Part shown: piece by piece, positions 1-64,000 of the stretch
How positions within the stretch are numbered: position 1 is the stretch's first letter
How the letters are laid out: the number at the start of each line of letters is the position of its first letter
From: Arcobacter nitrofigilis DSM 7299
Lineage (GTDB): Bacteria > Campylobacterota > Campylobacteria > Campylobacterales > Arcobacteraceae
Reading direction: 5' to 3'
Length of the DNA: 64,000 nucleotides
Assembly: GCF_000092245.1 (NCBI RefSeq)
Contig: NC_014166.1
Span: 1,798,001 to 1,862,000, forward strand
Program-made: the position numbers and the translations under genes
The notes under the pieces: generated by a model
Databases searched by the model: none
Told to the model about the DNA's origin: nothing
The model's input: only the letters and a program-made list of their open reading frames with translations

Positions 1-3000
1 TTTACTAATATCAGAGTAAATAACTCTTTGATAATCTTTTATTGTATTTGCAAAAGCTTTGTCATCTTCTTCAATAACATTATTAGTTCCTAATAAAACA
101 GTTGATTTAGTTAAGAAGTCTTTAATTGCAGCATTACTATTAATCGAAACAGTAAAGTTTACATTTGAAATTCTTGCTGCTAAGATTCTAGATACTACTT
201 CAAAAATTGTGTCATCAGAGCTTACTCTAATTACAACTTTATCCAATGGTAAATATCTAAAGTGATTATCTTCACCTCTTACTTCACAATAATCTTTTGC
301 TTTACTAAATTCATTTTCATAATTTTCATAATATGATTGAACAGCAACTGATAATTTTTCAAAGTCTTCTTTATTTTCACCTTTTGATTTACAAGAATCA
401 ATAAATTTAACTAAATCAGAGTTATATTTTTTACTTACTATTGGATTTGATTTTTCAGTAAAGTTAACAAATTGAGTAATATAGTTAAAAATACCAACTT
501 TTCTTCCTGCACCAATAGCAGATTTACCCATACCACCAAATGGTTGTCGCAGGACAATCGCACCAGTTGTTCCTCTATTTACATAAAGGTTCCCAGCTTT
601 AAGATTTGCTTTCCAGTAAGAAACTTCTCTTTCATCAAGTGATTCAATACCTGAAGTCAATCCATATCCTGTATCATTTACAATTTTTACTGCATGTGCT
701 AAATCTTTGGCTTTTATAACAGCAAGTACTGGTCCGAAAAGTTCATTCATATGAATGAAACTACCCTCTTCTACTCCCCATTTAATTGCAGGTTTTAACA
801 TATATTCATTACCTTCTGCATAAGAAGGAGCCAATAACCACTCTTCATTACCTTCTAAAGTCTCAATAGCTTTTTTAAGATTTCCAGAAACAGGATTTGC
901 TAAAGTACCAATTCTATTTTTGAAATCCCAAATAGAACCAACACTCATAGAACGTGCTGTATCAACTAAAGCTTTTTTAAATGATTCATCATTATAAACT
1001 TCTTCTTCTAAAACTAAAAGTGAAGTTGCAGAACATTTTTGACCAGAATTATTAAATGCACTTAAACATACATTTTTAATTGCTTGTTCTCTATCAGCCA
1101 TATTTGTAACAATAGTTGCATCTTTTCCACCAGTTTCTGCACTTAATTGTAAGTCTGGTCTTGTTTTTAACATTGTTGCAGCTGTATCTTCACCACCAGT
1201 TAAAATTACAAAATCTACATCTTTGTTTGCTATTAAATGCTCACCTGCAAGTGCTCCTGGACAAGGAACAAATTGAAGTACATTTTTAGAAATACCAGCA
1301 TCCCAAAAACATTTACACATCTCATAAGCAGTTAAAGCAGCAACTGATGCCGGTTTGATAATTACTGTATTTCCAGCAGCTAAAGTAGCAGCAACTCCAC
1401 CTAATGGAATAGCAACAGGGAAATTCCATGGTGGTACAACTACACCTACACCTTTACCAGTAAACTCTATATTTTCATATTTGTCAAAATGATGTGCACT
1501 ATATGGATAAAATTCTACAAAGTCAACTGCTTCAGAAACTTCAACATCAGTTTCAGTAAATACTTTACCAACTTCTGCAGCAGCAACACCTATTAGGTCA
1601 GCTCTTCTTTCTTTTAACTTATTACTAACATTTTTAAGTGCAGCATGTCTTTGTTCATGTGTTAAACTTCTCCAACCATCAACGTCAGCCTTTGCTACTT
1701 CAACAGCTCTTTTAAGATCTTCAGCATTTGCATTTGCAAACTTTCCTGCTAATACACCATCTTCAATTTGACATTTATCAATAGCTTCAACAACTGTTCT
1801 ACCTTCAACAATATCTTCACCACCAACAACAATTGGAGTAATTTTATGTTCTGTGTCTTTTGAGAACTTCCATTTTTTAACAATATTTTTTGCCCACTCT
1901 TGATTAGCTGATAAAATAAAATCTGTATCAGCTTCTGCATGGTATTCTTTTGTATCATATGAAGTATGTGAGAAGTCATTCCATTTTTCTGTAAGTCTAT
2001 TTTGAGTTCTTTTAGAACCTACAAATGAAGTTTTTTCATTTTCAAAAGATTTTAAAAATAACTCTTTTTGCATATTCCAATCTTTTGAACCAACAGTTAA
2101 TCCAAAAGAGTATCTAATAAAGTTATCTGGACCTGTATTTTCATCAAGTCTTCTTACTAAGTATGCAATAGCATTTGTAAATTGTTCTTTTGCAGCTGTT
2201 GGAGCATATAAAATAACTGATTTAGAAATTTCTCTAATTGCTAATCTTGCAGCTTCACTCATACCTTCTAACATCTCTAAAGTATGGTATTTAGTAGTAC
2301 CATTCTCTTGTGCTAAAGTTGTAGCAAAAGCTAGTTCAAATAAGTTGTGAGATGCAGTTCCTATGTGCATAAATGGAGCATTTTCTGGCTGTAATGCATG
2401 TCTTGCCATTCTCTTATAATTTGAGTCTGTATCACTTTTATCAGTATAAGTTACCATTTCCCAATGTTTTTGGCTAGCTTCAGTCTCTTCCATTTCCATA
2501 TTAGCACCTTTTACAAGTCTAAACTTAATAGGAGAACCACCATTTTCAACTCTTTTTTTAGCCCAAGCTAATAAATCTTTTTGCACTAAAAATGAATCTG
2601 GAATATATGCTTGTAATACAATCCCAGCATAAAAATCTTTAAATTGTGGCTTATCTAATGTTCTTTTAAATACTTCAACTGTAATAGCTAAGTCTCTATA
2701 CTCTTCCATATCTAGATTGATAAATTTATTTGATTTTGTTCCATCTGGAGCAATATAAGGATATTTTATTGCTTGTTCATATATTTTAGTTAATTTTTCT
2801 ACAAGTACTTGAACGGTATTCTCAAAGTTTAAAGGATTAATCTGAGAATAAATAGTTGATATTTTAATAGAAATGTAGTCAATATTTGGATTAGATAAAG
2901 CTTTTAAATATTTTTCCATTCGTTCACCGGCTTCTTCTTCACCAAGAACAACTTCACCAATAAGGTTAATATTAACTCTAGTACCCTCTTCTTTTCTCAT

Positions 3001-3402
3001 AATTAAGTGTTTATTAAAGGGCTCTTCTTCTCCTTTAATAACTACTGTCTTAGTATCTTCTCTTATTTGATTTACAAACATAGGAACAGATAAGTTTGGT
3101 AAAAATTTTCCAAAATTTTGGAATAACCATAAAAGTGTCTTATCTTTTGTCGTAAAGAAGTGAGCCATTCCATGCTTTTCTAAAAGAAAAATAATTTGAT
3201 CAGCAACTCTTGCATTTGAATCACATCTAAAACATTGATCCATTAACTCTATTAAAAGTGCTTTATCTTTTGGATGATCAAGCATTTTATTCATTTTCAC
3301 ATAGAACTCTCTATCAAAATCACTAACAAGTTCAGTTGCTCTGTTTTGCCATTTTTCAGCTAATTCTACAGCTGAATTTATAATTTTTGTTTCATTCTTC
3401 AT
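1..3402 (-). CDS. putA: Bifunctional proline dehydrogenase / L-glutamate-gamma-semialdehyde dehydrogenase, 3' end missing
   Basis: The frame is open from an ATG at 3402 (preceded by AAGGATAATAA) to the window edge, at least 1134 codons with no stop, so the C-terminus lies outside. PutA oxidises proline to P5C with FAD and then to glutamate with NAD. The FAD-barrel half (about residues 120-460) shows RLVKGANMEMEE. The aldehyde dehydrogenase half (about 560-1010) has catalytic Glu756 in LSAETGGK and Cys790 in NSGQKCSA. About 120 visible residues follow the dehydrogenase core. There is no N-terminal ribbon-helix-helix domain, so this PutA should not bind DNA as the enterobacterial type does. It lies 171 bp downstream of livF in the same direction, which suggests co-expression with the importer. 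Confidence 0.95.
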   Translation of the reverse strand, partial: MKNETKIINSAVELAEKWQNRATELVSDFDREFYVKMNKMLDHPKDKALLIELMDQCFRCDSNARVADQIIFLLEKHGMAHFFTTKDKTLLWLFQNFGKFLPNLSVPMFVNQIREDTKTVVIKGEEEPFNKHLIMRKEEGTRVNINLIGEVVLGEEEAGERMEKYLKALSNPNIDYISIKISTIYSQINPLNFENTVQVLVEKLTKIYEQAIKYPYIAPDGTKSNKFINLDMEEYRDLAITVEVFKRTLDKPQFKDFYAGIVLQAYIPDSFLVQKDLLAWAKKRVENGGSPIKFRLVKGANMEMEETEASQKHWEMVTYTDKSDTDSNYKRMARHALQPENAPFMHIGTASHNLFELAFATTLAQENGTTKYHTLEMLEGMSEAARLAIREISKSVILYAPTAAKEQFTNAIAYLVRRLDENTGPDNFIRYSFGLTVGSKDWNMQKELFLKSFENEKTSFVGSKRTQNRLTEKWNDFSHTSYDTKEYHAEADTDFILSANQEWAKNIVKKWKFSKDTEHKITPIVVGGEDIVEGRTVVEAIDKCQIEDGVLAGKFANANAEDLKRAVEVAKADVDGWRSLTHEQRHAALKNVSNKLKERRADLIGVAAAEVGKVFTETDVEVSEAVDFVEFYPYSAHHFDKYENIEFTGKGVGVVVPPWNFPVAIPLGGVAATLAAGNTVIIKPASVAALTAYEMCKCFWDAGISKNVLQFVPCPGALAGEHLIANKDVDFVILTGGEDTAATMLKTRPDLQLSAETGGKDATIVTNMADREQAIKNVCLSAFNNSGQKCSATSLLVLEEEVYNDESFKKALVDTARSMSVGSIWDFKNRIGTLANPVSGNLKKAIETLEGNEEWLLAPSYAEGNEYMLKPAIKWGVEEGSFIHMNELFGPVLAVIKAKDLAHAVKIVNDTGYGLTSGIESLDEREVSYWKANLKAGNLYVNRGTTGAIVLRQPFGGMGKSAIGAGRKVGIFNYITQFVNFTEKSNPIVSKKYNSDLVKFIDSCKSKGENKEDFEKLSVAVQSYYENYENEFSKAKDYCEVRGEDNHFRYLPLDKVVIRVSSDDTIFEVVSRILAARISNVNFTVSINSNAAIKDFLTKSTVLLGTNNVIEEDDKAFANTIKDYQRVIYSDISK

Positions 3403-3453
3403 TTATTATCCTTAAAAATCTATTGTTTTTTTAACTAATTTTAAGCAGCATGA

Positions 3454-3475
3454 GAGCACATTTTAAAATGTGCTC
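3454..3475. promoter_or_regulatory. Perfect 22-bp palindrome upstream of putA
   Basis: The arms are GAGCACATTTT and AAAATGTGCTC with no spacer, centred about 62 bp upstream of the putA start and 110 bp past the livF stop. The minus strand has no U-tract after it, and a hairpin without a loop folds poorly, so a protein-binding operator is more likely than a terminator. The binding protein is unknown. Confidence 0.5.
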
Positions 3476-3503
3476 AACTACTAAGCATTGTTATATTGCT
3501 ACT

Positions 3504-3572
3504 TTAATTAAGGATTTCCTGGCCTTTATGTAAATCTTGTACTTTTGATTGTAATCTACGTTTATGTCTCAT
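3504..3572 (-). CDS. Possible 22-residue basic peptide coupled to livF
   Basis: An ATG lies one base after the livF stop codon and opens a 22-codon frame rich in Lys, Arg, His and Gln (it starts MRHKRRLQSK). Translation could restart here directly after livF. The codons GGC and CAG are unusual for this AT-rich genome. It may be a genuine small protein, a leader peptide for putA, or chance. No family is recognised. Confidence 0.3.
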   Translation of the reverse strand: MRHKRRLQSKVQDLHKGQEILN

Positions 3573-3573
3573 A

Positions 3574-4296
3574 TTAATGCTTTTTACCCAAGTAAGCTTC
3601 TTGTATAGTTTTAGAATTTAATAGTTCTTCAGCTGTTCCTTCATGTGTTATTTTCCCAACTTCTAATACATAAGCACGATCTGCTAATTTTAGTGCTGCT
3701 TTTGCATTTTGCTCAACTAATAAAACAGTAACACCATTTAATGCGATCTCTTTTATTGCTTTAAAAATTGCTTTAATTAAAATTGGTGCTAATCCCAATG
3801 AAGGTTCATCCAAAATTAAAAGTTTAGGTTTACTCATAATCGCTCTACCAATGGCTAGCATTTGTTGCTCACCACCACTTAAAGTTCCTGCAAGTTGTTT
3901 TTTTCTCTCTTTTAATCTTGGTAAAATATCATAAATCCAATCCAAAGTCTCTTTGTCATATCCTTTCAATGTATATGCGCCCATCATAAGATTTTCTTCA
4001 ACAGTTAATGTTCCAAAAACTCTTCTTCCTTCTGGTGAGTGAGACATACCAAGGGTTACAATATCATGTGCTTCAGATTTAGTAATATCATTTTTATCAA
4101 AAATAATATTCCCTGATTTTGGTTTTAAAAGTCCAGAAATTGTTCGTAAAGTTGTAGTTTTACCAGCACCATTAGCACCAAGGATTGTTACAACTTCTCC
4201 TCGTAATACAGTTAAATTAATACCTTTAATAGCAGATATTGCTCCATATGACACATGAAGATCTCTAACTTCTAGTAATATTTCATTATTTACCAT
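3574..4296 (-). CDS. livF: Branched-chain-amino-acid-type ABC transporter, ATP-binding protein LivF
   Basis: This is one of the two ATPases of a HAAT-type amino acid importer, acting on the inner face of the membrane. At 240 residues it has the usual LivF length. It shows Walker A GANGAGKTT (about residue 40), the ABC signature LSGGEQQ, Walker B LLILDEPS and the H-loop region ending LLVEQN, typical of LivF. It overlaps the livG stop by one base and closes the livK-H-M-G-F order. The substrate cannot be read from sequence; the putA neighbour makes proline or a related amino acid plausible. Confidence 0.93.
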   Translation of the reverse strand: MVNNEILLEVRDLHVSYGAISAIKGINLTVLRGEVVTILGANGAGKTTTLRTISGLLKPKSGNIIFDKNDITKSEAHDIVTLGMSHSPEGRRVFGTLTVEENLMMGAYTLKGYDKETLDWIYDILPRLKERKKQLAGTLSGGEQQMLAIGRAIMSKPKLLILDEPSLGLAPILIKAIFKAIKEIALNGVTVLLVEQNAKAALKLADRAYVLEVGKITHEGTAEELLNSKTIQEAYLGKKH

Positions 4297-5072
4297 TATT
4301 CATCCTCCTCATCATCTGTTCCAATATAAGCTTCAATAACTTTTGGATCATCTTGTACAAATGATGGCAGACCTTGAGAAATCTCTTTCCCAAAATTGAT
4401 AACAGTAATATAATCAGTTAATTTCATAACCATATCCATATCATGTTCAATCATCATAATTCCAAGACCCATCTCTTTTATTTTCAAAATAATATTAGTA
4501 AGTTCTATGGTCTCATTTTCATTAAGTCCTGCTGCTGGTTCATCTAAGATTAAAAGTTCAGGTTCAGCTGCAAGTGCTCTTGCCATCTCAATTTTTCTTT
4601 GATTTCCATAAGATAAATCTCCTGCAGGAGTTTGGGCATATTTTGTCAAACCAAAGAAATCCATTAGTTCTCCAACTTTTTCCCATTGTTTCTTTTCATC
4701 AGCTCTATAAAAAGGTGTGTGAACAATAGCGTGATACCATTTTTGTTTTGACTTTGTATGACAGCCAGCAATGATATTTTCAGCAACGCTCATCTCTTTA
4801 AAAAGTCTAATATTTTGAAAAGTTCTTAAAACTCCTCTTTGGGCAATTTTATGTGGCTCCATACCAGTAATATTTTCACCTTTATATTTTATAGTTCCTT
4901 GTTCAGGAGTATAAATACCTGTTACACAGTTAAAAAGTGTAGTCTTACCAGCACCATTTGGACCAATAATTCCATATATTTGACCAGGTTTAACTTTAAT
5001 AGTTAAATCATCAATTGCAACTAATCCATGGAAAAACTTTGAAACATTTTCTATTTCTAATACATATTTCAT
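4296..5072 (-). CDS. livG: Branched-chain-amino-acid-type ABC transporter, ATP-binding protein LivG
   Basis: This is the second ATPase of the importer, 258 residues. It carries Walker A GPNGAGKTT near residue 37, the LivG-typical signature LSYGNQRK, and LLILDEPAAGLN, followed by the H-loop in MMIEHDMD. The approximately 45-residue insert before the signature (including KSKQKWYHAIV) is normal for LivG. It overlaps both livM and livF by one base, so translation of the three genes is probably coupled. Confidence 0.93.
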   Translation of the reverse strand: MKYVLEIENVSKFFHGLVAIDDLTIKVKPGQIYGIIGPNGAGKTTLFNCVTGIYTPEQGTIKYKGENITGMEPHKIAQRGVLRTFQNIRLFKEMSVAENIIAGCHTKSKQKWYHAIVHTPFYRADEKKQWEKVGELMDFFGLTKYAQTPAGDLSYGNQRKIEMARALAAEPELLILDEPAAGLNENETIELTNIILKIKEMGLGIMMIEHDMDMVMKLTDYITVINFGKEISQGLPSFVQDDPKVIEAYIGTDDEEDE

Positions 5073-6028
5073 TATTTTGCCTCCCTAGCTTTCTTTTTAA
5101 GAAACTTTGGAATATTTCCAAAAGTTGCAGGCCAAACACCATTTGGTCTTAAAATCATAGTAAGAACCATAGCTGCACCAAAAATTAGATATCTTGATTC
5201 TTTAAATTCTGTAAATAATTCAGGTAATACAAACATTACAAATGTTCCAATAATAATTCCAGGAAGTGAAGCAGATCCACCAACAAGAACGATTGCAAAG
5301 AACATTACAGATTGCATAAAGTTAAAAGACTCAGGACTTACAGCTGAATACTGAATAGCAAAAACACATCCAGCAGCACCTGCAATTGCAGCACCTAAAG
5401 CAAAAGCAAAAAGTTTATAATATGAGATATTGATACCCATAGATTTTGCAGCAATTTCATTTTTGTTTATATAATATAAAGCTCTTCCATATCTTGATGT
5501 ATCTAAATTTCTAATTATTAATAAAGTAACAATTAACAAAGCAAAGGCGATATAATAAACTGCTGTATCACTTGTAAGTTCATAACCAAAAACTCTAAAG
5601 AAATCAATTCCAAAAATACCATTAGGTCCACCAGTTAAACCAAATACATCATTTGATAATACTTGTTCAAAAATGATATTAAATCCAATAGTTGCAACAA
5701 GTAAATAATCACCTCTTAAATGAATGATTGGACCAGCAAGTAAAACTGAGAAAACAACTGGAATTAAAATTGCAAAAGGAATAGTTTGGATAATTTCAAA
5801 TCCATAATGTACATTTAAAATAGCTGTTGTATAAGCACCCATTCCAAAGAATATTGCATGTCCCATATTAAATACACCAGCACGTCCAAGAATAATATCT
5901 TGAGAGAAGGCAACAACGGCAAATACTAAAAATGTAATACCAATACTTAACCAAGCAGAATCAACTAAAAATGGAAAAACTGCCATAACTACTAAAAAAA
6001 GGGTAGCAATAATTGTAGTTCTATTCAT
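5072..6028 (-). CDS. livM: Branched-chain-amino-acid-type ABC transporter, permease LivM
   Basis: This polytopic permease of 318 residues has about nine hydrophobic segments. The conserved segment LGRAGVFNMGHAIFFGMGAY near residue 47 and the late GSASLPGIIIGT loop mark the LivM family. It forms the membrane channel with LivH and docks LivG and LivF. Stop and start codons overlap by one base with the genes on either side. Confidence 0.93.
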   Translation of the reverse strand: MNRTTIIATLFLVVMAVFPFLVDSAWLSIGITFLVFAVVAFSQDIILGRAGVFNMGHAIFFGMGAYTTAILNVHYGFEIIQTIPFAILIPVVFSVLLAGPIIHLRGDYLLVATIGFNIIFEQVLSNDVFGLTGGPNGIFGIDFFRVFGYELTSDTAVYYIAFALLIVTLLIIRNLDTSRYGRALYYINKNEIAAKSMGINISYYKLFAFALGAAIAGAAGCVFAIQYSAVSPESFNFMQSVMFFAIVLVGGSASLPGIIIGTFVMFVLPELFTEFKESRYLIFGAAMVLTMILRPNGVWPATFGNIPKFLKKKAREAK

Positions 6029-6930
6029 TATACTTTCTCCGCTGTATTTTCACCAAAAAGTCCAGTTGGTTTTACAATTAAAATTATAATTAATAAAATA
6101 AATGTAAAAGTTTCTGCCCATTCTGTTGAAATATATCCTGATATTAGTGCATTAAATAATCCAAGTAATAATCCACCAAGCATAGCTCCTGGAATACTCC
6201 CAATACCACCAATAATAGCTGCAATAAAGGCATTTAAACCATAAAGCCATCCCATATCAAATGTTAAACCTCTATAATACATACCAATGAATAACCCACC
6301 AATTGCTCCTAGCATAGAACCGATTATGAAAATAGTCATAATTACTCTATTAACATTGATACCCATAAGCTTTGCAGCATCTTGATCTATAGCAGTTGCT
6401 CTAATGGCAGTTCCCATTTTTGTTTTATTGATGAAAAGATAAAGTGCAACCATTAACACAGCTGATAATGCTAAGATTACCAATTGAGTAAATGAAATTA
6501 TAACTCCACCAAAATTCCATGAAGTACTTGGAAATACATTAGCTGGAAATATCTCCATATTTGGTCCCCAAATTAGCATTATTCCATTTTGTATAACAAG
6601 TGATGCACCAAGAGCAGAAACAACTGCACTTAATCTTGGTGCCGTTCTTAAAGGTCTATAGGCTAGACGCTCAAGAAGAACACCTACAAAAGCCACAATG
6701 ATCGCTGTTAAAGTAAATACTATAATAATATTCACTAACGTTAATGCATTTGAACCATAAAACTGTGTAAATAAAGTAAGTCCTACATAAGCAGAAAAAG
6801 CCACAAGGTCACCGTGTGCGAAGTTGATTAACTTCATCACACCGTAAACCATTGTATAACCTAATGCTACTAATGCATACAGACTTCCTACTGTTAACCC
6901 ATTGATTAACTGTTGAAGAAGAGTATCCAT
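6028..6930 (-). CDS. livH: Branched-chain-amino-acid-type ABC transporter, permease LivH
   Basis: This 300-residue permease has about eight membrane segments. It begins with the LivH-typical QLINGLTVGSLYALVALGYT and contains MKLINFAHGDL and the EAA-like loop GGIGSIPGAMLGG. It pairs with LivM. The gene begins 18 bp after the livK stop codon. Confidence 0.93.
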   Translation of the reverse strand: MDTLLQQLINGLTVGSLYALVALGYTMVYGVMKLINFAHGDLVAFSAYVGLTLFTQFYGSNALTLVNIIIVFTLTAIIVAFVGVLLERLAYRPLRTAPRLSAVVSALGASLVIQNGIMLIWGPNMEIFPANVFPSTSWNFGGVIISFTQLVILALSAVLMVALYLFINKTKMGTAIRATAIDQDAAKLMGINVNRVIMTIFIIGSMLGAIGGLFIGMYYRGLTFDMGWLYGLNAFIAAIIGGIGSIPGAMLGGLLLGLFNALISGYISTEWAETFTFILLIIILIVKPTGLFGENTAEKV

Positions 6931-6948
6931 TATTTTAAAACCTCATTT

Positions 6949-8070
6949 TTATTCAGGAACAACTTGTTTTGTACCATCATTATTCATTTTATAAACAACA
7001 AATTTAGCACCAACTCTCTCACCATCTTCTCTAATATTAAATGGTCCAGTAATTCCTGGAAAATCTTTCATAGATCTAATGTATTCAGCAATTTTTTTAG
7101 TATCAAAAGATTTTGTTTTTTCAACACCTTCAATAATTGCTCTAAAACCATCTGCATTAGTTACAGGCCAAATTGATGGAGGATCCATTTTAAATCTAGC
7201 TTTGTAAGCTGCAAGATATTTTTTAGCTTCTGGATATGGTAAGATTTCAGGTGTTGGGAAATTAATTAAAATTGTTCCAGCAGCTGCTTTACCTGCTAAT
7301 TTATAAAAATCAGGATTGTCATTTGAATCACCACCAACAAAATCAGCATCTATTTGTAATTGTTTTTGTTGTGCTCTTAATAATCCACCATCAGTATAAT
7401 AACCTGAGTAATAAATTACATCTGGTTTCATTTCTTTTATTTTTGTTAAGATTGCTGAAAAGTTTTGAGTTCCTGATTTAATTTTCCCTCTATATATAAC
7501 ATTTCCACCAAGAGCTTTTATTGAAGCTTCAGTCGCATCACCAAGTCCTTCAGAATAAGAAGAATAATCAGATAAAACTACAATTTTTTTATACTTTTTA
7601 ATTTTTACCATATAATCTGCTGTAAAATCACTTTGAGCAGAGTTTGGAAAAGAGTTTCTAAAAAAAGTCCAATATTTTTTAGCAATTAAAGAATCACTTG
7701 TACCATCAGAAGTTTGTAAAACTTTTTTTCTATAATACGTAGTTTGAGCAGCTTCAGTAGCCCCTGAAGTATAAGAACCAATTACTGCAATAACACCTGC
7801 ATTAGTTAATTTTTTAGCACAAACAGCAGCTTTTTGAGCTTTTGCTTCATCATCACAAGTGATAACTTCAATTTGTTTACCTAAAAGACCACCTTCTGCA
7901 TTTTTTTCATCTGCAATAAGTCTTACAAAGTTTTCTATACTTTGACCTTCATTAGCATATTGTCCTGTAATTGGTGCTTGTACACCAATCTTAACTGTAT
8001 CAGCTGCAAACAATATTGTTGAAACAGCTGCACTAAGTGCTAAAGCACTAGCAATTTTTGTTAATTTCAT
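6949..8070 (-). CDS. livK: Periplasmic amino-acid-binding protein of the LivK/LivJ type
   Basis: This 373-residue receptor begins with a signal peptide (MKLTKIASALALSAAVS, cleavage after about LFAA) and matches a Leu/Ile/Val-binding fold, starting VKIGVQAPITGQYANEG. It presents the substrate to LivHM. The motif SYTSGATEAAQ near residue 107 is where ligand carboxylate contacts lie in the family. It is the first importer gene, only 22 bp after the unknown 220-residue gene, so both may share a transcript. Substrate specificity is not determinable here. Confidence 0.9.
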   Translation of the reverse strand: MKLTKIASALALSAAVSTILFAADTVKIGVQAPITGQYANEGQSIENFVRLIADEKNAEGGLLGKQIEVITCDDEAKAQKAAVCAKKLTNAGVIAVIGSYTSGATEAAQTTYYRKKVLQTSDGTSDSLIAKKYWTFFRNSFPNSAQSDFTADYMVKIKKYKKIVVLSDYSSYSEGLGDATEASIKALGGNVIYRGKIKSGTQNFSAILTKIKEMKPDVIYYSGYYTDGGLLRAQQKQLQIDADFVGGDSNDNPDFYKLAGKAAAGTILINFPTPEILPYPEAKKYLAAYKARFKMDPPSIWPVTNADGFRAIIEGVEKTKSFDTKKIAEYIRSMKDFPGITGPFNIREDGERVGAKFVVYKMNNDGTKQVVPE

Positions 8071-8092
8071 TCATTCTCCTTTTTTGATAAAT

Positions 8093-8755
8093 CTATTTTA
8101 AAGTAGGTTCAATAACATAGCAACCCACACACCATTCTCCGATGTTCTGAACAACGTGTATATCTCCTCCTTTAAAATAAGATTTTAAATTATTATAATC
8201 ACTTACTATATTATCAAAAGTTTCAATGATTTCGTCTATTCTTTTTTGTGTTTTTTTTCTTGCACTATTTGAAATATCTAAATAAAAGGCAAAAAGACCA
8301 TAATCTAAAGTTGAATCTTCTAGTTTATCCCTATCTAACATTTTGCACATTTTTTCAATTTCACTTTTATACTCTTCTTGTACATTTCGTACACCATTTT
8401 TAACACTCATAATTACTCTTGAAATAGAATCATTATCTGATTTATGTTCAAATCTTTCATCAAGAGTCAAAGACATAATATCTTGAGTCAAATATTTTTC
8501 TTTCATAAAGTTTCTAAAAGCATCTCTTTTAGGTAATGAACATCTTAAGATATCTGCAACTGTCGCATCTATATAAATTTCTGGAGCATTTTCTAACTTA
8601 GCAATTTCTTGAGAAACATGTATTGATAAAAATTTTGGTGGAGCATAAGATAAATACAGTTCATCTGCTGTCCAAAATGAATAATTATTTTTGGCAGTGT
8701 ATATACCCTTTATCACAGCATTTATAACATCAGCTTGCAAAGGAAAATTAGTCAT
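8093..8755 (-). CDS. Protein of unknown function paired with an RHH regulator
   Basis: I do not recognise the 220-residue product. It is soluble, with no signal peptide or membrane helix, and mostly alpha-helical in character. The long charged helix region at about residues 110-195 is probably coiled-coil. A Cys pair sits near the C-terminus in GEWCVGCYV. Its start overlaps the end of the upstream RHH gene by 8 bp, so the two are translationally coupled. livK begins 22 bp downstream. The pairing suggests a partner, effector sensor or toxin-like component for the RHH protein, but nothing visible decides between these. Confidence 0.6.
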   Translation of the reverse strand: MTNFPLQADVINAVIKGIYTAKNNYSFWTADELYLSYAPPKFLSIHVSQEIAKLENAPEIYIDATVADILRCSLPKRDAFRNFMKEKYLTQDIMSLTLDERFEHKSDNDSISRVIMSVKNGVRNVQEEYKSEIEKMCKMLDRDKLEDSTLDYGLFAFYLDISNSARKKTQKRIDEIIETFDNIVSDYNNLKSYFKGGDIHVVQNIGEWCVGCYVIEPTLK

Positions 8756-8987
8756 CTTTCATTCCTGTAAAATTTTCATCTACTTCTTCTAAAATACCAC
8801 TTTCATATAGTATATCTTCAATAAGTCTATTTTTTGATATGCTAAGTTGAGTTGACAAAACAACTAAGGCTTGATCTAATTTTTTATCAATCTTAATTGT
8901 TAATTGTGAAATCTCTTTTTTAGAGCTATTATTATGTTTATTTATTACATTTTTTATTACTGTTCTATTGTTTTTTTGCTTAGCCAT
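8748..8987 (-). CDS. Small ribbon-helix-helix DNA-binding protein
   Basis: The 79-residue product has a Lys/Asn-rich N-terminus and then a clear RHH pattern. A beta strand ISQLTIKIDKK (about residues 25-35) is followed by helix A (LDQALVVLSTQL), a turn SISK and helix B (NRLIEDILYESG). RHH proteins dimerise through the strand and read operator DNA. A perfect inverted repeat lies 24-50 bp upstream of its start, so autoregulation is plausible. Because PutA here lacks its own RHH domain, this protein could act as the regulator of the liv-putA segment in trans; that is inference. Confidence 0.75.
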   Translation of the reverse strand: MAKQKNNRTVIKNVINKHNNSSKKEISQLTIKIDKKLDQALVVLSTQLSISKNRLIEDILYESGILEEVDENFTGMKDD

Positions 8988-9010
8988 CTCTTCTCTTTTT
9001 ATATTTCTAT

Positions 9011-9037
9011 TTTAGTAGTATAAAAAGTACTACTAAA
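9011..9037. promoter_or_regulatory. Inverted repeat, candidate RHH operator
   Basis: TTTAGTAGTA and TACTACTAAA form a perfect 10-bp inverted repeat separated by 7 bp (TAAAAAG). It sits 24-50 bp upstream of the RHH gene start, where a promoter would be expected. Each arm contains the tandem trinucleotide GTAGTA, a pattern suited to RHH dimers. A hairpin is possible, but there is no U-tract, so an operator is the better reading. Confidence 0.5.
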
Positions 9038-9129
9038 TTAAACTTATGAATTATTGCATTGGAAAAATTAAATTTAACTTAATGTTTTGTTTAAAACTGT
9101 ATATTTTTTATACAATTTGAAATAATAAT

Positions 9130-9158
9130 GAGAATTGCTATGTTAATGCTATTTTAGA
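9130..9158. repeat. 11-bp phased direct repeat upstream of the RHH gene
   Basis: The stretch reads as TGTTAAT flanked by GCTA spacers, with related 7-bp boxes at 11-bp steps (GAGAATT, TGTTAAT, TTTTAGA). It shares the 12-mer TGCTATGTTAAT with the soxC-moeA intergenic array. It lies about 145-170 bp upstream of the RHH gene and just beyond the end of the DMT permease gene. Confidence 0.45.
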
Positions 9159-9163
9159 GAGAA

Positions 9164-10045
9164 TTATTTAGATTTTTGTTGAAAAATAAGACCAAAAATT
9201 ATTAATATTAAACCTACTATTGTAGATAGCAAAATTGCTTCTCCTAATATAAAGTGAATAAATACCAAAGATAAAAATGGTGATATGAAAATTAAATTAG
9301 CAATTTGAGAGGTATTTGTAGTACTTTGCATAGCTTTTAACCAAAATAAAAATGTAATTCCCATTTCAAATAACCCCACATAAACTGCACCTAATAAACC
9401 TGGAAGATTAGGTAATTCTAAAGGCTGAGTAAAAATAAAATAAATAATTATCATAGGAAAAGAAAACAAAAAATTGCAAAATAAGCTTACAGTAGAATCA
9501 GCTTTAGATTTTGTACTAAATATCCAATACAAAGACCAAAGCACTGTACTTAATAATGCAAGTACCAATCCTTCTTTGTTAGAAAAGGTTAAACTAAAAG
9601 GTGCACCTTTTGTAGCAATTATTAGAACCCCAAAATAACAAATTATTCCAGCAATAATGTCATAAAACCTTAATTTATGTTTTAAAAAAGGAACAGATAA
9701 CAAAGATAACATCAGTGCCCATGTATAATTTATTGATTGTGCTTCTTGTGCAGGTAATAAATCATATGCTTTAAACAAAACTAAATAGTATAAAAAAGGA
9801 TTAATCCCACCTAATACAATTATCAATAAAGAATTATTCTTTATATGAGGAATAACTAAATTTAACTTTTTTTGAATAACTAATACCACAAATAATACAA
9901 TCAAAGAAGTAGTTGAGGCATACAAAACAAGTTCTTCAGGACTAAGGTAAGATAAGGACACTTTAAATGCAGTTGCAACAGTAGACCATAAAAAAACAGA
10001 AATAAGAGCATATTTATATGCTGTAGTTAAATTATTTTTAAACAT
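9164..10045 (-). CDS. EamA/DMT-superfamily permease
   Basis: The 293-residue product has ten predicted membrane helices arranged as two EamA repeats (about residues 10-140 and 155-290). The first begins ALISVFLWSTVATAFK and the second LVLALLSTVLWSLYWIF, the usual pattern of this family. Such proteins export metabolites or take up small molecules across the inner membrane; the substrate is unknown. It stands alone, with 131 bp to the divergent universal stress gene. Confidence 0.85.
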   Translation of the reverse strand: MFKNNLTTAYKYALISVFLWSTVATAFKVSLSYLSPEELVLYASTTSLIVLFVVLVIQKKLNLVIPHIKNNSLLIIVLGGINPFLYYLVLFKAYDLLPAQEAQSINYTWALMLSLLSVPFLKHKLRFYDIIAGIICYFGVLIIATKGAPFSLTFSNKEGLVLALLSTVLWSLYWIFSTKSKADSTVSLFCNFLFSFPMIIIYFIFTQPLELPNLPGLLGAVYVGLFEMGITFLFWLKAMQSTTNTSQIANLIFISPFLSLVFIHFILGEAILLSTIVGLILIIFGLIFQQKSK

Positions 10046-10176
10046 TTACAAATTCTATCATTTATTAATCAATTTTATCTTTAATATGAAAAGAATTTTA
10101 ATCAAATTAAATCTCATACTTTTAATTTTAATGTATTTGTGTTAGAATCTATATGTAAGAATATAAAAAAGGAAAT

Positions 10177-11028
10177 ATGATGGAATATAAAAGAATTTTT
10201 TTCCCTCTTGGGGGAGGTGGAGAACTTAGATCTAGAATTCATGGTGCACTATTAATAGGAAAACACTTTAATGCACACTTGGAGATATTTAAATCTCAAG
10301 CAAGACCAAGTCAAATAATGAAGTTTGATAATAGTTTGCCTGATACTGTATTAAAAGAGCTTAATGCTATGACAAAAGAGAGATTAGAAGAAGAGATAAG
10401 TGAACATGAAACTATTTTTAAAGAAGAAATTAAAAAAATTGGTAATTTAGCTTCATCAAAATCTAAAAATAATACAGCAACAGCTACTATTATTACAGGG
10501 GAAGGATTTAGAAGTAAATTAATAGAAGAAGAGTCAAAATATTGTGATTTAGTAATAGTTTCAACTCCTCACGAAGCTAGAATAACTGCAACATTTGAAA
10601 CAGCTGTTACAAAAAGTGGAAAACCTGCTTTAATGTTTCCAAGAAAAATGAAAAAATTTAGTACTGAAAAGATATTGATTGGATGGAATAATTCACCAGA
10701 AGTAGCAAGAGCAGTATCTGAAGCTATACCACTATTAAAAAATGCAAAAAAAGTACACATAATCTCATCTAAAAAGTATGGGAAAGATTTAAATCAAGTT
10801 TCTAAATTACAAAGCTATTTAGAAGATCATGGTATTAGTACAAGCTTTGAAATTGTAAAAACAACAAAAACACCAGGTCAAGCACTTTTAAAATATGCAA
10901 AAGATGGTAAATTTAATTTAATAGTTGCAGGTGCATTTGGACATCGTGGATTAAAAGAATTAATGTTTGGTGGAACAACTAAATATATGTTAAAAAATAG
11001 TGATATACCAATATTTATGGCACACTAA
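10177..11028 (+). CDS. Universal stress protein with two Usp domains
   Basis: The 283-residue product contains two UspA-like domains. The first (about residues 1-150) begins KRIFFPLGGGGELRSRIHGA and the second (about 163-283) begins EKILIGWNNSPEVARAV. The second ends with the nucleotide-binding glycine loop GAFGHRGLKELMFGGTT. These cytoplasmic proteins respond to starvation or redox stress. AAAGGAAAT precedes the first of two adjacent ATG codons, and a TAGAAT -10-like box lies at 10143-10148. The gene is monocistronic and ends in a hairpin. Confidence 0.85.
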   Translation: MMEYKRIFFPLGGGGELRSRIHGALLIGKHFNAHLEIFKSQARPSQIMKFDNSLPDTVLKELNAMTKERLEEEISEHETIFKEEIKKIGNLASSKSKNNTATATIITGEGFRSKLIEEESKYCDLVIVSTPHEARITATFETAVTKSGKPALMFPRKMKKFSTEKILIGWNNSPEVARAVSEAIPLLKNAKKVHIISSKKYGKDLNQVSKLQSYLEDHGISTSFEIVKTTKTPGQALLKYAKDGKFNLIVAGAFGHRGLKELMFGGTTKYMLKNSDIPIFMAH

Positions 11029-11055
11029 TAAAGAAGGTTTTTACCCCTTCTTTAT
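11028..11055. terminator. Convergent bidirectional terminator
   Basis: ATAAAGAAGG and CCTTCTTTAT form a perfect 10-bp stem around an 8-nt loop between the stress gene and the convergent HD-like gene. The A/T-rich arm ends supply U-tracts in either direction. Confidence 0.7.
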
Positions 11056-12212
11056 AAAACTTTCTCTAAATCTTCAATAATAGACAAATCATAACTATCA
11101 TCTTTTTGTGCACTATCTTTTAATATTTTTATTGCTTCAGCTTTATTATATGCTTTTCTATAACTTTTAGTAGAACTTAGTGCAGAAAAACTATTAACTA
11201 CAGCTAGAAGCCTATCTTTTAGGCTTAAATCCTTCCCTTTTAAACAAAAAGGATAACCTTTACCATTTGGTTTTTCTTGAACCTTAGAAGCCCAAGAAGA
11301 TATATCATCAAAGCCCATAATATTTGATAAAACTTTTTTTGTATAGTATGGATATGATTTTATCTCTTCGTATTCCCAAGTTTCTAACTTTGTCTTTTTA
11401 TTAATAATTGAAGAAGGTATACATGATTTCCCAATATTACATAAAGAAGCAGCAATAAGTAATGTAAACTTGTCTTTGTGTTCAAAATTATAAAAATCCA
11501 TTATTTTTTCTAAATTAACTAATAACTTAGAATCTACATTATTTATCAAATATAAAGAAGATGTAATTTGAAATAATTTTTCAAAGGCTAAAGTAATTGT
11601 AAAATCATGTAAACTACCAAATATAAAATACAGTATTTCAGTTTCATTTTGTAGATCAAGCCAAAAACTAGTTTTTTGAGATACCTTTAAAAATATATCT
11701 GCCAAGTTATCAGAAAAAAGTTCATTTTTACTATTTTCTATGAAAGATATAACATTAGTTCTATCTTTTACTGTAATAGTTGAGAGATTAAATCTATTTT
11801 CAATAGCAATTGAAATAGATAAAAGTTGAGAAAATAATGGTATTTCCTCAGCTTTTAAACCAAAAAATCCACTTCCATCATAATATTCATTTTGGTATTT
11901 TAAAATATCTTTTTTACTTCCATCTAAAAAAGGTAAAGTACTTACAATATCATTAGAAGATTCACAATACTCTTTTGATATTTGTGAAGTGTTCATTAAT
12001 CCAACTGAATGAACTAAAGAAAAAGAGCACAAGTCACTCATCTCTTGAGGACTAAGCTGTAACTCTTTTCCTATATTTAGAGCAATATATGTAACTCTTT
12101 TTGAATAATTTAGACTACTTGAACATTTATCTTTTCTCAAATAATCAAGACTAAAAGATAATGCCAATAAAAAATTATTTAGATTAAAGTTGAGCTCTTT
12201 CTTTTTGTCCAT
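11052..12212 (-). CDS. Tandem degenerate HD-GYP domain protein
   Basis: The 386-residue product looks like two HD-GYP modules in a row. The first (about residues 35-180) keeps HSVG at 68-71 and YDGSGFFGL at 111-119. The second (about 205-386) keeps IPSSII, NGKGYPF at 316-322, and LKDRLLAVVNSFSALSS. The metal-binding HD pair is replaced by His-Ser in the first module and Cys-Asn (258-259) in the second, so cyclic-di-GMP hydrolysis is unlikely. It is probably a binding or signalling adaptor. Its ATG overlaps the hydrolase stop codon (TAATG), and it is the last gene of the sox-linked accessory operon. Confidence 0.7.
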   Translation of the reverse strand: MDKKKELNFNLNNFLLALSFSLDYLRKDKCSSSLNYSKRVTYIALNIGKELQLSPQEMSDLCSFSLVHSVGLMNTSQISKEYCESSNDIVSTLPFLDGSKKDILKYQNEYYDGSGFFGLKAEEIPLFSQLLSISIAIENRFNLSTITVKDRTNVISFIENSKNELFSDNLADIFLKVSQKTSFWLDLQNETEILYFIFGSLHDFTITLAFEKLFQITSSLYLINNVDSKLLVNLEKIMDFYNFEHKDKFTLLIAASLCNIGKSCIPSSIINKKTKLETWEYEEIKSYPYYTKKVLSNIMGFDDISSWASKVQEKPNGKGYPFCLKGKDLSLKDRLLAVVNSFSALSSTKSYRKAYNKAEAIKILKDSAQKDDSYDLSIIEDLEKVL

Positions 12213-13000
12213 TATTCCTCTTCAAGAAGTTTTGTAATAGCTTCCAATGAAGTGTCTGTCATATCTAAATCCAAATGTACACCATTTTTCACTTCTATTA
12301 TTTTAGCATCCAGGCCTTTTTCTATAGCTAATTTGTAAAAATTTTTTGTAACTTCAGGAGGTGATATTTTATCATTTTCACCATAAATTAATAAAAATTT
12401 AGTTTTTTTACTAACTTTATTAAGAACATCTACTATAGATATTAAACCAGTTGATTTATCACTTTCATGGATATCATATCTACCACCAACTAAAACTGCA
12501 TTATTTATCAAATTTGGTTCAACACCTGTTAGCGTTGCTCCCATCATTGCCCCTGCACTATGCCCAATATATGTTACAACTTTAGCTTCAAATCTATCTT
12601 TTAATTCACTTATTAACTCACCCAAAAAATTTATGTATTCTTCTTTTGCAGCTAAATTCTTAACCCCTTCATGGGCTAAAGCTGTAAAATTATTTGTAGA
12701 AGAGTCTGAATACCCAGGAAGAGCAACAGCAACTGTTGTAATATCTGTATTTAAAGTAAGAGTTTCAGCAAAAGTAGAATATCTTCCTAAAGTATTTGTA
12801 CCATCTGGCCAAGTACCATGAACAATTATATTTAAATAACCACCCCTATCACCTTTACTTTTAAAATAATGAATACATTCGCCTCCTGCAAATATATAAT
12901 TATCACCCTTTTCTAAACACTCTTCATGACTTACTTTTTGTGCATGTAAATTTAAAGCTAAAAAAATTAAACTGATATATAAAAAAATTTTCCCATTCAT
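12212..13000 (-). CDS. Secreted alpha/beta hydrolase
   Basis: The 262-residue product has an N-terminal signal peptide (MNGKIFLYISLIFLALNLHA) and an alpha/beta hydrolase fold. The oxyanion region is NIIVHGTWPDG, the nucleophile elbow is GHSAG with Ser148, and Asp210 (GENDKISP) and His242 (NGVHLDL) complete a plausible triad. It would hydrolyse an ester, thioester or peptide-like bond in the periplasm; the substrate is unknown. It lies 21 bp after the DsrE-like gene. Two or three Cys residues in the first 45 residues could form a disulfide. Confidence 0.75.
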   Translation of the reverse strand: MNGKIFLYISLIFLALNLHAQKVSHEECLEKGDNYIFAGGECIHYFKSKGDRGGYLNIIVHGTWPDGTNTLGRYSTFAETLTLNTDITTVAVALPGYSDSSTNNFTALAHEGVKNLAAKEEYINFLGELISELKDRFEAKVVTYIGHSAGAMMGATLTGVEPNLINNAVLVGGRYDIHESDKSTGLISIVDVLNKVSKKTKFLLIYGENDKISPPEVTKNFYKLAIEKGLDAKIIEVKNGVHLDLDMTDTSLEAITKLLEEE

Positions 13001-13021
13001 GATTCAATCCTTTCTAAATAT

Positions 13022-13459
13022 TTAATAGGCTAAAACCCCAATATAACCCTTAACTTGTCTTTCAATTAATTCTACTATTCCTGCTTGTACATAAGTAACA
13101 CCATCTATAAAATCATTCTTAGTCCAATGCATAGTTTCCATAGTATTTTTACATCCAATAAATTCAACATCATACTCCATCAAAGAAGCGATTCTTGCTA
13201 ATGTCTTTTTATCGTAATCTTTTTTTATTGCTCTCATACCACTGCCATAAGTTACAACTACTACTTTTAAAGTATCACTTGGATACTCCTTTAATATATT
13301 GTATATAGAACTTAAAGTATGATTTACTCTTTTTACATCTGAATAAAATAATTGAAATACTACTTTTCTTGGATTATTAAATGTTGGTTGAGGATCACTA
13401 AAAGTTGAACTAGAAAAACCCAAAACAGATAATAATACTACTAATATAAAACTTTTCAT
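13022..13459 (-). CDS. Periplasmic DsrE-family protein
   Basis: The 145-residue product has a signal peptide (MKSFILVVLLSVLGFSSS) followed by a DsrE/DsrF-like alpha/beta domain. The core strands are KVVFQLFYSD and TLKVVVVTYGSGMRA, and Cys103 sits in VEFIGCKNTM at the position where sulfur-carrying DsrE proteins have their reactive Cys. Such proteins bind or relay sulfane sulfur. Position in a sox-linked operon supports a sulfur-handling role, but catalysis is not shown. Confidence 0.75.
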   Translation of the reverse strand: MKSFILVVLLSVLGFSSSTFSDPQPTFNNPRKVVFQLFYSDVKRVNHTLSSIYNILKEYPSDTLKVVVVTYGSGMRAIKKDYDKKTLARIASLMEYDVEFIGCKNTMETMHWTKNDFIDGVTYVQAGIVELIERQVKGYIGVLAY

Positions 13460-13467
13460 ACTACTCC

Positions 13468-13911
13468 TTAAATATATACATCAAAATCTACTTCAATTGT
13501 ACCATTTTTTAATATTTTACAATACAATCCCCTACAATCTTTTACAATTTTTGGTAATCGTTTGTGAAAAATACTCAAATGATCACACATAGTACATTTT
13601 TGCATTATTTGTATTTGACACTCCCCTATTTGCAAAACTGTACCTATGGGTAAAGTATGTGGATTAAAATCAAAAATGACATTTTCTCCTAAACTACCAA
13701 ACTCCAAATTAATATTATTTTGCAATGATACTTCATAACTATTTACTCCTAAAACCATAACAGTTTTATCTAAGTCTTTTTGTGCAAACTTATCATTTTT
13801 TATTCCAAAATCTTTTATAAGATTTAAAATCTCTACTTTTGGTCTAGGACTACTACTTTTTGATTCCTTAGTTGCACTAAAAGTACCAATTACTTTTCCT
13901 AATTTTTTCAT
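13468..13911 (-). CDS. MOSC-domain protein
   Basis: The 147-residue product resembles a free-standing MOSC domain. GIKNDKFAQKDLDKTVMVLG and the conserved GSLGENVIFDF and LPIGTVLQIGECQIQI segments follow in family order. Cys residues occur in QKCTMCDH and DCRGLYC; in MOSC proteins one such Cys is thought to bind sulfur or a molybdenum-cofactor group. The start overlaps the upstream thioredoxin-like stop by 4 bp (ATGA). Context suggests sulfur transfer or molybdenum-cofactor sulfuration, perhaps linked to SoxC. Confidence 0.75.
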   Translation of the reverse strand: MKKLGKVIGTFSATKESKSSSPRPKVEILNLIKDFGIKNDKFAQKDLDKTVMVLGVNSYEVSLQNNINLEFGSLGENVIFDFNPHTLPIGTVLQIGECQIQIMQKCTMCDHLSIFHKRLPKIVKDCRGLYCKILKNGTIEVDFDVYI

Positions 13912-14315
13912 TTTTTAATATTCTCATTCAAAATAAATAAAAAATCTTTTTTTGTCCAAGCACCTAAATATCTGTTTAATATTTTTTTATTCTTTGAAAT
14001 AAAATAAAAAGTAGGAGTCATCCCTTGAAAATTTTTACTTAACTCAAATGGTAAAAAATCATGGTCAATATTAACTTCTAAAAATATAAAGTTTTTATTT
14101 ATTATATTTTCAACATCTACCTTTGGAAAAACTTTTTCCCTCATTATTTTACAATAAGGGCAATTGTCTCTTGAGACAAATACAAGTATCTTTTTGTCTA
14201 ATTTTTTTGCTTCTTTTAAAATCTTATTTTCATCATAATTATTTTTGGATATATTGTCTGCTAATAAATTTGAAGTGAATAAAAAAATAAAAAATATCAA
14301 AAGTCTAAGTATCAT
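13908..14315 (-). CDS. Periplasmic thioredoxin-like protein (SoxW-like)
   Basis: The 135-residue product has a signal sequence (MILRLLIFFIFLFTSNLLA) and a thioredoxin fold with the redox pair CPYC near residue 53, a following MREKVFP, and the cis-proline segment GMTPTF. It resembles the thioredoxins found in sox loci that keep SoxY or related cysteines reduced. It is the first gene of a five-gene accessory operon beyond the hairpins that follow soxB. Confidence 0.8.
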   Translation of the reverse strand: MILRLLIFFIFLFTSNLLADNISKNNYDENKILKEAKKLDKKILVFVSRDNCPYCKIMREKVFPKVDVENIINKNFIFLEVNIDHDFLPFELSKNFQGMTPTFYFISKNKKILNRYLGAWTKKDFLFILNENIKK

Positions 14316-14334
14316 TGAACTTCCTAATTTCTTA

Positions 14335-14397
14335 ATTTAAAATAGAGTTCAATAACTCTATTTTAAATTGAGAAAAGTACAGTTAAACTGTACTTTT
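14335..14397 (-). terminator. Two tandem hairpins between soxB and the accessory operon
   Basis: The first hairpin read from soxB is 14373-14397, with an 11-bp stem (AAAAGTACAGT with ACTGTACTTTT) and a 3-nt loop. The second is 14335-14368, with a perfect 15-bp stem and a 4-nt CAAT loop. They fill the 89-bp gap after soxB. They could end most sox transcripts or set a processing point that lowers expression of the downstream genes. Confidence 0.7.
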
Positions 14398-14404
14398 TCA
14401 ACTT

Positions 14405-16174
14405 TTACGAAACAATCCCAGGATTGCCTTTTATTCCTATGATATCAGGAGTATCAATTTTTAAATTTTTAACATGTTTTACACTTTTTAAATATGTTTC
14501 AACTGTCTCCCATACTGGTTCACCTGGTGATTTAGCACCAACAGTTGACCAACCAGCAACTTGATACTCTTTTTTTGCTTGAAGTTTTTGCCCATTTCTT
14601 GTAAGTGTAATATCTGAAATTCTATTTCCCATACTAGCAGTAGGATTAATTTTATAAGAAATCCCACCTGTTCTTACCATATCTCCACCTTGTTGATAAA
14701 ATGGATCTGGATTAAATAAGTTATCAGCAACATCTTCTAAAATAGCTTTGATATCTTTTCCTGTTATTCCTCTTCTATAAGTTTCAGGATAAGTCATAGC
14801 CGTTTGTGTAGCTAAGTCATCAAAAGTAATTGCTTGACCAGGCATAACTGATGTTCCCCATCTAAATCCAGGAGATAAAGCAATTTCTGCATCTTTTACA
14901 TCAACTAAAGCATCACAAATAATTTGATCCCAAGAACCATTAAAATTTCCTCTTCTAAACAGAGTTTCATCAGTAGTTGCAATTTCTCTTGTTAATTCCT
15001 TTTTAAAGGGAGCTCTTACATCTTCGATATATTTTTTCATCTCTTTATCTTCAGGAATCAAATCAGAAAAAATAGGTAATAAAGTAAATTTGAAATCTTT
15101 TACTTTACCATTTTGAATGTCTAAATCTAAAACATTTAAGAATTTACCATTACTTCCTGCATTACAAACATAAGTTGTACCCTCTTTATTTTTAACAGGA
15201 ACAGCTTCAGGAACACCATCATGAGTATGTCCACCCATAATAAAGTCAATTCCTGTACAAACTTGTGCCATCTTTTTATCTGTATCATAACCATTATGAG
15301 ACAATACAATTACTGCATCTGGTTTTTCACTCTCTCTTATTTCATTAACTAACTCTTGCATTCCATCTTTATTAATTGAAAAAGTCCAATCAGGAATAAA
15401 TCTTTGAGGATTTGCAATTGTTGTATAAGGGAAAGCTTGTCCAATAATAGCAACTCTTGAACCACTAATCTCTTTGATTGTATATGGTTTAAAAGCATAA
15501 CCTTTATCTTCATCATAAGCTTCTGCAGTTCCATTAAATAAAGCATCTTCTTTTACTTTTACATTTTGAGCAAGAAACTCTGCATTTAGAAGTTTTACAT
15601 TTTCTAATACTTCTTTAGCTGTATAAGTAAACTCCCAATGTCCAACAGCAATATCAACACCAAGTAAATTCATAGCACCAACCATGTCTTTACCTCTTGT
15701 TTGTAAAGCTGTCCATGAACCTTGCCAAGTATCACCTCCATCTAATAAAAGAGTCTTATCAGCTCCAAAACTATTTTTCAAGAAGTCAACAACAGTTTTC
15801 ATTTGAGCAAAACCACCTGTTCTTCCCATAGCTTTTGCATTTTTTTCAAAATTAACACATGAATAAGCATATTCTAATCTTGGATTATCTTTTATTCCAT
15901 AATAATCTAAAAATTTTTCACCTACTATATGTGGTGGTTTACCTAGATTATCAAAAAAACCAAGGTTAACACTTGGCTCTCTAAAATAAACAGGTACTAA
16001 TTGTGCATGACAATCTGTCAAATGAAGAAGTCTAGTATTACCAAATGGTTTTAACTTGTAATAGTCTTCCAATTTATTTGTATTTGTCATTCTTGTATGA
16101 GAATTAGCAAATACTGGAGCAGCACCTAATACTGCCATCATATAAACAAATTCTCTTCTGCTAAGTTTACTCAT
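14405..16174 (-). CDS. soxB: Thiosulfohydrolase SoxB
   Basis: SoxB releases sulfate from SoxY-bound cysteine S-sulfonate in the periplasm using a dinuclear manganese site. The 589-residue product starts with a twin-arginine signal (SRREFVYMM). It shows the metallophosphatase motifs HLTDCHAQ (Asp54, His56), LLDGGDTW, VGHWEFT, LSHNGYDTD and GGHTHDG, and then a 5'-nucleotidase-type C-terminal domain. It ends the core sox run, 23 bp after the rhodanese gene. Confidence 0.95.
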   Translation of the reverse strand: MSKLSRREFVYMMAVLGAAPVFANSHTRMTNTNKLEDYYKLKPFGNTRLLHLTDCHAQLVPVYFREPSVNLGFFDNLGKPPHIVGEKFLDYYGIKDNPRLEYAYSCVNFEKNAKAMGRTGGFAQMKTVVDFLKNSFGADKTLLLDGGDTWQGSWTALQTRGKDMVGAMNLLGVDIAVGHWEFTYTAKEVLENVKLLNAEFLAQNVKVKEDALFNGTAEAYDEDKGYAFKPYTIKEISGSRVAIIGQAFPYTTIANPQRFIPDWTFSINKDGMQELVNEIRESEKPDAVIVLSHNGYDTDKKMAQVCTGIDFIMGGHTHDGVPEAVPVKNKEGTTYVCNAGSNGKFLNVLDLDIQNGKVKDFKFTLLPIFSDLIPEDKEMKKYIEDVRAPFKKELTREIATTDETLFRRGNFNGSWDQIICDALVDVKDAEIALSPGFRWGTSVMPGQAITFDDLATQTAMTYPETYRRGITGKDIKAILEDVADNLFNPDPFYQQGGDMVRTGGISYKINPTASMGNRISDITLTRNGQKLQAKKEYQVAGWSTVGAKSPGEPVWETVETYLKSVKHVKNLKIDTPDIIGIKGNPGIVS

Positions 16175-16197
16175 ATAACTAACCTTTTATATATTTA

Positions 16198-16839
16198 TTA
16201 TTTACCATCACCAATTACAGTAAATCCTAAAGAAGTCCATGCTTGCATCCCACCTCTATAGTATTTAATTTTTGAAGCTGGATATCCCATTTTTAATAAT
16301 GAGAATTTTGCATTTTTCACCATTGCTGGAGTTTGTCCACACCAATATCCATTACAATATAAAGCTAAAGTTTTTGCCTTAGAAAAATCAAGTGTTCCAT
16401 CATCTTTTTGAACAACACCCATCTCATCTTCCATCATCTCTATTGCAGTATCTTTTTCATCAAAATTTGTATATGGAACATTTATAGCTCCAGGTACTCT
16501 TAATCTTACAAACCAACCTGGCGTTCGTGTATCAATTATTGCAATACTTTTATCAGATTGTGCTTTTTTCATATAATCAATAAATTCTAGCTCTCCCAAT
16601 GTTTCTACACCTTCTGATAAAATCATTGGTTGGGGCACCCCATTATCTGTTCTATTATAAAGTGGTGTAATTTTATTTCCAGCAGTTTGATTTCTCATTA
16701 AAGTAAATTTTTCACCATTTAAATTCATTTCAATAGATTTAACACCTTTTGAAATAGGAACAATCTTTTCCGCAAATACCGAACTTATACACATAGTTGA
16801 AACTAGTGTAGCTATAGTTATTTTTTTTAAAATTGTCAT
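16198..16839 (-). CDS. Periplasmic rhodanese-domain protein
   Basis: The 213-residue product has a signal peptide (to about VFA23). A C-terminal rhodanese domain (about residues 80-210) includes the strand IAIIDTRTPGWF, the segment VPGAINVPYTNF and an active loop starting at Cys162 (YCNGYWCGQ), with a second Cys at 167. It would carry or transfer sulfane sulfur. Its location between soxA and soxB suggests a role in Sox sulfur flow, for example trimming the SoxY-bound chain. This is inference. Confidence 0.85.
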   Translation of the reverse strand: MTILKKITIATLVSTMCISSVFAEKIVPISKGVKSIEMNLNGEKFTLMRNQTAGNKITPLYNRTDNGVPQPMILSEGVETLGELEFIDYMKKAQSDKSIAIIDTRTPGWFVRLRVPGAINVPYTNFDEKDTAIEMMEDEMGVVQKDDGTLDFSKAKTLALYCNGYWCGQTPAMVKNAKFSLLKMGYPASKIKYYRGGMQAWTSLGFTVIGDGK

Positions 16840-16879
16840 ACTACAGTCCTTTGTTATTATTTAAATGAGAATATTAAAA

Positions 16880-16902
16880 AAAGTCAAGAAAAACTTGACT
16901 TT
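16880..16902 (-). terminator. Intrinsic terminator-like hairpin inside the sox operon
   Basis: On the minus strand AAAGTCAAG pairs with CTTGACTTT (9 bp, 5-nt loop) and is followed by a short U-tract. It lies between the lipoprotein gene and the rhodanese-soxB pair, so it may attenuate transcription into soxB. Confidence 0.65.
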
Positions 16903-16916
16903 AATTTATTTGAGAA

Positions 16917-17348
16917 TTAATATTTAAGTCCATCACCTGGAACTGCATCTCTCCAAGTTGATTTAGCTTCAACTGAATCCATCAAAGGAACAATTGCAAA
17001 TCTACAAGCTCTCTCTGCTGCAAAATTTGTATCTAATTTAGTTTTAGAAGGTTTTCCTTTGAAATCTTTAGGATTAACTTCTTTTGCACCTGTTTTAATT
17101 GCATCTTGAACTGAAGCAATTAAAGCACTATTATTAACATCTAACCTTCTAAATTCTAAACCATTTGCTTGAGCAATAGGATTATAAGTAGCAGCTGTTT
17201 TAATAACACTTTCTATTCCACTTTTTTCAACACTACAAACTGTATTTAAATCTAATTTTGTAGCTGTTGCAATACTTGGTTGAGATGTACATCCACCTAA
17301 TATTGCAGTAATACTTACTGTTGCAATCAATGTTGTTAATTTTTTCAT
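16917..17348 (-). CDS. Sox-linked lipoprotein of unknown function
   Basis: The 143-residue product has a lipobox signal (AILGGC, lipidated Cys20). Two further Cys residues, in TVCSVEK and ERACRFA, could form a disulfide. The C-terminus ends WRDAVPGDGLKY. I recognise no family with certainty. It lies 12 bp after soxA and before the rhodanese gene, so it probably anchors or assists a periplasmic Sox component. It is not the short SoxXA-binding protein (SoxK type) by length, though a similar role is possible. Confidence 0.65.
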   Translation of the reverse strand: MKKLTTLIATVSITAILGGCTSQPSIATATKLDLNTVCSVEKSGIESVIKTAATYNPIAQANGLEFRRLDVNNSALIASVQDAIKTGAKEVNPKDFKGKPSKTKLDTNFAAERACRFAIVPLMDSVEAKSTWRDAVPGDGLKY

Positions 17349-17360
17349 AGTAATTACCTC

Positions 17361-18287
17361 CTACTTTCTTACATCTGGACCATCAAGTTTTATACCATTT
17401 GACATATATGACATAAAAAATATTAGATCTTTCATATCTTTACTTGTATCACTTGGAGGAACTTGTCCTTCATCTTTAATACAACCAGATAATCTTCTCT
17501 CTAAAGTTCCTACACCTTTCCATTTTAATCTATAAACTGGGAAATGTGAAACTTGACCTAAAAATGGAGATAAGTTCTCATTTCTTACTCTTTTTCCTGA
17601 ACCTCCAACATGACATTCAGCACAATTTAGTTTTAAATAACCTCTTTGTGTATAGTAATATTCTTTACCATTTTCATATGCATCAGCAGCAGCTTGACTA
17701 TCAATTTTTACATCAGTAATTTTCCCTTCATCTTGAGCAGCTTGTGCCATATAAGCTTGAAGTTTAGCCATATCACCTTTTTTAGTATTCCATGCTTTTT
17801 CACCATTTGCTGTTAAACATTCATTAACAGCTTGAGTAATAGTTACAACTTGATTTCTTGCATTATCAAAATATGGATATTTTGAAAAAGAATCAGGAGT
17901 TCCAAAACATGTTGAAAATGATTTACCGTTTGCAAATGCTTTATTCCATAATGTTTTACCAGTATCTACATCAAAATCATAAGGAGGCATCTCTTTTAAA
18001 TCTTCATATTGAGCTTTCCCATCAATGTTATATGAATAACTACCTTCTGAGAAATCTTGAAACTTTAAACCTTTTGCGATGCCATTTTCTAACTCATCAT
18101 CAGTTGCATACGGGAAAAATTCAGCTCTATTTTTTAAAGGATCTTGAAATTTAGTTTCAAAATATTTAACTAGTGCTACTCTATCTTTTTCAGCTTGTGC
18201 AGAAAAGTCTTTTGCATTTAAAGTAATATTAAATGCACTAACAGTTAAAGCTATCAAAGCTGTAGTCTTTGCAATTTTTAATAACAT
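17361..18287 (-). CDS. soxA: Cytochrome c SoxA, single-haem type
   Basis: With SoxX, SoxA oxidatively conjugates thiosulfate to the SoxY cysteine. The 308-residue product has a signal peptide and just one haem motif, CAECH (Cys222, Cys225, His226). The N-terminal domain keeps Cys residues (STCFGTPDSF and VNECL) that can form the disulfide replacing the lost haem of diheme SoxA. RLSGCIKDEG holds the Cys expected to be the persulfide-modified haem ligand. It follows soxZ by 39 bp. Confidence 0.93.
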   Translation of the reverse strand: MLLKIAKTTALIALTVSAFNITLNAKDFSAQAEKDRVALVKYFETKFQDPLKNRAEFFPYATDDELENGIAKGLKFQDFSEGSYSYNIDGKAQYEDLKEMPPYDFDVDTGKTLWNKAFANGKSFSTCFGTPDSFSKYPYFDNARNQVVTITQAVNECLTANGEKAWNTKKGDMAKLQAYMAQAAQDEGKITDVKIDSQAAADAYENGKEYYYTQRGYLKLNCAECHVGGSGKRVRNENLSPFLGQVSHFPVYRLKWKGVGTLERRLSGCIKDEGQVPPSDTSKDMKDLIFFMSYMSNGIKLDGPDVRK

Positions 18288-18326
18288 TTGTATCCCCTTA
18301 TCTTTTATATAACTATAAAATAGTTA

Positions 18327-18626
18327 TTATTTTATCTTAACAGTTTCAGTGTCAGTATTACCTTTTAAATCAATCCACCAAAAAGTCAAATCATCCCCCG
18401 CTTTACCATGAAAAGAAAACTTCACATATGGATTTTTTGATAAAAATTGACTTGTTGATACTTCATAAACAACTTTACCATTTGATGTAGCTTTAAAATT
18501 AGTAATAAAATTTACCTCTTTTTTTGCTTTTTTTGCTTCTACATAACTTAACATTTCATGTTTAGCCATAGCTTTTACAGTAACTATACCATCTTTCTCT
18601 TTTGCTTTTATTCTAGTTTTAGCCAT
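18327..18626 (-). CDS. soxZ: Thiosulfate oxidation carrier subunit SoxZ
   Basis: The 99-residue product matches SoxZ, the immunoglobulin-like partner of SoxY, with the typical opening KTRIKAKEKDGIVTVKAMAKHEM and the strand NPYVKFSFHGKAGDDLTFWW. It has no signal peptide of its own and is probably exported bound to SoxY through the Tat route. It follows soxY by 64 bp. Confidence 0.95.
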   Translation of the reverse strand: MAKTRIKAKEKDGIVTVKAMAKHEMLSYVEAKKAKKEVNFITNFKATSNGKVVYEVSTSQFLSKNPYVKFSFHGKAGDDLTFWWIDLKGNTDTETVKIK

Positions 18627-18690
18627 TTTAATTCCTTTGAATCTATTTATATTTTTTTAATTTATTATTTTTTGTGTAGTTGGAATTAAA

Positions 18691-19143
18691 TCAACCACCA
18701 CATCCACCAATAGTTACTTTTACTTCTTTTGAAGCAGAGTACAATTTTCCACCTGATTCTACAACAGCTGTAACAGTTCCAGTTTTAGCTAATTTTATTC
18801 TAATTGAATAATCAATAATTCCACCTTCTGGTACAGAAAACACTGCAACTGTTGTTTCAGGATTTGCATCTTGGAAGATTGCAACTTTTGAACCAGCTAA
18901 TTTTGAAGATACAGTTACAGGTATTACAGCCCCATTCTCTGCGATATCTGGAGCTTTAAGTTTAACTTTCCCTTGCGTTGTTGCACTTGTACCAAAAACA
19001 TCTTTGATACCATCTTCTAACTTAACAGCAGTCCATGCTTTAGGTAATGTTTTTCTAAAATCAACGGCACTTAATGTACTTGGTGCTAAAGAAGCTACTG
19101 CAAATGCACCCAACCCTAAACTTAAAAAATTTCTTCTATTCAT
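18691..19143 (-). CDS. soxY: Thiosulfate oxidation carrier protein SoxY
   Basis: SoxY carries the sulfur intermediate on a cysteine on a C-terminal swinging arm. The 150-residue product starts with a twin-arginine-like leader (MNRRNFLSLGLGAFAVASL) and ends exactly in the diagnostic GGCGG. All other Sox enzymes act on this cysteine in the periplasm. The gene lies between soxX and soxZ. Confidence 0.97.
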   Translation of the reverse strand: MNRRNFLSLGLGAFAVASLAPSTLSAVDFRKTLPKAWTAVKLEDGIKDVFGTSATTQGKVKLKAPDIAENGAVIPVTVSSKLAGSKVAIFQDANPETTVAVFSVPEGGIIDYSIRIKLAKTGTVTAVVESGGKLYSASKEVKVTIGGCGG

Positions 19144-19161
19144 TTTATTTCCTTTTAAATA

Positions 19162-19518
19162 CTAATTAATTGTTTTTAAATAAGCAACTACTGCTTTTAT
19201 TTGGCTATCACTTAGCCATCCAACTTTTCCAAATGCTGGCATTGATGTATTAGTCAATCCCCTTGCACTATAAATGTCAAATACTGTGTCATAAAGTGTT
19301 TTGTCATCCCAATAAGCTAAACCAGTTAATTTTGGCCCCATGCTTCCTGGTCCATCAATTTTTTTACCATTGACAGCATGACATGCTAAACAATTTCCTA
19401 AGTTTTTAGTATTAAAGATTTTTTCACCTTGTGCTACTAAATCAGCATTAGCAAGTGCACTTGAAGCAAGTACGCCAGTAACAGCTGATGCCATTAAAAA
19501 ATTTCTAATTAATTTCAT
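19162..19518 (-). CDS. soxX: Cytochrome c SoxX
   Basis: The 118-residue product is a short monohaem SoxX with a signal peptide (cleavage near ALA23), the haem motif CLACH (Cys43 to His47), the segment GPGSMGPKLTG and the distal ligand Met in TSMPAFGK. It partners SoxA. It is 19 bp upstream of soxY and follows soxD by 10 bp. Confidence 0.93.
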   Translation of the reverse strand: MKLIRNFLMASAVTGVLASSALANADLVAQGEKIFNTKNLGNCLACHAVNGKKIDGPGSMGPKLTGLAYWDDKTLYDTVFDIYSARGLTNTSMPAFGKVGWLSDSQIKAVVAYLKTIN

Positions 19519-19528
19519 CTAATCTCCT

Positions 19529-20617
19529 TTATTTACTTGAGTTAATCATGTAGTCAACAACTGCTTTAAACTCATCATCAGATAAATCAGTACCACCTTT
19601 TGGAGGCATTGCATTTATTCCATTGATAGCATCTTTGTAAACAGCATCTTTACCTTTTTTCATAACTGTTGCCCAAGCCTCTTTATCCCCAAACAATGGA
19701 GCACCTATTGCTTCATTCCCATGACAAGTACTACAAGAAGTCTCATAAACAGTTTGTGCAGCAGATTTTTCTTTACCCTCTTCTTTTGGTAAAGACTTTT
19801 CTGTCGAAATTGGTGGAACAAAACCTGTAATTTTTTGTTTTATATGCACAGGTTTAGGTTGTTTACAATTTGACATACATCTCTCCCCTTGCGCCAACGG
19901 AGGTCTCATCTCTTTTAAGTCATGTCTATCTGGACTTACGGCATAAAAACCATCCGCATTATTCATTTTAATACCATTAAAATTATGTTTACCTAAAATA
20001 AAATCATCATCCATTTCTTTTCCACTAACTTTAATGTCATTTACAGATAATAAATAAGCAGTAATAGCATAAACTTCATCATTTGTTAAACTTTTTGGTG
20101 CTGGAAATGGCATAGCAGTTTTAATATACCAAAACAATGTACTAGCATAAGGCCAATAAGAACCAATAGTTTTTCTTGGAGCTTCATTTCCTGTTAAACC
20201 TAATTGGTATTTTAGACTCCCTACTCCACCTTGCAATGGAGGATAACCTTTTCCACCAACACCAAAGTCTCCATGACAAACTGCACATTTAGCATCATAT
20301 AATTCTCCACCATCTCCAACAGAACCTTCACCTTCTGGTAAATCTATATTATCTGGTTTTATATCAACATTCCATGCTTTTATTTCATTTGCAGTTGGAG
20401 CTCTTCCATACTTTGAAAATCCACTTTCATCTTGAGGATTTACATGATATTTAGTATATTTATTATTAACAATTGGATAAATAACTGAGCCATCAACATT
20501 CTTTTTTAAAGTAGAAGAACTAGAAGTTGGAGTATCTAATTCTACACATCCTGTTAAAATTACTGCAGTTGCTACGCTTAATCCTATTAATGTTTTTTTA
20601 ACTTCTAACGTGAACAT
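19529..20617 (-). CDS. soxD: Diheme cytochrome c SoxD, lipoprotein form
   Basis: SoxD transfers electrons from the SoxC molybdenum centre. The 362-residue product carries two haem motifs, CAVCH (111-115) and CSTCH (295-299), each followed by a c-type domain with a Met ligand region (TAMPFPAPKS and NAMPPKGGT). The leader ends in a lipobox, LTGC at residue 24, so it is probably membrane anchored. A Cys pair in ERCMSNC lies in the inter-domain linker. It overlaps the soxC end by 20 bp. Confidence 0.9.
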   Translation of the reverse strand: MFTLEVKKTLIGLSVATAVILTGCVELDTPTSSSSTLKKNVDGSVIYPIVNNKYTKYHVNPQDESGFSKYGRAPTANEIKAWNVDIKPDNIDLPEGEGSVGDGGELYDAKCAVCHGDFGVGGKGYPPLQGGVGSLKYQLGLTGNEAPRKTIGSYWPYASTLFWYIKTAMPFPAPKSLTNDEVYAITAYLLSVNDIKVSGKEMDDDFILGKHNFNGIKMNNADGFYAVSPDRHDLKEMRPPLAQGERCMSNCKQPKPVHIKQKITGFVPPISTEKSLPKEEGKEKSAAQTVYETSCSTCHGNEAIGAPLFGDKEAWATVMKKGKDAVYKDAINGINAMPPKGGTDLSDDEFKAVVDYMINSSK

Positions 20618-21920
20618 TATTAACTACTCCTTTTGATGTAACTTCCCAACCTACAATAGGATTTCTATGATAAATTCCTTCAACCCCAACTTTCGATACT
20701 AATTTATCAATAGAAGGTTGAATGTGTCCAGAGTCATCAATTGCTCTACTTAATAAAACTTTTGGATTTCCATCCCAAGTTATAATATAAGAAAATCTAG
20801 TCCAAGACTTAGGTAATATCAATCCTTTAAAATGAGCTTCTACCCAGTTTTTACCTCCATCTAAAGAGATATCAACAGTTTTAATTGTACCTCTACCTGA
20901 CCAAGCAACACCAGAAATTTCTACTTTATCACCTATTTTTAAATCAGTCCAAGGAACTTCAGGACATGGAGAAGTAATAATTGAGTTTACTTCCATTGGC
21001 CAAAAATATTCAATTGCTTTTCCACTTGGTTGTAGCATAGTATATTTTGAAGTCTCTTCTTTTGAGTACCATGGTTTACTATCAAATTTAAGTCTTTTTA
21101 ACCATTTAACATTTAAATTACCTTCCCAACCAGGAACTAATAATCTTACTGGATATCCTTGTTCTGGTCTTAAAGGTTCACCATTTTGTCCCCAAACAAT
21201 CATAGCATCATCTAAAACTTTTTCAATAGGAATACTTCTTGCCATCTCAGAGTCATCACTTCCTTCAGCCAACATCCATTGGGCTTCAGGTTTTAAACCT
21301 AAATCTTCTAATATAACAGATAATCTTACACCTGTCCATTCGGCACTACTCATCATACCTTTTACAAATTGTAAATTATTAAACTGTGGTCCTCTCCATC
21401 CAGTAGATCCATTTGCAGGACACTCAATAAAATAAATTCTTGACTCACTTGGATATCTTTTTAATTGCTCTAAAGTTAAAACCAATGGTTTCTCAAGAAG
21501 ACCATGAAGCATAAGTCTATATTTATTTGGATCGACTTGAGCAATACCACTATGACTTCTACAGAAAAACAGACCATTTGGAGTAATTATACCTTCTTGT
21601 TGATGTAGTGGTGACATAGAAACTGTCGCATATCTATCACCTGAAGATAATAGGTCATGAATTCTTCTAATATTATTGTGCTCATAAGGAGAAGGTAACC
21701 CGTAGAGGTTTTTATCAAGTCTATCACCTAACTTTGTCCCCCATTCTACTTGATTTACAATATTTACATCATCAGCTTTAAGTTTAACTGGAGCCAAAAC
21801 ATTGGCTGCAGCAATTGCACCAGCAGAATATACAGCAGTTCTTTTAAAAAAATTTCTTCTACTTAATTTATCTTCATTAATAGTTGAACTTTTTTCTAAA
21901 CTGTCAGTCTTAGTTGTCAT
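20598..21920 (-). CDS. soxC: Sulfane dehydrogenase molybdopterin subunit SoxC
   Basis: SoxC with SoxD oxidises SoxY-bound sulfane sulfur, giving six more electrons per thiosulfate. The 440-residue product has a twin-arginine signal (SRRNFFKRT), an oxidoreductase molybdopterin domain with the molybdenum-ligating Cys167 in FIECPANGSTGW, and a C-terminal Mo-co dimerisation domain (about 320-440). It is the first gene of the sox run. moeA, needed for molybdenum insertion, diverges on the other side of the promoter region. Confidence 0.95.
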   Translation of the reverse strand: MTTKTDSLEKSSTINEDKLSRRNFFKRTAVYSAGAIAAANVLAPVKLKADDVNIVNQVEWGTKLGDRLDKNLYGLPSPYEHNNIRRIHDLLSSGDRYATVSMSPLHQQEGIITPNGLFFCRSHSGIAQVDPNKYRLMLHGLLEKPLVLTLEQLKRYPSESRIYFIECPANGSTGWRGPQFNNLQFVKGMMSSAEWTGVRLSVILEDLGLKPEAQWMLAEGSDDSEMARSIPIEKVLDDAMIVWGQNGEPLRPEQGYPVRLLVPGWEGNLNVKWLKRLKFDSKPWYSKEETSKYTMLQPSGKAIEYFWPMEVNSIITSPCPEVPWTDLKIGDKVEISGVAWSGRGTIKTVDISLDGGKNWVEAHFKGLILPKSWTRFSYIITWDGNPKVLLSRAIDDSGHIQPSIDKLVSKVGVEGIYHRNPIVGWEVTSKGVVNNVHVRS

Positions 21921-21962
21921 TTATACTCCTTCGAATAATTATCAATTATAAATAATAATTAT

Positions 21963-22016
21963 TTATAAACAAAATTATAAACAAATATTATCTATCCTTA
22001 TACATATTATAAACAA
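21963..22016. repeat. Three direct copies of TTATAAACAA upstream of soxC
   Basis: Perfect 10-bp copies are at 21963-21972, 21975-21984 and 22007-22016, with start-to-start distances of 12 and 32 bp. They sit 43-96 bp upstream of the soxC start. The last copy overlaps the palindrome AACAATTGTT. They are candidates for a regulator of thiosulfate oxidation. Confidence 0.5.
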
Positions 22017-22109
22017 TTGTTATATAACTTTTTATTATATAATATTACTGATATTATTGCTCATTTTCATAGCTAAGTCAATTATTTTTTAGTATTTTTA
22101 CCAAATTTA

Positions 22110-22149
22110 GCCAAATGCTATGCTAATGCTATGTTAATACTAGGTTAAT
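22110..22149. repeat. 11-bp phased array between soxC and moeA
   Basis: Boxes GCCAAAT, TGCTAAT, TGTTAAT and GGTTAAT start at 22110, 22121, 22132 and 22143, separated by GCTA, GCTA and ACTA. A 7-bp box with a 4-bp spacer is the layout of PhoB/OmpR-family response-regulator sites. The array is about 190-230 bp from soxC and about 85-125 bp from moeA. Confidence 0.6.
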
Positions 22150-22234
22150 GTACAAAAACTACTATTTCCAAGCCTTCAAAGTTACTTTTTTTCTTCATTA
22201 TGATACTATTTCTTCTTAAAAATTGGAGGTAAAA

Positions 22235-23455
22235 ATGAAAAATATAATAAATTATGAAGAGTCTTTAAACATATTAAATAATATTTTTTTGGAAGAAAAA
22301 ATTAAGGAAAAACTTTTTTTAACAAATGCATTGGGAAGGATACTATCTGATGACATAATTGCAAACGAAAATTCACCTGCTTTTATAACATCTGGGATGG
22401 ATGGATATGCTATTAAAAGTGAAGATCAAAAATTAAACACCATAAAAATAATAGATAAGAACCCAGCGGGAAGTGTTACTGAATCAAAAGTTGAAAATGG
22501 CAGCTGCATAAAAACATTTACTGGTTCTTTAATGCCAGAAGGGGCAGATACATTAATACCAATAGAAAATGTTGAAGTAGTTGGTGATTGTATAAAAATC
22601 GTTCAAGAAGTTTCAAAAGGTTTTGCAGTAAGAGATATAGGTGAAAACTATAAAGAAAATGAAATTTTAATAAAAAAAGGAACTCTAATTGGCTTTGCTG
22701 AAATAGGTGTAATGGCTTCACTTAATATATCACAAGTAAGTGTATATTCTCAGGTTGTAGTAAGTATTGCAAGTACAGGAAGTGAAATACTTGATATTGG
22801 AGAAGTTCAAACTAATAAATCACAAATAAGAAGTTCAAACCATCTTACTGTTGAAGTTTTAGCAAAAAAAGCTGGTGCAAAAACTATTCAAATGGGAACA
22901 ATAAAAGATGATATGGATTCAATTACCCAAATGATGAAAACTGCTTTAGATAACTCAGATATAGTTGTTACAACTGGTGGGGTATCAAAAGGTGATTATG
23001 ACTTCGTACAAGATGTTGTAAAAGAAAAACTTGGAGCTGAAGTTCTATTTCATGGAGTGAATATTAAACCAGGAGGTCCAATATTAATAGCAAAAAAAGA
23101 TAATAAACTAATTATCTCTCTTCCAGGGTTTGCCTATAGCTCAACTGTATGTGCTATTTTATATCTACTTCCTATGATTTATAAGTATGAAGGTTCTAAA
23201 AAAGAACTTCCTATAGTAAAAGCGAGAATAAATCAAAACTTTCCAGTAAAAATAAAAAAGACAGTATTTACAGCTTGCAATGTTAAATATGAAAATGGTG
23301 AATATAATATTGATTTTGAAGGTAAAAAACAAGGTACAAGTGCGATACTGACAAATCTTTTAGGTAGTCCTGCTTTACTTATACAAGATAAAGATAGTGA
23401 AGATATAAAAGCTGGCGATTTAGTTGATATTTTATTATTAAATGAGTTGAACTAA
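22235..23455 (+). CDS. moeA: Molybdopterin molybdenumtransferase MoeA
   Basis: MoeA inserts molybdate into adenylylated molybdopterin. The start at 22235 is chosen because GGAGGT ends four bases before it; an in-frame TTG at 22223 would lie on that ribosome site. The 406-residue product has the MoeA domain order, with DGYAIKS, FTGSLMPEGADTLIPIENV, the central VSIASTGSEIL and TTGGVSKGDYDFV of the cofactor-binding fold, and a C-terminal beta domain. Position beside soxC suggests it serves that molybdoenzyme among others. It overlaps the next ORF by one base. Confidence 0.93.
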   Translation: MKNIINYEESLNILNNIFLEEKIKEKLFLTNALGRILSDDIIANENSPAFITSGMDGYAIKSEDQKLNTIKIIDKNPAGSVTESKVENGSCIKTFTGSLMPEGADTLIPIENVEVVGDCIKIVQEVSKGFAVRDIGENYKENEILIKKGTLIGFAEIGVMASLNISQVSVYSQVVVSIASTGSEILDIGEVQTNKSQIRSSNHLTVEVLAKKAGAKTIQMGTIKDDMDSITQMMKTALDNSDIVVTTGGVSKGDYDFVQDVVKEKLGAEVLFHGVNIKPGGPILIAKKDNKLIISLPGFAYSSTVCAILYLLPMIYKYEGSKKELPIVKARINQNFPVKIKKTVFTACNVKYENGEYNIDFEGKKQGTSAILTNLLGSPALLIQDKDSEDIKAGDLVDILLLNELN

Positions 23456-23976
23456 TGTTTGAACACTTAATAATCATCTTTATGGGAATAGTATTTTTAA
23501 TAATACTCCCTATTATGTCTACAATAAAATACTGGAACTATAAGCCATATATGAAATATGCACTCTCTTTAATATGGATATCATATATTGTAATTGCTTA
23601 TGAAGTCTTTTTCCCAAGAGAAAGTTATTATATTAAGAATCTAAATAAATTCTCAAATATAACATTTAGCAAAGAGATAAAAATAATAGATAAATACACT
23701 TCATTTTTAAATATAGAAGGTGAATACTCTTCTTGTGCTATATTTGAAATACCAGCTAAAGATAAAGTACTACTAAGTAAGCTAAAAGAAGATAAAACAA
23801 CCACTTTACCAAATATGAACAACAAATGCTCTAACATGATAAATAAGGAGTTTAAAAATAATAATCTAGTAACTTTCAAATCAATTGATGAAAAAAATTA
23901 TAGACAATGGGGTTTTTTGAAAAACTCTAATAAAGTTTTCTTTTATTATAAGTCATTTGGAATGACAAATAAATAA
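23455..23976 (+). CDS. Membrane-anchored protein of unknown function downstream of moeA
   Basis: The 173-residue product has two N-terminal hydrophobic segments (about residues 4-21 and 36-52) and a soluble, Lys-rich remainder with two Cys residues (YSSCAIF and NNKCSN) that may pair if the tail is periplasmic. I recognise no domain. Its ATG overlaps the moeA stop codon, so its translation is coupled to moeA. Confidence 0.6.
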   Translation: MFEHLIIIFMGIVFLIILPIMSTIKYWNYKPYMKYALSLIWISYIVIAYEVFFPRESYYIKNLNKFSNITFSKEIKIIDKYTSFLNIEGEYSSCAIFEIPAKDKVLLSKLKEDKTTTLPNMNNKCSNMINKEFKNNNLVTFKSIDEKNYRQWGFLKNSNKVFFYYKSFGMTNK

Positions 23977-23978
23977 AT

Positions 23979-24518
23979 CTACTCTAACTCTATCAATGCT
24001 TCTATTAAAGAAGCATTGATAATCGAACAAATAAACTTTACAGTACCACTCCAACCTATGTATTCAACCAAATCATCCACTTTTTCATATTTTTCTTCAA
24101 CATTTGGATCTGAATTTATTAACTTAAGTATTAAATTAAAAATATCATTGTTATTTATTTTACAAAGTTCTAAAATATTTGTTTGAACTTCTAAATTCCC
24201 ATATGAGTTATTTTCTTCCTCTTTTGTAAAGTTTTCTACCAAATTTCCAAAAATTTGTAAAGTTCTTCTTAAAGCACTTTTTATTAATTCCATTTTATAA
24301 CATAAATCTACTTTTGAAGAATAAGACATTTGAGGTAGTTCGGCTTTTCTTGATACTTGAGCTAATTTAACTTTGAGTAATTTATCTAAAGTATCTTCCA
24401 AAATAGATACAGAGATAACTATAACCTCTCTATCACTCTTATTTGCTATTTTATGGGTATATATTTTCATATTTTGAGCAAATCTTCTATTTGTATCTAA
24501 ACTTTTATCAAATATCAT
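23979..24518 (-). CDS. MltR-like helical protein, uncertain
   Basis: The 179-residue product is all-helical and soluble. The segment VSILEDTLDKLLKVKL followed by YSSKVDLCYKMELI resembles the MltR (mannitol operon repressor) family pattern, in which a leucine-rich helix precedes a short FSSKI-like turn. There is no DNA-binding motif. It lies 9 bp after the Cu/Zn-type permease gene and may simply ride in that operon. The family assignment is tentative. Confidence 0.45.
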   Translation of the reverse strand: MIFDKSLDTNRRFAQNMKIYTHKIANKSDREVIVISVSILEDTLDKLLKVKLAQVSRKAELPQMSYSSKVDLCYKMELIKSALRRTLQIFGNLVENFTKEEENNSYGNLEVQTNILELCKINNNDIFNLILKLINSDPNVEEKYEKVDDLVEYIGWSGTVKFICSIINASLIEALIELE

Positions 24519-24527
24519 ACTAATTCA

Positions 24528-25652
24528 CTATGAGCAACATGTTGCTCCTTTTTTAGGAAACTTGATTCTATATAAATGATAAACTATTAATATTAACATA
24601 AATAAAGAAGCTAAAGATTTCACAAGACTAGTCTCATCCACATCACTAGAAATAGATAGTAATTCTAAGTGTTGAAAATAAGAATCAAAAACAAATCCAA
24701 AAACCAATGATAATATGGCAATTACACCAACATAAATTATCAATGATCTTTTACCTAACATTTTATATACAATACTCATAGTAACAGCACTAGTAGCAGG
24801 ACCTGCTGTTAAAAATATAAATACAGCCCCTGCACTCATTCCTTGAAGCATAAGTGCCGCTGCAAGTGGTAATGATGCTGTCGCACAAGTATATAAAGGA
24901 ATAGCAAAAAGCAAAATCACAAAATAAGTCAATATTTGATTGTCAAATAAAAGTTTTGCATACTCTTGTGGAATAAAAGTTGTAAAAAGAGCTCCTAAAA
25001 TCAATCCAATCAATAATGACTTTGCCATATCAGAAAAAAGAGTTCCATATCCATAAGCCAAAGCCTTTTTTATAGAAAAGCCTTCCTTAGTCTTTGATGA
25101 GCTACTAGAACAACTAGAACCACTACAACAAGAACTTTCACTCTCTTTAGTTTCTTGTGCTTTAAAAGTAGGATTAATGGCAAAACTTGAGTTTGGAGTA
25201 AAAGCTTGAAATTTTGGTTTCTCAACAACCGCTTCCTCTTTTTCTTCAAAAAAGTTTTGCACAAGACCTACTACTATTGCGATAACAATTGAAGAGACAA
25301 CTCTAAAAATAGTAAATATAATGCCAAAAAATGAAAAAGTAGCTAATATAGAATCAACACCAGTTATTGGCGTTGAGATTAAGAAACTCTGAATTGAGCC
25401 TTTACTTGCACCCTCTTTTTTTAATCCCTGTGCCAAAGGAATAACAGAACAAGAACAAACAGGTAATGGTATTCCAAAAATTGTTGCTTTTATAACTGAC
25501 ATGGTTGAGTTTTTCCCCAAATGAGAAGATATAAAATCATCAGGAATTAGTTGTTTCAAAATCCCAGCTATAAAAAGTCCAACTATTACATAGATACTCA
25601 TTGCATCTAATAGTTTTAAAAAATTTGTTGTAAATTCTAATATTAATTCCAT
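24528..25652 (-). CDS. SO_0444-type Cu/Zn efflux permease (DUF318 family)
   Basis: The 374-residue product is a permease of the DUF318/ArsP-like group with two similar halves, each of about four helices. The first half has PLPVCSCSVIPLAQGLKKEG and the second has YTCATASLPLAAALMLQG and TAGPATSAV. Between them lies a Cys/Ser-rich soluble linker (ESSCCSGSSCSSSSS, about residue 175), and the protein ends in TCCS. The cysteines suit soft-metal binding. The family exports copper or zinc; the substrate here is inferred. It begins right after the rmuC stop codon. Confidence 0.8.
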   Translation of the reverse strand: MELILEFTTNFLKLLDAMSIYVIVGLFIAGILKQLIPDDFISSHLGKNSTMSVIKATIFGIPLPVCSCSVIPLAQGLKKEGASKGSIQSFLISTPITGVDSILATFSFFGIIFTIFRVVSSIVIAIVVGLVQNFFEEKEEAVVEKPKFQAFTPNSSFAINPTFKAQETKESESSCCSGSSCSSSSSKTKEGFSIKKALAYGYGTLFSDMAKSLLIGLILGALFTTFIPQEYAKLLFDNQILTYFVILLFAIPLYTCATASLPLAAALMLQGMSAGAVFIFLTAGPATSAVTMSIVYKMLGKRSLIIYVGVIAILSLVFGFVFDSYFQHLELLSISSDVDETSLVKSLASLFMLILIVYHLYRIKFPKKGATCCS

Positions 25653-26903
25653 TTATTCACCTAATAATTTACTTTCATCAATAGTTTTTTTGGCTTTTAC
25701 ACCAAGTTCTTCAAACTCTTGTGCACGTCTAAGAAGATTTCCTCTTCCAACACTTAACTTATTGATAGCTTCATCATAAGATTTTTTACTTCTATCAATA
25801 TGAATCCCTATATTTTCTATATCTTTTACAAAAGAAGCAAACTTATCATATAAATCGGCTGCCTTTTTTGAGATTATCAAAGCATTTTCATTTTGATGCT
25901 CATATCTCCATATATTCTCAATAGTTCGTAAAGTCACAAACAAAGTTGAAGGAGATACAAGCATAATATTATTCTCAAAAGCTACTTTAAAAAGATTGCT
26001 ATCTTTTGAAGCTGCAAGCATAAAAGCTCCCTCAATAGGAATAAAAAGCAAAACAAAATCTAAAGTTTTCAAATCACTTATTTCATCATAATTTTTAGAA
26101 CTAAGTCCTTTGATATGTGCATAAATAGATTTTATCAACTCTTTTGCATATCTTTGTTTTTCTATCTCTTCTTCACTCTCCACATAATTTGTATATGCAA
26201 GAAGTGAGACTTTAGAGTCGATTATTACATCTTTATTTTGTGGAAGATGTACAATAACATCTGGTCTTAATCTTTTTCCATCTTCTGAAGTGAAACTTCC
26301 TTGTGTTGAGTACTCTATTCCTTCTCTAAGCCCTGTTTGTTCTAAAATCTTAGATAAAATCATCTCACCCCAATCACCTTGGGTTTTGTTTTCTCCTTTT
26401 AATGCTTTAGTTAGATTAACTGCATCTTGAGAAATCTGATTATTCAAATCCTTTAGATTTTTAATCTCTGTTAATAAAGTAACCCTTTGTTTAGTCTCAT
26501 CATTATAAATATCATTTACCCTCTTCCCAAAACTATTAAGTTGTTCTTTAAAGGGACTTAGTACTTGATTTAGATTCAAAGATGACTTTTTGGAATTCTC
26601 TTCAAAAAGTTTATTTGCTAAAGATTCAAATTCTAATTTCATTTGCTTTTTAGAATCTTCCAAAAGCTGAAGTTTTTCATCATAAGACTCTATTCTTACC
26701 CTAAATTCACTACTCATAGCCTTTTTAGACTCTTCATATCTAATCTTTTCAAACTCTAGTCTTTGAAATATCTCTTTTTGCATAGATTCTTTTTCATAAA
26801 CTAAAGTTGATAATCTCTTTTCATAAACTAATCGCACAACAATGTATGTGATTAGTATTGATATTAAAATTACACCTAAAAAGATTAGAATCTCATTAGA
26901 CAT
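25653..26903 (-). CDS. rmuC: DNA recombination protein RmuC
   Basis: The 416-residue product has an N-terminal membrane helix (about residues 4-25), a long coiled coil (about 30-150) and the RmuC nuclease-like core with GDWGEMILSKILE and the metal-site strand DVIVHLPQNKDVIIDSKV. RmuC limits inversion of short repeats. It overlaps the M48 protease gene by 8 bp and directly abuts the permease gene. Confidence 0.92.
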   Translation of the reverse strand: MSNEILIFLGVILISILITYIVVRLVYEKRLSTLVYEKESMQKEIFQRLEFEKIRYEESKKAMSSEFRVRIESYDEKLQLLEDSKKQMKLEFESLANKLFEENSKKSSLNLNQVLSPFKEQLNSFGKRVNDIYNDETKQRVTLLTEIKNLKDLNNQISQDAVNLTKALKGENKTQGDWGEMILSKILEQTGLREGIEYSTQGSFTSEDGKRLRPDVIVHLPQNKDVIIDSKVSLLAYTNYVESEEEIEKQRYAKELIKSIYAHIKGLSSKNYDEISDLKTLDFVLLFIPIEGAFMLAASKDSNLFKVAFENNIMLVSPSTLFVTLRTIENIWRYEHQNENALIISKKAADLYDKFASFVKDIENIGIHIDRSKKSYDEAINKLSVGRGNLLRRAQEFEELGVKAKKTIDESKLLGE

Positions 26904-28143
26904 TTAAATTAAACTCATCTTTTAAAGCACTTTGGCTGTCGGAGTGTACATCATAACCTAACTCTTTAAATCTCTCTACCAATGGTGGATGAGAATAATA
27001 AAAGAAAATATATAATGGATGAGATAAAGGAAATGATTTATTCTCGTTTGCAAGTTTTAATAAAGCACTTACCAAATCCTCTTTTGTCTGAAGGTTTGAA
27101 CCAAACTCATCTGCTGCATATTCATTATGTCTAGAAATCAAAGACATCAAAGGCATAAGGAAAAACGAAAGTATAGGTGAAAACATCAAAAATACTGTAA
27201 TAATCGCATATGGTTCATTTGAAATATTAAGACCTAAAAAGATTTCATCTCCAAGATTTCCAAATATTGCAAAAAATATAAACATAATGAAGCCCATGAT
27301 TCCAATATTTTTCAAAATATCACCATTTTTAAAGTGTCCTAATTCGTGACCTAAAACTGCCAATAATTCATTATGAGAAAGTTTTTCAATCAAAGTATCA
27401 AATAAAACTACCCTTTTAGTACTTCCCAATCCCCCAAAATAAGCATTTAGTCGATTATCTCTTTTACTTGCATCAACTGAAAATACACCAGAACTTTTAA
27501 ATCCTACTTCATTTAGAAGGTTATTGATTTTTTCTTCTAACTCCTTATCTTTCAAAGGTTCAAATTTATCAAACATCTTATCTCTAATCACTGGATAAAG
27601 CATATTTATCAAAATAATCACTGCAAAAATAAAAACAAAGCCCCAAATCCACCACATAGGAAAAGTCTGGATTATAAAAGAAATCGCAGCAATAACAATA
27701 GATCCAAAAACTAAAAATAAAACACCAGTTTTAAGCGTATCCATAATATATAATTTTGTTGTCATATTAGAAAAACCATATTTTTTATTTAATTTAAATG
27801 TAGAGTATAAATCAAAAGGTAAGCCTAAAATCCAGTTTATGATAATAAAAGCATCTACAAAAATAATGGCCTTCAACCAAAGTTCTTGAGTAGTAATGAT
27901 TGAATCTAAAAATCCCAATCCAAATTTTATCCATAAAAAGAAGATGACAAAGTCATATAAAGTAGAAAGAATTGCAACTCTTTCTTTTTCAATAGTATAG
28001 TTTGCTGCTGTTTTATATTTATCATCTGAAAGTATTACGGGTTTCAGATTCTTTGCATTTTGTACAAATCCAACTTGCATAAATGAAGTATAAATATTAA
28101 ATAAAAAATAAAAACAATAAGCAATAACAAAAGTTCCTAACAC
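26896..28143 (-). CDS. M48-family (Ste24/CAAX-type) membrane protease
   Basis: The 415-residue product has several membrane helices and the zinc motif HELGH in LAVLGHELGHFKNGD (about residue 266), with a downstream glutamate ligand in HNEYAADEFG. An N-terminal CAAX-protease region (IDSIITTQELWLKAI and FGFSNMTTKLYIMDTLK) marks the Ste24 type. It cleaves membrane proteins for quality control. It is the first gene of a run with rmuC, the permease and the MltR-like gene. Confidence 0.9.
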   Translation of the reverse strand: MLGTFVIAYCFYFLFNIYTSFMQVGFVQNAKNLKPVILSDDKYKTAANYTIEKERVAILSTLYDFVIFFLWIKFGLGFLDSIITTQELWLKAIIFVDAFIIINWILGLPFDLYSTFKLNKKYGFSNMTTKLYIMDTLKTGVLFLVFGSIVIAAISFIIQTFPMWWIWGFVFIFAVIILINMLYPVIRDKMFDKFEPLKDKELEEKINNLLNEVGFKSSGVFSVDASKRDNRLNAYFGGLGSTKRVVLFDTLIEKLSHNELLAVLGHELGHFKNGDILKNIGIMGFIMFIFFAIFGNLGDEIFLGLNISNEPYAIITVFLMFSPILSFFLMPLMSLISRHNEYAADEFGSNLQTKEDLVSALLKLANENKSFPLSHPLYIFFYYSHPPLVERFKELGYDVHSDSQSALKDEFNLNV

Positions 28144-28214
28144 AAAATATCCTTTTATAATTTTAGATATTTTATCTACTTGTAACTTGCATAGTAGTAA
28201 AAAAAATATAGTAG

Positions 28215-28694
28215 TTAATAATTTTTTTCCAAGCTATTAAATATCTCATTTATTTGATTAATATCTTTGTGTTCATCAGTCATATAAATAATTTCTAAAT
28301 TGTCTCCAAAAGACTCTTTTGTCCAATTTGCACTTCCAAAAACTGCTATACTTTTATCAAACAGTGCCAGCTTTAAATGATTCTTTTTCTCTAATACTTT
28401 GTATTTAATACCATTATTTTTTACTAAGTTATTGATTTTATCACTTTTCTTAAATTTAGATTTATCTAGATACAAACTTATAATAACTCCTCTTTTTGAA
28501 GCTCTTTTTAAGCTATCAATAAGTTTATTATACGACAAGTTATACATAGAAATATCTATTGAACTCTTTGCATTATCTATTAATAAAACAATTTTTTCAC
28601 TTGCTATTTTTGCATCTTTAGGTAAAAAATAAATTTTACTACTAGCAAAACTAGAAGAAAAAAGAAGAAATAAAACTAAAAATATCTTACTCAT
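28215..28694 (-). CDS. Secreted phospholipase-D-family (Nuc-like) protein
   Basis: From the chosen ATG at 28694 the 159-residue product starts with a clean signal peptide (MSKIFLVLFLLFSSSFA). An in-frame upstream ATG at 28718 would add eight residues before it. A single HKD motif is present (HLKLALFD with following GSANWT), as in the dimeric Nuc nuclease subgroup. It would cleave phosphodiester bonds, probably DNA, in the periplasm or outside. The start overlaps the thioesterase gene end by 8 bp. Confidence 0.85.
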   Translation of the reverse strand: MSKIFLVLFLLFSSSFASSKIYFLPKDAKIASEKIVLLIDNAKSSIDISMYNLSYNKLIDSLKRASKRGVIISLYLDKSKFKKSDKINNLVKNNGIKYKVLEKKNHLKLALFDKSIAVFGSANWTKESFGDNLEIIYMTDEHKDINQINEIFNSLEKNY

Positions 28695-29055
28695 TTTTAA
28701 ATACCTCATACATTTCATTTGGAATTTTTGATGGCTTTTTATTTTTTAAATATACAACTTTTACATTCATCTCAAATATAACTTTCTCATCTCTTATTAT
28801 CTCTTGGTGTAAAGTTAATGATACAGCTTTTTTTTCAATAAGTTTAGTTTTTATAAAAAGTTCATCTCCAAAAACTGCTGGACTTATATAGTTTGCTTCA
28901 AGTGATTTCACTACAAAAAACTCACTCTCTTGATGGGGAGTTAATCCCTTTTGAAAAAACAACTCACTTCTAGCTCTTTCACAAAAGCTTAAATAATTTG
29001 AATGATAAACAACTCCACCGCAATCTGTATCTTCGTAATATACTCGTATTTTCAA
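28687..29055 (-). CDS. YbgC/FadM-family acyl-CoA thioesterase
   Basis: The 122-residue product is a single hot-dog domain opening with YYEDTDCGGVVYHSNYLSFC. Asp11 and His18 fit the catalytic Asp and His of the YbgC group, and FCERARSE continues the family signature. It hydrolyses short acyl-CoA or acyl-ACP thioesters in the cytoplasm. In many genomes it belongs with tol-pal, but here it is paired with a PLD-family gene. Confidence 0.88.
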   Translation of the reverse strand: MKIRVYYEDTDCGGVVYHSNYLSFCERARSELFFQKGLTPHQESEFFVVKSLEANYISPAVFGDELFIKTKLIEKKAVSLTLHQEIIRDEKVIFEMNVKVVYLKNKKPSKIPNEMYEVFKNE

Positions 29056-29118
29056 GATAATATTCCTTATTTTGGTATTTGTAGATTTTTTAAAATGTTA
29101 GATTGTCCAAAAACATGA

Positions 29119-29598
29119 CTAAAGTGAGATGAACATCCAACCATTTTTGTTAAGTTTACTAAAGTTTAATTCTTGATAAATTTCTCTTAAATCATCATTA
29201 TCAGGTAAAAGTACAATATATTTTAATCCTACCTTTTCTTGAATCTCTTTAGCGATTGAAATTGATAATTCAATTAAATATTCAGATGCTTTAACATTAT
29301 CTAATTCTTTAATAACTTTACCTCGATAATTCTTGTCGACAAGTAAAAAGTCAATTTGAAGAGAGGGAAACTCTTCAATAGCTGTTACAGACAAAGAAAC
29401 TAATCCTATTTCTTTATCATCTATACATAATACGTATAGAACTGATTTAGATTTTTCAACTCTTTTACAAATGTCCTCAATAAAAAGTTTTTCCCTATTC
29501 TTTTGTTCAAATGAATCTGTAAGTTCTATTGATGAAGTTATTTTTTGAAATAATGGATAAGGATAGTCTTGATGATGGTGTTTTTTTATCTTAACCAA
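29119..29598 (-). CDS. GNAT-family acetyltransferase
   Basis: The 159-residue product has the GNAT core. Strand VLCIDDKEIGLVSLSV is followed by LQIDFLLVDKNYRGKVI, where the acetyl-CoA pyrophosphate loop would be, and by YIVLLPDNDDLREIYQELNFSKL typical of the C-terminal half. The loop is less glycine-rich than usual. It appears to start at a TTG seven bases after the stop of a 48-codon ORF, so it probably depends on coupled translation. Its substrate is unknown. Confidence 0.75.
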   Translation of the reverse strand: MVKIKKHHHQDYPYPLFQKITSSIELTDSFEQKNREKLFIEDICKRVEKSKSVLYVLCIDDKEIGLVSLSVTAIEEFPSLQIDFLLVDKNYRGKVIKELDNVKASEYLIELSISIAKEIQEKVGLKYIVLLPDNDDLREIYQELNFSKLNKNGWMFISL

Positions 29599-29605
29599 AT
29601 TAATT

Positions 29606-29752
29606 CTATACTATGTTATATTTTCGTGATGTAGCTTTTTGAATAAGTTTTTCATTAACAGGAGTACTAATTAATTTCTTTCTATCTTCTGCAGAAAGCT
29701 TTTTAGGAGGAACAATAGTAATAACTTTGTTGTTTTTTATTGCTAACGCCAT
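29606..29752 (-). CDS. 48-residue protein upstream of the GNAT gene
   Basis: This short frame has an ATG at 29752 preceded by AAAAGGTTTATAA, a good ribosome site, and ends in TAG at 29606-29608. The product begins MALAIKNNKVITIVPPKKLS and is basic and Lys-rich. A short N-terminal strand-like stretch (KVITIVPP) is followed by a helix-prone segment. No family is recognised. Coupling to an acetyltransferase gene resembles small-regulator-plus-GNAT pairs, but this is only a suggestion. Confidence 0.55.
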   Translation of the reverse strand: MALAIKNNKVITIVPPKKLSAEDRKKLISTPVNEKLIQKATSRKYNIV

Positions 29753-29860
29753 TTATAAACCTTTTAATTTATTGTGAATTATATCACAAATTGAATATTT
29801 TTCCAACTTTGTCTATTTTCTATGTCTAATTTCTTCATCCTCTTTTATAAAAATTACTAC

Positions 29861-31573
29861 TTACTTTTTCTCATCTTTTTCATGGAGTTCTTTGATTGTT
29901 TCATAATCATTTTTTCTAAAGTAAGTTAAGATATCAATTACATCTTCTCTTGTTCTTCCAAGTCCTAATAGGGTCTCTGCTCCTAATCTTAGAGCACCTT
30001 CAGAAGATACTGGCATTGCCCAAGATACTCCATGCTTGACTAAAAGATCTCTTGTTTTCATATTTTTAGTTCTTGAAAGTATACGTAAATATGGGTATTC
30101 ATTTCTGATATGCGAAATGATTTTTGCTGCTGTGTGATGATTTTCAATTGTAAGAATAACTGCTTTTGCCTTTTCTAAGCCTATTCTTGTAATAAAATCC
30201 AAATCACTTAACTCTCCATAATATACAGCTCTTCCCTCTTTTTCACCTATCTCGACTCTTTTTGCATCTATATCAAAAGCTACAAAAGGGATATTTGCAT
30301 AATCAAGCATAGTAGCTGTTAATCTTCCAACTTCTCCATATCCTGCGATAATTACACCTTCCCATTCTGTTTTAGGTACATATGCTGATTTTATTTTTAT
30401 AGGAGATGTATCAAATTTTAGTGCAAGTTTTTCACTTAAATTTACAAGAATTGGGGTTAAGAGCATACTAAAAGAGATAATTGTTATACTTGCAACAAAA
30501 ATTTCATCACTTATCCCCCCAACTGCTTTCATGGCCCCAAATACTACAAAACCAAACTCTCCACTTTGTGCTAAAAGAAAAGATACTGATATAGCAGTTG
30601 AGCGTTTATATCCCATAAAAATCATAAAAACAAAAAGTGCTACAATTTTTATTGCCATAATAACTACTAAATGTTGTAATAAAACTAAAGGATTATCGAC
30701 CATAGCTTTTAAATCTATAGACATACCAACCGCTACGAAAAACATAGCCATAAGTAGCCCTTTATAAGGCTCAACATATGCTCTAATTTGGTAATGATAT
30801 TTAGAGTTCGATAAAATCATCCCCATAATAAATGCGCCAAGAGACATAGAAAGACCAGAATGTTCCATTAGCCAAGCTGCAAATACTACAGCTGCTATGA
30901 CAAAAAAGAAAAAAGCATCTTTATTTTGATGCTTTGCCAAATAATCTAATAACTTTGGTACAACATATTTACCCAATAAAATTAAAGCTGCAATTGAAGC
31001 AATTGCAATCAATACTTCTATCCAAATTGATTCGGCTGATGTCACTTGATTTACTGCTACAATTGGAACTAAAGCTAAAAGGGGAACTACTGCTAAATCT
31101 TGCATTAATAAAATGGAAAAGCTAGTTTGTCCTTCTGGAGTATGAGTTATCCCTTTGTCTTGTAATATTTGCATTACAAAAGCTGTTGAAGAAAGTGCAA
31201 AAGTGGGAGCAATAAGTAAAGCTATTTGCCAAGATTTTGCATAAAATACAGTATACAAAAATATAAAAAAACCTGAAAATACTATTTGTGCACTTCCTAG
31301 TCCAAAAACCTCTTTTCTCATACTCCAAAGTTTTTTAGGCTGCATTTCTAAACCAATAACAAAAAGTAAAAGTACTACTCCAAATTCTGCAATATTTCGA
31401 ACTGAACTTACTTCTTTTGTCAAAATTGGTCCATATGAGAAAGGACCAACTATTATACCAGCTATTAATAAGCCTAAAATACTACCAAGCCCTAGTCTCT
31501 TGGACAAAGTTACTAAAATTGCTACTATAGTAAAAAGATATAGAAGTGAGCCTAATAAATGACCATTTGACAT
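29861..31573 (-). CDS. CPA2-family monovalent cation:proton antiporter, KefB/KefC-like
   Basis: The 570-residue product has about twelve membrane helices (residues 5-385) with family segments GLLIAGIIVGPF and SLGAFIMGMILS. A cytoplasmic TrkA-N (RCK) domain at about 405-525 has the nucleotide loop GYGEVGRL. It exchanges K+ or Na+ for protons and is gated by ligand binding to the RCK domain. There is no ancillary KefF/KefG gene next to it, so glutathione gating is not implied. The gene stands alone. Confidence 0.9.
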   Translation of the reverse strand: MSNGHLLGSLLYLFTIVAILVTLSKRLGLGSILGLLIAGIIVGPFSYGPILTKEVSSVRNIAEFGVVLLLFVIGLEMQPKKLWSMRKEVFGLGSAQIVFSGFFIFLYTVFYAKSWQIALLIAPTFALSSTAFVMQILQDKGITHTPEGQTSFSILLMQDLAVVPLLALVPIVAVNQVTSAESIWIEVLIAIASIAALILLGKYVVPKLLDYLAKHQNKDAFFFFVIAAVVFAAWLMEHSGLSMSLGAFIMGMILSNSKYHYQIRAYVEPYKGLLMAMFFVAVGMSIDLKAMVDNPLVLLQHLVVIMAIKIVALFVFMIFMGYKRSTAISVSFLLAQSGEFGFVVFGAMKAVGGISDEIFVASITIISFSMLLTPILVNLSEKLALKFDTSPIKIKSAYVPKTEWEGVIIAGYGEVGRLTATMLDYANIPFVAFDIDAKRVEIGEKEGRAVYYGELSDLDFITRIGLEKAKAVILTIENHHTAAKIISHIRNEYPYLRILSRTKNMKTRDLLVKHGVSWAMPVSSEGALRLGAETLLGLGRTREDVIDILTYFRKNDYETIKELHEKDEKK

Positions 31574-31753
31574 TAACTTCCTTATTAAATTTCTAAATTA
31601 ATTATTTTTATATTGTAAATTGAAGTATTGTATTATAAATAAAATAAGAAAAAGCATTGACTTTTTAGGTATATATTACTTTTTTAATAGTATTACTTAT
31701 AGAAGTTTCCAGTTTCTTAGCGTTTACTTTAAAACAAATAATTAAGGACGTGC

Positions 31754-31759
31754 TATAAT
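31754..31759 (+). promoter_or_regulatory. Extended -10 promoter element of the alcohol dehydrogenase gene
   Basis: TGCTATAAT at 31751-31759 is a consensus -10 box with the TGn extension. It lies 28 bp before the gene start, and AGGAGA follows it at 31778-31783. Confidence 0.6.
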
Positions 31760-31787
31760 ATGTGCTTAATTTTTTATAGGAGATTTT

Positions 31788-32936
31788 ATGGAAGACTTTA
31801 GTTATTGTAATCCTACTCAAGTTGAGTTTGGGAAAGATAAAGAAAAAAATATTGGTGAATATATTATTTCAAAAGATGTTAAAAAAGTATTAATATGTTA
31901 TGGTAGTGAAAGAATAAAAAAAGACGGTTTATTTTACACAGTTATAGAAAGCTTAAAAGAAAAAGGTATTGAATATATTGATTTTGGAGGTATTATTAGC
32001 AACCCTACTTTATCAAAAGTAAAAGAAGGTATAAAACTAGCAAAAGGAAACTCAATAGATGGCGTTTTAGCTGTTGGTGGTGGTTCTGTTCTTGATAGTG
32101 CAAAAGCAATAGCCGTTGGGACTTTATATGATGGTGATATTTGGGATTTTTTTATAAAAAAAGAAGTTATTACAAAAGCTTTGCCTGTATTTGATATCAT
32201 GACATTAGCTGCAACAGGAAGTGAAATGAACTGTTTTGCTGTAATTACAAATGAAGATACAAAAGAAAAATATTCGATTTTTTCTTCACATGTATATCCA
32301 AAAGTATCAGTTATAAATCCGTTACTAATGCAATCAATTTCAAATGAATACTTAGTTTATTCAGCAGCTGATATCATAGCTCATAGTATAGAAGGATATT
32401 TTACAGCAAGTTCTCAGCCAACTTTTTTAAATAGACAAATAGAGTCTATAATTAAAACAGTTATTGATACAACAGAGATTTTAATAAACAATCCAAAAGA
32501 TTATGAAACAAGAGGTGAATTTGCTTGGGCAGCAACAAATGCATTAAATGGTACTACTTTTTTAGGAGCGAGTGGATATACCTTTCCTAATCATATGATT
32601 GAACATACTTTATCTGCACTTCATAATGTACCTCATGGAGCAGGATTATCTGTAGTTATACCAGCTTGGATGAAATGGTATTATAAAAGAAATGAAAACC
32701 AATTTACTAGATTTGCAAAAGAAATTTTTGGTTTACCAACTGCAATTGAAGGCATTGAAGCCTTAGAAAATTGGTTTAATAAAATAGGAACTCCAACAAA
32801 ATTGAGTCAACTAAATATAGAAGAATCAGATTTAGCGAAAATCATAGAAAACACTAATAAAAGGGCAGAACATTTTGGCCTTGGCGATATTTATACAAAA
32901 GAAGCATTAAATAAAATAATGTCAAATGCACTATAA
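31788..32936 (+). CDS. Iron-containing alcohol dehydrogenase (butanol dehydrogenase/YqhD-like)
   Basis: The 382-residue product is a group III dehydrogenase. An N-terminal nucleotide-binding domain carries GGGSVLDSAKAIA near residue 99. An all-helical metal domain carries the ligands Asp and His of AADIIAHSIEGYF and the two His clusters of HMIEHTLSALHNVPHGAG. It reduces aldehydes with NAD(P)H. Length and motifs match the YqhD/BDH branch rather than glycerol dehydrogenase. It is a single gene with its own promoter. Confidence 0.88.
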   Translation: MEDFSYCNPTQVEFGKDKEKNIGEYIISKDVKKVLICYGSERIKKDGLFYTVIESLKEKGIEYIDFGGIISNPTLSKVKEGIKLAKGNSIDGVLAVGGGSVLDSAKAIAVGTLYDGDIWDFFIKKEVITKALPVFDIMTLAATGSEMNCFAVITNEDTKEKYSIFSSHVYPKVSVINPLLMQSISNEYLVYSAADIIAHSIEGYFTASSQPTFLNRQIESIIKTVIDTTEILINNPKDYETRGEFAWAATNALNGTTFLGASGYTFPNHMIEHTLSALHNVPHGAGLSVVIPAWMKWYYKRNENQFTRFAKEIFGLPTAIEGIEALENWFNKIGTPTKLSQLNIEESDLAKIIENTNKRAEHFGLGDIYTKEALNKIMSNAL

Positions 32937-33027
32937 AAAAGGGGAAGGGATAACATTCCTTTCCAAAATTTTCACATAAATACTTTTTATTAAATAGAGT
33001 TAGTAATTTTATTTGAGTTAGATTAGA

Positions 33028-33231
33028 CTATAAGTCTAATTTAATAGTATTGTCTTTTAAGATTTTGTATTTGATACTATTTTCGTGTAATACATTGATG
33101 ATTTTTTTTACTTCATCAACAAGTGAATTAAGATCAGTTTTGAAATAATTACTGATTTGGAAACATTTTTTCGCGTAGCTGTATTTATAGATGTCACAGT
33201 CTAAAAATTCTAAGATTTTTTTGTCTAACAT
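33028..33231 (-). CDS. Small protein of unknown function
   Basis: The 67-residue product (MLDKKILEFLDCDIYKYSYA at its start) is soluble with two Cys residues and a Lys-rich, helix-like central region. It is supported as a gene by the strong ribosome site AAGGAGTTATTC before its ATG. No family is recognised. It lies downstream of the chemoreceptor gene in the same direction, 231 bp away. A short hairpin (ATTAGACT with AGTCTAAT, 33022-33040) overlaps its last codons. Confidence 0.55.
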   Translation of the reverse strand: MLDKKILEFLDCDIYKYSYAKKCFQISNYFKTDLNSLVDEVKKIINVLHENSIKYKILKDNTIKLDL

Positions 33232-33404
33232 GAATAACTCCTTTTTTGATTTTTCTTATTTAATTTTAATACAATTAAAAAAAGAAATCAACTTTTTTAA
33301 TTAAAATTTTAATTAGATTTTGATTTTTGTATTCATATTTGGTTAATAATATAGAGAAATAGTAGCAATTATGTATAAAGGTGTAACTTTCTTACATAAT
33401 TTAA

Positions 33405-33442
33405 CCTTTTATGATATTTTTTATTTATAAATATCAAAAAGG
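33405..33442 (-). terminator. Hairpin after the chemoreceptor gene
   Basis: CCTTTT plus TGATATTT pair with AAATATCA plus AAAAGG across a 9-nt loop, with one bulged base. It begins 21 bp past the chemoreceptor stop codon. There is no strong U-tract, so the terminator reading is moderate. Confidence 0.45.
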
Positions 33443-33462
33443 CTAAATATTATTTTTTAGAT

Positions 33463-36006
33463 TTAATTATTTTTACAGTTTTCTTCTCTTGTAGTATTAA
33501 GTGCTTCAAATACTATACTAATATTATTTTCTAATGATTCAGTTACTTCAAAGATTTCATCATTAGATGCACCTTTAGCATATAAGTCTACTGTTTTTTG
33601 TACAAGTTCATGGACATTTTTATGAGATATTTTTAAATTATCCCAATCTTTCGTTTGGCTAAAAGTAGTATTTTCATGTTCATCAATCCATTTTCCAAGA
33701 TTACATTCATGGTCTGTTTTAACTTTAAAATTATTACCTTTTCTACATTCAGAAAAATTAATATTTTTAAATACTAAGTGATCAGATTTCAATTTATTTA
33801 CATCAAAAATAAGATTTTCATCACAGATTCTTTTACTAGCATTTTTATCAAAACTAGTTCTATTAATAGCATTTTGTAATTGTGAAGCAAGATCTGATGT
33901 TACATTTGACATCTCATTTATAGATGTTGCTAAAGCTGCATTTTGTTGAGTTGCTTGATCTAAAGAGTTAACAGTATCACTTATTTGACTCATTGCTGAT
34001 TCTTGCTCTTTTGTTGCAGTTGCCACATCTTCAATAAGTTCTATTGTATAAGTTATACTTTCATTTAATTGATTATACCCTGTAATCATTTGATTTGAGA
34101 TATCTTTACTTTGACTTGCTTTTAAAGTTGCATCTTCAACTAAAGTTTTTATCTCACGTGCTGCTTCTGCACTTCTTGAAGCTAGATTTCTAACCTCTTG
34201 GGCAACTACTGCAAAGCCTTTTCCTGCCTCTCCTGCAGTTGCTGCTTCAACTGCTGCATTTAGACTTAAAATATTTGTTTGAAAAGCTATTTGGTCAATT
34301 ATAGAAATTGATTCATTAATTGCACTTACTTTAGAACTTAATTCTTCCATTGCAGCAGCTGTTTTATAAGCAAGTTGTTTTCCATTCTCATTTGATTCAC
34401 TTACATTTTTTGTATATTGAGACATTTTAGTTGCTGTTTCACTACTGCTTTGAATAGTTGAAGATATCTCTTGAATAGCAGCTGCTGTTTCTTCTAAAGA
34501 AGCTGCTTGTTCATTTGAAGAAGTACTAAGTTTACTTGATGCACTTGATAATTCAAAAGCACTTGATGTTAATTTATTATTTGCATTATCAATTAAACAC
34601 ATTACCTCATTGATTGTTGATTGAGTTACTTTTATTCCATCAAAAATAGAACTAAGAGTTCCTGTTAATTTTACATCTGGTATTTTTGAATCATAATTTG
34701 CATGTGAAAGGTCAATCAAAACATCAGAAACCATCAATAAATTAGTTTGAAATACACCAATCATTGAGTTTACTTCATCTACAAGTTTATTAACTGATGT
34801 TGAGTGAGCTTTTGTTAATACTCTCTCATTTAATAAACCTCTATTAACTTTTTCGATGATTAAATTAGTTTCATCGATTACTTTAATATCAAGTTTGTTA
34901 CCCCTATCTAAATCGTCTAAATAGTCATTAAAACTAGTTACAACACTTCCAATTTCATCATTTGATTTAACTTCTATTCTTGTTGTTTCATTTGTTGTAT
35001 GATTAACTAAACTATCAATAGAATCTTTTAAATCTTTTATTGGAGATAAAACTGTTCGTCTTAGAGTAAAATAACTTCCAATCATTGATAAAACTAAAGC
35101 TATCAATAATAAAGCTAAAGCTTGCCAAATAATTTCAGAAGCTCCATTTATTGATACATTAACTACATCATGATTTCTACCAAGTAAAGCTATTCCTAAA
35201 TTTTTTCCTTTGAAGTCCTTAATATAAGTAAACGTATAAAAATACTTTGTATCTTCAGAATAACCATTTTTAAGAAGTTTAGCAAAATCTATATTTTTTG
35301 CATCATTATAAAAATCTTCATTTAAAAACTTTTGAGAAACTATATAATTATCTAGTTTTTTTAGTTTAGAAGTATCAGCAACTGCTAATTTTGAGTCCAT
35401 AAGTAAGATAAAAGCATCCCCATTTTTATCAAAAGATTTTGCAACAGAATTAATTCCTTGCATAAATTCCAAGGAACCAACATGTTCATTATCTTTTGTA
35501 AAAATAGGAACAACTGATCTTATACTTAAACCAGCTTTCCCTACTTCTAGTGTATTTACAACTTTTTTATCTTTATTTACTTCTACAACACTAGCTCTAA
35601 AAGAAGATAAGTCATCTCCAAACTTATTTGGAACCCATGATCTTAAAAAAGACTTATTGTCTTTTGTATGAATGTGTACTTTTATATTTTTAAAAGGTGT
35701 TGATTCTTTCATTCTTTTTGATAGACTTGATAAGGCGTTTATGGCTAGTTCTCGATTATTATCAACAAGTGCTTGTTGGATCATAGAATCATTTGCTATT
35801 GATATTGCATTTGAAATACCAACTTCTAACTTTCCTTCAATTTTTAAGTCAGATGTTTTTCTTAGTTCAGTTATATTTTTATTTATAACATCATTTTTTA
35901 TATAATTTTTCTTTATATCTAAAATAAAGAAACTAACTACAAGCATGAAAATAGCAAGTAGTATAGTCATATATAAAAATTTCTTTGAAATTGTTAAATT
36001 ATTCAT
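33463..36006 (-). CDS. Methyl-accepting chemotaxis protein with Cache sensor and CZB zinc domain
   Basis: The 847-residue product has an N-terminal membrane helix (about 10-28) and a periplasmic double-Cache-like sensor (about 40-280) with [20 protein letters not shown] second helix (about 290-315), a HAMP region and a long signalling coiled coil follow, the latter with the tip [20 protein letters not shown]. The C-terminal CZB domain has DHLVFK, the CNLGKW motif and SHKNVHELV as zinc ligands. CZB-bearing receptors can sense zinc or hypochlorous acid inside the cell, so it may integrate an external ligand with internal zinc or oxidant state. Confidence 0.9.
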
Positions 36007-36128
36007 TATTATACTTCCTCTAAAAATTATTTATTGGGATTCTACAGTTTTTAATAATAATTACTACTTATATTATCAACCTATATTAATAGTTTTAAAA
36101 AATTATAAAATAAATATATCTTATAATT

Positions 36129-37148
36129 TTAACCCATTGGATACAAAATATCATTTTGTATTGTTTTAATTTCTTCCAAGGTATTATTATCTAAAGTAAT
36201 ATCTAATGCTTTTAAAGAATCATCTAATTGTACTAACTCTCTTGCTCCTATTATAGTTGAGGCAACAAAGTCATGTTGTTTTGACCAAGCAACTGCAAGT
36301 GTTACGGGACTTATATCAAGTTTTTTTGCCAAATCTATATATTTTGCTGTTGCAGACATAGTTTTATCATTTACAAATCTATTTGCCATAGCTTGTACTC
36401 TTTTACTTTTATTTTGAATATACGCAGTAAATCTAGCACCTTCAGGATAAAAGCCAGCATTGTATTTTCCACTTAAAACTCCACCAGCCATTGGAGAATA
36501 AGGAAGCAAAGAAATTTGTTCTTTTCTACAAATAGTACTTAATTCATCTAAAAATCTAGGATTTAAAAGAGAAAAATTATTTTGAATTGACTCAAATCTT
36601 GCTAGATTATTATATTTTGAAGCTTCATTTGCTTTTGTTAAACCATAGGCACTATCATTTGAAGTTCCTATATATCTTACTTTTCCTTCTTTAACCAACT
36701 CATCAAAAGCTTTTAGACTCTCTTCAATAGGGACAATAGTATCAGGCCAATGCATTTGATAAAGATCTATATAATCAGTTTGAAGTCTTTTTAAACTTCC
36801 TTCTATGGCTTTTTTAATGTGAAAAGAATCAATTGCTGTTAATCCATGTCTTGTAGGTGGAACAAACCACCCTGAAGCTGCCCCCGCAACTTTTGAAGCT
36901 AAAATAATTGATTCTCTTGGTTTCGTTTTTAACCATTCGCCAACTATTTCTTCAGTTAATCCACCTAAATCTGCTGTTGGAGGTACTGGATATATTTCTG
37001 CTGTATCAAAAAAGTTGATTCCTCTATCATAAGCTTTATCTAGTATTTTAAAAGCTTCTTCTTTTGTAGTTGTAGTTCCAAATGTCATAGTTCCTAAGCA
37101 AATATCAGTAACTCTAAGTCCTGTTTTTCCTATATATTTATAATTCAT
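36129..37148 (-). CDS. Aldo/keto reductase, Tas-like
   Basis: The 339-residue product is a TIM-barrel NADPH-dependent reductase with the complete catalytic tetrad: Asp48 and Tyr53 (FFDTAEIYPVPP), Lys86 (LASKVAG) and His133 (YQMHWPD). The PVPP segment after the Tyr and the length are those of the Tas-like branch. Its substrate is unknown. It is a single gene between the chemoreceptor and the SLAC1-like gene. Confidence 0.88.
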   Translation of the reverse strand: MNYKYIGKTGLRVTDICLGTMTFGTTTTKEEAFKILDKAYDRGINFFDTAEIYPVPPTADLGGLTEEIVGEWLKTKPRESIILASKVAGAASGWFVPPTRHGLTAIDSFHIKKAIEGSLKRLQTDYIDLYQMHWPDTIVPIEESLKAFDELVKEGKVRYIGTSNDSAYGLTKANEASKYNNLARFESIQNNFSLLNPRFLDELSTICRKEQISLLPYSPMAGGVLSGKYNAGFYPEGARFTAYIQNKSKRVQAMANRFVNDKTMSATAKYIDLAKKLDISPVTLAVAWSKQHDFVASTIIGARELVQLDDSLKALDITLDNNTLEEIKTIQNDILYPMG

Positions 37149-37198
37149 GAGAATACCTTTAAATTTTTATTGAATTTATTATATTACCATTAAAATTA

Positions 37199-38170
37199 CT
37201 ATTCCATTATGTATATCTCTTTTTTAACAATATGTTTAAGAGTATTTATTGCTACAAGACCCACTATACAAGTAGTACTTACAATAAAAAAATATGATAA
37301 ATAAAAATATACAATTTCTTTATTTATTGAATAAATCAATAAGGTAGAAACTGTCATGGAAGCAAGAGGGAACGTAAATGCCCACCATGAAATAAAAAAC
37401 TTTATTTTTAAGAATTTTTTATACATAAAAAACAATAAGAAAGTAAAAAATAGTCCTAAATTAAATAACACAATAGAAAATACATCTAAACTATTTGTCA
37501 AATTGTAATATGCCAACAAAGCCACAGTAGGAGGAGCTATAAGGATAAAAAGAGTTGGCATAAATTTTTGAGCAAATTGATCATGAAAAATAATTCTATT
37601 TAATATTATTGAAAACATTATTATCCAAAAAAAGACTCCAATAGAGAAAAAATACATCAAAACATTGTTACTTAAAAAATCAATTCCAGCAATAGGAATG
37701 ACAAGATTCCCTATAATTGGGATAAACCAGGCAGGATTTGATTGATGAATATTTAAAGAAGCATTTATCCAGAAAATAAAAGTATGAAAGGTGAAAAATA
37801 ACTGCAATACCGTTCCTACAGTAAATAAACTAAGTGATATTTGGATATTTAAAGGCTTAAATAACATAGATACAAGAATAAAAGAAATAGAAATAGCAGC
37901 AAAAAAATTTATTCTAATAGGATGATAAAACTCTTCTTTTACTTCTTCATGGAAATTCATCATTTTTCTAAAGTACGTAATCAATATAATAAAAAAAATC
38001 AAAATAGTAAAATATGAAAGTATTTGATAGAATATTTTATTTATTCCTAGAACTTCATACGCTTTGCCATAAACTAAACTTAAACCAGCTAAACCCATAA
38101 CAATAGCAAACATTGTTACAGGAAAAGACTTTAATCTATTTGGAACTAGTTTTATAGTTTCATTATTCAT
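37199..38170 (-). CDS. SLAC1/TehA-like anion channel or exporter
   Basis: The 323-residue product has ten membrane helices in the SLAC1 (TDT) pattern, starting FPVTMFAIVMGLAGLSLVYG and including NPAWFIPIIGNLVIPIAG and SWWAFTFPLASMTVS. These channels pass small anions; bacterial TehA relatives are linked to tellurite tolerance. Only 31 bp separates its start from the divergent 70-residue gene. Confidence 0.82.
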   Translation of the reverse strand: MNNETIKLVPNRLKSFPVTMFAIVMGLAGLSLVYGKAYEVLGINKIFYQILSYFTILIFFIILITYFRKMMNFHEEVKEEFYHPIRINFFAAISISFILVSMLFKPLNIQISLSLFTVGTVLQLFFTFHTFIFWINASLNIHQSNPAWFIPIIGNLVIPIAGIDFLSNNVLMYFFSIGVFFWIIMFSIILNRIIFHDQFAQKFMPTLFILIAPPTVALLAYYNLTNSLDVFSIVLFNLGLFFTFLLFFMYKKFLKIKFFISWWAFTFPLASMTVSTLLIYSINKEIVYFYLSYFFIVSTTCIVGLVAINTLKHIVKKEIYIME

Positions 38171-38201
38171 TTTTTGCTACCCTTCATTTTAAGGATTAAT
38201 T

Positions 38202-38414
38202 ATGGCAAAGAAAAAAGAGATAATAGATTTTAGAAATAAAAATATAACGTATGTGCTTGAAGGTATAACTTACAAAGTTCTACTTCTAAATAAAGCTAAT
38301 ATGAATGTAGAGTTATCTTGTTTTGAGAAAGAAAAGTTCACACAAAATAAAACAATTCCTTTTGCACATCTTCCAAAATCTATCAAATCCTTAATAAAAC
38401 CAAACATTAAATAA
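38202..38414 (+). CDS. Small basic protein of unknown function
   Basis: The 70-residue product (begins MAKKKEIIDFRNKNITYVLE) is soluble and Lys-rich, and the pattern of its strands suggests a small beta domain. A clear AAGGA ribosome site precedes its ATG. No family is recognised. It sits alone between divergent and convergent neighbours and ends 30 bp before the cobS stop. Confidence 0.55.
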   Translation: MAKKKEIIDFRNKNITYVLEGITYKVLLLNKANMNVELSCFEKEKFTQNKTIPFAHLPKSIKSLIKPNIK

Positions 38415-38444
38415 TTATATTATAATTATAATGTAATTACAAGT

Positions 38445-39182
38445 TTAATTCAAAATAATTATTATCAAAAAGAGTTCAGATAGCTCTAGTATGGTACCTA
38501 AGGCATCGCCATTTAAGAAGCCAACATTTTTCTTTATAAATAATGCAATCAAATAAGAGAAGATAAAAGCAAAAAATGTAAGAGTTATAGCACTAAATCC
38601 TATAAGTATAATATTTGCCAATGTAAAAACTATAATTGCACTTAAAAAAATATTTGTAGAAAGTGAGTCTTTAAGTTGATTTACAAATGAAGATTTAAAT
38701 TCAAAGTTTTTAATCACAAACAAAAGCATCAATCTACTTATGACTATAATTGATACGAACTCTAAAAGATAGCCATTTAAAAACAAATATACAATCCCAG
38801 CAATTTTTAAAGTAAAAAAAGCAAAAGCATATAAAACTCCCATAGCACCAATAGTTGGTTCTTTGATAACTTCATAGGCATCTTTTCCACTATGTTTTGC
38901 ATATATAGCATCTACCACATCAATTATAGCCTCTGTATGTATAAACCCATAAAGAATCATATAAGATACAGCACAAATAGTTGCCCCAAACCAAGATAAA
39001 TCAGCTAAAAGATGATATAAAACAAGAGTAATAAAACCAAGGATTAATCCAAGCAAAGGAAGAGAAAAAAGCATAAAAGATAAAATCTCTTTTTTTGATA
39101 AGTCATCATCTTCTTTAAACTTCACAGGAAGTATTGTAAAGTAGCTAAGAGCAAATTTAAAACCTAAGATAAAATTATTCAT
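38445..39182 (-). CDS. cobS: Adenosylcobinamide-GDP ribazoletransferase CobS
   Basis: CobS joins adenosylcobinamide-GDP to alpha-ribazole (phosphate) to give B12. The 245-residue membrane protein has about six helices. It shows FALSYFTILPVKF at the N-terminus and the acidic loop HTEAIIDVVDAIYAKHSGKDAYEVIKE split over about residues 82-108, where metal binds, and ends with a GFLNGDALGTILELSE segment. It overlaps the cobQ end by 8 bp and closes a seven-gene operon. Confidence 0.92.
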   Translation of the reverse strand: MNNFILGFKFALSYFTILPVKFKEDDDLSKKEILSFMLFSLPLLGLILGFITLVLYHLLADLSWFGATICAVSYMILYGFIHTEAIIDVVDAIYAKHSGKDAYEVIKEPTIGAMGVLYAFAFFTLKIAGIVYLFLNGYLLEFVSIIVISRLMLLFVIKNFEFKSSFVNQLKDSLSTNIFLSAIIVFTLANIILIGFSAITLTFFAFIFSYLIALFIKKNVGFLNGDALGTILELSELFLIIIILN

Positions 39183-40569
39183 TTATATTTTCCAATATTT
39201 TATTTACATCAAGTCTATTTCTCATATTTGAAATAAAACTATCAATTGTATCTTTTTTATATACTTTAAAATCAAACTCTTTATAATCACTATTTATAGC
39301 TTTAAATAGTTTTGTTCTGATATTATCATTATCAAAAATAGCATGGATAAAAGTACCTTTTATATTATCTGTTTCATATGATATTGGATATTTTGTCGAA
39401 ACTCCATGGTGTATTTCAAAACCTTCAATTTCGCAATCAAAGATTTTATAACTAGCTTTTTTAAGGATTTTCTCTTTTTCAAAGATTATCTCATCATCTA
39501 TAAAAGCAAAGCCTTCTTCTACACAAGCTTCACTATTTTCCAATGCATATTTATCTTCAAGAGAGTTAAACATCATCTCATAACCACCACAAAGTCCTAA
39601 AATAGTTTTTTTATACTCTTTTACTCTTTCAAATAGTCCATTTGATTTGAGCCATTGTAGGTCTTTTATCACAAGCTTTGAACCTGGTAGTATTATCATA
39701 TCAAACTTATCAAGAGAGATATTATTTTCTATAAACTCCAAGTTTATATTACTATGGGCAATCAAAGGTTCAAAGTCATTGTAATTGCTCATATAAGGAT
39801 ATGAAATAACCCCTACTCTTATAATACTATCTTTAGAATTTTGAGCATAATTTTTCAAACTTTGTGAATCTTCAAATCCAAGATTAAAAGCTACATAAGG
39901 AAGTACTCCAAGAACTGGTATTTTAAAATCATTTTCTATGATTCTAATCCCTTCATCAAATAAAGATAAATCCCCACGAAACTTATTTACAATCACACCT
40001 ATTACATTTTTTTGCAATTCTTTTGGAAGTAGATTATAAACCCCATAAATAGAAGCAAACACGCCACCCTTTTCTATATCTGCTACAAGTATGATTTTAG
40101 TATTGTATTTTGTAGCAATATAAATATTTGACAAGTCCTTATCCATAAGATTAAGCTCCACAGGACTTCCAGCCCCCTCACAAACAAGACAATCATACCT
40201 TTCATTTAGATAAGAAAAACATCTATCAACAGCAGGCTTTAAAAGGTCTAAATCTTTATAATAACTAAGCACATCCTTACTAGCTAACACTTGCCCCTCA
40301 ACTATTACAGAAGCACTGCTTCCACGACCTGATTTTAATAGGACAGGATTAAGATGATAAGAAGTAGGTACACCCAAAACCAGAGCTTGAAAATACTGAG
40401 CCACAGCAATCTCACTACCATCATCACAAACATAGGCATTGTTTGATACATTTTGAGCTTTAAAAGGAGCTACTTTTACTCCTAAGTCTTGTAAAATCTT
40501 AGCTATTACAAAAGTAATAGTTGACTTTCCTGCATCACTTGAAGTTCCAAAGATAGAGATGTTTTTCAC
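39175..40569 (-). CDS. cobQ: Cobyric acid synthase CobQ
   Basis: CobQ amidates four side chains of adenosylcobyrinic acid a,c-diamide using glutamine and ATP. The 464-residue product has an ATP-grasp-like BioD domain (GTSSDAGKSTITFVIAK at residue 8) and a class-I glutamine amidotransferase domain with the Cys in ILGLCGGYEMMF (about residue 327) and a late His in FEIHHGVSTK. cobU lies immediately upstream. Confidence 0.93.
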   Translation of the reverse strand: MKNISIFGTSSDAGKSTITFVIAKILQDLGVKVAPFKAQNVSNNAYVCDDGSEIAVAQYFQALVLGVPTSYHLNPVLLKSGRGSSASVIVEGQVLASKDVLSYYKDLDLLKPAVDRCFSYLNERYDCLVCEGAGSPVELNLMDKDLSNIYIATKYNTKIILVADIEKGGVFASIYGVYNLLPKELQKNVIGVIVNKFRGDLSLFDEGIRIIENDFKIPVLGVLPYVAFNLGFEDSQSLKNYAQNSKDSIIRVGVISYPYMSNYNDFEPLIAHSNINLEFIENNISLDKFDMIILPGSKLVIKDLQWLKSNGLFERVKEYKKTILGLCGGYEMMFNSLEDKYALENSEACVEEGFAFIDDEIIFEKEKILKKASYKIFDCEIEGFEIHHGVSTKYPISYETDNIKGTFIHAIFDNDNIRTKLFKAINSDYKEFDFKVYKKDTIDSFISNMRNRLDVNKILENINE

Positions 40570-41064
40570 TTATTTCAACCTTTGTGCAAGACCAAGTTTC
40601 ACTTCATAAACTTCATCACAGATACTTGCTAACTTTTGTCCGATGATTCCACTCATGTCCACATATTTACGACTTACTTTTTCAAAGGGTATAACTCCAC
40701 TACTTACGTCATTGAGTACAAAGACTATATTTGCATTTATTGATGCTAGTTTTTCTATTTCAGCCAAGAGCTCATCTTCACTTTTTTCAAGGGCATTTAA
40801 GAGCCACATGGAGATACAGTCTACCAAATAAGTGTTATCATCTTCGATGACCTTTGATAAATCAAATTTCTCTTCTATGGTTTCAAACTTATCTTTTCTT
40901 TGATTTTGGTGTTTTAAAACCCTATTTTGCATCTCTTTATCACCATAACTATTATCATAGGTTGCTATATAATATGGCTTTTTATTTTTTAAGAGTTCTA
41001 TTGTTTTTGTTTCTGCAAGGGAGCTTTTACCTGATTTTTGTCCGCCAAAATATAATACTTTCAT
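40570..41064 (-). CDS. cobU: Adenosylcobinamide kinase / adenosylcobinamide-phosphate guanylyltransferase CobU
   Basis: The 164-residue product carries the CobU P-loop YFGGQKSGKSSLAE and the conserved VDCISMWLLN and SSGVIPFEKVSRKYVDMSG segments. It phosphorylates and guanylylates adenosylcobinamide before CobS. It overlaps the marC stop by one base and abuts cobQ, so it is translationally coupled on both sides. Confidence 0.93.
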   Translation of the reverse strand: MKVLYFGGQKSGKSSLAETKTIELLKNKKPYYIATYDNSYGDKEMQNRVLKHQNQRKDKFETIEEKFDLSKVIEDDNTYLVDCISMWLLNALEKSEDELLAEIEKLASINANIVFVLNDVSSGVIPFEKVSRKYVDMSGIIGQKLASICDEVYEVKLGLAQRLK

Positions 41065-41663
41065 TATAGTCCTAAGAAGTTTTTGATACCAGTAAATACA
41101 ATTTGTGCGGCAAGTGCTGATAAAAATAGACCTGTAATTTTTGATATTACTAATAAACCTTGTTTACCAATCACTTTTTCAATAATACTTGAAGCATAAA
41201 GCATAAAACCTATAACTAAAACTGCACTTATCAAGGCTAAACTTCCCATAACCATTGAAGAAGTATCATTAAAAGTTGCACCCATTACAAGTAAGATACC
41301 AATAGTCCCAGGTCCTATTGTTACTGGAATTGCTAAGGGTACAACTGCTAGTTGAGAAATATCTTTATCGCCTACTTTCCCACTATCTTTATTACCTTTT
41401 ATTAAATCAACAGCAGATAAAAACAATAAGGCACCAGCACCTATTCTAAAAGCATCAAGAGTTATTCCAAAGACTGCAAATATATGCTTACCAAAAAAGA
41501 CTAAAACTAAACTCATAATAATCACTGAAATTGTAACTTTAACAGCTAAAGCTTTTCTCTCTTTTGCTGTTGCCTCATGGGTTACTGTTAAAAAAACTGA
41601 CAACACAAAAAACGGTGTCATAATAAAAAACATTTTAAGAAATGTTGCTATAAAAATATCCAT
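41064..41663 (-). CDS. MarC-family (UPF0056) integral membrane protein
   Basis: The 199-residue product has six membrane helices and the MarC signatures FFIMTPFFVLSVFLTVT and PLAIPVTIGPGTIGILLVMG. The function of the family is not established; the old antibiotic-resistance link is doubtful. Unusually it lies inside the cob operon, 3 bp after cobT and overlapping cobU by one base. It may move a pathway intermediate or nucleobase across the membrane. That is only an inference from position. Confidence 0.85.
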   Translation of the reverse strand: MDIFIATFLKMFFIMTPFFVLSVFLTVTHEATAKERKALAVKVTISVIIMSLVLVFFGKHIFAVFGITLDAFRIGAGALLFLSAVDLIKGNKDSGKVGDKDISQLAVVPLAIPVTIGPGTIGILLVMGATFNDTSSMVMGSLALISAVLVIGFMLYASSIIEKVIGKQGLLVISKITGLFLSALAAQIVFTGIKNFLGL

Positions 41664-41666
41664 ACC

Positions 41667-42725
41667 TTATCCTAAGAAACTTTCAACTTGTTTGGTTATA
41701 TCAGCTTTTGACAAACCATTTAAAAGCCCATACATAAGAGCTCCTCCTGCACCAACACCCTCTTTTGCTTCACCTTCATCATATAACTTTAAAGCAGGAT
41801 GAGTTGATAATGAAAAATCAAAATCAACATAAAAAGCATCAATCTTAAAATCAAGTAATTCTATAAGTGTCTTAATATCACTTTTATCATCTTCTTTTAT
41901 CCACTTTGTAGTACATAATGCTAAATTTGAAGTATCAAATTCTCCACCCATGGTTCTTAAAATTGAGTTTACGATTAGAAGAACTGAAGCCATCTGAGTT
42001 CCACCTGCTAGGACTACTTTTATTTTATTATTTAATCCTAAAATAAAACCAGCATTGAATATTTGCATATTGTCTGATACACGTCCAAGTTTTGCAAAGA
42101 TATCATCGTCACTTCTTACATGATATAGCGCATTTTTAACTGTTTCATCTCTTATTGTTGTTGGAGAGTTTTTAAAAGAACTAGAAAAAAACTCTTTACA
42201 ATCATAATCCAAAGCTTCACAAGTAGCTCTAGCTGTTGTAGTACCACTGGGAACACTTTCACCTAAAATTATATAATCATCTTGGCACTCATAAGTTTGA
42301 CCAAAAGCTAATCCCTTTTGAAAGATGTCAAGTGCATCTATTTTTGCATCAAGGGCGATTGATTTTGAGGGAGATATTCCAAAAGTATGTGTCTTGAAAT
42401 AATCAACTTTGGGAGAGACTTCAAGTCCTAAATCTAGAAGTTCTATATTTGAATATGGCTTTAAAAGGTGCACAGCTCTTGTAATAAGAGCAGGAGTTGG
42501 TACTCCACTTGGAGTTGTAGCTATTTCACCTAAACTTCGTAGTTCCCCTGTACATAAAAACTCACTATCAAGGGTGGGAGTTAAATGTATCTTTCCTGGG
42601 ATTCCAGCTTGTGTTAGACCAGCTATATTTACCGTTTGTGTATTGCTAAGGCTTAACATAAAAGTAGCCTTTTTGCCCCTTAAAAATTCTGCAAAATCAA
42701 TCTTACCTATAATATTTTTTACCAA
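41667..42725 (-). CDS. cobT: Nicotinate-nucleotide:dimethylbenzimidazole phosphoribosyltransferase-like protein (CobT, TIGR00303 type)
   Basis: The 352-residue product matches the archaeal/cyanobacterial-type CobT family rather than the enterobacterial one. It shows LSLSNTQTVNIAGLTQAGIPG, the ILGESVPSGTTTARATCEAL strand-loop and AGGTQMASVLLIV. It would activate the lower ligand as alpha-ribazole phosphate. BluB two genes upstream makes dimethylbenzimidazole the likely base. It lies 8 bp after the kinase gene. Confidence 0.85.
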   Translation of the reverse strand: MVKNIIGKIDFAEFLRGKKATFMLSLSNTQTVNIAGLTQAGIPGKIHLTPTLDSEFLCTGELRSLGEIATTPSGVPTPALITRAVHLLKPYSNIELLDLGLEVSPKVDYFKTHTFGISPSKSIALDAKIDALDIFQKGLAFGQTYECQDDYIILGESVPSGTTTARATCEALDYDCKEFFSSSFKNSPTTIRDETVKNALYHVRSDDDIFAKLGRVSDNMQIFNAGFILGLNNKIKVVLAGGTQMASVLLIVNSILRTMGGEFDTSNLALCTTKWIKEDDKSDIKTLIELLDFKIDAFYVDFDFSLSTHPALKLYDEGEAKEGVGAGGALMYGLLNGLSKADITKQVESFLG

Positions 42726-42733
42726 GTTCTTTC

Positions 42734-43516
42734 CTATATCAAATCTATAAATTTATTTTTGAAAATAATGTTATCATAATCTCTATTAGTCAAATGCCTT
42801 TTAACACAATAATAAAGTGAAGCATATCTTAAATAGATAATAAAATCATCTAATTTTATCTCTTTATCATAAGCCTTTAAAAGTATATTTATCTCTTCTT
42901 TATTGCTACACCAAGATAAAGCTACAACTGCCAAATCAAAAATAAAGTCACCCTCACAAGCATCACTAAAATCAAAGACACAAGTTAGTTTATCTCCACA
43001 AAAAGTTGCATTATCTAAAAAGAGATCTCCATGAATAATACCATCATTTTTAAGTTCTATTTTTAAACAATCAAACTCATCTTTAAAGGCTTTATTACAA
43101 GTTTTTTCTATCATTACTTTTAGTTGTGACTTACCAAAAGCTGATAAATTATCATGCTTTTTATTTTTTGTCATTTTATGAAAAGAGTTTAAAAACTGCC
43201 CTATTTGTTCTAAGTGGGTTGATTTTACAAACTCAACTACACTCTCACCCTTTGCTTTAGAAAAAACAAGACCCCTTTTTCCTTTTATAAAAATGTCATC
43301 TTTTATGACTTTAGGGACACAAAGTTTTTTTGTGTAGTTTAAAAGTTCAATCTCTGCATCAATATTAAAGAGATTTTCTTCTTCATATATCTTTAGAATA
43401 TAGTCATTATCCAAAATATAGACAGTATGACTTTCACCATTTTTTGTCTCTTGCAATGATTTTATATCAAAAAAAGGTTTTATATCTTCATAAAAAAGTT
43501 TAGTTTTTACTCCCAC
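42734..43516 (-). CDS. APH-fold small-molecule kinase, candidate L-threonine/serine kinase of B12 synthesis
   Basis: The 260-residue product (from the GTG at 43516) is an aminoglycoside-phosphotransferase-fold kinase with the Brenner motif IHGDLFLDNATF and the metal-binding VFDFSDACEGDFIFDLA. I prefer the GTG because it overlaps the bluB stop (TAGTG) and has AAGG seven bases before it; a frame-compatible ATG at 43558 would overlap bluB by 43 bp. The decarboxylase in this locus needs an O-phospho-amino acid, and no PduX- or BluE-like kinase is visible, so this enzyme may supply it. The homoserine kinase ThrB2 shares the fold. Confidence 0.75.
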   Translation of the reverse strand: MGVKTKLFYEDIKPFFDIKSLQETKNGESHTVYILDNDYILKIYEEENLFNIDAEIELLNYTKKLCVPKVIKDDIFIKGKRGLVFSKAKGESVVEFVKSTHLEQIGQFLNSFHKMTKNKKHDNLSAFGKSQLKVMIEKTCNKAFKDEFDCLKIELKNDGIIHGDLFLDNATFCGDKLTCVFDFSDACEGDFIFDLAVVALSWCSNKEEINILLKAYDKEIKLDDFIIYLRYASLYYCVKRHLTNRDYDNIIFKNKFIDLI

Positions 43517-44139
43517 TATATGACCTTGATATCTTTCATTGATTTTCTTTTTTCCCAATCTAGGGTTAAAAGCTCTGGTTCATCTAAAAACTCATCCACA
43601 TAACCAACTGTCAAATAAGCTATAAGTTTATGATTTTTTTCTATATTTAAAATCTTTTTTACTCTTTTTGGTTTTAAAATACTTACCCAACCAACACCAA
43701 TATTATGAGCCCTTGCCATCAACCAAAAGTTTTGGATAGCACAAACTACACTATACTCACCCATCTTTTTTTGGCTTGTTTGCCCTAAGACTCTTTTATC
43801 ACTTTTTTCATATAAAACTGCGATATTTAAGTAAGACTCTTTTATACCTTCAAGTTTTAGTTTACTATAGAGTTCTTTATCTTTAAAAATCTCTTTTGCT
43901 TTTTCATTTTCTTTTAGGAAGTCTTGATATATCTCATCTCTTTTTTTAGCATCTTTTACTATCACAAATTTCCAAGGTTGTGAGAAACCAACGGAGGGAG
44001 CATCGCAAGCAGCTTGAAGAAGTTTATCGAGGGTTTCATCATCTATTTTTTTATCTAAAAATCTATTTCCTCTCACATCTCTTCTAGCTTTTATAATCTC
44101 ATCTAAACATGCTATATCAGCAGATGTAAACTCTCTCAT
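43516..44139 (-). CDS. bluB: 5,6-Dimethylbenzimidazole synthase BluB
   Basis: BluB cleaves reduced FMN with oxygen to make the lower ligand of B12. The 207-residue product is a nitroreductase-fold enzyme with the BluB signatures RRDVRGNRFL near residue 19, APSVGFSQPWKFVIV near 46 and ARAHNIGVGWVSIL. It heads the minus-strand cob operon, and its stop overlaps the kinase start. Its presence implies aerobic or microaerobic synthesis of authentic cobalamin. Confidence 0.93.
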   Translation of the reverse strand: MREFTSADIACLDEIIKARRDVRGNRFLDKKIDDETLDKLLQAACDAPSVGFSQPWKFVIVKDAKKRDEIYQDFLKENEKAKEIFKDKELYSKLKLEGIKESYLNIAVLYEKSDKRVLGQTSQKKMGEYSVVCAIQNFWLMARAHNIGVGWVSILKPKRVKKILNIEKNHKLIAYLTVGYVDEFLDEPELLTLDWEKRKSMKDIKVI

Positions 44140-44205
44140 AACTCTTTTTTCCTCTTATTTGTTATATATAAACTTTATAGTACCATTGCATAAAAAAGAG
44201 AACTT

Positions 44206-45240
44206 TTGAAATCAAATAATCAATTTAGTCATGGTGGTGATATTTTAGCTTTTAGCAAAAAAATAGGCTCAAAACCAAAAGAAATAATAGACCTATCTTC
44301 AAATATCAATTTTCTAAAACCAAAGATAAAAACAGACCTAAATAATTTAGATATTTCAAACTATCCAACATATGAAAAACTATATAAAATAATAGCAAAA
44401 AAATATAGTGTAAAAGCTGATGAAATAGAACTTTTCAATGGTGGAAGTAGCGCAATTTTTTCATTCTTTAGATATATCGATTTAAAGCACTGTACAATAT
44501 ATTCCCCTGCCTATTTAGAGTACAAAAAAGCAGCACAAACTTTTGGATTCAAAATTGATTTGATAAATAGATTTGAACAGGTAAACAAAAAAGTGAAAAA
44601 GAACTCTTTAGTTATCTTTGTAAATCCCTCAACTCCCGATGGAAAATATTATGATTTGGACAAACTATTTAACTCTTGGCTTGAAAAAAACTGTACTATT
44701 TTTGTAGATGAGAGTTTTTTAGACTTTACAAATAAAAAATCCATCATAAGTAAATTAAAAAGCTATGATAAGCTATATATTTTAAAATCCATGACAAAAA
44801 TATATAGTAGTGCAAGTATAAGAGTTGGTACACTTATATCAAATGCCAAAAATATCAAAAAAATAAAAGATAAAGAGCCTTTATGGAAGTTATCACATTT
44901 TGACTCTATTTATTTGCAAAATGCCATTAAAAACAGAGACTTTATAAGTGAAACTATCAAAATCACAAAAGAAAATAAAAAATATACTATCAAACACTTA
45001 CAAAAGTTTGATTTCATAAAAAAGATATATAAAAGCCAAGCAAATTATTTATTGTTAGAGCTTCAAGACTGCAATGCTCAAACCCTACAAGATAAACTAA
45101 TTTCTTACAAAATCATGATAAGAGATTGTTCTAACTTTGATTTTCTAAATAACTCTTTTGTAAGAGTTGCAATAAAAGATAAAAAATCTATGCAAAAGTT
45201 TATAAAAGCTTTGAAAAATGAGTTTAAATGCATTTTATAA
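44206..45240 (+). CDS. cobD: L-threonine-O-3-phosphate decarboxylase-type aminotransferase (CobD/CobC)
   Basis: The 344-residue fold-type-I PLP enzyme has HGGDILAFSKKIG at its start, NPSTPDGKYYD, FVDESFLDF and the PLP lysine in LKSMTKIYSSASIRVG (about residue 198). It makes (R)-1-amino-2-propanol phosphate, or ethanolamine phosphate if the substrate is phosphoserine, for the nucleotide loop. It starts at a TTG after AAGAGA, with no ATG nearby. It overlaps cbiB by 13 bp and diverges from bluB across 66 bp. Confidence 0.88.
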   Translation: MKSNNQFSHGGDILAFSKKIGSKPKEIIDLSSNINFLKPKIKTDLNNLDISNYPTYEKLYKIIAKKYSVKADEIELFNGGSSAIFSFFRYIDLKHCTIYSPAYLEYKKAAQTFGFKIDLINRFEQVNKKVKKNSLVIFVNPSTPDGKYYDLDKLFNSWLEKNCTIFVDESFLDFTNKKSIISKLKSYDKLYILKSMTKIYSSASIRVGTLISNAKNIKKIKDKEPLWKLSHFDSIYLQNAIKNRDFISETIKITKENKKYTIKHLQKFDFIKKIYKSQANYLLLELQDCNAQTLQDKLISYKIMIRDCSNFDFLNNSFVRVAIKDKKSMQKFIKALKNEFKCIL

Positions 45241-46112
45241 CCGTTTTAGTAGCTTATTTTTTTGATTATATTTTTGCTGAATTGGAAAAAATAAAGTTCT
45301 TCAAACATCCAATTATTTTTATGGGTAATTATATAAAATGGTTTGAAAAAAACTTTTATAAAGACTCTATAACAAGAGGTGTTACCTTAACACTTTCCTT
45401 GCTTAGTATAGTTTTTATTATCACATATTTTCTAAGTCTTTTTGATAATATTTTAGTCCAGGGATTTTTATGCTCTTTTGCAATCTCATCTAAAATGCTT
45501 TATGATAGTGTAAAAGAAGTTGTCCACTCAACTGACCCTAGACACGCTATTTCTATGTTAGTCAGTAGAGATACAAAGGATATGAGTGAAAGTGATATAA
45601 ATAAAGCTGCGGTTGAAACTTATGCTGAAAACTTAAGTGATGGAGTAATAGCTCCTATGTTTTATATCTTGCTTTTTGGACTTATTGGGGGCTTTATATA
45701 TAAGGCTATAAATACCCTTGATTCTATGGTTGGTTATAAAAATGAAAGATATGAAAATTTTGGCAAGTTTTCTGCAAAACTTGATGATGTAGTAAATTAT
45801 ATACCCTCACGAATAACAGCTATTTTGATTGCTTTATTTTTCAACTCTTTTAATGCTTTGAAAAACTTTTATTCATATGGGAAACTCCATGATAGTCCAA
45901 ATGCTGGGCACCCTATTTCTGCTATGGCTTTAGCTTTAGGAATAAAACTTGGAGGTCCAACTTCTTATTTTGGAAAAGTAAAAGATAAAGCTTATTTTGG
46001 TGAAGGAAGAGAAGAGATATTAAAAGAAGATGTTCTAAATGCACTTAATTTTAAATCAAAATTTGATTCACTACTTTTACTTATGACAATAATCTTTTTT
46101 TTATTAGTTTAG
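45228..46112 (+). CDS. cbiB: Adenosylcobinamide-phosphate synthase CbiB
   Basis: CbiB attaches the aminopropanol phosphate to adenosylcobyric acid. The 294-residue membrane protein has the family segments KFFKHPIIFMGNYIKWFEK, VSRDTKDMSESDINKAAVET, ENLSDGVIAPMFY and SPNAGHPISAMALALGIKLGG. It is translated in the overlap with the decarboxylase gene. Its 3' end overlaps the convergent cbiA gene by 32 bp. Confidence 0.93.
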   Translation: MHFITVLVAYFFDYIFAELEKIKFFKHPIIFMGNYIKWFEKNFYKDSITRGVTLTLSLLSIVFIITYFLSLFDNILVQGFLCSFAISSKMLYDSVKEVVHSTDPRHAISMLVSRDTKDMSESDINKAAVETYAENLSDGVIAPMFYILLFGLIGGFIYKAINTLDSMVGYKNERYENFGKFSAKLDDVVNYIPSRITAILIALFFNSFNALKNFYSYGKLHDSPNAGHPISAMALALGIKLGGPTSYFGKVKDKAYFGEGREEILKEDVLNALNFKSKFDSLLLLMTIIFFLLV

Positions 46113-47340
46113 TATTTCCTCTAAACATACAGTGTAAATATGTTCCAAAAACTTTATTCTTTTCCCATGAACCATATTTCCCAATAAGCGCTTTTGATTT
46201 AGACAATCTATCAAAACCACTATTTTCATCAAGAGGTTTTGTATAGTGAAAAGCATGACCCTTTACACCATCTTCATTGAAATAGTATCCCATCCTTTGA
46301 AATCTTTTCTCTTTTGTAAAACTAACATCTAAAATAGAGCTCATAAGTTTATCATCAACAGCAATTCCCAAATATAAAAGTCCAGCACACTCAGCATATA
46401 TAGGCTTTTCTTGTGCATGTTTTATAAGTGTTGATCTAAAATTATGTGAATTTTTAACTCTTTCATATGCACTATCTGTTTCAACATATCCTCCACAAAT
46501 ATAGACTATATCACTATCTTCAGGAATAATTTCATCTTTTGTCGAATCCACAATAATTACTTCTCTAAAACACTCTTTTAGAAAAACAAGATTATCATGA
46601 TATAAAAATGAAAAATTTTTATCATGTACAAGGGCTAATTTTCTATTTTGTTTAGGTATTTTTTCAAAGGGATAGTTTATTTTAATTTTTTTAGATATTT
46701 TAGCTATTTTATCAAGATTTTTCATATCAATATGTTCTAAAACATCTTGGCTTATTTTTTCTATCTTTCCTAAATCTTTTAAATCAAGTCCTAAATGTGT
46801 CTCATCTAAGGATTCCAAACCTTTTTTTATCCAACCTAAAACAACAATATCTTTAAAGTCTTTTTCTATTATCTTTTTTATTAGTTCATAGTGGGATTGT
46901 GAAGAGATTTTATTTAAAATTACAGCTTTTATTGTATTGTGTTTTTTATAGGTTTTTAATCCTTGTAAAAGGGCACTTACGGTTATATAACTTCCACTTC
47001 CATCAAGTAAGATAACTGTAGGGATTTTTAAAAGTCTTGAGATATCATAGGCACTACTTTTTTTATCATGTCCATCATAAAAACCCATAACACCTTCACA
47101 AATAGAGATCTTTTTGTCACTATATTTTTCAAAAATCCATTTTATTTCATCTTTGCTCATCATATATCTATCAAGATTTATACTAGGGGTTTGGCAAACT
47201 ATTTTATGAAATTGAGGATCTATAAAATCAGGTCCCATCTTAAAAGGTCGAACTGATTCTTTGAAGTGATATAATAAAGCTGTCGTTAAGACTGTCTTGC
47301 CTTGGTTTGAAGCACTTGCACTGATACATAAAGCTTTCAT
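46081..47340 (-). CDS. cbiA: Cobyrinate a,c-diamide synthase CbiA
   Basis: CbiA amidates the a and c acetate side chains of cobyrinate. The 419-residue product has the BioD-type P-loop SASNQGKTVLTTALL, the segment EGVMGFYDG, and a glutamine amidotransferase domain with Cys in YAECAGLLYLG (about residue 318). It ends the btu operon, 1 bp after btuC. Earlier corrin-ring genes are not in this window. Confidence 0.92.
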   Translation of the reverse strand: MKALCISASASNQGKTVLTTALLYHFKESVRPFKMGPDFIDPQFHKIVCQTPSINLDRYMMSKDEIKWIFEKYSDKKISICEGVMGFYDGHDKKSSAYDISRLLKIPTVILLDGSGSYITVSALLQGLKTYKKHNTIKAVILNKISSQSHYELIKKIIEKDFKDIVVLGWIKKGLESLDETHLGLDLKDLGKIEKISQDVLEHIDMKNLDKIAKISKKIKINYPFEKIPKQNRKLALVHDKNFSFLYHDNLVFLKECFREVIIVDSTKDEIIPEDSDIVYICGGYVETDSAYERVKNSHNFRSTLIKHAQEKPIYAECAGLLYLGIAVDDKLMSSILDVSFTKEKRFQRMGYYFNEDGVKGHAFHYTKPLDENSGFDRLSKSKALIGKYGSWEKNKVFGTYLHCMFRGNTKLIKKRLLS

Positions 47341-47341
47341 C

Positions 47342-48301
47342 TTATTGCCTTTTATTTCTTTTTATCAATAAATATACAAAAAACGGAGCTCCAATAAAAG
47401 CAGTCACAACTCCAATAGGTAAAGTTGAAGCTGTATTTAAATTTCTTGCAATCAAATCAGAAGCTACTAAAAAAACTCCCCCATAAAAAAATACTGGAAA
47501 AATAAGCTTATCTGCACTCTTTTTATAAATCAATTTAATAATATGGGGAATAACCAAACCAACAAAACCTATTGGACCAACAAAACTTATACTTATTCCC
47601 ACACTTAAAGATATAACTATTAATAAAAGAAGATTTAACTTATGAACATTTAAACCTTTTAAAAAAGCTGTATCGTTTGATATAAGTAAAAGTTTTATCT
47701 CTGACTTTTTCCAATAAATAATACCATATAAAATTACACTTACAAGTAACAATGTTGTAACACTTGTAAAACCAACCGTGTCTAAGCTTCCTAAAGTAAA
47801 CCGAACAATAGAATAATTTTGTTGTAAATTACTCATATAAAAAACTAACATCAAAGCCGATGAATAAAAATATGATAAGGCAATACCAATAAGTAAAATA
47901 GAATTTGTAGATACAGATATGGAGTTTTTATTTATTCTCTTTGAAATAAAATACAAAATTATAATCGTCAGAAGTGAACCAAAAGCTGATGAAATAGACA
48001 TAATAACAGCTGGGAAAAATACAATCGAAATAGCTGTAAAAAGTGTCGTTCCACTTGCTATTCCTAGAGTATAAGGAGTAATAAGTGAGTTTTTAAATAC
48101 TATTTGAAAAATCAAACCACCAATAGCAAGTATTCCACCAACAAAAAATGCCAATAAAACCCTAGAAACTCTCAAGTCCCAAAAAACTTGGTTAGTCATA
48201 GTATTATTATTAAATATATCATTTATATTTAGAGTTATCTCTCCTAGAAATGGAGCTATTAATAAAATAATTAAAGCCAATAGAAAAAGTAGTTTTTTCA
48301 T
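47342..48301 (-). CDS. btuC: Corrinoid ABC transporter permease (BtuC/FecCD family)
   Basis: The 319-residue permease has about nine to ten helices of the FecCD/BtuC family, with VFWDLRVSRVLLAFFVGG, FKNSLITPYTLGIASGTTLF and SFVGPIGFVGLVIPHIIKL. Family members import B12 or Fe-siderophores; the cbiA neighbour and TonB receptor point to corrinoids. It overlaps btuD by 4 bp. Confidence 0.85.
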   Translation of the reverse strand: MKKLLFLLALIILLIAPFLGEITLNINDIFNNNTMTNQVFWDLRVSRVLLAFFVGGILAIGGLIFQIVFKNSLITPYTLGIASGTTLFTAISIVFFPAVIMSISSAFGSLLTIIILYFISKRINKNSISVSTNSILLIGIALSYFYSSALMLVFYMSNLQQNYSIVRFTLGSLDTVGFTSVTTLLLVSVILYGIIYWKKSEIKLLLISNDTAFLKGLNVHKLNLLLLIVISLSVGISISFVGPIGFVGLVIPHIIKLIYKKSADKLIFPVFFYGGVFLVASDLIARNLNTASTLPIGVVTAFIGAPFFVYLLIKRNKRQ

Positions 48302-48996
48302 AGATTAACTACCAAGTGCTCGTTGATTTTTATAATTGAATTATTATAAAACTTTTTTAAATTTTCATTTGAAAAGAACTCGTCATTTTCCCCAAAAAAT
48401 TCAATCTTTCCTGAATCCATATACAAAATCTTATATTTTAAAGCATGAGCCAAATCTAAATTATGAGTTATGATAATTTTTTGTTTCAAAAAATCAGATT
48501 TAAAGATGTCAAAGACCTCTTTTATCCTACTAATATCTAAATTTGCTGTTAGTTCATCAAAGATTGTAATTTGTGCATCATGCATAATACTAGAGCCCAA
48601 TAATAAAAGTTGTTTTTCGCCTGAACTAAAAGTTGTGCAATATTTATTTTCTAATTTTTTTAAATTTAATAGTTCAATAACCTTGTCAATTTTTTCATTA
48701 TCCACATAAGCTATACAAGATAGTTCTAAAAATTCTCGTAAGGTTATATACTCATCAAATATCTCAAATTTTGGTGGAATATAGTTTATTAGAGTTGCTC
48801 TTTGTTTATCACTTATATTTTCAAGATTTTGATTAAAAATTTTTACACTACTATTTTCTATTAGATTAGACAAAACTTTTGCTAGAGTTGATTTCCCAGC
48901 CCCATTGTGTCCAAGGATTATTAAGTTTTCATTCTCTTTTATATGAAAAGATATATCTTTTAAAATAGAACTTGTGTAATTATTTATCTCTAACAT
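48298..48996 (-). CDS. btuD: Corrinoid ABC transporter ATP-binding protein (BtuD-like)
   Basis: The 232-residue ATPase has Walker A GHNGAGKSTLAK, a signature reduced to TFSSGEKQLLLL, Walker B ITIFDELTANLD (Glu kept, Pro replaced by Leu) and the switch His in IIITHNLDLA. It powers BtuC. It overlaps the btuF end by 17 bp and the btuC start by 4 bp. Confidence 0.85.
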   Translation of the reverse strand: MLEINNYTSSILKDISFHIKENENLIILGHNGAGKSTLAKVLSNLIENSSVKIFNQNLENISDKQRATLINYIPPKFEIFDEYITLREFLELSCIAYVDNEKIDKVIELLNLKKLENKYCTTFSSGEKQLLLLGSSIMHDAQITIFDELTANLDISRIKEVFDIFKSDFLKQKIIITHNLDLAHALKYKILYMDSGKIEFFGENDEFFSNENLKKFYNNSIIKINEHLVVNL

Positions 48997-49813
48997 TCTC
49001 TAATATCTTCTTAAAATCTTGTATAAAATAGACAACCCTTTGACTAGGAATCCCTGCATATAGTTTATCTACTGCATATACATTTTTATTTTTAGCTGCA
49101 TTTATTGGTAAACCCAACCACAATTTTTTTACCTTCTCTAACTCTTTAGTTTTACCTTCAAAAAATGGTGCAAGTAGAATTATAACATCAGGGTTCATTT
49201 TGATTATCTTTTCTGTATTTACAACTGGTTGTGCTTTGCTTTTAGATTGAAAAGCATTTACATTTCCACTAGCTTTAATAATATCTTCAAAATACAAATA
49301 ATTACCTGATACATAGATTTGATTTGAAAGTGTTTTTTTAGGACTTATTACTATTAATATTTTTTTGTTTTTTACTATTGATTTTAGTGAAGTCAAAGAA
49401 TTGTTTATATTTGAAATCAACTCTTTGGCTTTTTGTTGTTTATCAAAATAATTTCCTAAACTAAAAATAGTATTGTTTATATCTTTTATACTATCTGTTT
49501 TAAAAGTCAAAGTTTTGATATTAAGATTCTTTAGATTTGAAAGTAGTTTTTCATCATAATTTTGAGCAATTACAACACTAGGATTTGCCAATAAAATTTT
49601 CTCTAAAGAAATAGAAGCATATCCACCTACTTTTTTAACTTTTTGTGACTCTTCTGGAAAATCACAATATCTAGTATTTGCAACAACATCTTTACCAACA
49701 CCTAAGGCATAGACTATCTCATTTATAGAAGGAGTGAGCGTTACAATACGCTCACTTGAGTATAAATTTATACAACAAAATAAAATTAAAACTATTTTTT
49801 TTATATCAATCAT
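48980..49813 (-). CDS. btuF: Periplasmic corrinoid-binding protein (BtuF-like)
   Basis: The 277-residue product has a short signal (IVLILFCCINLYS) and the cluster-A-III binding fold: RIVTLTPSINEIVYALGVGKDVVANTRYCDFPEE, listed here as adjoining segments over about residues 22-55, then ISLEKILLANPSVVIAQN. It delivers corrinoid from the outer membrane receptor to BtuCD. Its start overlaps the receptor gene stop by one base. Confidence 0.85.
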   Translation of the reverse strand: MIDIKKIVLILFCCINLYSSERIVTLTPSINEIVYALGVGKDVVANTRYCDFPEESQKVKKVGGYASISLEKILLANPSVVIAQNYDEKLLSNLKNLNIKTLTFKTDSIKDINNTIFSLGNYFDKQQKAKELISNINNSLTSLKSIVKNKKILIVISPKKTLSNQIYVSGNYLYFEDIIKASGNVNAFQSKSKAQPVVNTEKIIKMNPDVIILLAPFFEGKTKELEKVKKLWLGLPINAAKNKNVYAVDKLYAGIPSQRVVYFIQDFKKILENVRDK

Positions 49814-51711
49814 TAAAATTTGACTTTTACTCCTGCATAATATGTTCTTTCAAAATTGACAGGATAAATTGCATTATCTCTAATCCAAAGTCCATTATCT
49901 TCATCCAATAAATTTTCTATTTTAGCAAAAAACTCTATGTTTTTATAAGTATAAGACAAACTTAAATCAGTTGAATTATAGGCCTCTTGTTTTTGTGAAA
50001 AATTATTTCCAAAATCATTTGCAGCATATGCTTTACTTCTATAAGTATGAGAAAGTATTGCATTAAACTTATTATAATTATATCCAAAATTTAATGTTCC
50101 ACTATGAGTAGAAACACCAGGTAAATCTTTTCCATTAAATTCACCATTTCCTTCATCTTCATTGTCAATTTTAGCAATTATGTATGAATAATTAATAGAT
50201 GTATAAAAATTTTTATTAATTAAATATTTATCAAATATTTCTATACCATATTTATGTGATTTATCAATATTTGTATTTCTATTTGCTCCACCAATATTGT
50301 AATAATAAATTTCATTCTTTAGATTACTTCTAAATACTGTAGTTTTAAATTTATTATTTTTTTGAATATTACTATACCCGATATTATAAGTGATAACTTT
50401 TGCTGGTTTTATAAATCCATTAAATGTTCCACCAAAGTTAAAAAATCTGTCAATATCCGGTGCTTGATAAGATTTATTTATATTTGTAAAAAATGAACTT
50501 GTGTCATTTATACTATAATTCAAACCTAAATCATATGCACTTAATGTTTCATTTGCATTTAGTTCATTTCCCGTATTAGGTGAATAACTATATTCAACTT
50601 TTTCTTTTCTTATTCCTGTTGATAATATTAAATCTTTATTTAAGTTATATTTACCAGAAATAAAAATAGCTTTATTATCTTTACTTGTTGTATTTGTTGA
50701 ACCTATTCTATCACCATAAAAACCATCTATTCCTAAGGACAAATTATAATTTTCCTTTTTTATATTTAATTTAGTGTTAAATGATTTGTAATCATAATTA
50801 GATTTAAAACCACTTGAAAATTTACTTAATTTATCTTCATCACTATAATTAATATCCAAAGAGTAATCTCTTGATATGTCATATGTTATTCCGTAATCTG
50901 TAACATATGAACGAAAATATTGTTCAGTAAAAGATGAAACTTGATTTGGATTATTTTTATATTGCTCTAAAGTTAAACTTCCTCCATATTTTATATTCAT
51001 ATTCGAATAAGTTCTACCTAATCTTAATTCCAAATTATCCACTGGAAAATATATTAAGTTTATATTTTTATTTCTTTTATAGTTTTTGTCTTTATCACCA
51101 TTTGTATCACTTCTAGTTCCATTTGTAGAACTATAATCAACAACACCATTTAAAATAATTTTATCATTACTATATCCCAAACTAACTGTTCCATTTTTAA
51201 CACCATTATTTCCAATAGATGTTTTTATGTAATTATCATTTTTCCCATTTGTAATGATATTAATTACACCGGAATTAGCACCATCGCCATATTCTACAGA
51301 ACCACTTCCTTTTATTATTTCTATTTTTTCTATTGATTCAATAGGAATAGAAGATAATAATTGTGTTTGCATATCAATATTATTTAATCTTCTTCCATTT
51401 ACACTGATAACTAAATTTTGATATCCATTACCGATACCATATCCTCTCAAATCAATCTTTTGTGCAAAAGTATTTCCAAAAGAAGGACTAACTGTAACAG
51501 AAGTTTGAGCATTTAAAAAATCATATACATCTTTAGAATTTGATTTTTCAATTTCTTTTTTAGTATATATCTCAGTTGAATAAGTTGCATCTTTTTCATT
51601 TGTTTTTATTAATGGAGATGTAATAATTAAAGATGATAGTTCTTCCGCATGAAGGTTGGATGTTGCTATTAGAAGGCTTGCAACTAAGCTTGTAGTTAAT
51701 TTCTTGTTCAT
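49813..51711 (-). CDS. btuB: TonB-dependent outer membrane receptor, BtuB-like
   Basis: The 632-residue product has a signal peptide (to about LHA22), a plug domain (about 40-155) with IDLRGYGIGNG, SIEKIEIIKGSGSVEYGDGA and GVINIIT, and a 22-strand barrel ending in an aromatic-rich YYAGVKVKF with terminal Phe. Corrinoid specificity is inferred from the btuFDC-cbiA genes that follow. It would be energised by a TonB-ExbB-ExbD system such as that at 53946-55397. Confidence 0.85.
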   Translation of the reverse strand: MNKKLTTSLVASLLIATSNLHAEELSSLIITSPLIKTNEKDATYSTEIYTKKEIEKSNSKDVYDFLNAQTSVTVSPSFGNTFAQKIDLRGYGIGNGYQNLVISVNGRRLNNIDMQTQLLSSIPIESIEKIEIIKGSGSVEYGDGANSGVINIITNGKNDNYIKTSIGNNGVKNGTVSLGYSNDKIILNGVVDYSSTNGTRSDTNGDKDKNYKRNKNINLIYFPVDNLELRLGRTYSNMNIKYGGSLTLEQYKNNPNQVSSFTEQYFRSYVTDYGITYDISRDYSLDINYSDEDKLSKFSSGFKSNYDYKSFNTKLNIKKENYNLSLGIDGFYGDRIGSTNTTSKDNKAIFISGKYNLNKDLILSTGIRKEKVEYSYSPNTGNELNANETLSAYDLGLNYSINDTSSFFTNINKSYQAPDIDRFFNFGGTFNGFIKPAKVITYNIGYSNIQKNNKFKTTVFRSNLKNEIYYYNIGGANRNTNIDKSHKYGIEIFDKYLINKNFYTSINYSYIIAKIDNEDEGNGEFNGKDLPGVSTHSGTLNFGYNYNKFNAILSHTYRSKAYAANDFGNNFSQKQEAYNSTDLSLSYTYKNIEFFAKIENLLDEDNGLWIRDNAIYPVNFERTYYAGVKVKF

Positions 51712-51728
51712 ATTTTATTTTTTCCTAA

Positions 51729-51917
51729 TTATTTTATTTTATTTGTTGAATATAGTTTTGCAGGTTTTAACTGTCTTGATATAAGTAGATTTACTATTTT
51801 TGGCATATCAATAGACATTAATGAATGAATCAAACTATAAATAGATGAAATTTTTCTATCAACAGTTGCGCATAACATTCCAAATAGCGTAAAATATTTT
51901 TTGTTTTTACTAATCAT
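51729..51917 (-). CDS. 62-residue protein heading the btu operon
   Basis: The start is well supported by AAAGGAGAG six bases before the ATG at 51917, and the stop lies 17 bp before btuB. The product (MISKNKKYFTLFGMLCATVD at its start) is basic, with a weakly hydrophobic middle (about residues 25-45). No family is recognised. It may be a small regulator, a leader peptide controlling btuB, or a membrane-associated accessory protein. Confidence 0.55.
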   Translation of the reverse strand: MISKNKKYFTLFGMLCATVDRKISSIYSLIHSLMSIDMPKIVNLLISRQLKPAKLYSTNKIK

Positions 51918-51949
51918 AAACTCTCCTTTCTTTGTCTTCGAATTCGCGT

Positions 51950-51955
51950 ATTATA
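51950..51955 (-). promoter_or_regulatory. -10 box of the btu operon
   Basis: TATAAT on the minus strand lies 33 bp before the 62-codon ORF, in the 117-bp gap to the divergent Cys-rich gene. The overlapping TATAAT on the plus strand at 51952-51957 is an alternative for the other direction. The spot is followed by CGCGAATTCG, unusually GC-rich for this genome. Confidence 0.45.
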
Positions 51956-52034
51956 ATCAAAAGAATATAAATCTTTTATTTCAAGGTAAATTAAAGCTAT
52001 TTTAATACAATAGCTCAATTTTAAAGGAGATACT

Positions 52035-52454
52035 TTGACTTATAATGATTGGTTTGAAAAACATGCCACAAGACATCAAAATATCATGAAAAAAATAAAA
52101 GATTTAAGTGATGAAGAAGTTATAAAATATTTTAGATTTGATAATATGGTTCAAAAAGAGCCTGATTTTTGTCCACTTTATAAAGATAATAAAAAATGTC
52201 ATGATTATGAAGAGTTAAATTGTTACTTATGCGCCTGTCCAAACTTTAGATTCGATGATAATGGGTTTAAAAAAGTTGAAGATAAAACATTATATTCATA
52301 CTGTAATATAGATAGTAAAGATGGTGCTCAATATAAAGGTGATGATTATATTCATCAGAACTGTGCAGGATGTCTTGTTCCCCATAAGGAACCTTATATT
52401 AAAAAACATTTTTCAAGAAATTGGAAAGAGATTATGAAAGATGTACGACCATAA
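52035..52454 (+). CDS. Cysteine-rich small-domain protein, probable metal binder
   Basis: The 139-residue product starts at a TTG four bases after AAAGGAGA. It has eight Cys in an ordered pattern, FCPLY, KKCHDYEELNCYLCACPNF, YCNI and NCAGCLVPH, suggesting zinc or iron-sulfur binding. It resembles the Cys-rich small domain (PF04071-like) that is often found beside or fused to corrinoid biosynthesis proteins; I make this match from memory of the pattern. Position next to the btu/cob island supports a corrinoid link. Confidence 0.65.
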   Translation: MTYNDWFEKHATRHQNIMKKIKDLSDEEVIKYFRFDNMVQKEPDFCPLYKDNKKCHDYEELNCYLCACPNFRFDDNGFKKVEDKTLYSYCNIDSKDGAQYKGDDYIHQNCAGCLVPHKEPYIKKHFSRNWKEIMKDVRP

Positions 52455-52456
52455 AA

Positions 52457-52490
52457 AAAGTTCAACTTCTGGTGTTTGAAGTTGAACTTT
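52457..52490 (+). terminator. Hairpin after the Cys-rich gene
   Basis: AAAGTTCAACTTC pairs perfectly with GAAGTTGAACTTT (13 bp) around an 8-nt loop directly after the stop codon. There is no long U-tract, but the stem is strong enough to act as a terminator or 3' stabiliser. Confidence 0.65.
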
Positions 52491-52564
52491 AGTGGTGTTG
52501 TGTTATTATTTTGTATAAAATGTAGGAGAAATACAAAACCTGTATTGAAATAATACCTATTCAG

Positions 52565-52582
52565 TGTTAATTGATTGTTAAT
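52565..52582. repeat. Pair of TGTTAAT boxes 11 bp apart before the HAD gene
   Basis: Identical boxes begin at 52565 and 52576, separated by TGAT, and end 24 bp before the ATG. The layout matches the 7+4 response-regulator geometry seen in the soxC-moeA array. Confidence 0.5.
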
Positions 52583-52606
52583 CAAAAAACTTAGTTTGGA
52601 GAATTT

Positions 52607-53230
52607 ATGAAACTTATAATGTTTGATATGGATGGAACCTTAATCAATAGTGGTGGTATGATTGCAAACACTATTAATTATGTTAGAGAAAACTTAGGGT
52701 TTGAAGCCTTAGATAAAAAATATATCCTAAAAAATGTAAATGATCCAAATGTAAACTCATCTGAATTTTTTTATGGTACAAAACACTTTACCCAAGAACA
52801 AGGTAAACTTTTTGAAACTTATTATTACGACCATTGCTTAACTGATTTGGAAATTTATGATGGAATAAAAGAGTTATTGGAAGATTTAAAAAATGACTAT
52901 ATTTTTACAGTTGCTACAAATGCCAATAGTGAATTTGCAAATAGAATGTTAAATCACTTAGAAATAGGCAAATACTTTAAAACAGTGGTTGGATATAACG
53001 ATGTATTAAAACCTAAACCACATCCGGAAATGGTTTATAAAATACTCGAAGAGATAAAAACCACAAAAGAAAAATCACTTTTAGTGGGAGATAGTCACAA
53101 AGATGTCCAAGCAGCAACAAATGCAGGGATAGAATCTGTTTTAGTAAATTGGGGATTTTCAGACCATGAAGAAAATGCAATAGAAAATGTAAAAGAGTTA
53201 GAAGAGAGAATATTTAAAAAGTTTAGATAA
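52607..53230 (+). CDS. HAD-superfamily phosphatase (phosphoglycolate phosphatase-like)
   Basis: The 207-residue product has all HAD motifs: MFDMDGTLINS (Asp7 nucleophile and Asp9), TVATNANS, the Lys in LKPKPHPEM and LLVGDSHKDVQAA. A small helical cap lies at about residues 18-80. It resembles Gph-type phosphatases that clear 2-phosphoglycolate or similar metabolites. Its 3' end overlaps the convergent pseudouridine synthase gene by 8 bp. Confidence 0.85.
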   Translation: MKLIMFDMDGTLINSGGMIANTINYVRENLGFEALDKKYILKNVNDPNVNSSEFFYGTKHFTQEQGKLFETYYYDHCLTDLEIYDGIKELLEDLKNDYIFTVATNANSEFANRMLNHLEIGKYFKTVVGYNDVLKPKPHPEMVYKILEEIKTTKEKSLLVGDSHKDVQAATNAGIESVLVNWGFSDHEENAIENVKELEERIFKKFR

Positions 53231-53921
53231 TCTCTATACTTTTATATTCACCCTCTTTTAAATCTTCAACAGTAAAGTTATCAAAACTTATTCTATGAAG
53301 TTTTACAACCCTATTATCAACTGCTGCAAACATTCTTTTTACCTGATGATATTTGCCCTCAACAATCTCTAATCGGACACAAGTAGGAGAAAGAACTTCT
53401 AATTTTGCTGGAAGTAAGGGTTTATCTTCTCCATTTAAAAGAAGTTCTCCACTAGCAAAGATTTTTTCTTCATCACCTTTTAAAGGCACTTTTAAATGTG
53501 CTTCATAAATTTTAGAAATCTCTTTTTTAGGATTTGCAAGTTTATGATTTAAAGTTCCATCATCAGTCAATATTATTGCACCTGTTGTATCAACATCAAG
53601 TCTGCCAACAGTGGAAATTTTTGGATTTCGTTGAGTCCATCTATATGGAAGTAAAGAGTATATCAATACTCCTGCATCATTGTGAGAGCATATAACACCA
53701 GAAGGTTTATTAAGTAGTATTGTTAAAGTTTCAGGATCAAGTTTTTCACCATTGATTGTTATATCATCGTGATAGGCTTTTGTTGAGGGATTAAATACTC
53801 TATTTTCATTTACTAAAAGTTCATTTATTTTTAAAAACTTTTTAGCATCACCTCTGGTACAGTAACCTAAACTTGATAAATGTGCATCTATTCTTTTATA
53901 ACTATTTTTCATGAAGCGCAT
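53223..53921 (-). CDS. rsuA: 16S rRNA pseudouridine synthase of the RsuA family
   Basis: The 232-residue product has an N-terminal S4 RNA-binding domain (RIDAHLSSLGYCTRGDAKKF, about residues 10-60) and the pseudouridine synthase core with the catalytic Asp in VGRLDVDTTGAIILT and the late EGKYHQVKRMFAAV. It modifies rRNA, probably the small subunit at the RsuA site. An alternative ATG lies three codons in, at 53912. Confidence 0.88.
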   Translation of the reverse strand: MRFMKNSYKRIDAHLSSLGYCTRGDAKKFLKINELLVNENRVFNPSTKAYHDDITINGEKLDPETLTILLNKPSGVICSHNDAGVLIYSLLPYRWTQRNPKISTVGRLDVDTTGAIILTDDGTLNHKLANPKKEISKIYEAHLKVPLKGDEEKIFASGELLLNGEDKPLLPAKLEVLSPTCVRLEIVEGKYHQVKRMFAAVDNRVVKLHRISFDNFTVEDLKEGEYKSIEII

Positions 53922-53945
53922 AGTAGCATTTTTTTATTAATAATC

Positions 53946-54608
53946 TTATGTAAGAGTGTATTGTATTGGAACTTTTATGACTATCTCTTTTTTGACCTTT
54001 GGGAACTCTTTTGATGCTTTTTCAATAGCTTCAATTGATGATTTTATAAGCAAAGAATGTCCAGAGATAGACTCAATTTCTCTAATTTCTCCATTAGTTA
54101 GAATCTTAAACTTTACCATTACTTTCCCTTGAATATTTAATCGTTTTGCTCTTTTGGGATATTTAATGTTTTTTTGAATTAGTATAACTATCTTCTTAAG
54201 GTTTTCATTTAAAAAGTCTTGTTCATAAGTCTTTTTTACACTTTTTTGTATAAATTCTTGTTCTTTTTTTACTACTTCTTTTACTTTTTTTTCTGGTTTT
54301 TTTGTGATAATCTTTTTTTTATCTACTTTCTTAATTGTTTGTTTTTTTAACACTTTCTTTTTTATGATTTTTTTTGATATTTTTTTTTGTTCCACTTCTT
54401 TCTTGGGAGGTTCTTGTTTGACAAAAGGTTCTTTTTTTACTATTTTTTCTTGTTCTACTAATGAGACAAAATTTAGATTTATAGTTTTTTCTTTTATTTT
54501 GTTTTTAATGACTAAACTATCATAACTATATAATACTCCTGTAAAAACCAATCCATACAAAAAACTTGTTAGAAAAAAAGAGTAAAAATATCTTTTAAAG
54601 TTTAACAT
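53946..54608 (-). CDS. tonB: Energy-transducing protein TonB
   Basis: The 220-residue product has one N-terminal membrane helix (about residues 8-28), a very Lys-rich periplasmic stretch with Pro (KKEPFVKQEPPKKEVEQ and many KK pairs) and a C-terminal TonB domain (about 140-218) with YPKRAKRLNIQGKVMVKF. It couples proton motive force to outer membrane receptors. It overlaps exbD by one base (TAATG). Confidence 0.9.
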   Translation of the reverse strand: MLNFKRYFYSFFLTSFLYGLVFTGVLYSYDSLVIKNKIKEKTINLNFVSLVEQEKIVKKEPFVKQEPPKKEVEQKKISKKIIKKKVLKKQTIKKVDKKKIITKKPEKKVKEVVKKEQEFIQKSVKKTYEQDFLNENLKKIVILIQKNIKYPKRAKRLNIQGKVMVKFKILTNGEIREIESISGHSLLIKSSIEAIEKASKEFPKVKKEIVIKVPIQYTLT

Positions 54609-54988
54609 TAGTTTTTCTTTGTAATTATAGATATATTAGAAAAATCATTTGATTTTAATAAATCAAGAACAGTAACAAAAGATTCAAAATTAGCTTTTTT
54701 ATCACTTTTTATAAAAATATGAGAATCTTTATTTATCTTATTTACTTCCAAACTAAGGTTTTCAAAGCTTATATGTGATTTATTTAAATATAAGCTATTA
54801 TCTTCTTTGATTGTAATAATAAACTCTTTTTTTATCTCTGATTTTTTTGCACTTGCTGCTTTTGCCAAAGATACAGGAATATCACCACGGGCTATAAAAG
54901 TTGAAGTCAATAATACAATAGCTAATAATACTAACAATACATCAATAAAGGGAATTACATTTATTGAATTAAATTTCTGTAATTTCAT
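54608..54988 (-). CDS. exbD: Biopolymer transport protein ExbD
   Basis: The 126-residue product has one membrane helix with the proton-path Asp in NVIPFIDVLLVLLAIVLLT and a periplasmic domain. The ATG at 54988 is preferred to an in-frame TTG at 55003. It overlaps the exbB end by 20 bp. It forms the motor complex with ExbB and TonB. Confidence 0.9.
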   Translation of the reverse strand: MKLQKFNSINVIPFIDVLLVLLAIVLLTSTFIARGDIPVSLAKAASAKKSEIKKEFIITIKEDNSLYLNKSHISFENLSLEVNKINKDSHIFIKSDKKANFESFVTVLDLLKSNDFSNISIITKKN

Positions 54989-55397
54989 CAAATTTACTTT
55001 CAATTACTTCTGCATATCTAGCTAATACATTATAAAAAATTTGAGAAAGAATTGCCACAACTAAACCAACAGCTGTTGCTTTTAAAGCTAGGGCTAAAGA
55101 ACTCATTATCTTAGTTGCTTCAATATCACCTTCACTCATAGTCATAAATGTAAGCATAATAGCTAATACAGTACCTAATAAGCCAATATAAGGAGCATTT
55201 GAAGCAATTGTCCCAATAATAGATAAATGCTTTGTAATTGCCATTTCTAATGATTTTTTTGATTTATAAATTTTAATATTAATATTTTTATAAAAAAATA
55301 TTCTTTCAATAAAAAACCAAAAAGATAAAAAACTCATAAAAACCAAAAGTACTACTACTCCATAATCAACTAAGTTCTTAAGAAGCTCTATATTCAT
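54969..55397 (-). CDS. exbB: Biopolymer transport protein ExbB
   Basis: The 142-residue product is the short ExbB form usual in Campylobacterota. It has three membrane helices: about residues 12-32, then APYIGLLGTVLAIMLTFMTM (about 70-92) and ALALKATAVGLVVAILSQI (about 102-125). It makes the pentameric motor around ExbD. It lies 76 bp downstream of the sensor kinase gene, with repeats in between. Confidence 0.9.
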   Translation of the reverse strand: MNIELLKNLVDYGVVVLLVFMSFLSFWFFIERIFFYKNINIKIYKSKKSLEMAITKHLSIIGTIASNAPYIGLLGTVLAIMLTFMTMSEGDIEATKIMSSLALALKATAVGLVVAILSQIFYNVLARYAEVIESKFDEITEI

Positions 55398-55436
55398 ATT
55401 ATATTTCCTACTATTTTTATTATATTAAGAAAAAAA

Positions 55437-55454
55437 TGTTAATTAAGTGTTAAT
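55437..55454. repeat. 11-bp phased TAAT boxes upstream of exbB
   Basis: ATGTAAT (from 55437) and TGTTAAT (from 55448) are separated by TAAG and lie 40-57 bp upstream of the exbB start. The second box is identical to those in the other phased arrays. The neighbouring response regulator is a possible binder. Confidence 0.4.
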
Positions 55455-55457
55455 TTT

Positions 55458-55482
55458 ATATCTTAAGTATTTATTAAGATAT
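55458..55482 (-). terminator. Inverted repeat at the end of the sensor kinase gene
   Basis: ATATCTTAA and TTAAGATAT form a perfect 9-bp inverted repeat with a 7-nt loop that includes the kinase stop codon. It may reduce read-through into exbB or be an operator. Confidence 0.4.
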
Positions 55483-56334
55483 TACTTTTGAAAGGTTTAA
55501 TTTAATTTCAGTCCCATTTTCTTTTGGTTCTATTTTGATGTCAATTTGATTTTTATCACAAAACTCTTTTACAATATTTAATCCCAACCCAAAGCCAGTT
55601 TTATTTGAGTCTTCTTGGAAGTATTGCTCAAATACAATAAAAAGATTTTTAGTATCTATTACATTTCCTGTATTAAATATGCATAAAAGGTTATTTTGCA
55701 TATTAATTTTGATAATTCCATTTTCACAATTATATTTTATAGCATTTGACAAAAGGTTATCGAAAACTTTTTGAAAGCCATTTTTATCACTATTGATAGA
55801 TATATTCTTAATATCATTTTCTATAGTAATACTACCTTTTATATCTTCAAATTTATCAATTGAGTTTTCTATTATCTCATCAAGTAAGAACTCAAACTTG
55901 TCTATTCTTCCTATCTCTTTTTTTATTTCATATTCCATTTGGTCATATAACTTTAAAAGTTCATTAGTAGCTAATTTTATCCTATTTAATCTTCTTATGT
56001 CTTTTTCATCTTTTAGATTTTTTTCTAACATTTGAGCATTAGATTGTATTGTAGAAGCTGGAATATTAAGTTCATGGAGTGTTTCTTTAATGGCCTTTTC
56101 TAAGTTTGTATCACTTGCAAATAAGGGGTCAAAAAGAGGTTTACTTAAAAAATAGTTTAAAACAATTGCAAATATAATAAGTACCAAAGTAATAACTATA
56201 AAAGTATCTTCATTAAAGCCAAATAAAAATACTAAATAATAATTTGCAAGTAAAACCATAATCACTATAAATGCTACCAAAATAGAGTTAGAAATTATAA
56301 AGTTTTTTCTTTTAATATTCAAGCTTATAACCAA
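55474..56334 (-). CDS. Membrane sensor histidine kinase
   Basis: The 286-residue product has two close N-terminal membrane helices (about residues 13-31 and 40-62) with almost no periplasmic loop, so it probably senses within the membrane or through a partner. The phospho-acceptor His is in KETLHELNIPAS (about residue 88). The N box NLLSNAIKYN and the glycine box GFGLGLNIV are kept. The usual DxGxG is altered to FNTGN. It overlaps the regulator gene by 23 bp and precedes exbB. Confidence 0.85.
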   Translation of the reverse strand: MVISLNIKRKNFIISNSILVAFIVIMVLLANYYLVFLFGFNEDTFIVITLVLIIFAIVLNYFLSKPLFDPLFASDTNLEKAIKETLHELNIPASTIQSNAQMLEKNLKDEKDIRRLNRIKLATNELLKLYDQMEYEIKKEIGRIDKFEFLLDEIIENSIDKFEDIKGSITIENDIKNISINSDKNGFQKVFDNLLSNAIKYNCENGIIKINMQNNLLCIFNTGNVIDTKNLFIVFEQYFQEDSNKTGFGLGLNIVKEFCDKNQIDIKIEPKENGTEIKLNLSKVIS

Positions 56335-56968
56335 CTCCTTTTATATTTACTACTTTTTCTTTTACAAATATTTTCTTTACTGCATTTATATAAACTCTAA
56401 TCGAGCCCTCACTATAGTCTTCCTCACAATGCCATAACCTATTTACTATCATCTCTTTTGTTACAATTTTATCTTTATTTTCTAAAAATAATTCTAATAA
56501 CTCCACTACTTTCATAGGTAAATTCATATCTTCATTATTATTATATACTCTTTTATCATTTGGACTAAAAAATAGATTTTCACCTAATTGGATTTTATCA
56601 ATTTGTTTTCCAGCTCTTTTTAAAAGTGATTTTATTCTCAATATTAGTTCATCTAAATCAATTGGCTTTTTTAAATAATCATCAGCCCCTGATAAAAAAC
56701 CTTGTTCCAAACTCTCTTTGTCTTTATACGAAGTTAAAAACATCGTTGGAGTATTATCTCCTGACTCCCTTAAGTCTTTTAAAAGTTCCAATCCATTTAT
56801 TTTTGGCACATTTATATCAAACAAATATAAATCATAATTTTCTTCATAATTTAAAGATAGGGCTTCTTCTCCATCTTTAGCAATATCAATTAAAAAGCCT
56901 TCTTCATCTAAAAAATCTTCAATTGTCTGTGCAAATAATTCATCATCTTCAAGTAGTAGTATTCTCAT
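56312..56968 (-). CDS. OmpR/PhoB-family response regulator
   Basis: The 218-residue product has a receiver domain (MRILLLEDDELFAQ at the start, phospho-Asp in LYLFDINVPKINGLE near residue 52, Thr in FLTSYK, Lys in YLKKPIDLDELIL) and a winged-helix output domain (about 125-218) with SEGSIRVYINAVKKIF as recognition helix. The ATG at 56968 fits the family start; a TTG at 56998 would add ten residues. It is the likely partner of the adjoining kinase and a candidate binder of the phased boxes. Confidence 0.9.
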   Translation of the reverse strand: MRILLLEDDELFAQTIEDFLDEEGFLIDIAKDGEEALSLNYEENYDLYLFDINVPKINGLELLKDLRESGDNTPTMFLTSYKDKESLEQGFLSGADDYLKKPIDLDELILRIKSLLKRAGKQIDKIQLGENLFFSPNDKRVYNNNEDMNLPMKVVELLELFLENKDKIVTKEMIVNRLWHCEEDYSEGSIRVYINAVKKIFVKEKVVNIKGVGYKLEY

Positions 56969-57058
56969 TCTAAATCTATATTCCAATATTTTTATCAAGA
57001 TTTTACACTAATCTTTATAAAAATGTTGTTTTTCCAATATTTTTATATATAATTACTT

Positions 57059-58822
57059 ATGATAAAAAAACTATTTATACCAATAATTTTACTTTTTTTA
57101 GCCTATTTTATAATTTCTAGCGAAAATATAAAAACAATATCCGCTGGTATTGCTATATTTATTATAGGTATGTATTTTATGGAAAATGGTTTTAAACTTT
57201 TTTCTGGTGGAATACTTGAAAAGGTTTTAGAAAAATTTACTTCTACTAGTTTAAAATCAGTAATAACAGGTTTTATAAGTACCTCAATAGTTCAAAGTTC
57301 ATCATTGATTTCTGTTATTGTAATATCTTTTTTGACTGTTGAAATTATATCTTTAACTCAAGGTATGGCAATAATCTTTGGAGCAAATCTAGGAAGTACA
57401 ACAACTGCATGGATAGTATCATCTTTAGGTGTTGATATTAAGATATCTTTATATGCAATGCCAATGATTATTTTTGGAGTTATTTTTAGATTTTCAAAAG
57501 AACAAAGATATATAGGAATAGGAAATATTTTATTAGGTCTTGGTTTTATCTTTTTAGGTATTTCATATATGAAAGATGGCTTTGAGACTTTAAAAGATTC
57601 AATTGATTTAGCTTCTTATTCGGTGGGTGGTTTTTTAGGTATTTTTGTTTATATCTTAATAGGAGCAATTGCTACAGTTGTAATACAATCAAGTGGTGCA
57701 ACTATGGCTATTATTATTACAGCACTTGCAGGTGGAAATATAATCTATATAGATGCAATAGCTTTAGCTATTGGAGCAAATATTGGTACAACAGTAACTG
57801 CTATTGTAGGTTCTTTAACTTCAAATGAAAATGGTAAGAGACTTGCCTTTGGGCATCTTGTTTTTAATATGATTACAGCTTTAATTGCAGTTATCTTTAT
57901 ATATGCGTTAAAAGACTTTGTTGATTTACTTGCACCACTAATTGGAATTGACTCAAATAACTATAGTATGAAATTGGCTCTATTTCATACTATATTTAAT
58001 ATAGTTGGAATAGTTGTTTTATTTCCTTTTATTCCTCTTATTGTTTCTATGTCAAAAATAGTAATAAAAGACAAAATAAAAAAAGCCTCAAAACCTATAT
58101 ACTTGGATGAATCAAACATTAAAATACCATATAATGCAATGGTTTCAATCCAAAAAGAAGTATTCCATTTATATGAAAATGCCCAAAAGGCAATATTACA
58201 CTCTATGTCTATTCATACTTCTGATTTAAAAGAAGAAAAAGATATAGATAATATCCTTACAAATCCTCCAAAAATTGATACAAATTTAGATGATATTTAC
58301 AATAATGACTTAAAATCTTTATATAGTGAAATTATTGATTATCTTTTAAAATCACAAAGCCATATGAATCCAAATCAACTTTTTTATATAGGACAATTAA
58401 GACTTTCTTCAAATATTATTATAAAAATATTAAAAGATACAAGAGATATTCAAAAAAATATGAATGCTTACCTTTATAGTAAAAATGAAGATATAAAACA
58501 AGAGTATTTAGCTTTAAAAAAAGAGTTTGCACTAAATATTTTAAGAACAAATCTATTAAGAAATAAAGATATTGATGATGTAGAAACTTCAACACAAATT
58601 CAAATGTACAAAGATAATATCGACGCTTTAGAAATCCAAACTAATAAAAAGATTGATGAATTAATTAGAAATAATAAAATTACACCTAAAATGGGAACTT
58701 CATTAATCAATGATTCTACAAGTATATTTAATATGAGTAAAAATTTATTTAGAATTGCAAATATTTTGTTTGTAAATGATATTAAACTAAGATCACTAGG
58801 AGAATTAAATGAAACTGTCTAA
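57059..58822 (+). CDS. Na/Pi cotransporter family protein with PhoU-like tail
   Basis: The 587-residue product has two Na/Pi repeats with family QSS motifs, TSIVQSSSLISVIVISF and TVVIQSSGATMAIIITAL, and GANLGST and GANIGTT loops. A cytoplasmic PhoU-like helical domain follows (about residues 350-587). It imports phosphate with sodium or has a regulatory role. The first 20 residues form an extra helix. It diverges from the two-component genes across about 90 bp and overlaps the next gene by 14 bp. Confidence 0.87.
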   Translation: MIKKLFIPIILLFLAYFIISSENIKTISAGIAIFIIGMYFMENGFKLFSGGILEKVLEKFTSTSLKSVITGFISTSIVQSSSLISVIVISFLTVEIISLTQGMAIIFGANLGSTTTAWIVSSLGVDIKISLYAMPMIIFGVIFRFSKEQRYIGIGNILLGLGFIFLGISYMKDGFETLKDSIDLASYSVGGFLGIFVYILIGAIATVVIQSSGATMAIIITALAGGNIIYIDAIALAIGANIGTTVTAIVGSLTSNENGKRLAFGHLVFNMITALIAVIFIYALKDFVDLLAPLIGIDSNNYSMKLALFHTIFNIVGIVVLFPFIPLIVSMSKIVIKDKIKKASKPIYLDESNIKIPYNAMVSIQKEVFHLYENAQKAILHSMSIHTSDLKEEKDIDNILTNPPKIDTNLDDIYNNDLKSLYSEIIDYLLKSQSHMNPNQLFYIGQLRLSSNIIIKILKDTRDIQKNMNAYLYSKNEDIKQEYLALKKEFALNILRTNLLRNKDIDDVETSTQIQMYKDNIDALEIQTNKKIDELIRNNKITPKMGTSLINDSTSIFNMSKNLFRIANILFVNDIKLRSLGELNETV

Positions 58823-59042
58823 ACTAGTAAAAACATTCGAAAGTTTCCTTCTTTGGGATAAAGAGGAAATAAAAGAAAATGAAAATGAAATTAATGAAAT
58901 CATAGAAAAACTCTATGAAAAAAGAGTAAAAATTGAAGAAAAAATAAGAAGATGCGAAGACAAAAAAGAAGCAGAGATATTAAAAGATAAACTAAAAGCC
59001 GTAAAAAAACTTATAAAAAAAGCAAAAAAAGAGTTTATTTAA
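58809..59042 (+). CDS. Small charged coiled-coil protein coupled to the Na/Pi transporter
   Basis: The 77-residue product is almost entirely a charged helix rich in Lys and Glu (starts MKLSKLVKTFESFLLWDKEE). One Cys is present. It overlaps the transporter gene by 14 bp, so it is translated with it and may contact its PhoU-like tail. No family is recognised. It ends 8 bp inside the convergent trmL gene. Confidence 0.6.
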   Translation: MKLSKLVKTFESFLLWDKEEIKENENEINEIIEKLYEKRVKIEEKIRRCEDKKEAEILKDKLKAVKKLIKKAKKEFI

Positions 59043-59499
59043 ACTCTTTAAAATTTTGCCGTAAAGCTTCATACGCTACGATTGATACAGAGTTTGCCAT
59101 ATTTAAACTTCTAGCATCATTTGTCATAGGTATAGTAATGCACCCTTTTTCATTTTTTACTAATAAATCTTCAGGTAAACCGGCATCTTCTCTACCAAAG
59201 TAAAAATAATCTCCCACTTCATACTTAGCATCAAAGTACACTTGTTTTGTTTTTGTTGTCGCAAAAAAATGTCTGTCATTTAAGGGATTTTTTGACCAAA
59301 AGTCTTCTATATTTTCATACTCAGTTACATCTAAGTCAAACCAATAATCAAGCCCTGCTCGTCTAACTTCTTTTTCTGTAATTTCACCAAAACCATAAGG
59401 CTTTATCAAATGTAATCTACAATTCATAGCAAAGGCAAGTCTTCCTATTGTCCCAACATTTCCTGGAATTCTAGGTTCTAATAAAACAATATTAAACAT
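59035..59499 (-). CDS. trmL: tRNA (cytidine(34)-2'-O)-methyltransferase TrmL
   Basis: The 154-residue SPOUT enzyme methylates the wobble ribose of tRNA-Leu. It shows VLLEPRIPGNVGTIGRLAF at the start, YFGREDAGLPEDLL, and the trefoil-knot end ITIPMTNDARSLNMANSVSI. It overlaps purU by one base. Confidence 0.92.
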   Translation of the reverse strand: MFNIVLLEPRIPGNVGTIGRLAFAMNCRLHLIKPYGFGEITEKEVRRAGLDYWFDLDVTEYENIEDFWSKNPLNDRHFFATTKTKQVYFDAKYEVGDYFYFGREDAGLPEDLLVKNEKGCITIPMTNDARSLNMANSVSIVAYEALRQNFKEFK

Positions 59500-60332
59500 T
59501 ATAGAATTACCGTCTTATTCCCAAAAACAAAAACCTTATCTTCTAACAATAATTGAAGAGCATTTGATAATACAACTTTTTCCACATTACGCCCTGCTCT
59601 TCTCATATCTTGCCATGAAAAAGTATGGTCAATTCTTACTACATCTTGAGCAATAATTGGACCTTCATCTAAATCATCTGTTACATAATGTGCAGTAGCA
59701 CCTATAATTTTCACACCTCTTTGGTGTGCTTGTTTATAAGGATTTGCACCAATAAATGCAGGTAAAAATGAATGGTGTATATTTAAAACTTGTTGTGGAA
59801 ACTCTTGAACAAATTTTGAAGTTAATATTCTCATATATTTAGCTAATACAATAAGTTCTGGTTCATACTCTTTAATTTTATCTATTACTAAATCTTCGTG
59901 AGCTTCTCTTTCCATCCCTTCAGCACTAATACAATGAAAAGGTATACCAAATTTTTGTACTAAATCTTCCAAGTAATCATGATTTGCAATTACTGCTTTA
60001 ATGTTTGCTTGTAATTCACCATCAATATATCTAATAAGCAAATCACCTAAAACATGTGATTCTTTTGTTACTAATATTACAATATCTTTTTTTGATTTTT
60101 CTCTTAATTTAACTTGTGTATCTTTAGGTAAAACTTCAATTAATTCTTTAAGAAGTATCTTGGCATTTACATTACCACTTATAACTGTTCTCATAAAAAA
60201 TTTATTCGTTTCGACATCTACAAATTCAGCATTTTGTTCAATATTTAGATTGTTTGCAAAAAGAACTTTAGATACATTGTATACAAGTCCTTTTGAATCA
60301 GAAGTGTTAATTAATAGTATGTATTCTTTCAT
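59499..60332 (-). CDS. purU: Formyltetrahydrofolate deformylase PurU
   Basis: The 277-residue product has an N-terminal ACT domain (about residues 1-80) and a formyltransferase-like domain with NIHHSFLPAFIGANPY (catalytic Asn and His) and GATAHYVTDDLDEGPII with the Asp. It releases formate from 10-formyl-THF, balancing one-carbon pools and purine synthesis. It is translated with trmL. Confidence 0.92.
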   Translation of the reverse strand: MKEYILLINTSDSKGLVYNVSKVLFANNLNIEQNAEFVDVETNKFFMRTVISGNVNAKILLKELIEVLPKDTQVKLREKSKKDIVILVTKESHVLGDLLIRYIDGELQANIKAVIANHDYLEDLVQKFGIPFHCISAEGMEREAHEDLVIDKIKEYEPELIVLAKYMRILTSKFVQEFPQQVLNIHHSFLPAFIGANPYKQAHQRGVKIIGATAHYVTDDLDEGPIIAQDVVRIDHTFSWQDMRRAGRNVEKVVLSNALQLLLEDKVFVFGNKTVIL

Positions 60333-60349
60333 TTTATATCCATATAATA

Positions 60350-60379
60350 GTATTATTCCAATTAAAAATGGAATAATAC
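60350..60379 (-). terminator. Hairpin between malic enzyme and purU genes
   Basis: GTATTATTCCA pairs perfectly with TGGAATAATAC (11 bp) around an 8-nt A-rich loop in the 58-bp gap. No clear U-tract follows, so termination may be partial. Confidence 0.55.
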
Positions 60380-60390
60380 CATTATTTTAA

Positions 60391-61650
60391 TTAAATCATT
60401 TGTGATAACTCTTCTTTGTAAGCTGTTAAATCAAATTCTTTTATTCTTGCAACTCCAGATTCTACGGCTGCATTTGCAACTGCACTAGAAATTTCTATGA
60501 TAAGTCTTTTATCAAAAGGCTTAGGAATAATATACTCTTTAGAAAATGTTAAATGGTCTCCAAAAATAGCTTTTACATCAGCTGGCACTGTTTTTTTAGC
60601 TAAATCAGCAATTGCATAAGCTGCTGCTTTTTTCATTTGCATATTTATTTTTTTAGCTTGAACATCAAGTGCTCCTCTAAAAATAAATGGAAATCCAAGT
60701 ACATTGTTTATTTGATTATTAAAATCGCTTCTTCCAGTTCCAACAATTGCTTTATCTCTGATTTTTAATATATCTTCAGGAAAAAGTTCAGGTGTTGGAT
60801 TTGCCAATGCAAATACAATTGGTTCATCTGCCATAACTGCAATATGTTCTTCTGTAAACGTTCCAGGTTTTGATAATCCTAAAACTACATCAGCATCTCT
60901 AAAAGCATCTAATTTAGTCATTGATTCTTTTATTGAGAATTCTTTTTTATATTTATTTAAATCAGTTCTCGCATCATGAATAACTCCTTTAGAGTCACAC
61001 ATTATAATATCTTTTACTCCAACTGCTTTATACATTCTTGCACAAGAAATAGCTGCTGCTCCAGCACCCATTACAATTACTTTTAAATCTTCAAGTTTTT
61101 TGCCAATAATCTCACAAGCATTTATTAATCCAGCTGTTGTAATAATAGCTGTTCCATGTTGATCATCATGCATAACAGGGATATCAACTTCTTCGATTAA
61201 TCTTCTTTCAATTTCAAAACACTCAGGTGCCTTTATATCTTCAAGATTTATTCCCCCAAAAGTTGGTGATATAGCTTTGCAAATAGATACAAATTTTTCA
61301 ACATCTGTTTCATCAACTTCGATATCAAATGAATCAACTGCTGCAAACTTTTTAAATAATACAGCTTTACCTTCCATAACAGGTTTTGATGCCACTGCCC
61401 CAATATTACCAAGTCCAAGTACAGCTGTACCATTTGATATTACAGCTACAAGATTTTTTTTAGCTGTATATTTAAATGCATTATCTGGATTTTTTTCAAT
61501 TTCTAAACATGGAAAAGCAACTCCAGGCGTATATGCTAAAGCCAAATCTCTTTGTGTTCCAAGTTTTGTTGTAGTTCCAATTTCCAATTTTCCTGGTTTT
61601 GGAAATTGATGGTAATCTAAAGCTTCCTCTTTAGTTACAGGTTTACTCAT
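60391..61650 (-). CDS. maeB: NAD(P)-dependent malic enzyme
   Basis: The 419-residue product is the short malic enzyme without the phosphotransacetylase-like tail. It shows LAYTPGVAFPCLEIEKNP, the catalytic Lys in MEGKAVLFKKF, the metal-binding ECFEIERRL and MHDDQHGTAI, and the nucleotide loop VMGAGAAAISCARM. It converts malate to pyruvate and CO2, giving reducing power. AAAGGAGTTATTT precedes its ATG. Confidence 0.92.
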   Translation of the reverse strand: MSKPVTKEEALDYHQFPKPGKLEIGTTTKLGTQRDLALAYTPGVAFPCLEIEKNPDNAFKYTAKKNLVAVISNGTAVLGLGNIGAVASKPVMEGKAVLFKKFAAVDSFDIEVDETDVEKFVSICKAISPTFGGINLEDIKAPECFEIERRLIEEVDIPVMHDDQHGTAIITTAGLINACEIIGKKLEDLKVIVMGAGAAAISCARMYKAVGVKDIIMCDSKGVIHDARTDLNKYKKEFSIKESMTKLDAFRDADVVLGLSKPGTFTEEHIAVMADEPIVFALANPTPELFPEDILKIRDKAIVGTGRSDFNNQINNVLGFPFIFRGALDVQAKKINMQMKKAAAYAIADLAKKTVPADVKAIFGDHLTFSKEYIIPKPFDKRLIIEISSAVANAAVESGVARIKEFDLTAYKEELSQMI

Positions 61651-61702
61651 AAATAACTCCTTTGTTTATTTCGGTAAAATTGTAACCAATCGAAACTTAA
61701 AA

Positions 61703-61708
61703 ATTATA
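61703..61708 (-). promoter_or_regulatory. -10 box of the malic enzyme gene
   Basis: TATAAT on the minus strand lies 53-58 bp before the ATG and just downstream of the 11-bp tandem array at 61749-61792, a position suited to activation by a bound regulator. Confidence 0.5.
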
Positions 61709-61748
61709 TTTATTCATGATTTTTAAAATTTTAATCTATTTTTAAGCT

Positions 61749-61792
61749 ATTTTTACATTATTTTTACATAATTACTACATTATTTATACACA
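61749..61792. repeat. Four tandem 11-bp repeats upstream of the malic enzyme gene
   Basis: CTATTTTTACA, TTATTTTTACA, TAATTACTACA and TTATTTATACA lie end to end. Read on the minus strand they give TGTA-type boxes every 11 bp (TGTATAA, TGTAGTA, TGTAAAA, TGTAAAA). They lie 99-142 bp upstream of the gene and 41 bp or more above the -10 box. Confidence 0.6.
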
Positions 61793-61799
61793 TTCAGCT

Positions 61800-62471
61800 T
61801 TATTTAATAATTCCTACTATTGAAAATCTTCCACAGTCTTTATCTTTTCTATATGAGAAGAATGGTTTATTCGAACACTTTGTACATATAGAAGAAGTTT
61901 CTATATTACAAATTCCAATATCATTTAGTTGTTTGATATTAATTCCTTGCAAATCCAAATACCTATTTGTTGAAAATTCTTTTCCAAAAGATTTTATAGC
62001 AATTGCTTCTAATTCCTTAGATACCTCATAACAACATTTTTGTATAGAAGGTCCTAAATAAGCAGAGATATTTTCTGCTTTACAGCCTAACTCATTTATC
62101 ATTTTTAGTGCTGTTTTTTGAACAATATTTAAAAAAGTTGAATTTCTTCCAGCATGAACTACTGCTATTACTTTTTTATTCTCATCACTTAAAAAGATAG
62201 GAATACAATCAGCAACCATAACCATGATTGGAAGATTTTTCTCTTTTGTAATCAATGCATCACAATTATCTATCAATAAAGGAGATTTAAGATCTACAAT
62301 TTCTATATTTTCACCATGTACTTGGTTCATATATCTAAGATTATCATTATCAAAGTTATATTTTTTTGATAATGCTAATCTATTATCATCAACACTGCTT
62401 TTTACATCATTTACATGATAAGCCATATTCCCATCTATTGTTGTGGTTATTATTTTCAAAATAGTGCTCAT
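61800..62471 (-). CDS. pgeF: Laccase-domain purine nucleoside phosphorylase-like protein (PgeF/YfiH)
   Basis: The 223-residue product matches the PgeF/YfiH family. The metal site is formed by the early NQVHGENI His, the ADCIPIFL Cys and the AVVHAGRNST His; CCYEVS and FFSYRKDKDCGRFS follow in family order. Members act on purine nucleosides or in peptidoglycan editing. It is a single gene diverging from aroE across about 100 bp. Confidence 0.88.
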   Translation of the reverse strand: MSTILKIITTTIDGNMAYHVNDVKSSVDDNRLALSKKYNFDNDNLRYMNQVHGENIEIVDLKSPLLIDNCDALITKEKNLPIMVMVADCIPIFLSDENKKVIAVVHAGRNSTFLNIVQKTALKMINELGCKAENISAYLGPSIQKCCYEVSKELEAIAIKSFGKEFSTNRYLDLQGINIKQLNDIGICNIETSSICTKCSNKPFFSYRKDKDCGRFSIVGIIK

Positions 62472-62570
62472 ATTATTCCCAAATTCTTTTTATATTAATT
62501 TATCATAATATTTTTAATATCCTCTTATTTTTCTTTGGGTAGAATGTCTCTCTTTATTTTAAGGAAATCA

Positions 62571-63380
62571 ATGTCACAAGAAAAAGAAAAATTTTTAATA
62601 TTTGGTAACCCTGTTGAACACTCAAAATCTCCTCAAATGCATAACAGTGCTTTTGAACATCTAAACATTAACTCTTATTATGATAAATATTTATTAACAG
62701 ATGGAAAAAAGATAAAAGATACGTTCAATCATGAAAATGCAAAAGGAGCTAATATAACAGTTCCTTTCAAAGAAGATGCATTTAGACAAGCAGATGAAGT
62801 TGTTGGAATAGCAAATGAAATTGAAGCTGTAAATACTTATATAAAAAAAGACAATAAAGTATTTGCTTACAATACAGATGCTCCTGGATTTATGAAAGCC
62901 ATAAAAGATTTTGGCAAAATCAAATCTGTTCTTATCTTAGGTGCAGGTGGCACGGCAAAAGCCATAGCAATGGCACTAAAAGAAGAAAATATAGAAGTAA
63001 GAATTCTAAATAGAAGTGCAGAAAAACTTGCATTTTTTAAAACACAAGGTTTTAAAACATATACTTGGGGTAATTTTCAAATGAATCACTATGATTTAAT
63101 TGTAAATTCAACAAGTGCTGGATTAAAAGATGAAGACTATCCTATTAAAAAAACTACATTAGAAAGTATATTTTTAAATGCAAAATTTGTTTTTGACTGT
63201 ATTTATGGAAAAGAAACTCCATTTTTAAAACTTGCACGATTAGAAGGATTAAAAGTAAAAGATGGTGAAGATATGCTTCTTTATCAAGGTGTTTTAGCTT
63301 TTGAGCTATTTACTGATACTACTTTAGATAATCAAACTATAGAAATTATGAGAAAAAGTTTAAAAGAAGAGTCTCTGTAG
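62571..63380 (+). CDS. aroE: Shikimate dehydrogenase AroE
   Basis: AroE reduces 3-dehydroshikimate in aromatic amino acid synthesis. The start at 62571 follows AAGGAAATCA; an in-frame ATG 36 bp upstream has no ribosome site. The 269-residue product shows FGNPVEHSKSPQMHN, ANITVPFKEDAF with the catalytic Lys, the NADP loop LGAGGTAKAIA and NSTSAGL. Its stop codon lies in the loop of a terminator. Confidence 0.92.
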   Translation: MSQEKEKFLIFGNPVEHSKSPQMHNSAFEHLNINSYYDKYLLTDGKKIKDTFNHENAKGANITVPFKEDAFRQADEVVGIANEIEAVNTYIKKDNKVFAYNTDAPGFMKAIKDFGKIKSVLILGAGGTAKAIAMALKEENIEVRILNRSAEKLAFFKTQGFKTYTWGNFQMNHYDLIVNSTSAGLKDEDYPIKKTTLESIFLNAKFVFDCIYGKETPFLKLARLEGLKVKDGEDMLLYQGVLAFELFTDTTLDNQTIEIMRKSLKEESL

Positions 63381-63394
63381 AGACTCTTCTTTTT
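63362..63394. terminator. Bidirectional terminator between aroE and the foldase gene
   Basis: A perfect 14-bp stem (63362-63375 with 63380-63393, core AGAAGAGTCTC with GAGACTCTTCT) closes a 4-nt TGTA loop, with A-rich and T-rich flanks giving U-tracts in both directions. Confidence 0.85.
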
Positions 63395-63398
63395 ATTT

Positions 63399-64000
63399 CT
63401 AATAAATTTTAATAACTGCTTTTTCTTTAAGTTCTTTTATTTTATTTATAGCCCAAGTTTTTACAGTTTTTTTAACATACTCTTCTTTTACTTTATCTTT
63501 TACCCCTTCAAAAGTACTATTGTACTCAGGAATATCATTTAAGATATAAAAAATTTCATATCCAAATTCTGTTTTTATTGGTTTATTTGTAAAAAAACCT
63601 CTTTTTTTATCTTTTAAAATTGGACTTAACTCACTATTTAATACAGACAAAGGTATTTTTCCAAAATAACCACTATTTTTAGCAGTTGGAGCCAATGAGT
63701 ATTTTTTTGCAAGTATTGAAAACTCTTGAAGTATATCTTTTGCATTTTGTAATTTTTTTATAATTTCTTTAGCTAAAGATAGTTTTTCAACTACTATACT
63801 TAAAAGTTCAATTTGTGCTGGTGTATCATATTTGTATCTTCTATCATTGTAATATTTTTCTAGTTCTTTATCACTTGGTAACAGTTGTTCCGCTTTTTGT
63901 GTAAGTAAAAAATCAAATGCTAATAATCCTTTTTTACTATTTAGTTGTTCTTGAGTATAACCTTTTATGCTCTTTTGTTTAACTATATCGGCAAGGTTTT
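63399..64000 (-). CDS. Parvulin-type peptidyl-prolyl cis-trans isomerase, 5' end missing
   Basis: The frame is open from the right edge to TAG at 63399-63401, giving about 200 C-terminal residues; an internal TTG at 63695 is not the start. The visible part has a helical chaperone region (LPSDKELEKYYNDRRYKYD) leading into the parvulin domain. That domain has AQIELLSIVVEKL, LAKKYSLAPTAKNSGYFGK and the strand KTEFGYEIFYILNDIPE. It resembles the SurA/PrsA/Cj0596-type periplasmic foldases; the signal peptide would be outside the window. Confidence 0.85.
   Translation of the reverse strand, partial: NLADIVKQKSIKGYTQEQLNSKKGLLAFDFLLTQKAEQLLPSDKELEKYYNDRRYKYDTPAQIELLSIVVEKLSLAKEIIKKLQNAKDILQEFSILAKKYSLAPTAKNSGYFGKIPLSVLNSELSPILKDKKRGFFTNKPIKTEFGYEIFYILNDIPEYNSTFEGVKDKVKEEYVKKTVKTWAINKIKELKEKAVIKIY

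Follow-up and report, generated by a model that had tools for sequence, protein, structure and literature searches.

A candidate L-threonine kinase of the APH fold among the cobalamin genes of Arcobacter nitrofigilis

Which enzyme makes the L-threonine O-3-phosphate that the aminopropanol arm of vitamin B12 would consume in Arcobacter nitrofigilis? In Salmonella, the L-threonine kinase is PduX (EC 2.7.1.177), a protein of the GHMP fold. Most cobamide producers that have been verified by experiment, however, carry no pduX (PMC6461909); a replacement kinase is thus to be expected, and the threonine kinase forms a standing hole in the annotation of the B12 pathway. In haloarchaea, too, this step has been counted among the gaps of the pathway (PMC8305020). 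We analysed a stretch of 64,000 nucleotides of the A. nitrofigilis DSM 7299 genome (hereafter the window), in which a reading of the sequence alone had proposed that a kinase gene between bluB and cobT fills this gap.

A kinase gene between bluB and cobT

The cob genes form a string on the minus strand, in the order bluB-kinase-cobT-marC-cobU-cobQ-cobS; the opposite strand carries cbiB and the gene for a CobD-like decarboxylase:

38445..39182, minus strand: cobS (profile match)
39175..40569, minus strand: cobQ, cobyric acid synthase (profile match)
40570..41064, minus strand: cobU (Pfam profile match)
41064-41663, minus strand: marC, MarC-family membrane protein, inside the cob string
41667..42725, minus strand: cobT, of the archaeal/NaMN type and not the common bacterial type (PRK04447, 382 bits, cut-off 306)
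42734..43516, minus strand: APH-fold kinase, proposed L-threonine kinase (260 amino acids plus stop, GTG start)
43010..43033, minus strand: kinase catalytic-loop codons HGDLFLDN, residues 162-169 (alignment of 25 homologues and comparison with ThrB2)
43516..44139, minus strand: bluB, 5,6-dimethylbenzimidazole synthase (TIGR02476, 211 bits, cut-off 150)
44206..45240, plus strand: CobD-like L-threonine-phosphate decarboxylase (best family TIGR01140), divergent from bluB
45228..46112, plus strand: cbiB, adenosylcobinamide-phosphate synthase, which would use aminopropanol phosphate (profile match)
46081..47340, minus strand: cobB/cbiA, cobyrinate a,c-diamide synthase (profile match)

The decarboxylase is named by its best match and its context, because it scores 213 bits on TIGR01140, below the model cut-off of 290. 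A MarC-family gene is also found in the cob clusters of six other genomes (L006, G202, G290, G255, G240 and G206), and we know of no B12 role for this family. Elsewhere in the window, a Cys-rich protein of about 139 amino acids (52035-52454, plus strand) is conserved in 23 of 24 genomes tested, often within cob clusters where it adjoins cbiB or the kinase; its likeness to PF04071 is weak and non-significant (E 0.43). No cobalamin riboswitch was detected near the cob/btu genes between positions 34000 and 56000 at Rfam gathering thresholds.

The intact kinase frame read earlier between bluB and cobT, with overlapping stop and start, is seen exactly at 42734..43516. In the open reading frames of the window, its GTG start (43516-43514) has one base in common with the TAG stop of bluB (43518-43516), and 8 bases separate the kinase stop from cobT, which follows it. 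The N terminus thus obtained, MGVKT, supports this start since most homologues in the 25-sequence alignment begin with MG(V/I)KT. Comparison with an 81%-identical Arcobacter homologue (L006) gave a dN of 0.10 and a dS of 0.70; the gene evolves under purifying selection.

Fold, catalytic residues and nearest relatives

Assignment to the aminoglycoside/homoserine-kinase fold was borne out by a match to the Pfam APH family above its cut-off (PF01636; 65.9 bits, E 6e-18, cut-off 23.2) and by HxDxxxxN and D-F motifs. In the alignment of 25 homologues, which extends across nearly the full length of the protein, Lys42, the loop H162-x-D164-x-F-x-D168-N169 and D182 are invariant in 25 of 25 sequences. 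By analogy with the APH fold, D164 is the putative base, and N169 and the downstream D182 are putative metal ligands. An AlphaFold2 model, computed from only two sequences, reached a pLDDT of 38, too low for the model to be of use.

When the family profile was compared with solved structures, the top match was the homoserine kinase 2ppq (E 4e-23), with aminoglycoside kinases ranking far below, and NCBIfam homoserine-kinase models match all 25 family members. No choline-kinase match was obtained in Pfam, structure-profile and NCBIfam comparisons. The protein was also considered as an aminoglycoside resistance kinase, APH(3'), and this was rejected (32 bits against a cut-off of 205). With ThrB2, an APH-type homoserine kinase, the window kinase has in common the fold, an M-x-V-x-T start, the catalytic loop and its residues, and an invariant arginine near the C terminus (Arg240). 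It differs from ThrB2 in its linkage to cob genes and in the residues Lys42, Phe108, Gly189 and Tyr236, which are conserved in the kinase family. It also falls far under the family cut-offs for APH-type homoserine kinases (53 bits against 256 for TIGR00938, 68 against 271 for PRK05231), and in a tree with six such enzymes the kinase family forms a separate clade (support 100/98). Homoserine is an isomer of threonine, with only the hydroxyl placed differently, and an APH-type homoserine kinase would be the most likely origin of the family.

A scan of a collection of genome contigs for relatives of the kinase returned only a close Arcobacter relative. A plasmid collection gave only remote homoserine-kinase-like matches, none of those examined lying in a recognisable cob cluster.

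Co-occurrence and other sources of threonine phosphate

Four genes were counted over the same 298 Campylobacterota genomes, among which the kinase has 26 carriers, the window-type decarboxylase 30, cbiB 33 and cbiD 17. The kinase is accompanied by the decarboxylase in 25 of its 26 genomes (Jaccard 0.81; Fisher 2e-30, genome-level p-values being inflated by the relatedness of the genomes), by cbiB in 24 (Jaccard 0.69) and by cbiD in 12 (Jaccard 0.39). Counted by genus, kinase and cbiB are both present in 12, the kinase only in 2, cbiB only in 3 and neither in 41 (4e-8). Pfam searches found no CbiD in 14 kinase-bearing genomes (L037, L039, L041, L043-L045 and others), most of which have CbiB and many BluB. 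A role in corrin-ring synthesis was rejected on the presence of the kinase in these 14 genomes and its absence from four PCE-type genomes that have CbiD.

If the kinase acted on free (R)-1-amino-2-propanol (or on ethanolamine), so that aminopropanol phosphate arose directly and CobD was bypassed, it would likewise be tied to cbiB and to B12 clusters, and choline and ethanolamine kinases of the APH fold exist. Such a bypass makes the decarboxylase unnecessary, yet the decarboxylase is tracked at least as well as cbiB, and the affinity of the window kinase is instead to amino-acid (homoserine) kinases, with the choline-kinase comparisons giving no match. We therefore consider this activity quite unlikely.

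Consistent with the earlier remark that no PduX is visible, a genome-wide check found only IspE, ThrB and HddA among GHMP kinases; thus, the genome holds no PduX-like GHMP kinase and already possesses a homoserine kinase. In 12 genomes tested, each GHMP match over cut-off was likewise best assigned to IspE, ThrB or HddA. A second clear APH gene in the genome (L010:5288-6052, minus strand) adjoins a pnuC-like transporter gene and looks thiamine-kinase-like; it was rejected as a cob kinase. These results bear on whether the window kinase could serve threonine synthesis as a second homoserine kinase, placed in the cob operon by chance. APH-type homoserine kinases are indeed its best named relatives, but its score (68 bits against 271), its own clade, the GHMP ThrB already present and the cob linkage across the phylum make this very unlikely.

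Five genomes bear the decarboxylase without the kinase. Three of them have cob clusters (G202, G290 and G009), with decarboxylase, cbiB, cobQ and cobT present and kinase, PduX and CbiD absent; because CbiD is lacking, they probably only salvage late intermediates. Even then their decarboxylase would have to be supplied with a substrate, which counts against a threonine kinase. G209 has CbiD, CbiB and the decarboxylase and no kinase orthologue, in a draft of 170 contigs where the decarboxylase lies close to the end of one; an APH match in this genome was examined, including in a tree, and rejected as an orthologue. A weaker decarboxylase-like match (36%) is found in G044, which has no cbiB. In G233 the kinase homologue lies outside any cob cluster, which, like the case of G209, speaks against a threonine kinase. 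G265 has cbiB and no window-type decarboxylase.

The four PCE-type genomes, which their gene content suggests to be Sulfurospirillum-like, lack the kinase. Their cob cluster is a separate one and encodes a PF04071 protein and a divergent CobD that shares just 22% identity with that of the window. Phosphoserine is a normal intermediate of serine biosynthesis; if the divergent CobD uses it, no kinase is needed, which fits threonine as the substrate of the window kinase. Sulfurospirillum multivorans has a matching divergent CobD (SMUL_1544), to which a probable role in supplying ethanolamine phosphate for norpseudo-B12 has been ascribed (PMC4585668).

Could threonine phosphate instead come from elsewhere, from a bifunctional CobD of the Methanosarcina kind or a side activity of ThrB, with the kinase serving another role in the pathway? 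This would allow for G202, G290 and G009, which either get by without the kinase or are decayed. Against it, the genome of the window contains no match to the PF04071 Cys-rich domain at E 1e-5, and its best score on the CbiU family TIGR02535 is 25.9 bits, over a short stretch only, against a cut-off of 446. Moreover, the B12 pathway is not known to lack a kinase at any other step. We regard such a source as highly improbable.

Gene order, proposed reaction and significance

In the lineage of the window the kinase lies between bluB and cobT and does not adjoin the decarboxylase, which counts against a threonine kinase. The same position is found in L006, where the gene order is as in the window, and in G291, G264, G133 and G216. 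Elsewhere the order has changed: it is bluB-kinase-cobD-cbiB in G116 and cbiB-kinase-cobD-cobS in G224, kinase and cobD are adjacent in G128, G185, G286 and G010, kinase and cbiB are adjacent in G015, and in genomes of one genus the kinase adjoins the corrin-ring cluster. That the kinase stays with cob genes while their order shifts is strong evidence that it shares their function. A kinase of alpha-ribazole or another lower ligand, analogous to CblS, would suit the bluB and cobT flanks of the window and of those five genomes, but it is hardly credible, since CobT makes alpha-ribazole phosphate directly, leaving such a kinase unneeded in the de novo pathway, and in G116, G185, G286, G010 and G128 the kinase adjoins the decarboxylase, away from cobT.

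Taken as a whole, the evidence makes us reasonably confident that the product of the gene is an APH-fold L-threonine kinase that uses ATP, and its most likely ancestor is a homoserine kinase of the APH type. The enzyme would convert ATP and L-threonine to L-threonine O-3-phosphate, from which the CobD-like enzyme at 44206 would produce (R)-1-amino-2-propanol O-2-phosphate; CbiB (45228) would then attach this aminopropanol phosphate to adenosylcobyric acid, giving adenosylcobinamide phosphate. With such a descent, it would replace the GHMP kinase PduX by an unrelated protein. Where the sequence-only reading had left the choice between threonine and serine, threonine is favoured by the co-occurrence with the decarboxylase in 25 of 26 genomes, by adjacency in rearranged clusters and by the lack of PduX. 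Serine is disfavoured, being less likely because phosphoserine is already made and because the Sulfurospirillum-like genomes with a divergent CobD do without the kinase.

The reaction and the place in the pathway proposed here are those of PduX, which has a GHMP fold; Pfam gave no GHMP match for the window kinase. The CobD of Methanosarcina mazei, a bifunctional L-threonine kinase/decarboxylase with a fused, Cys-rich C-terminal domain, fills the same gap as one protein, whereas here the APH kinase is separate. BluE of Rhodobacterales, compared by description only, is a known L-threonine kinase with the reaction proposed here; it has been described as non-orthologous to PduX (PMC8123684), and BluE and PduX have also been called homologues (PMC6249242). 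In Dehalobacter, a relative of homoserine kinases encoded in a corrinoid operon, CbiU (Dehre_1608), has been proposed as an L-threonine kinase that replaces PduX (PMC4285132), but it belongs to the phosphoglycerate-mutase-like family TIGR02535 and not to the APH fold. The literature searched, outside which most subscription journals fall, yielded no description of a threonine kinase with the APH fold.

It seems likely that most of those Campylobacterota that build the aminopropanol arm themselves rely on a further, independently evolved L-threonine kinase of B12 synthesis, derived from homoserine kinases of the APH type. If so, one and the same step would have drawn on relatives of three unrelated homoserine-kinase folds (GHMP in PduX, phosphoglycerate-mutase-like in the proposed case of CbiU, and APH), which would make it a clean example of parallel recruitment. 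The kinase family would close the threonine-kinase hole for much of one phylum, and genome surveys could then call complete B12 pathways correctly.
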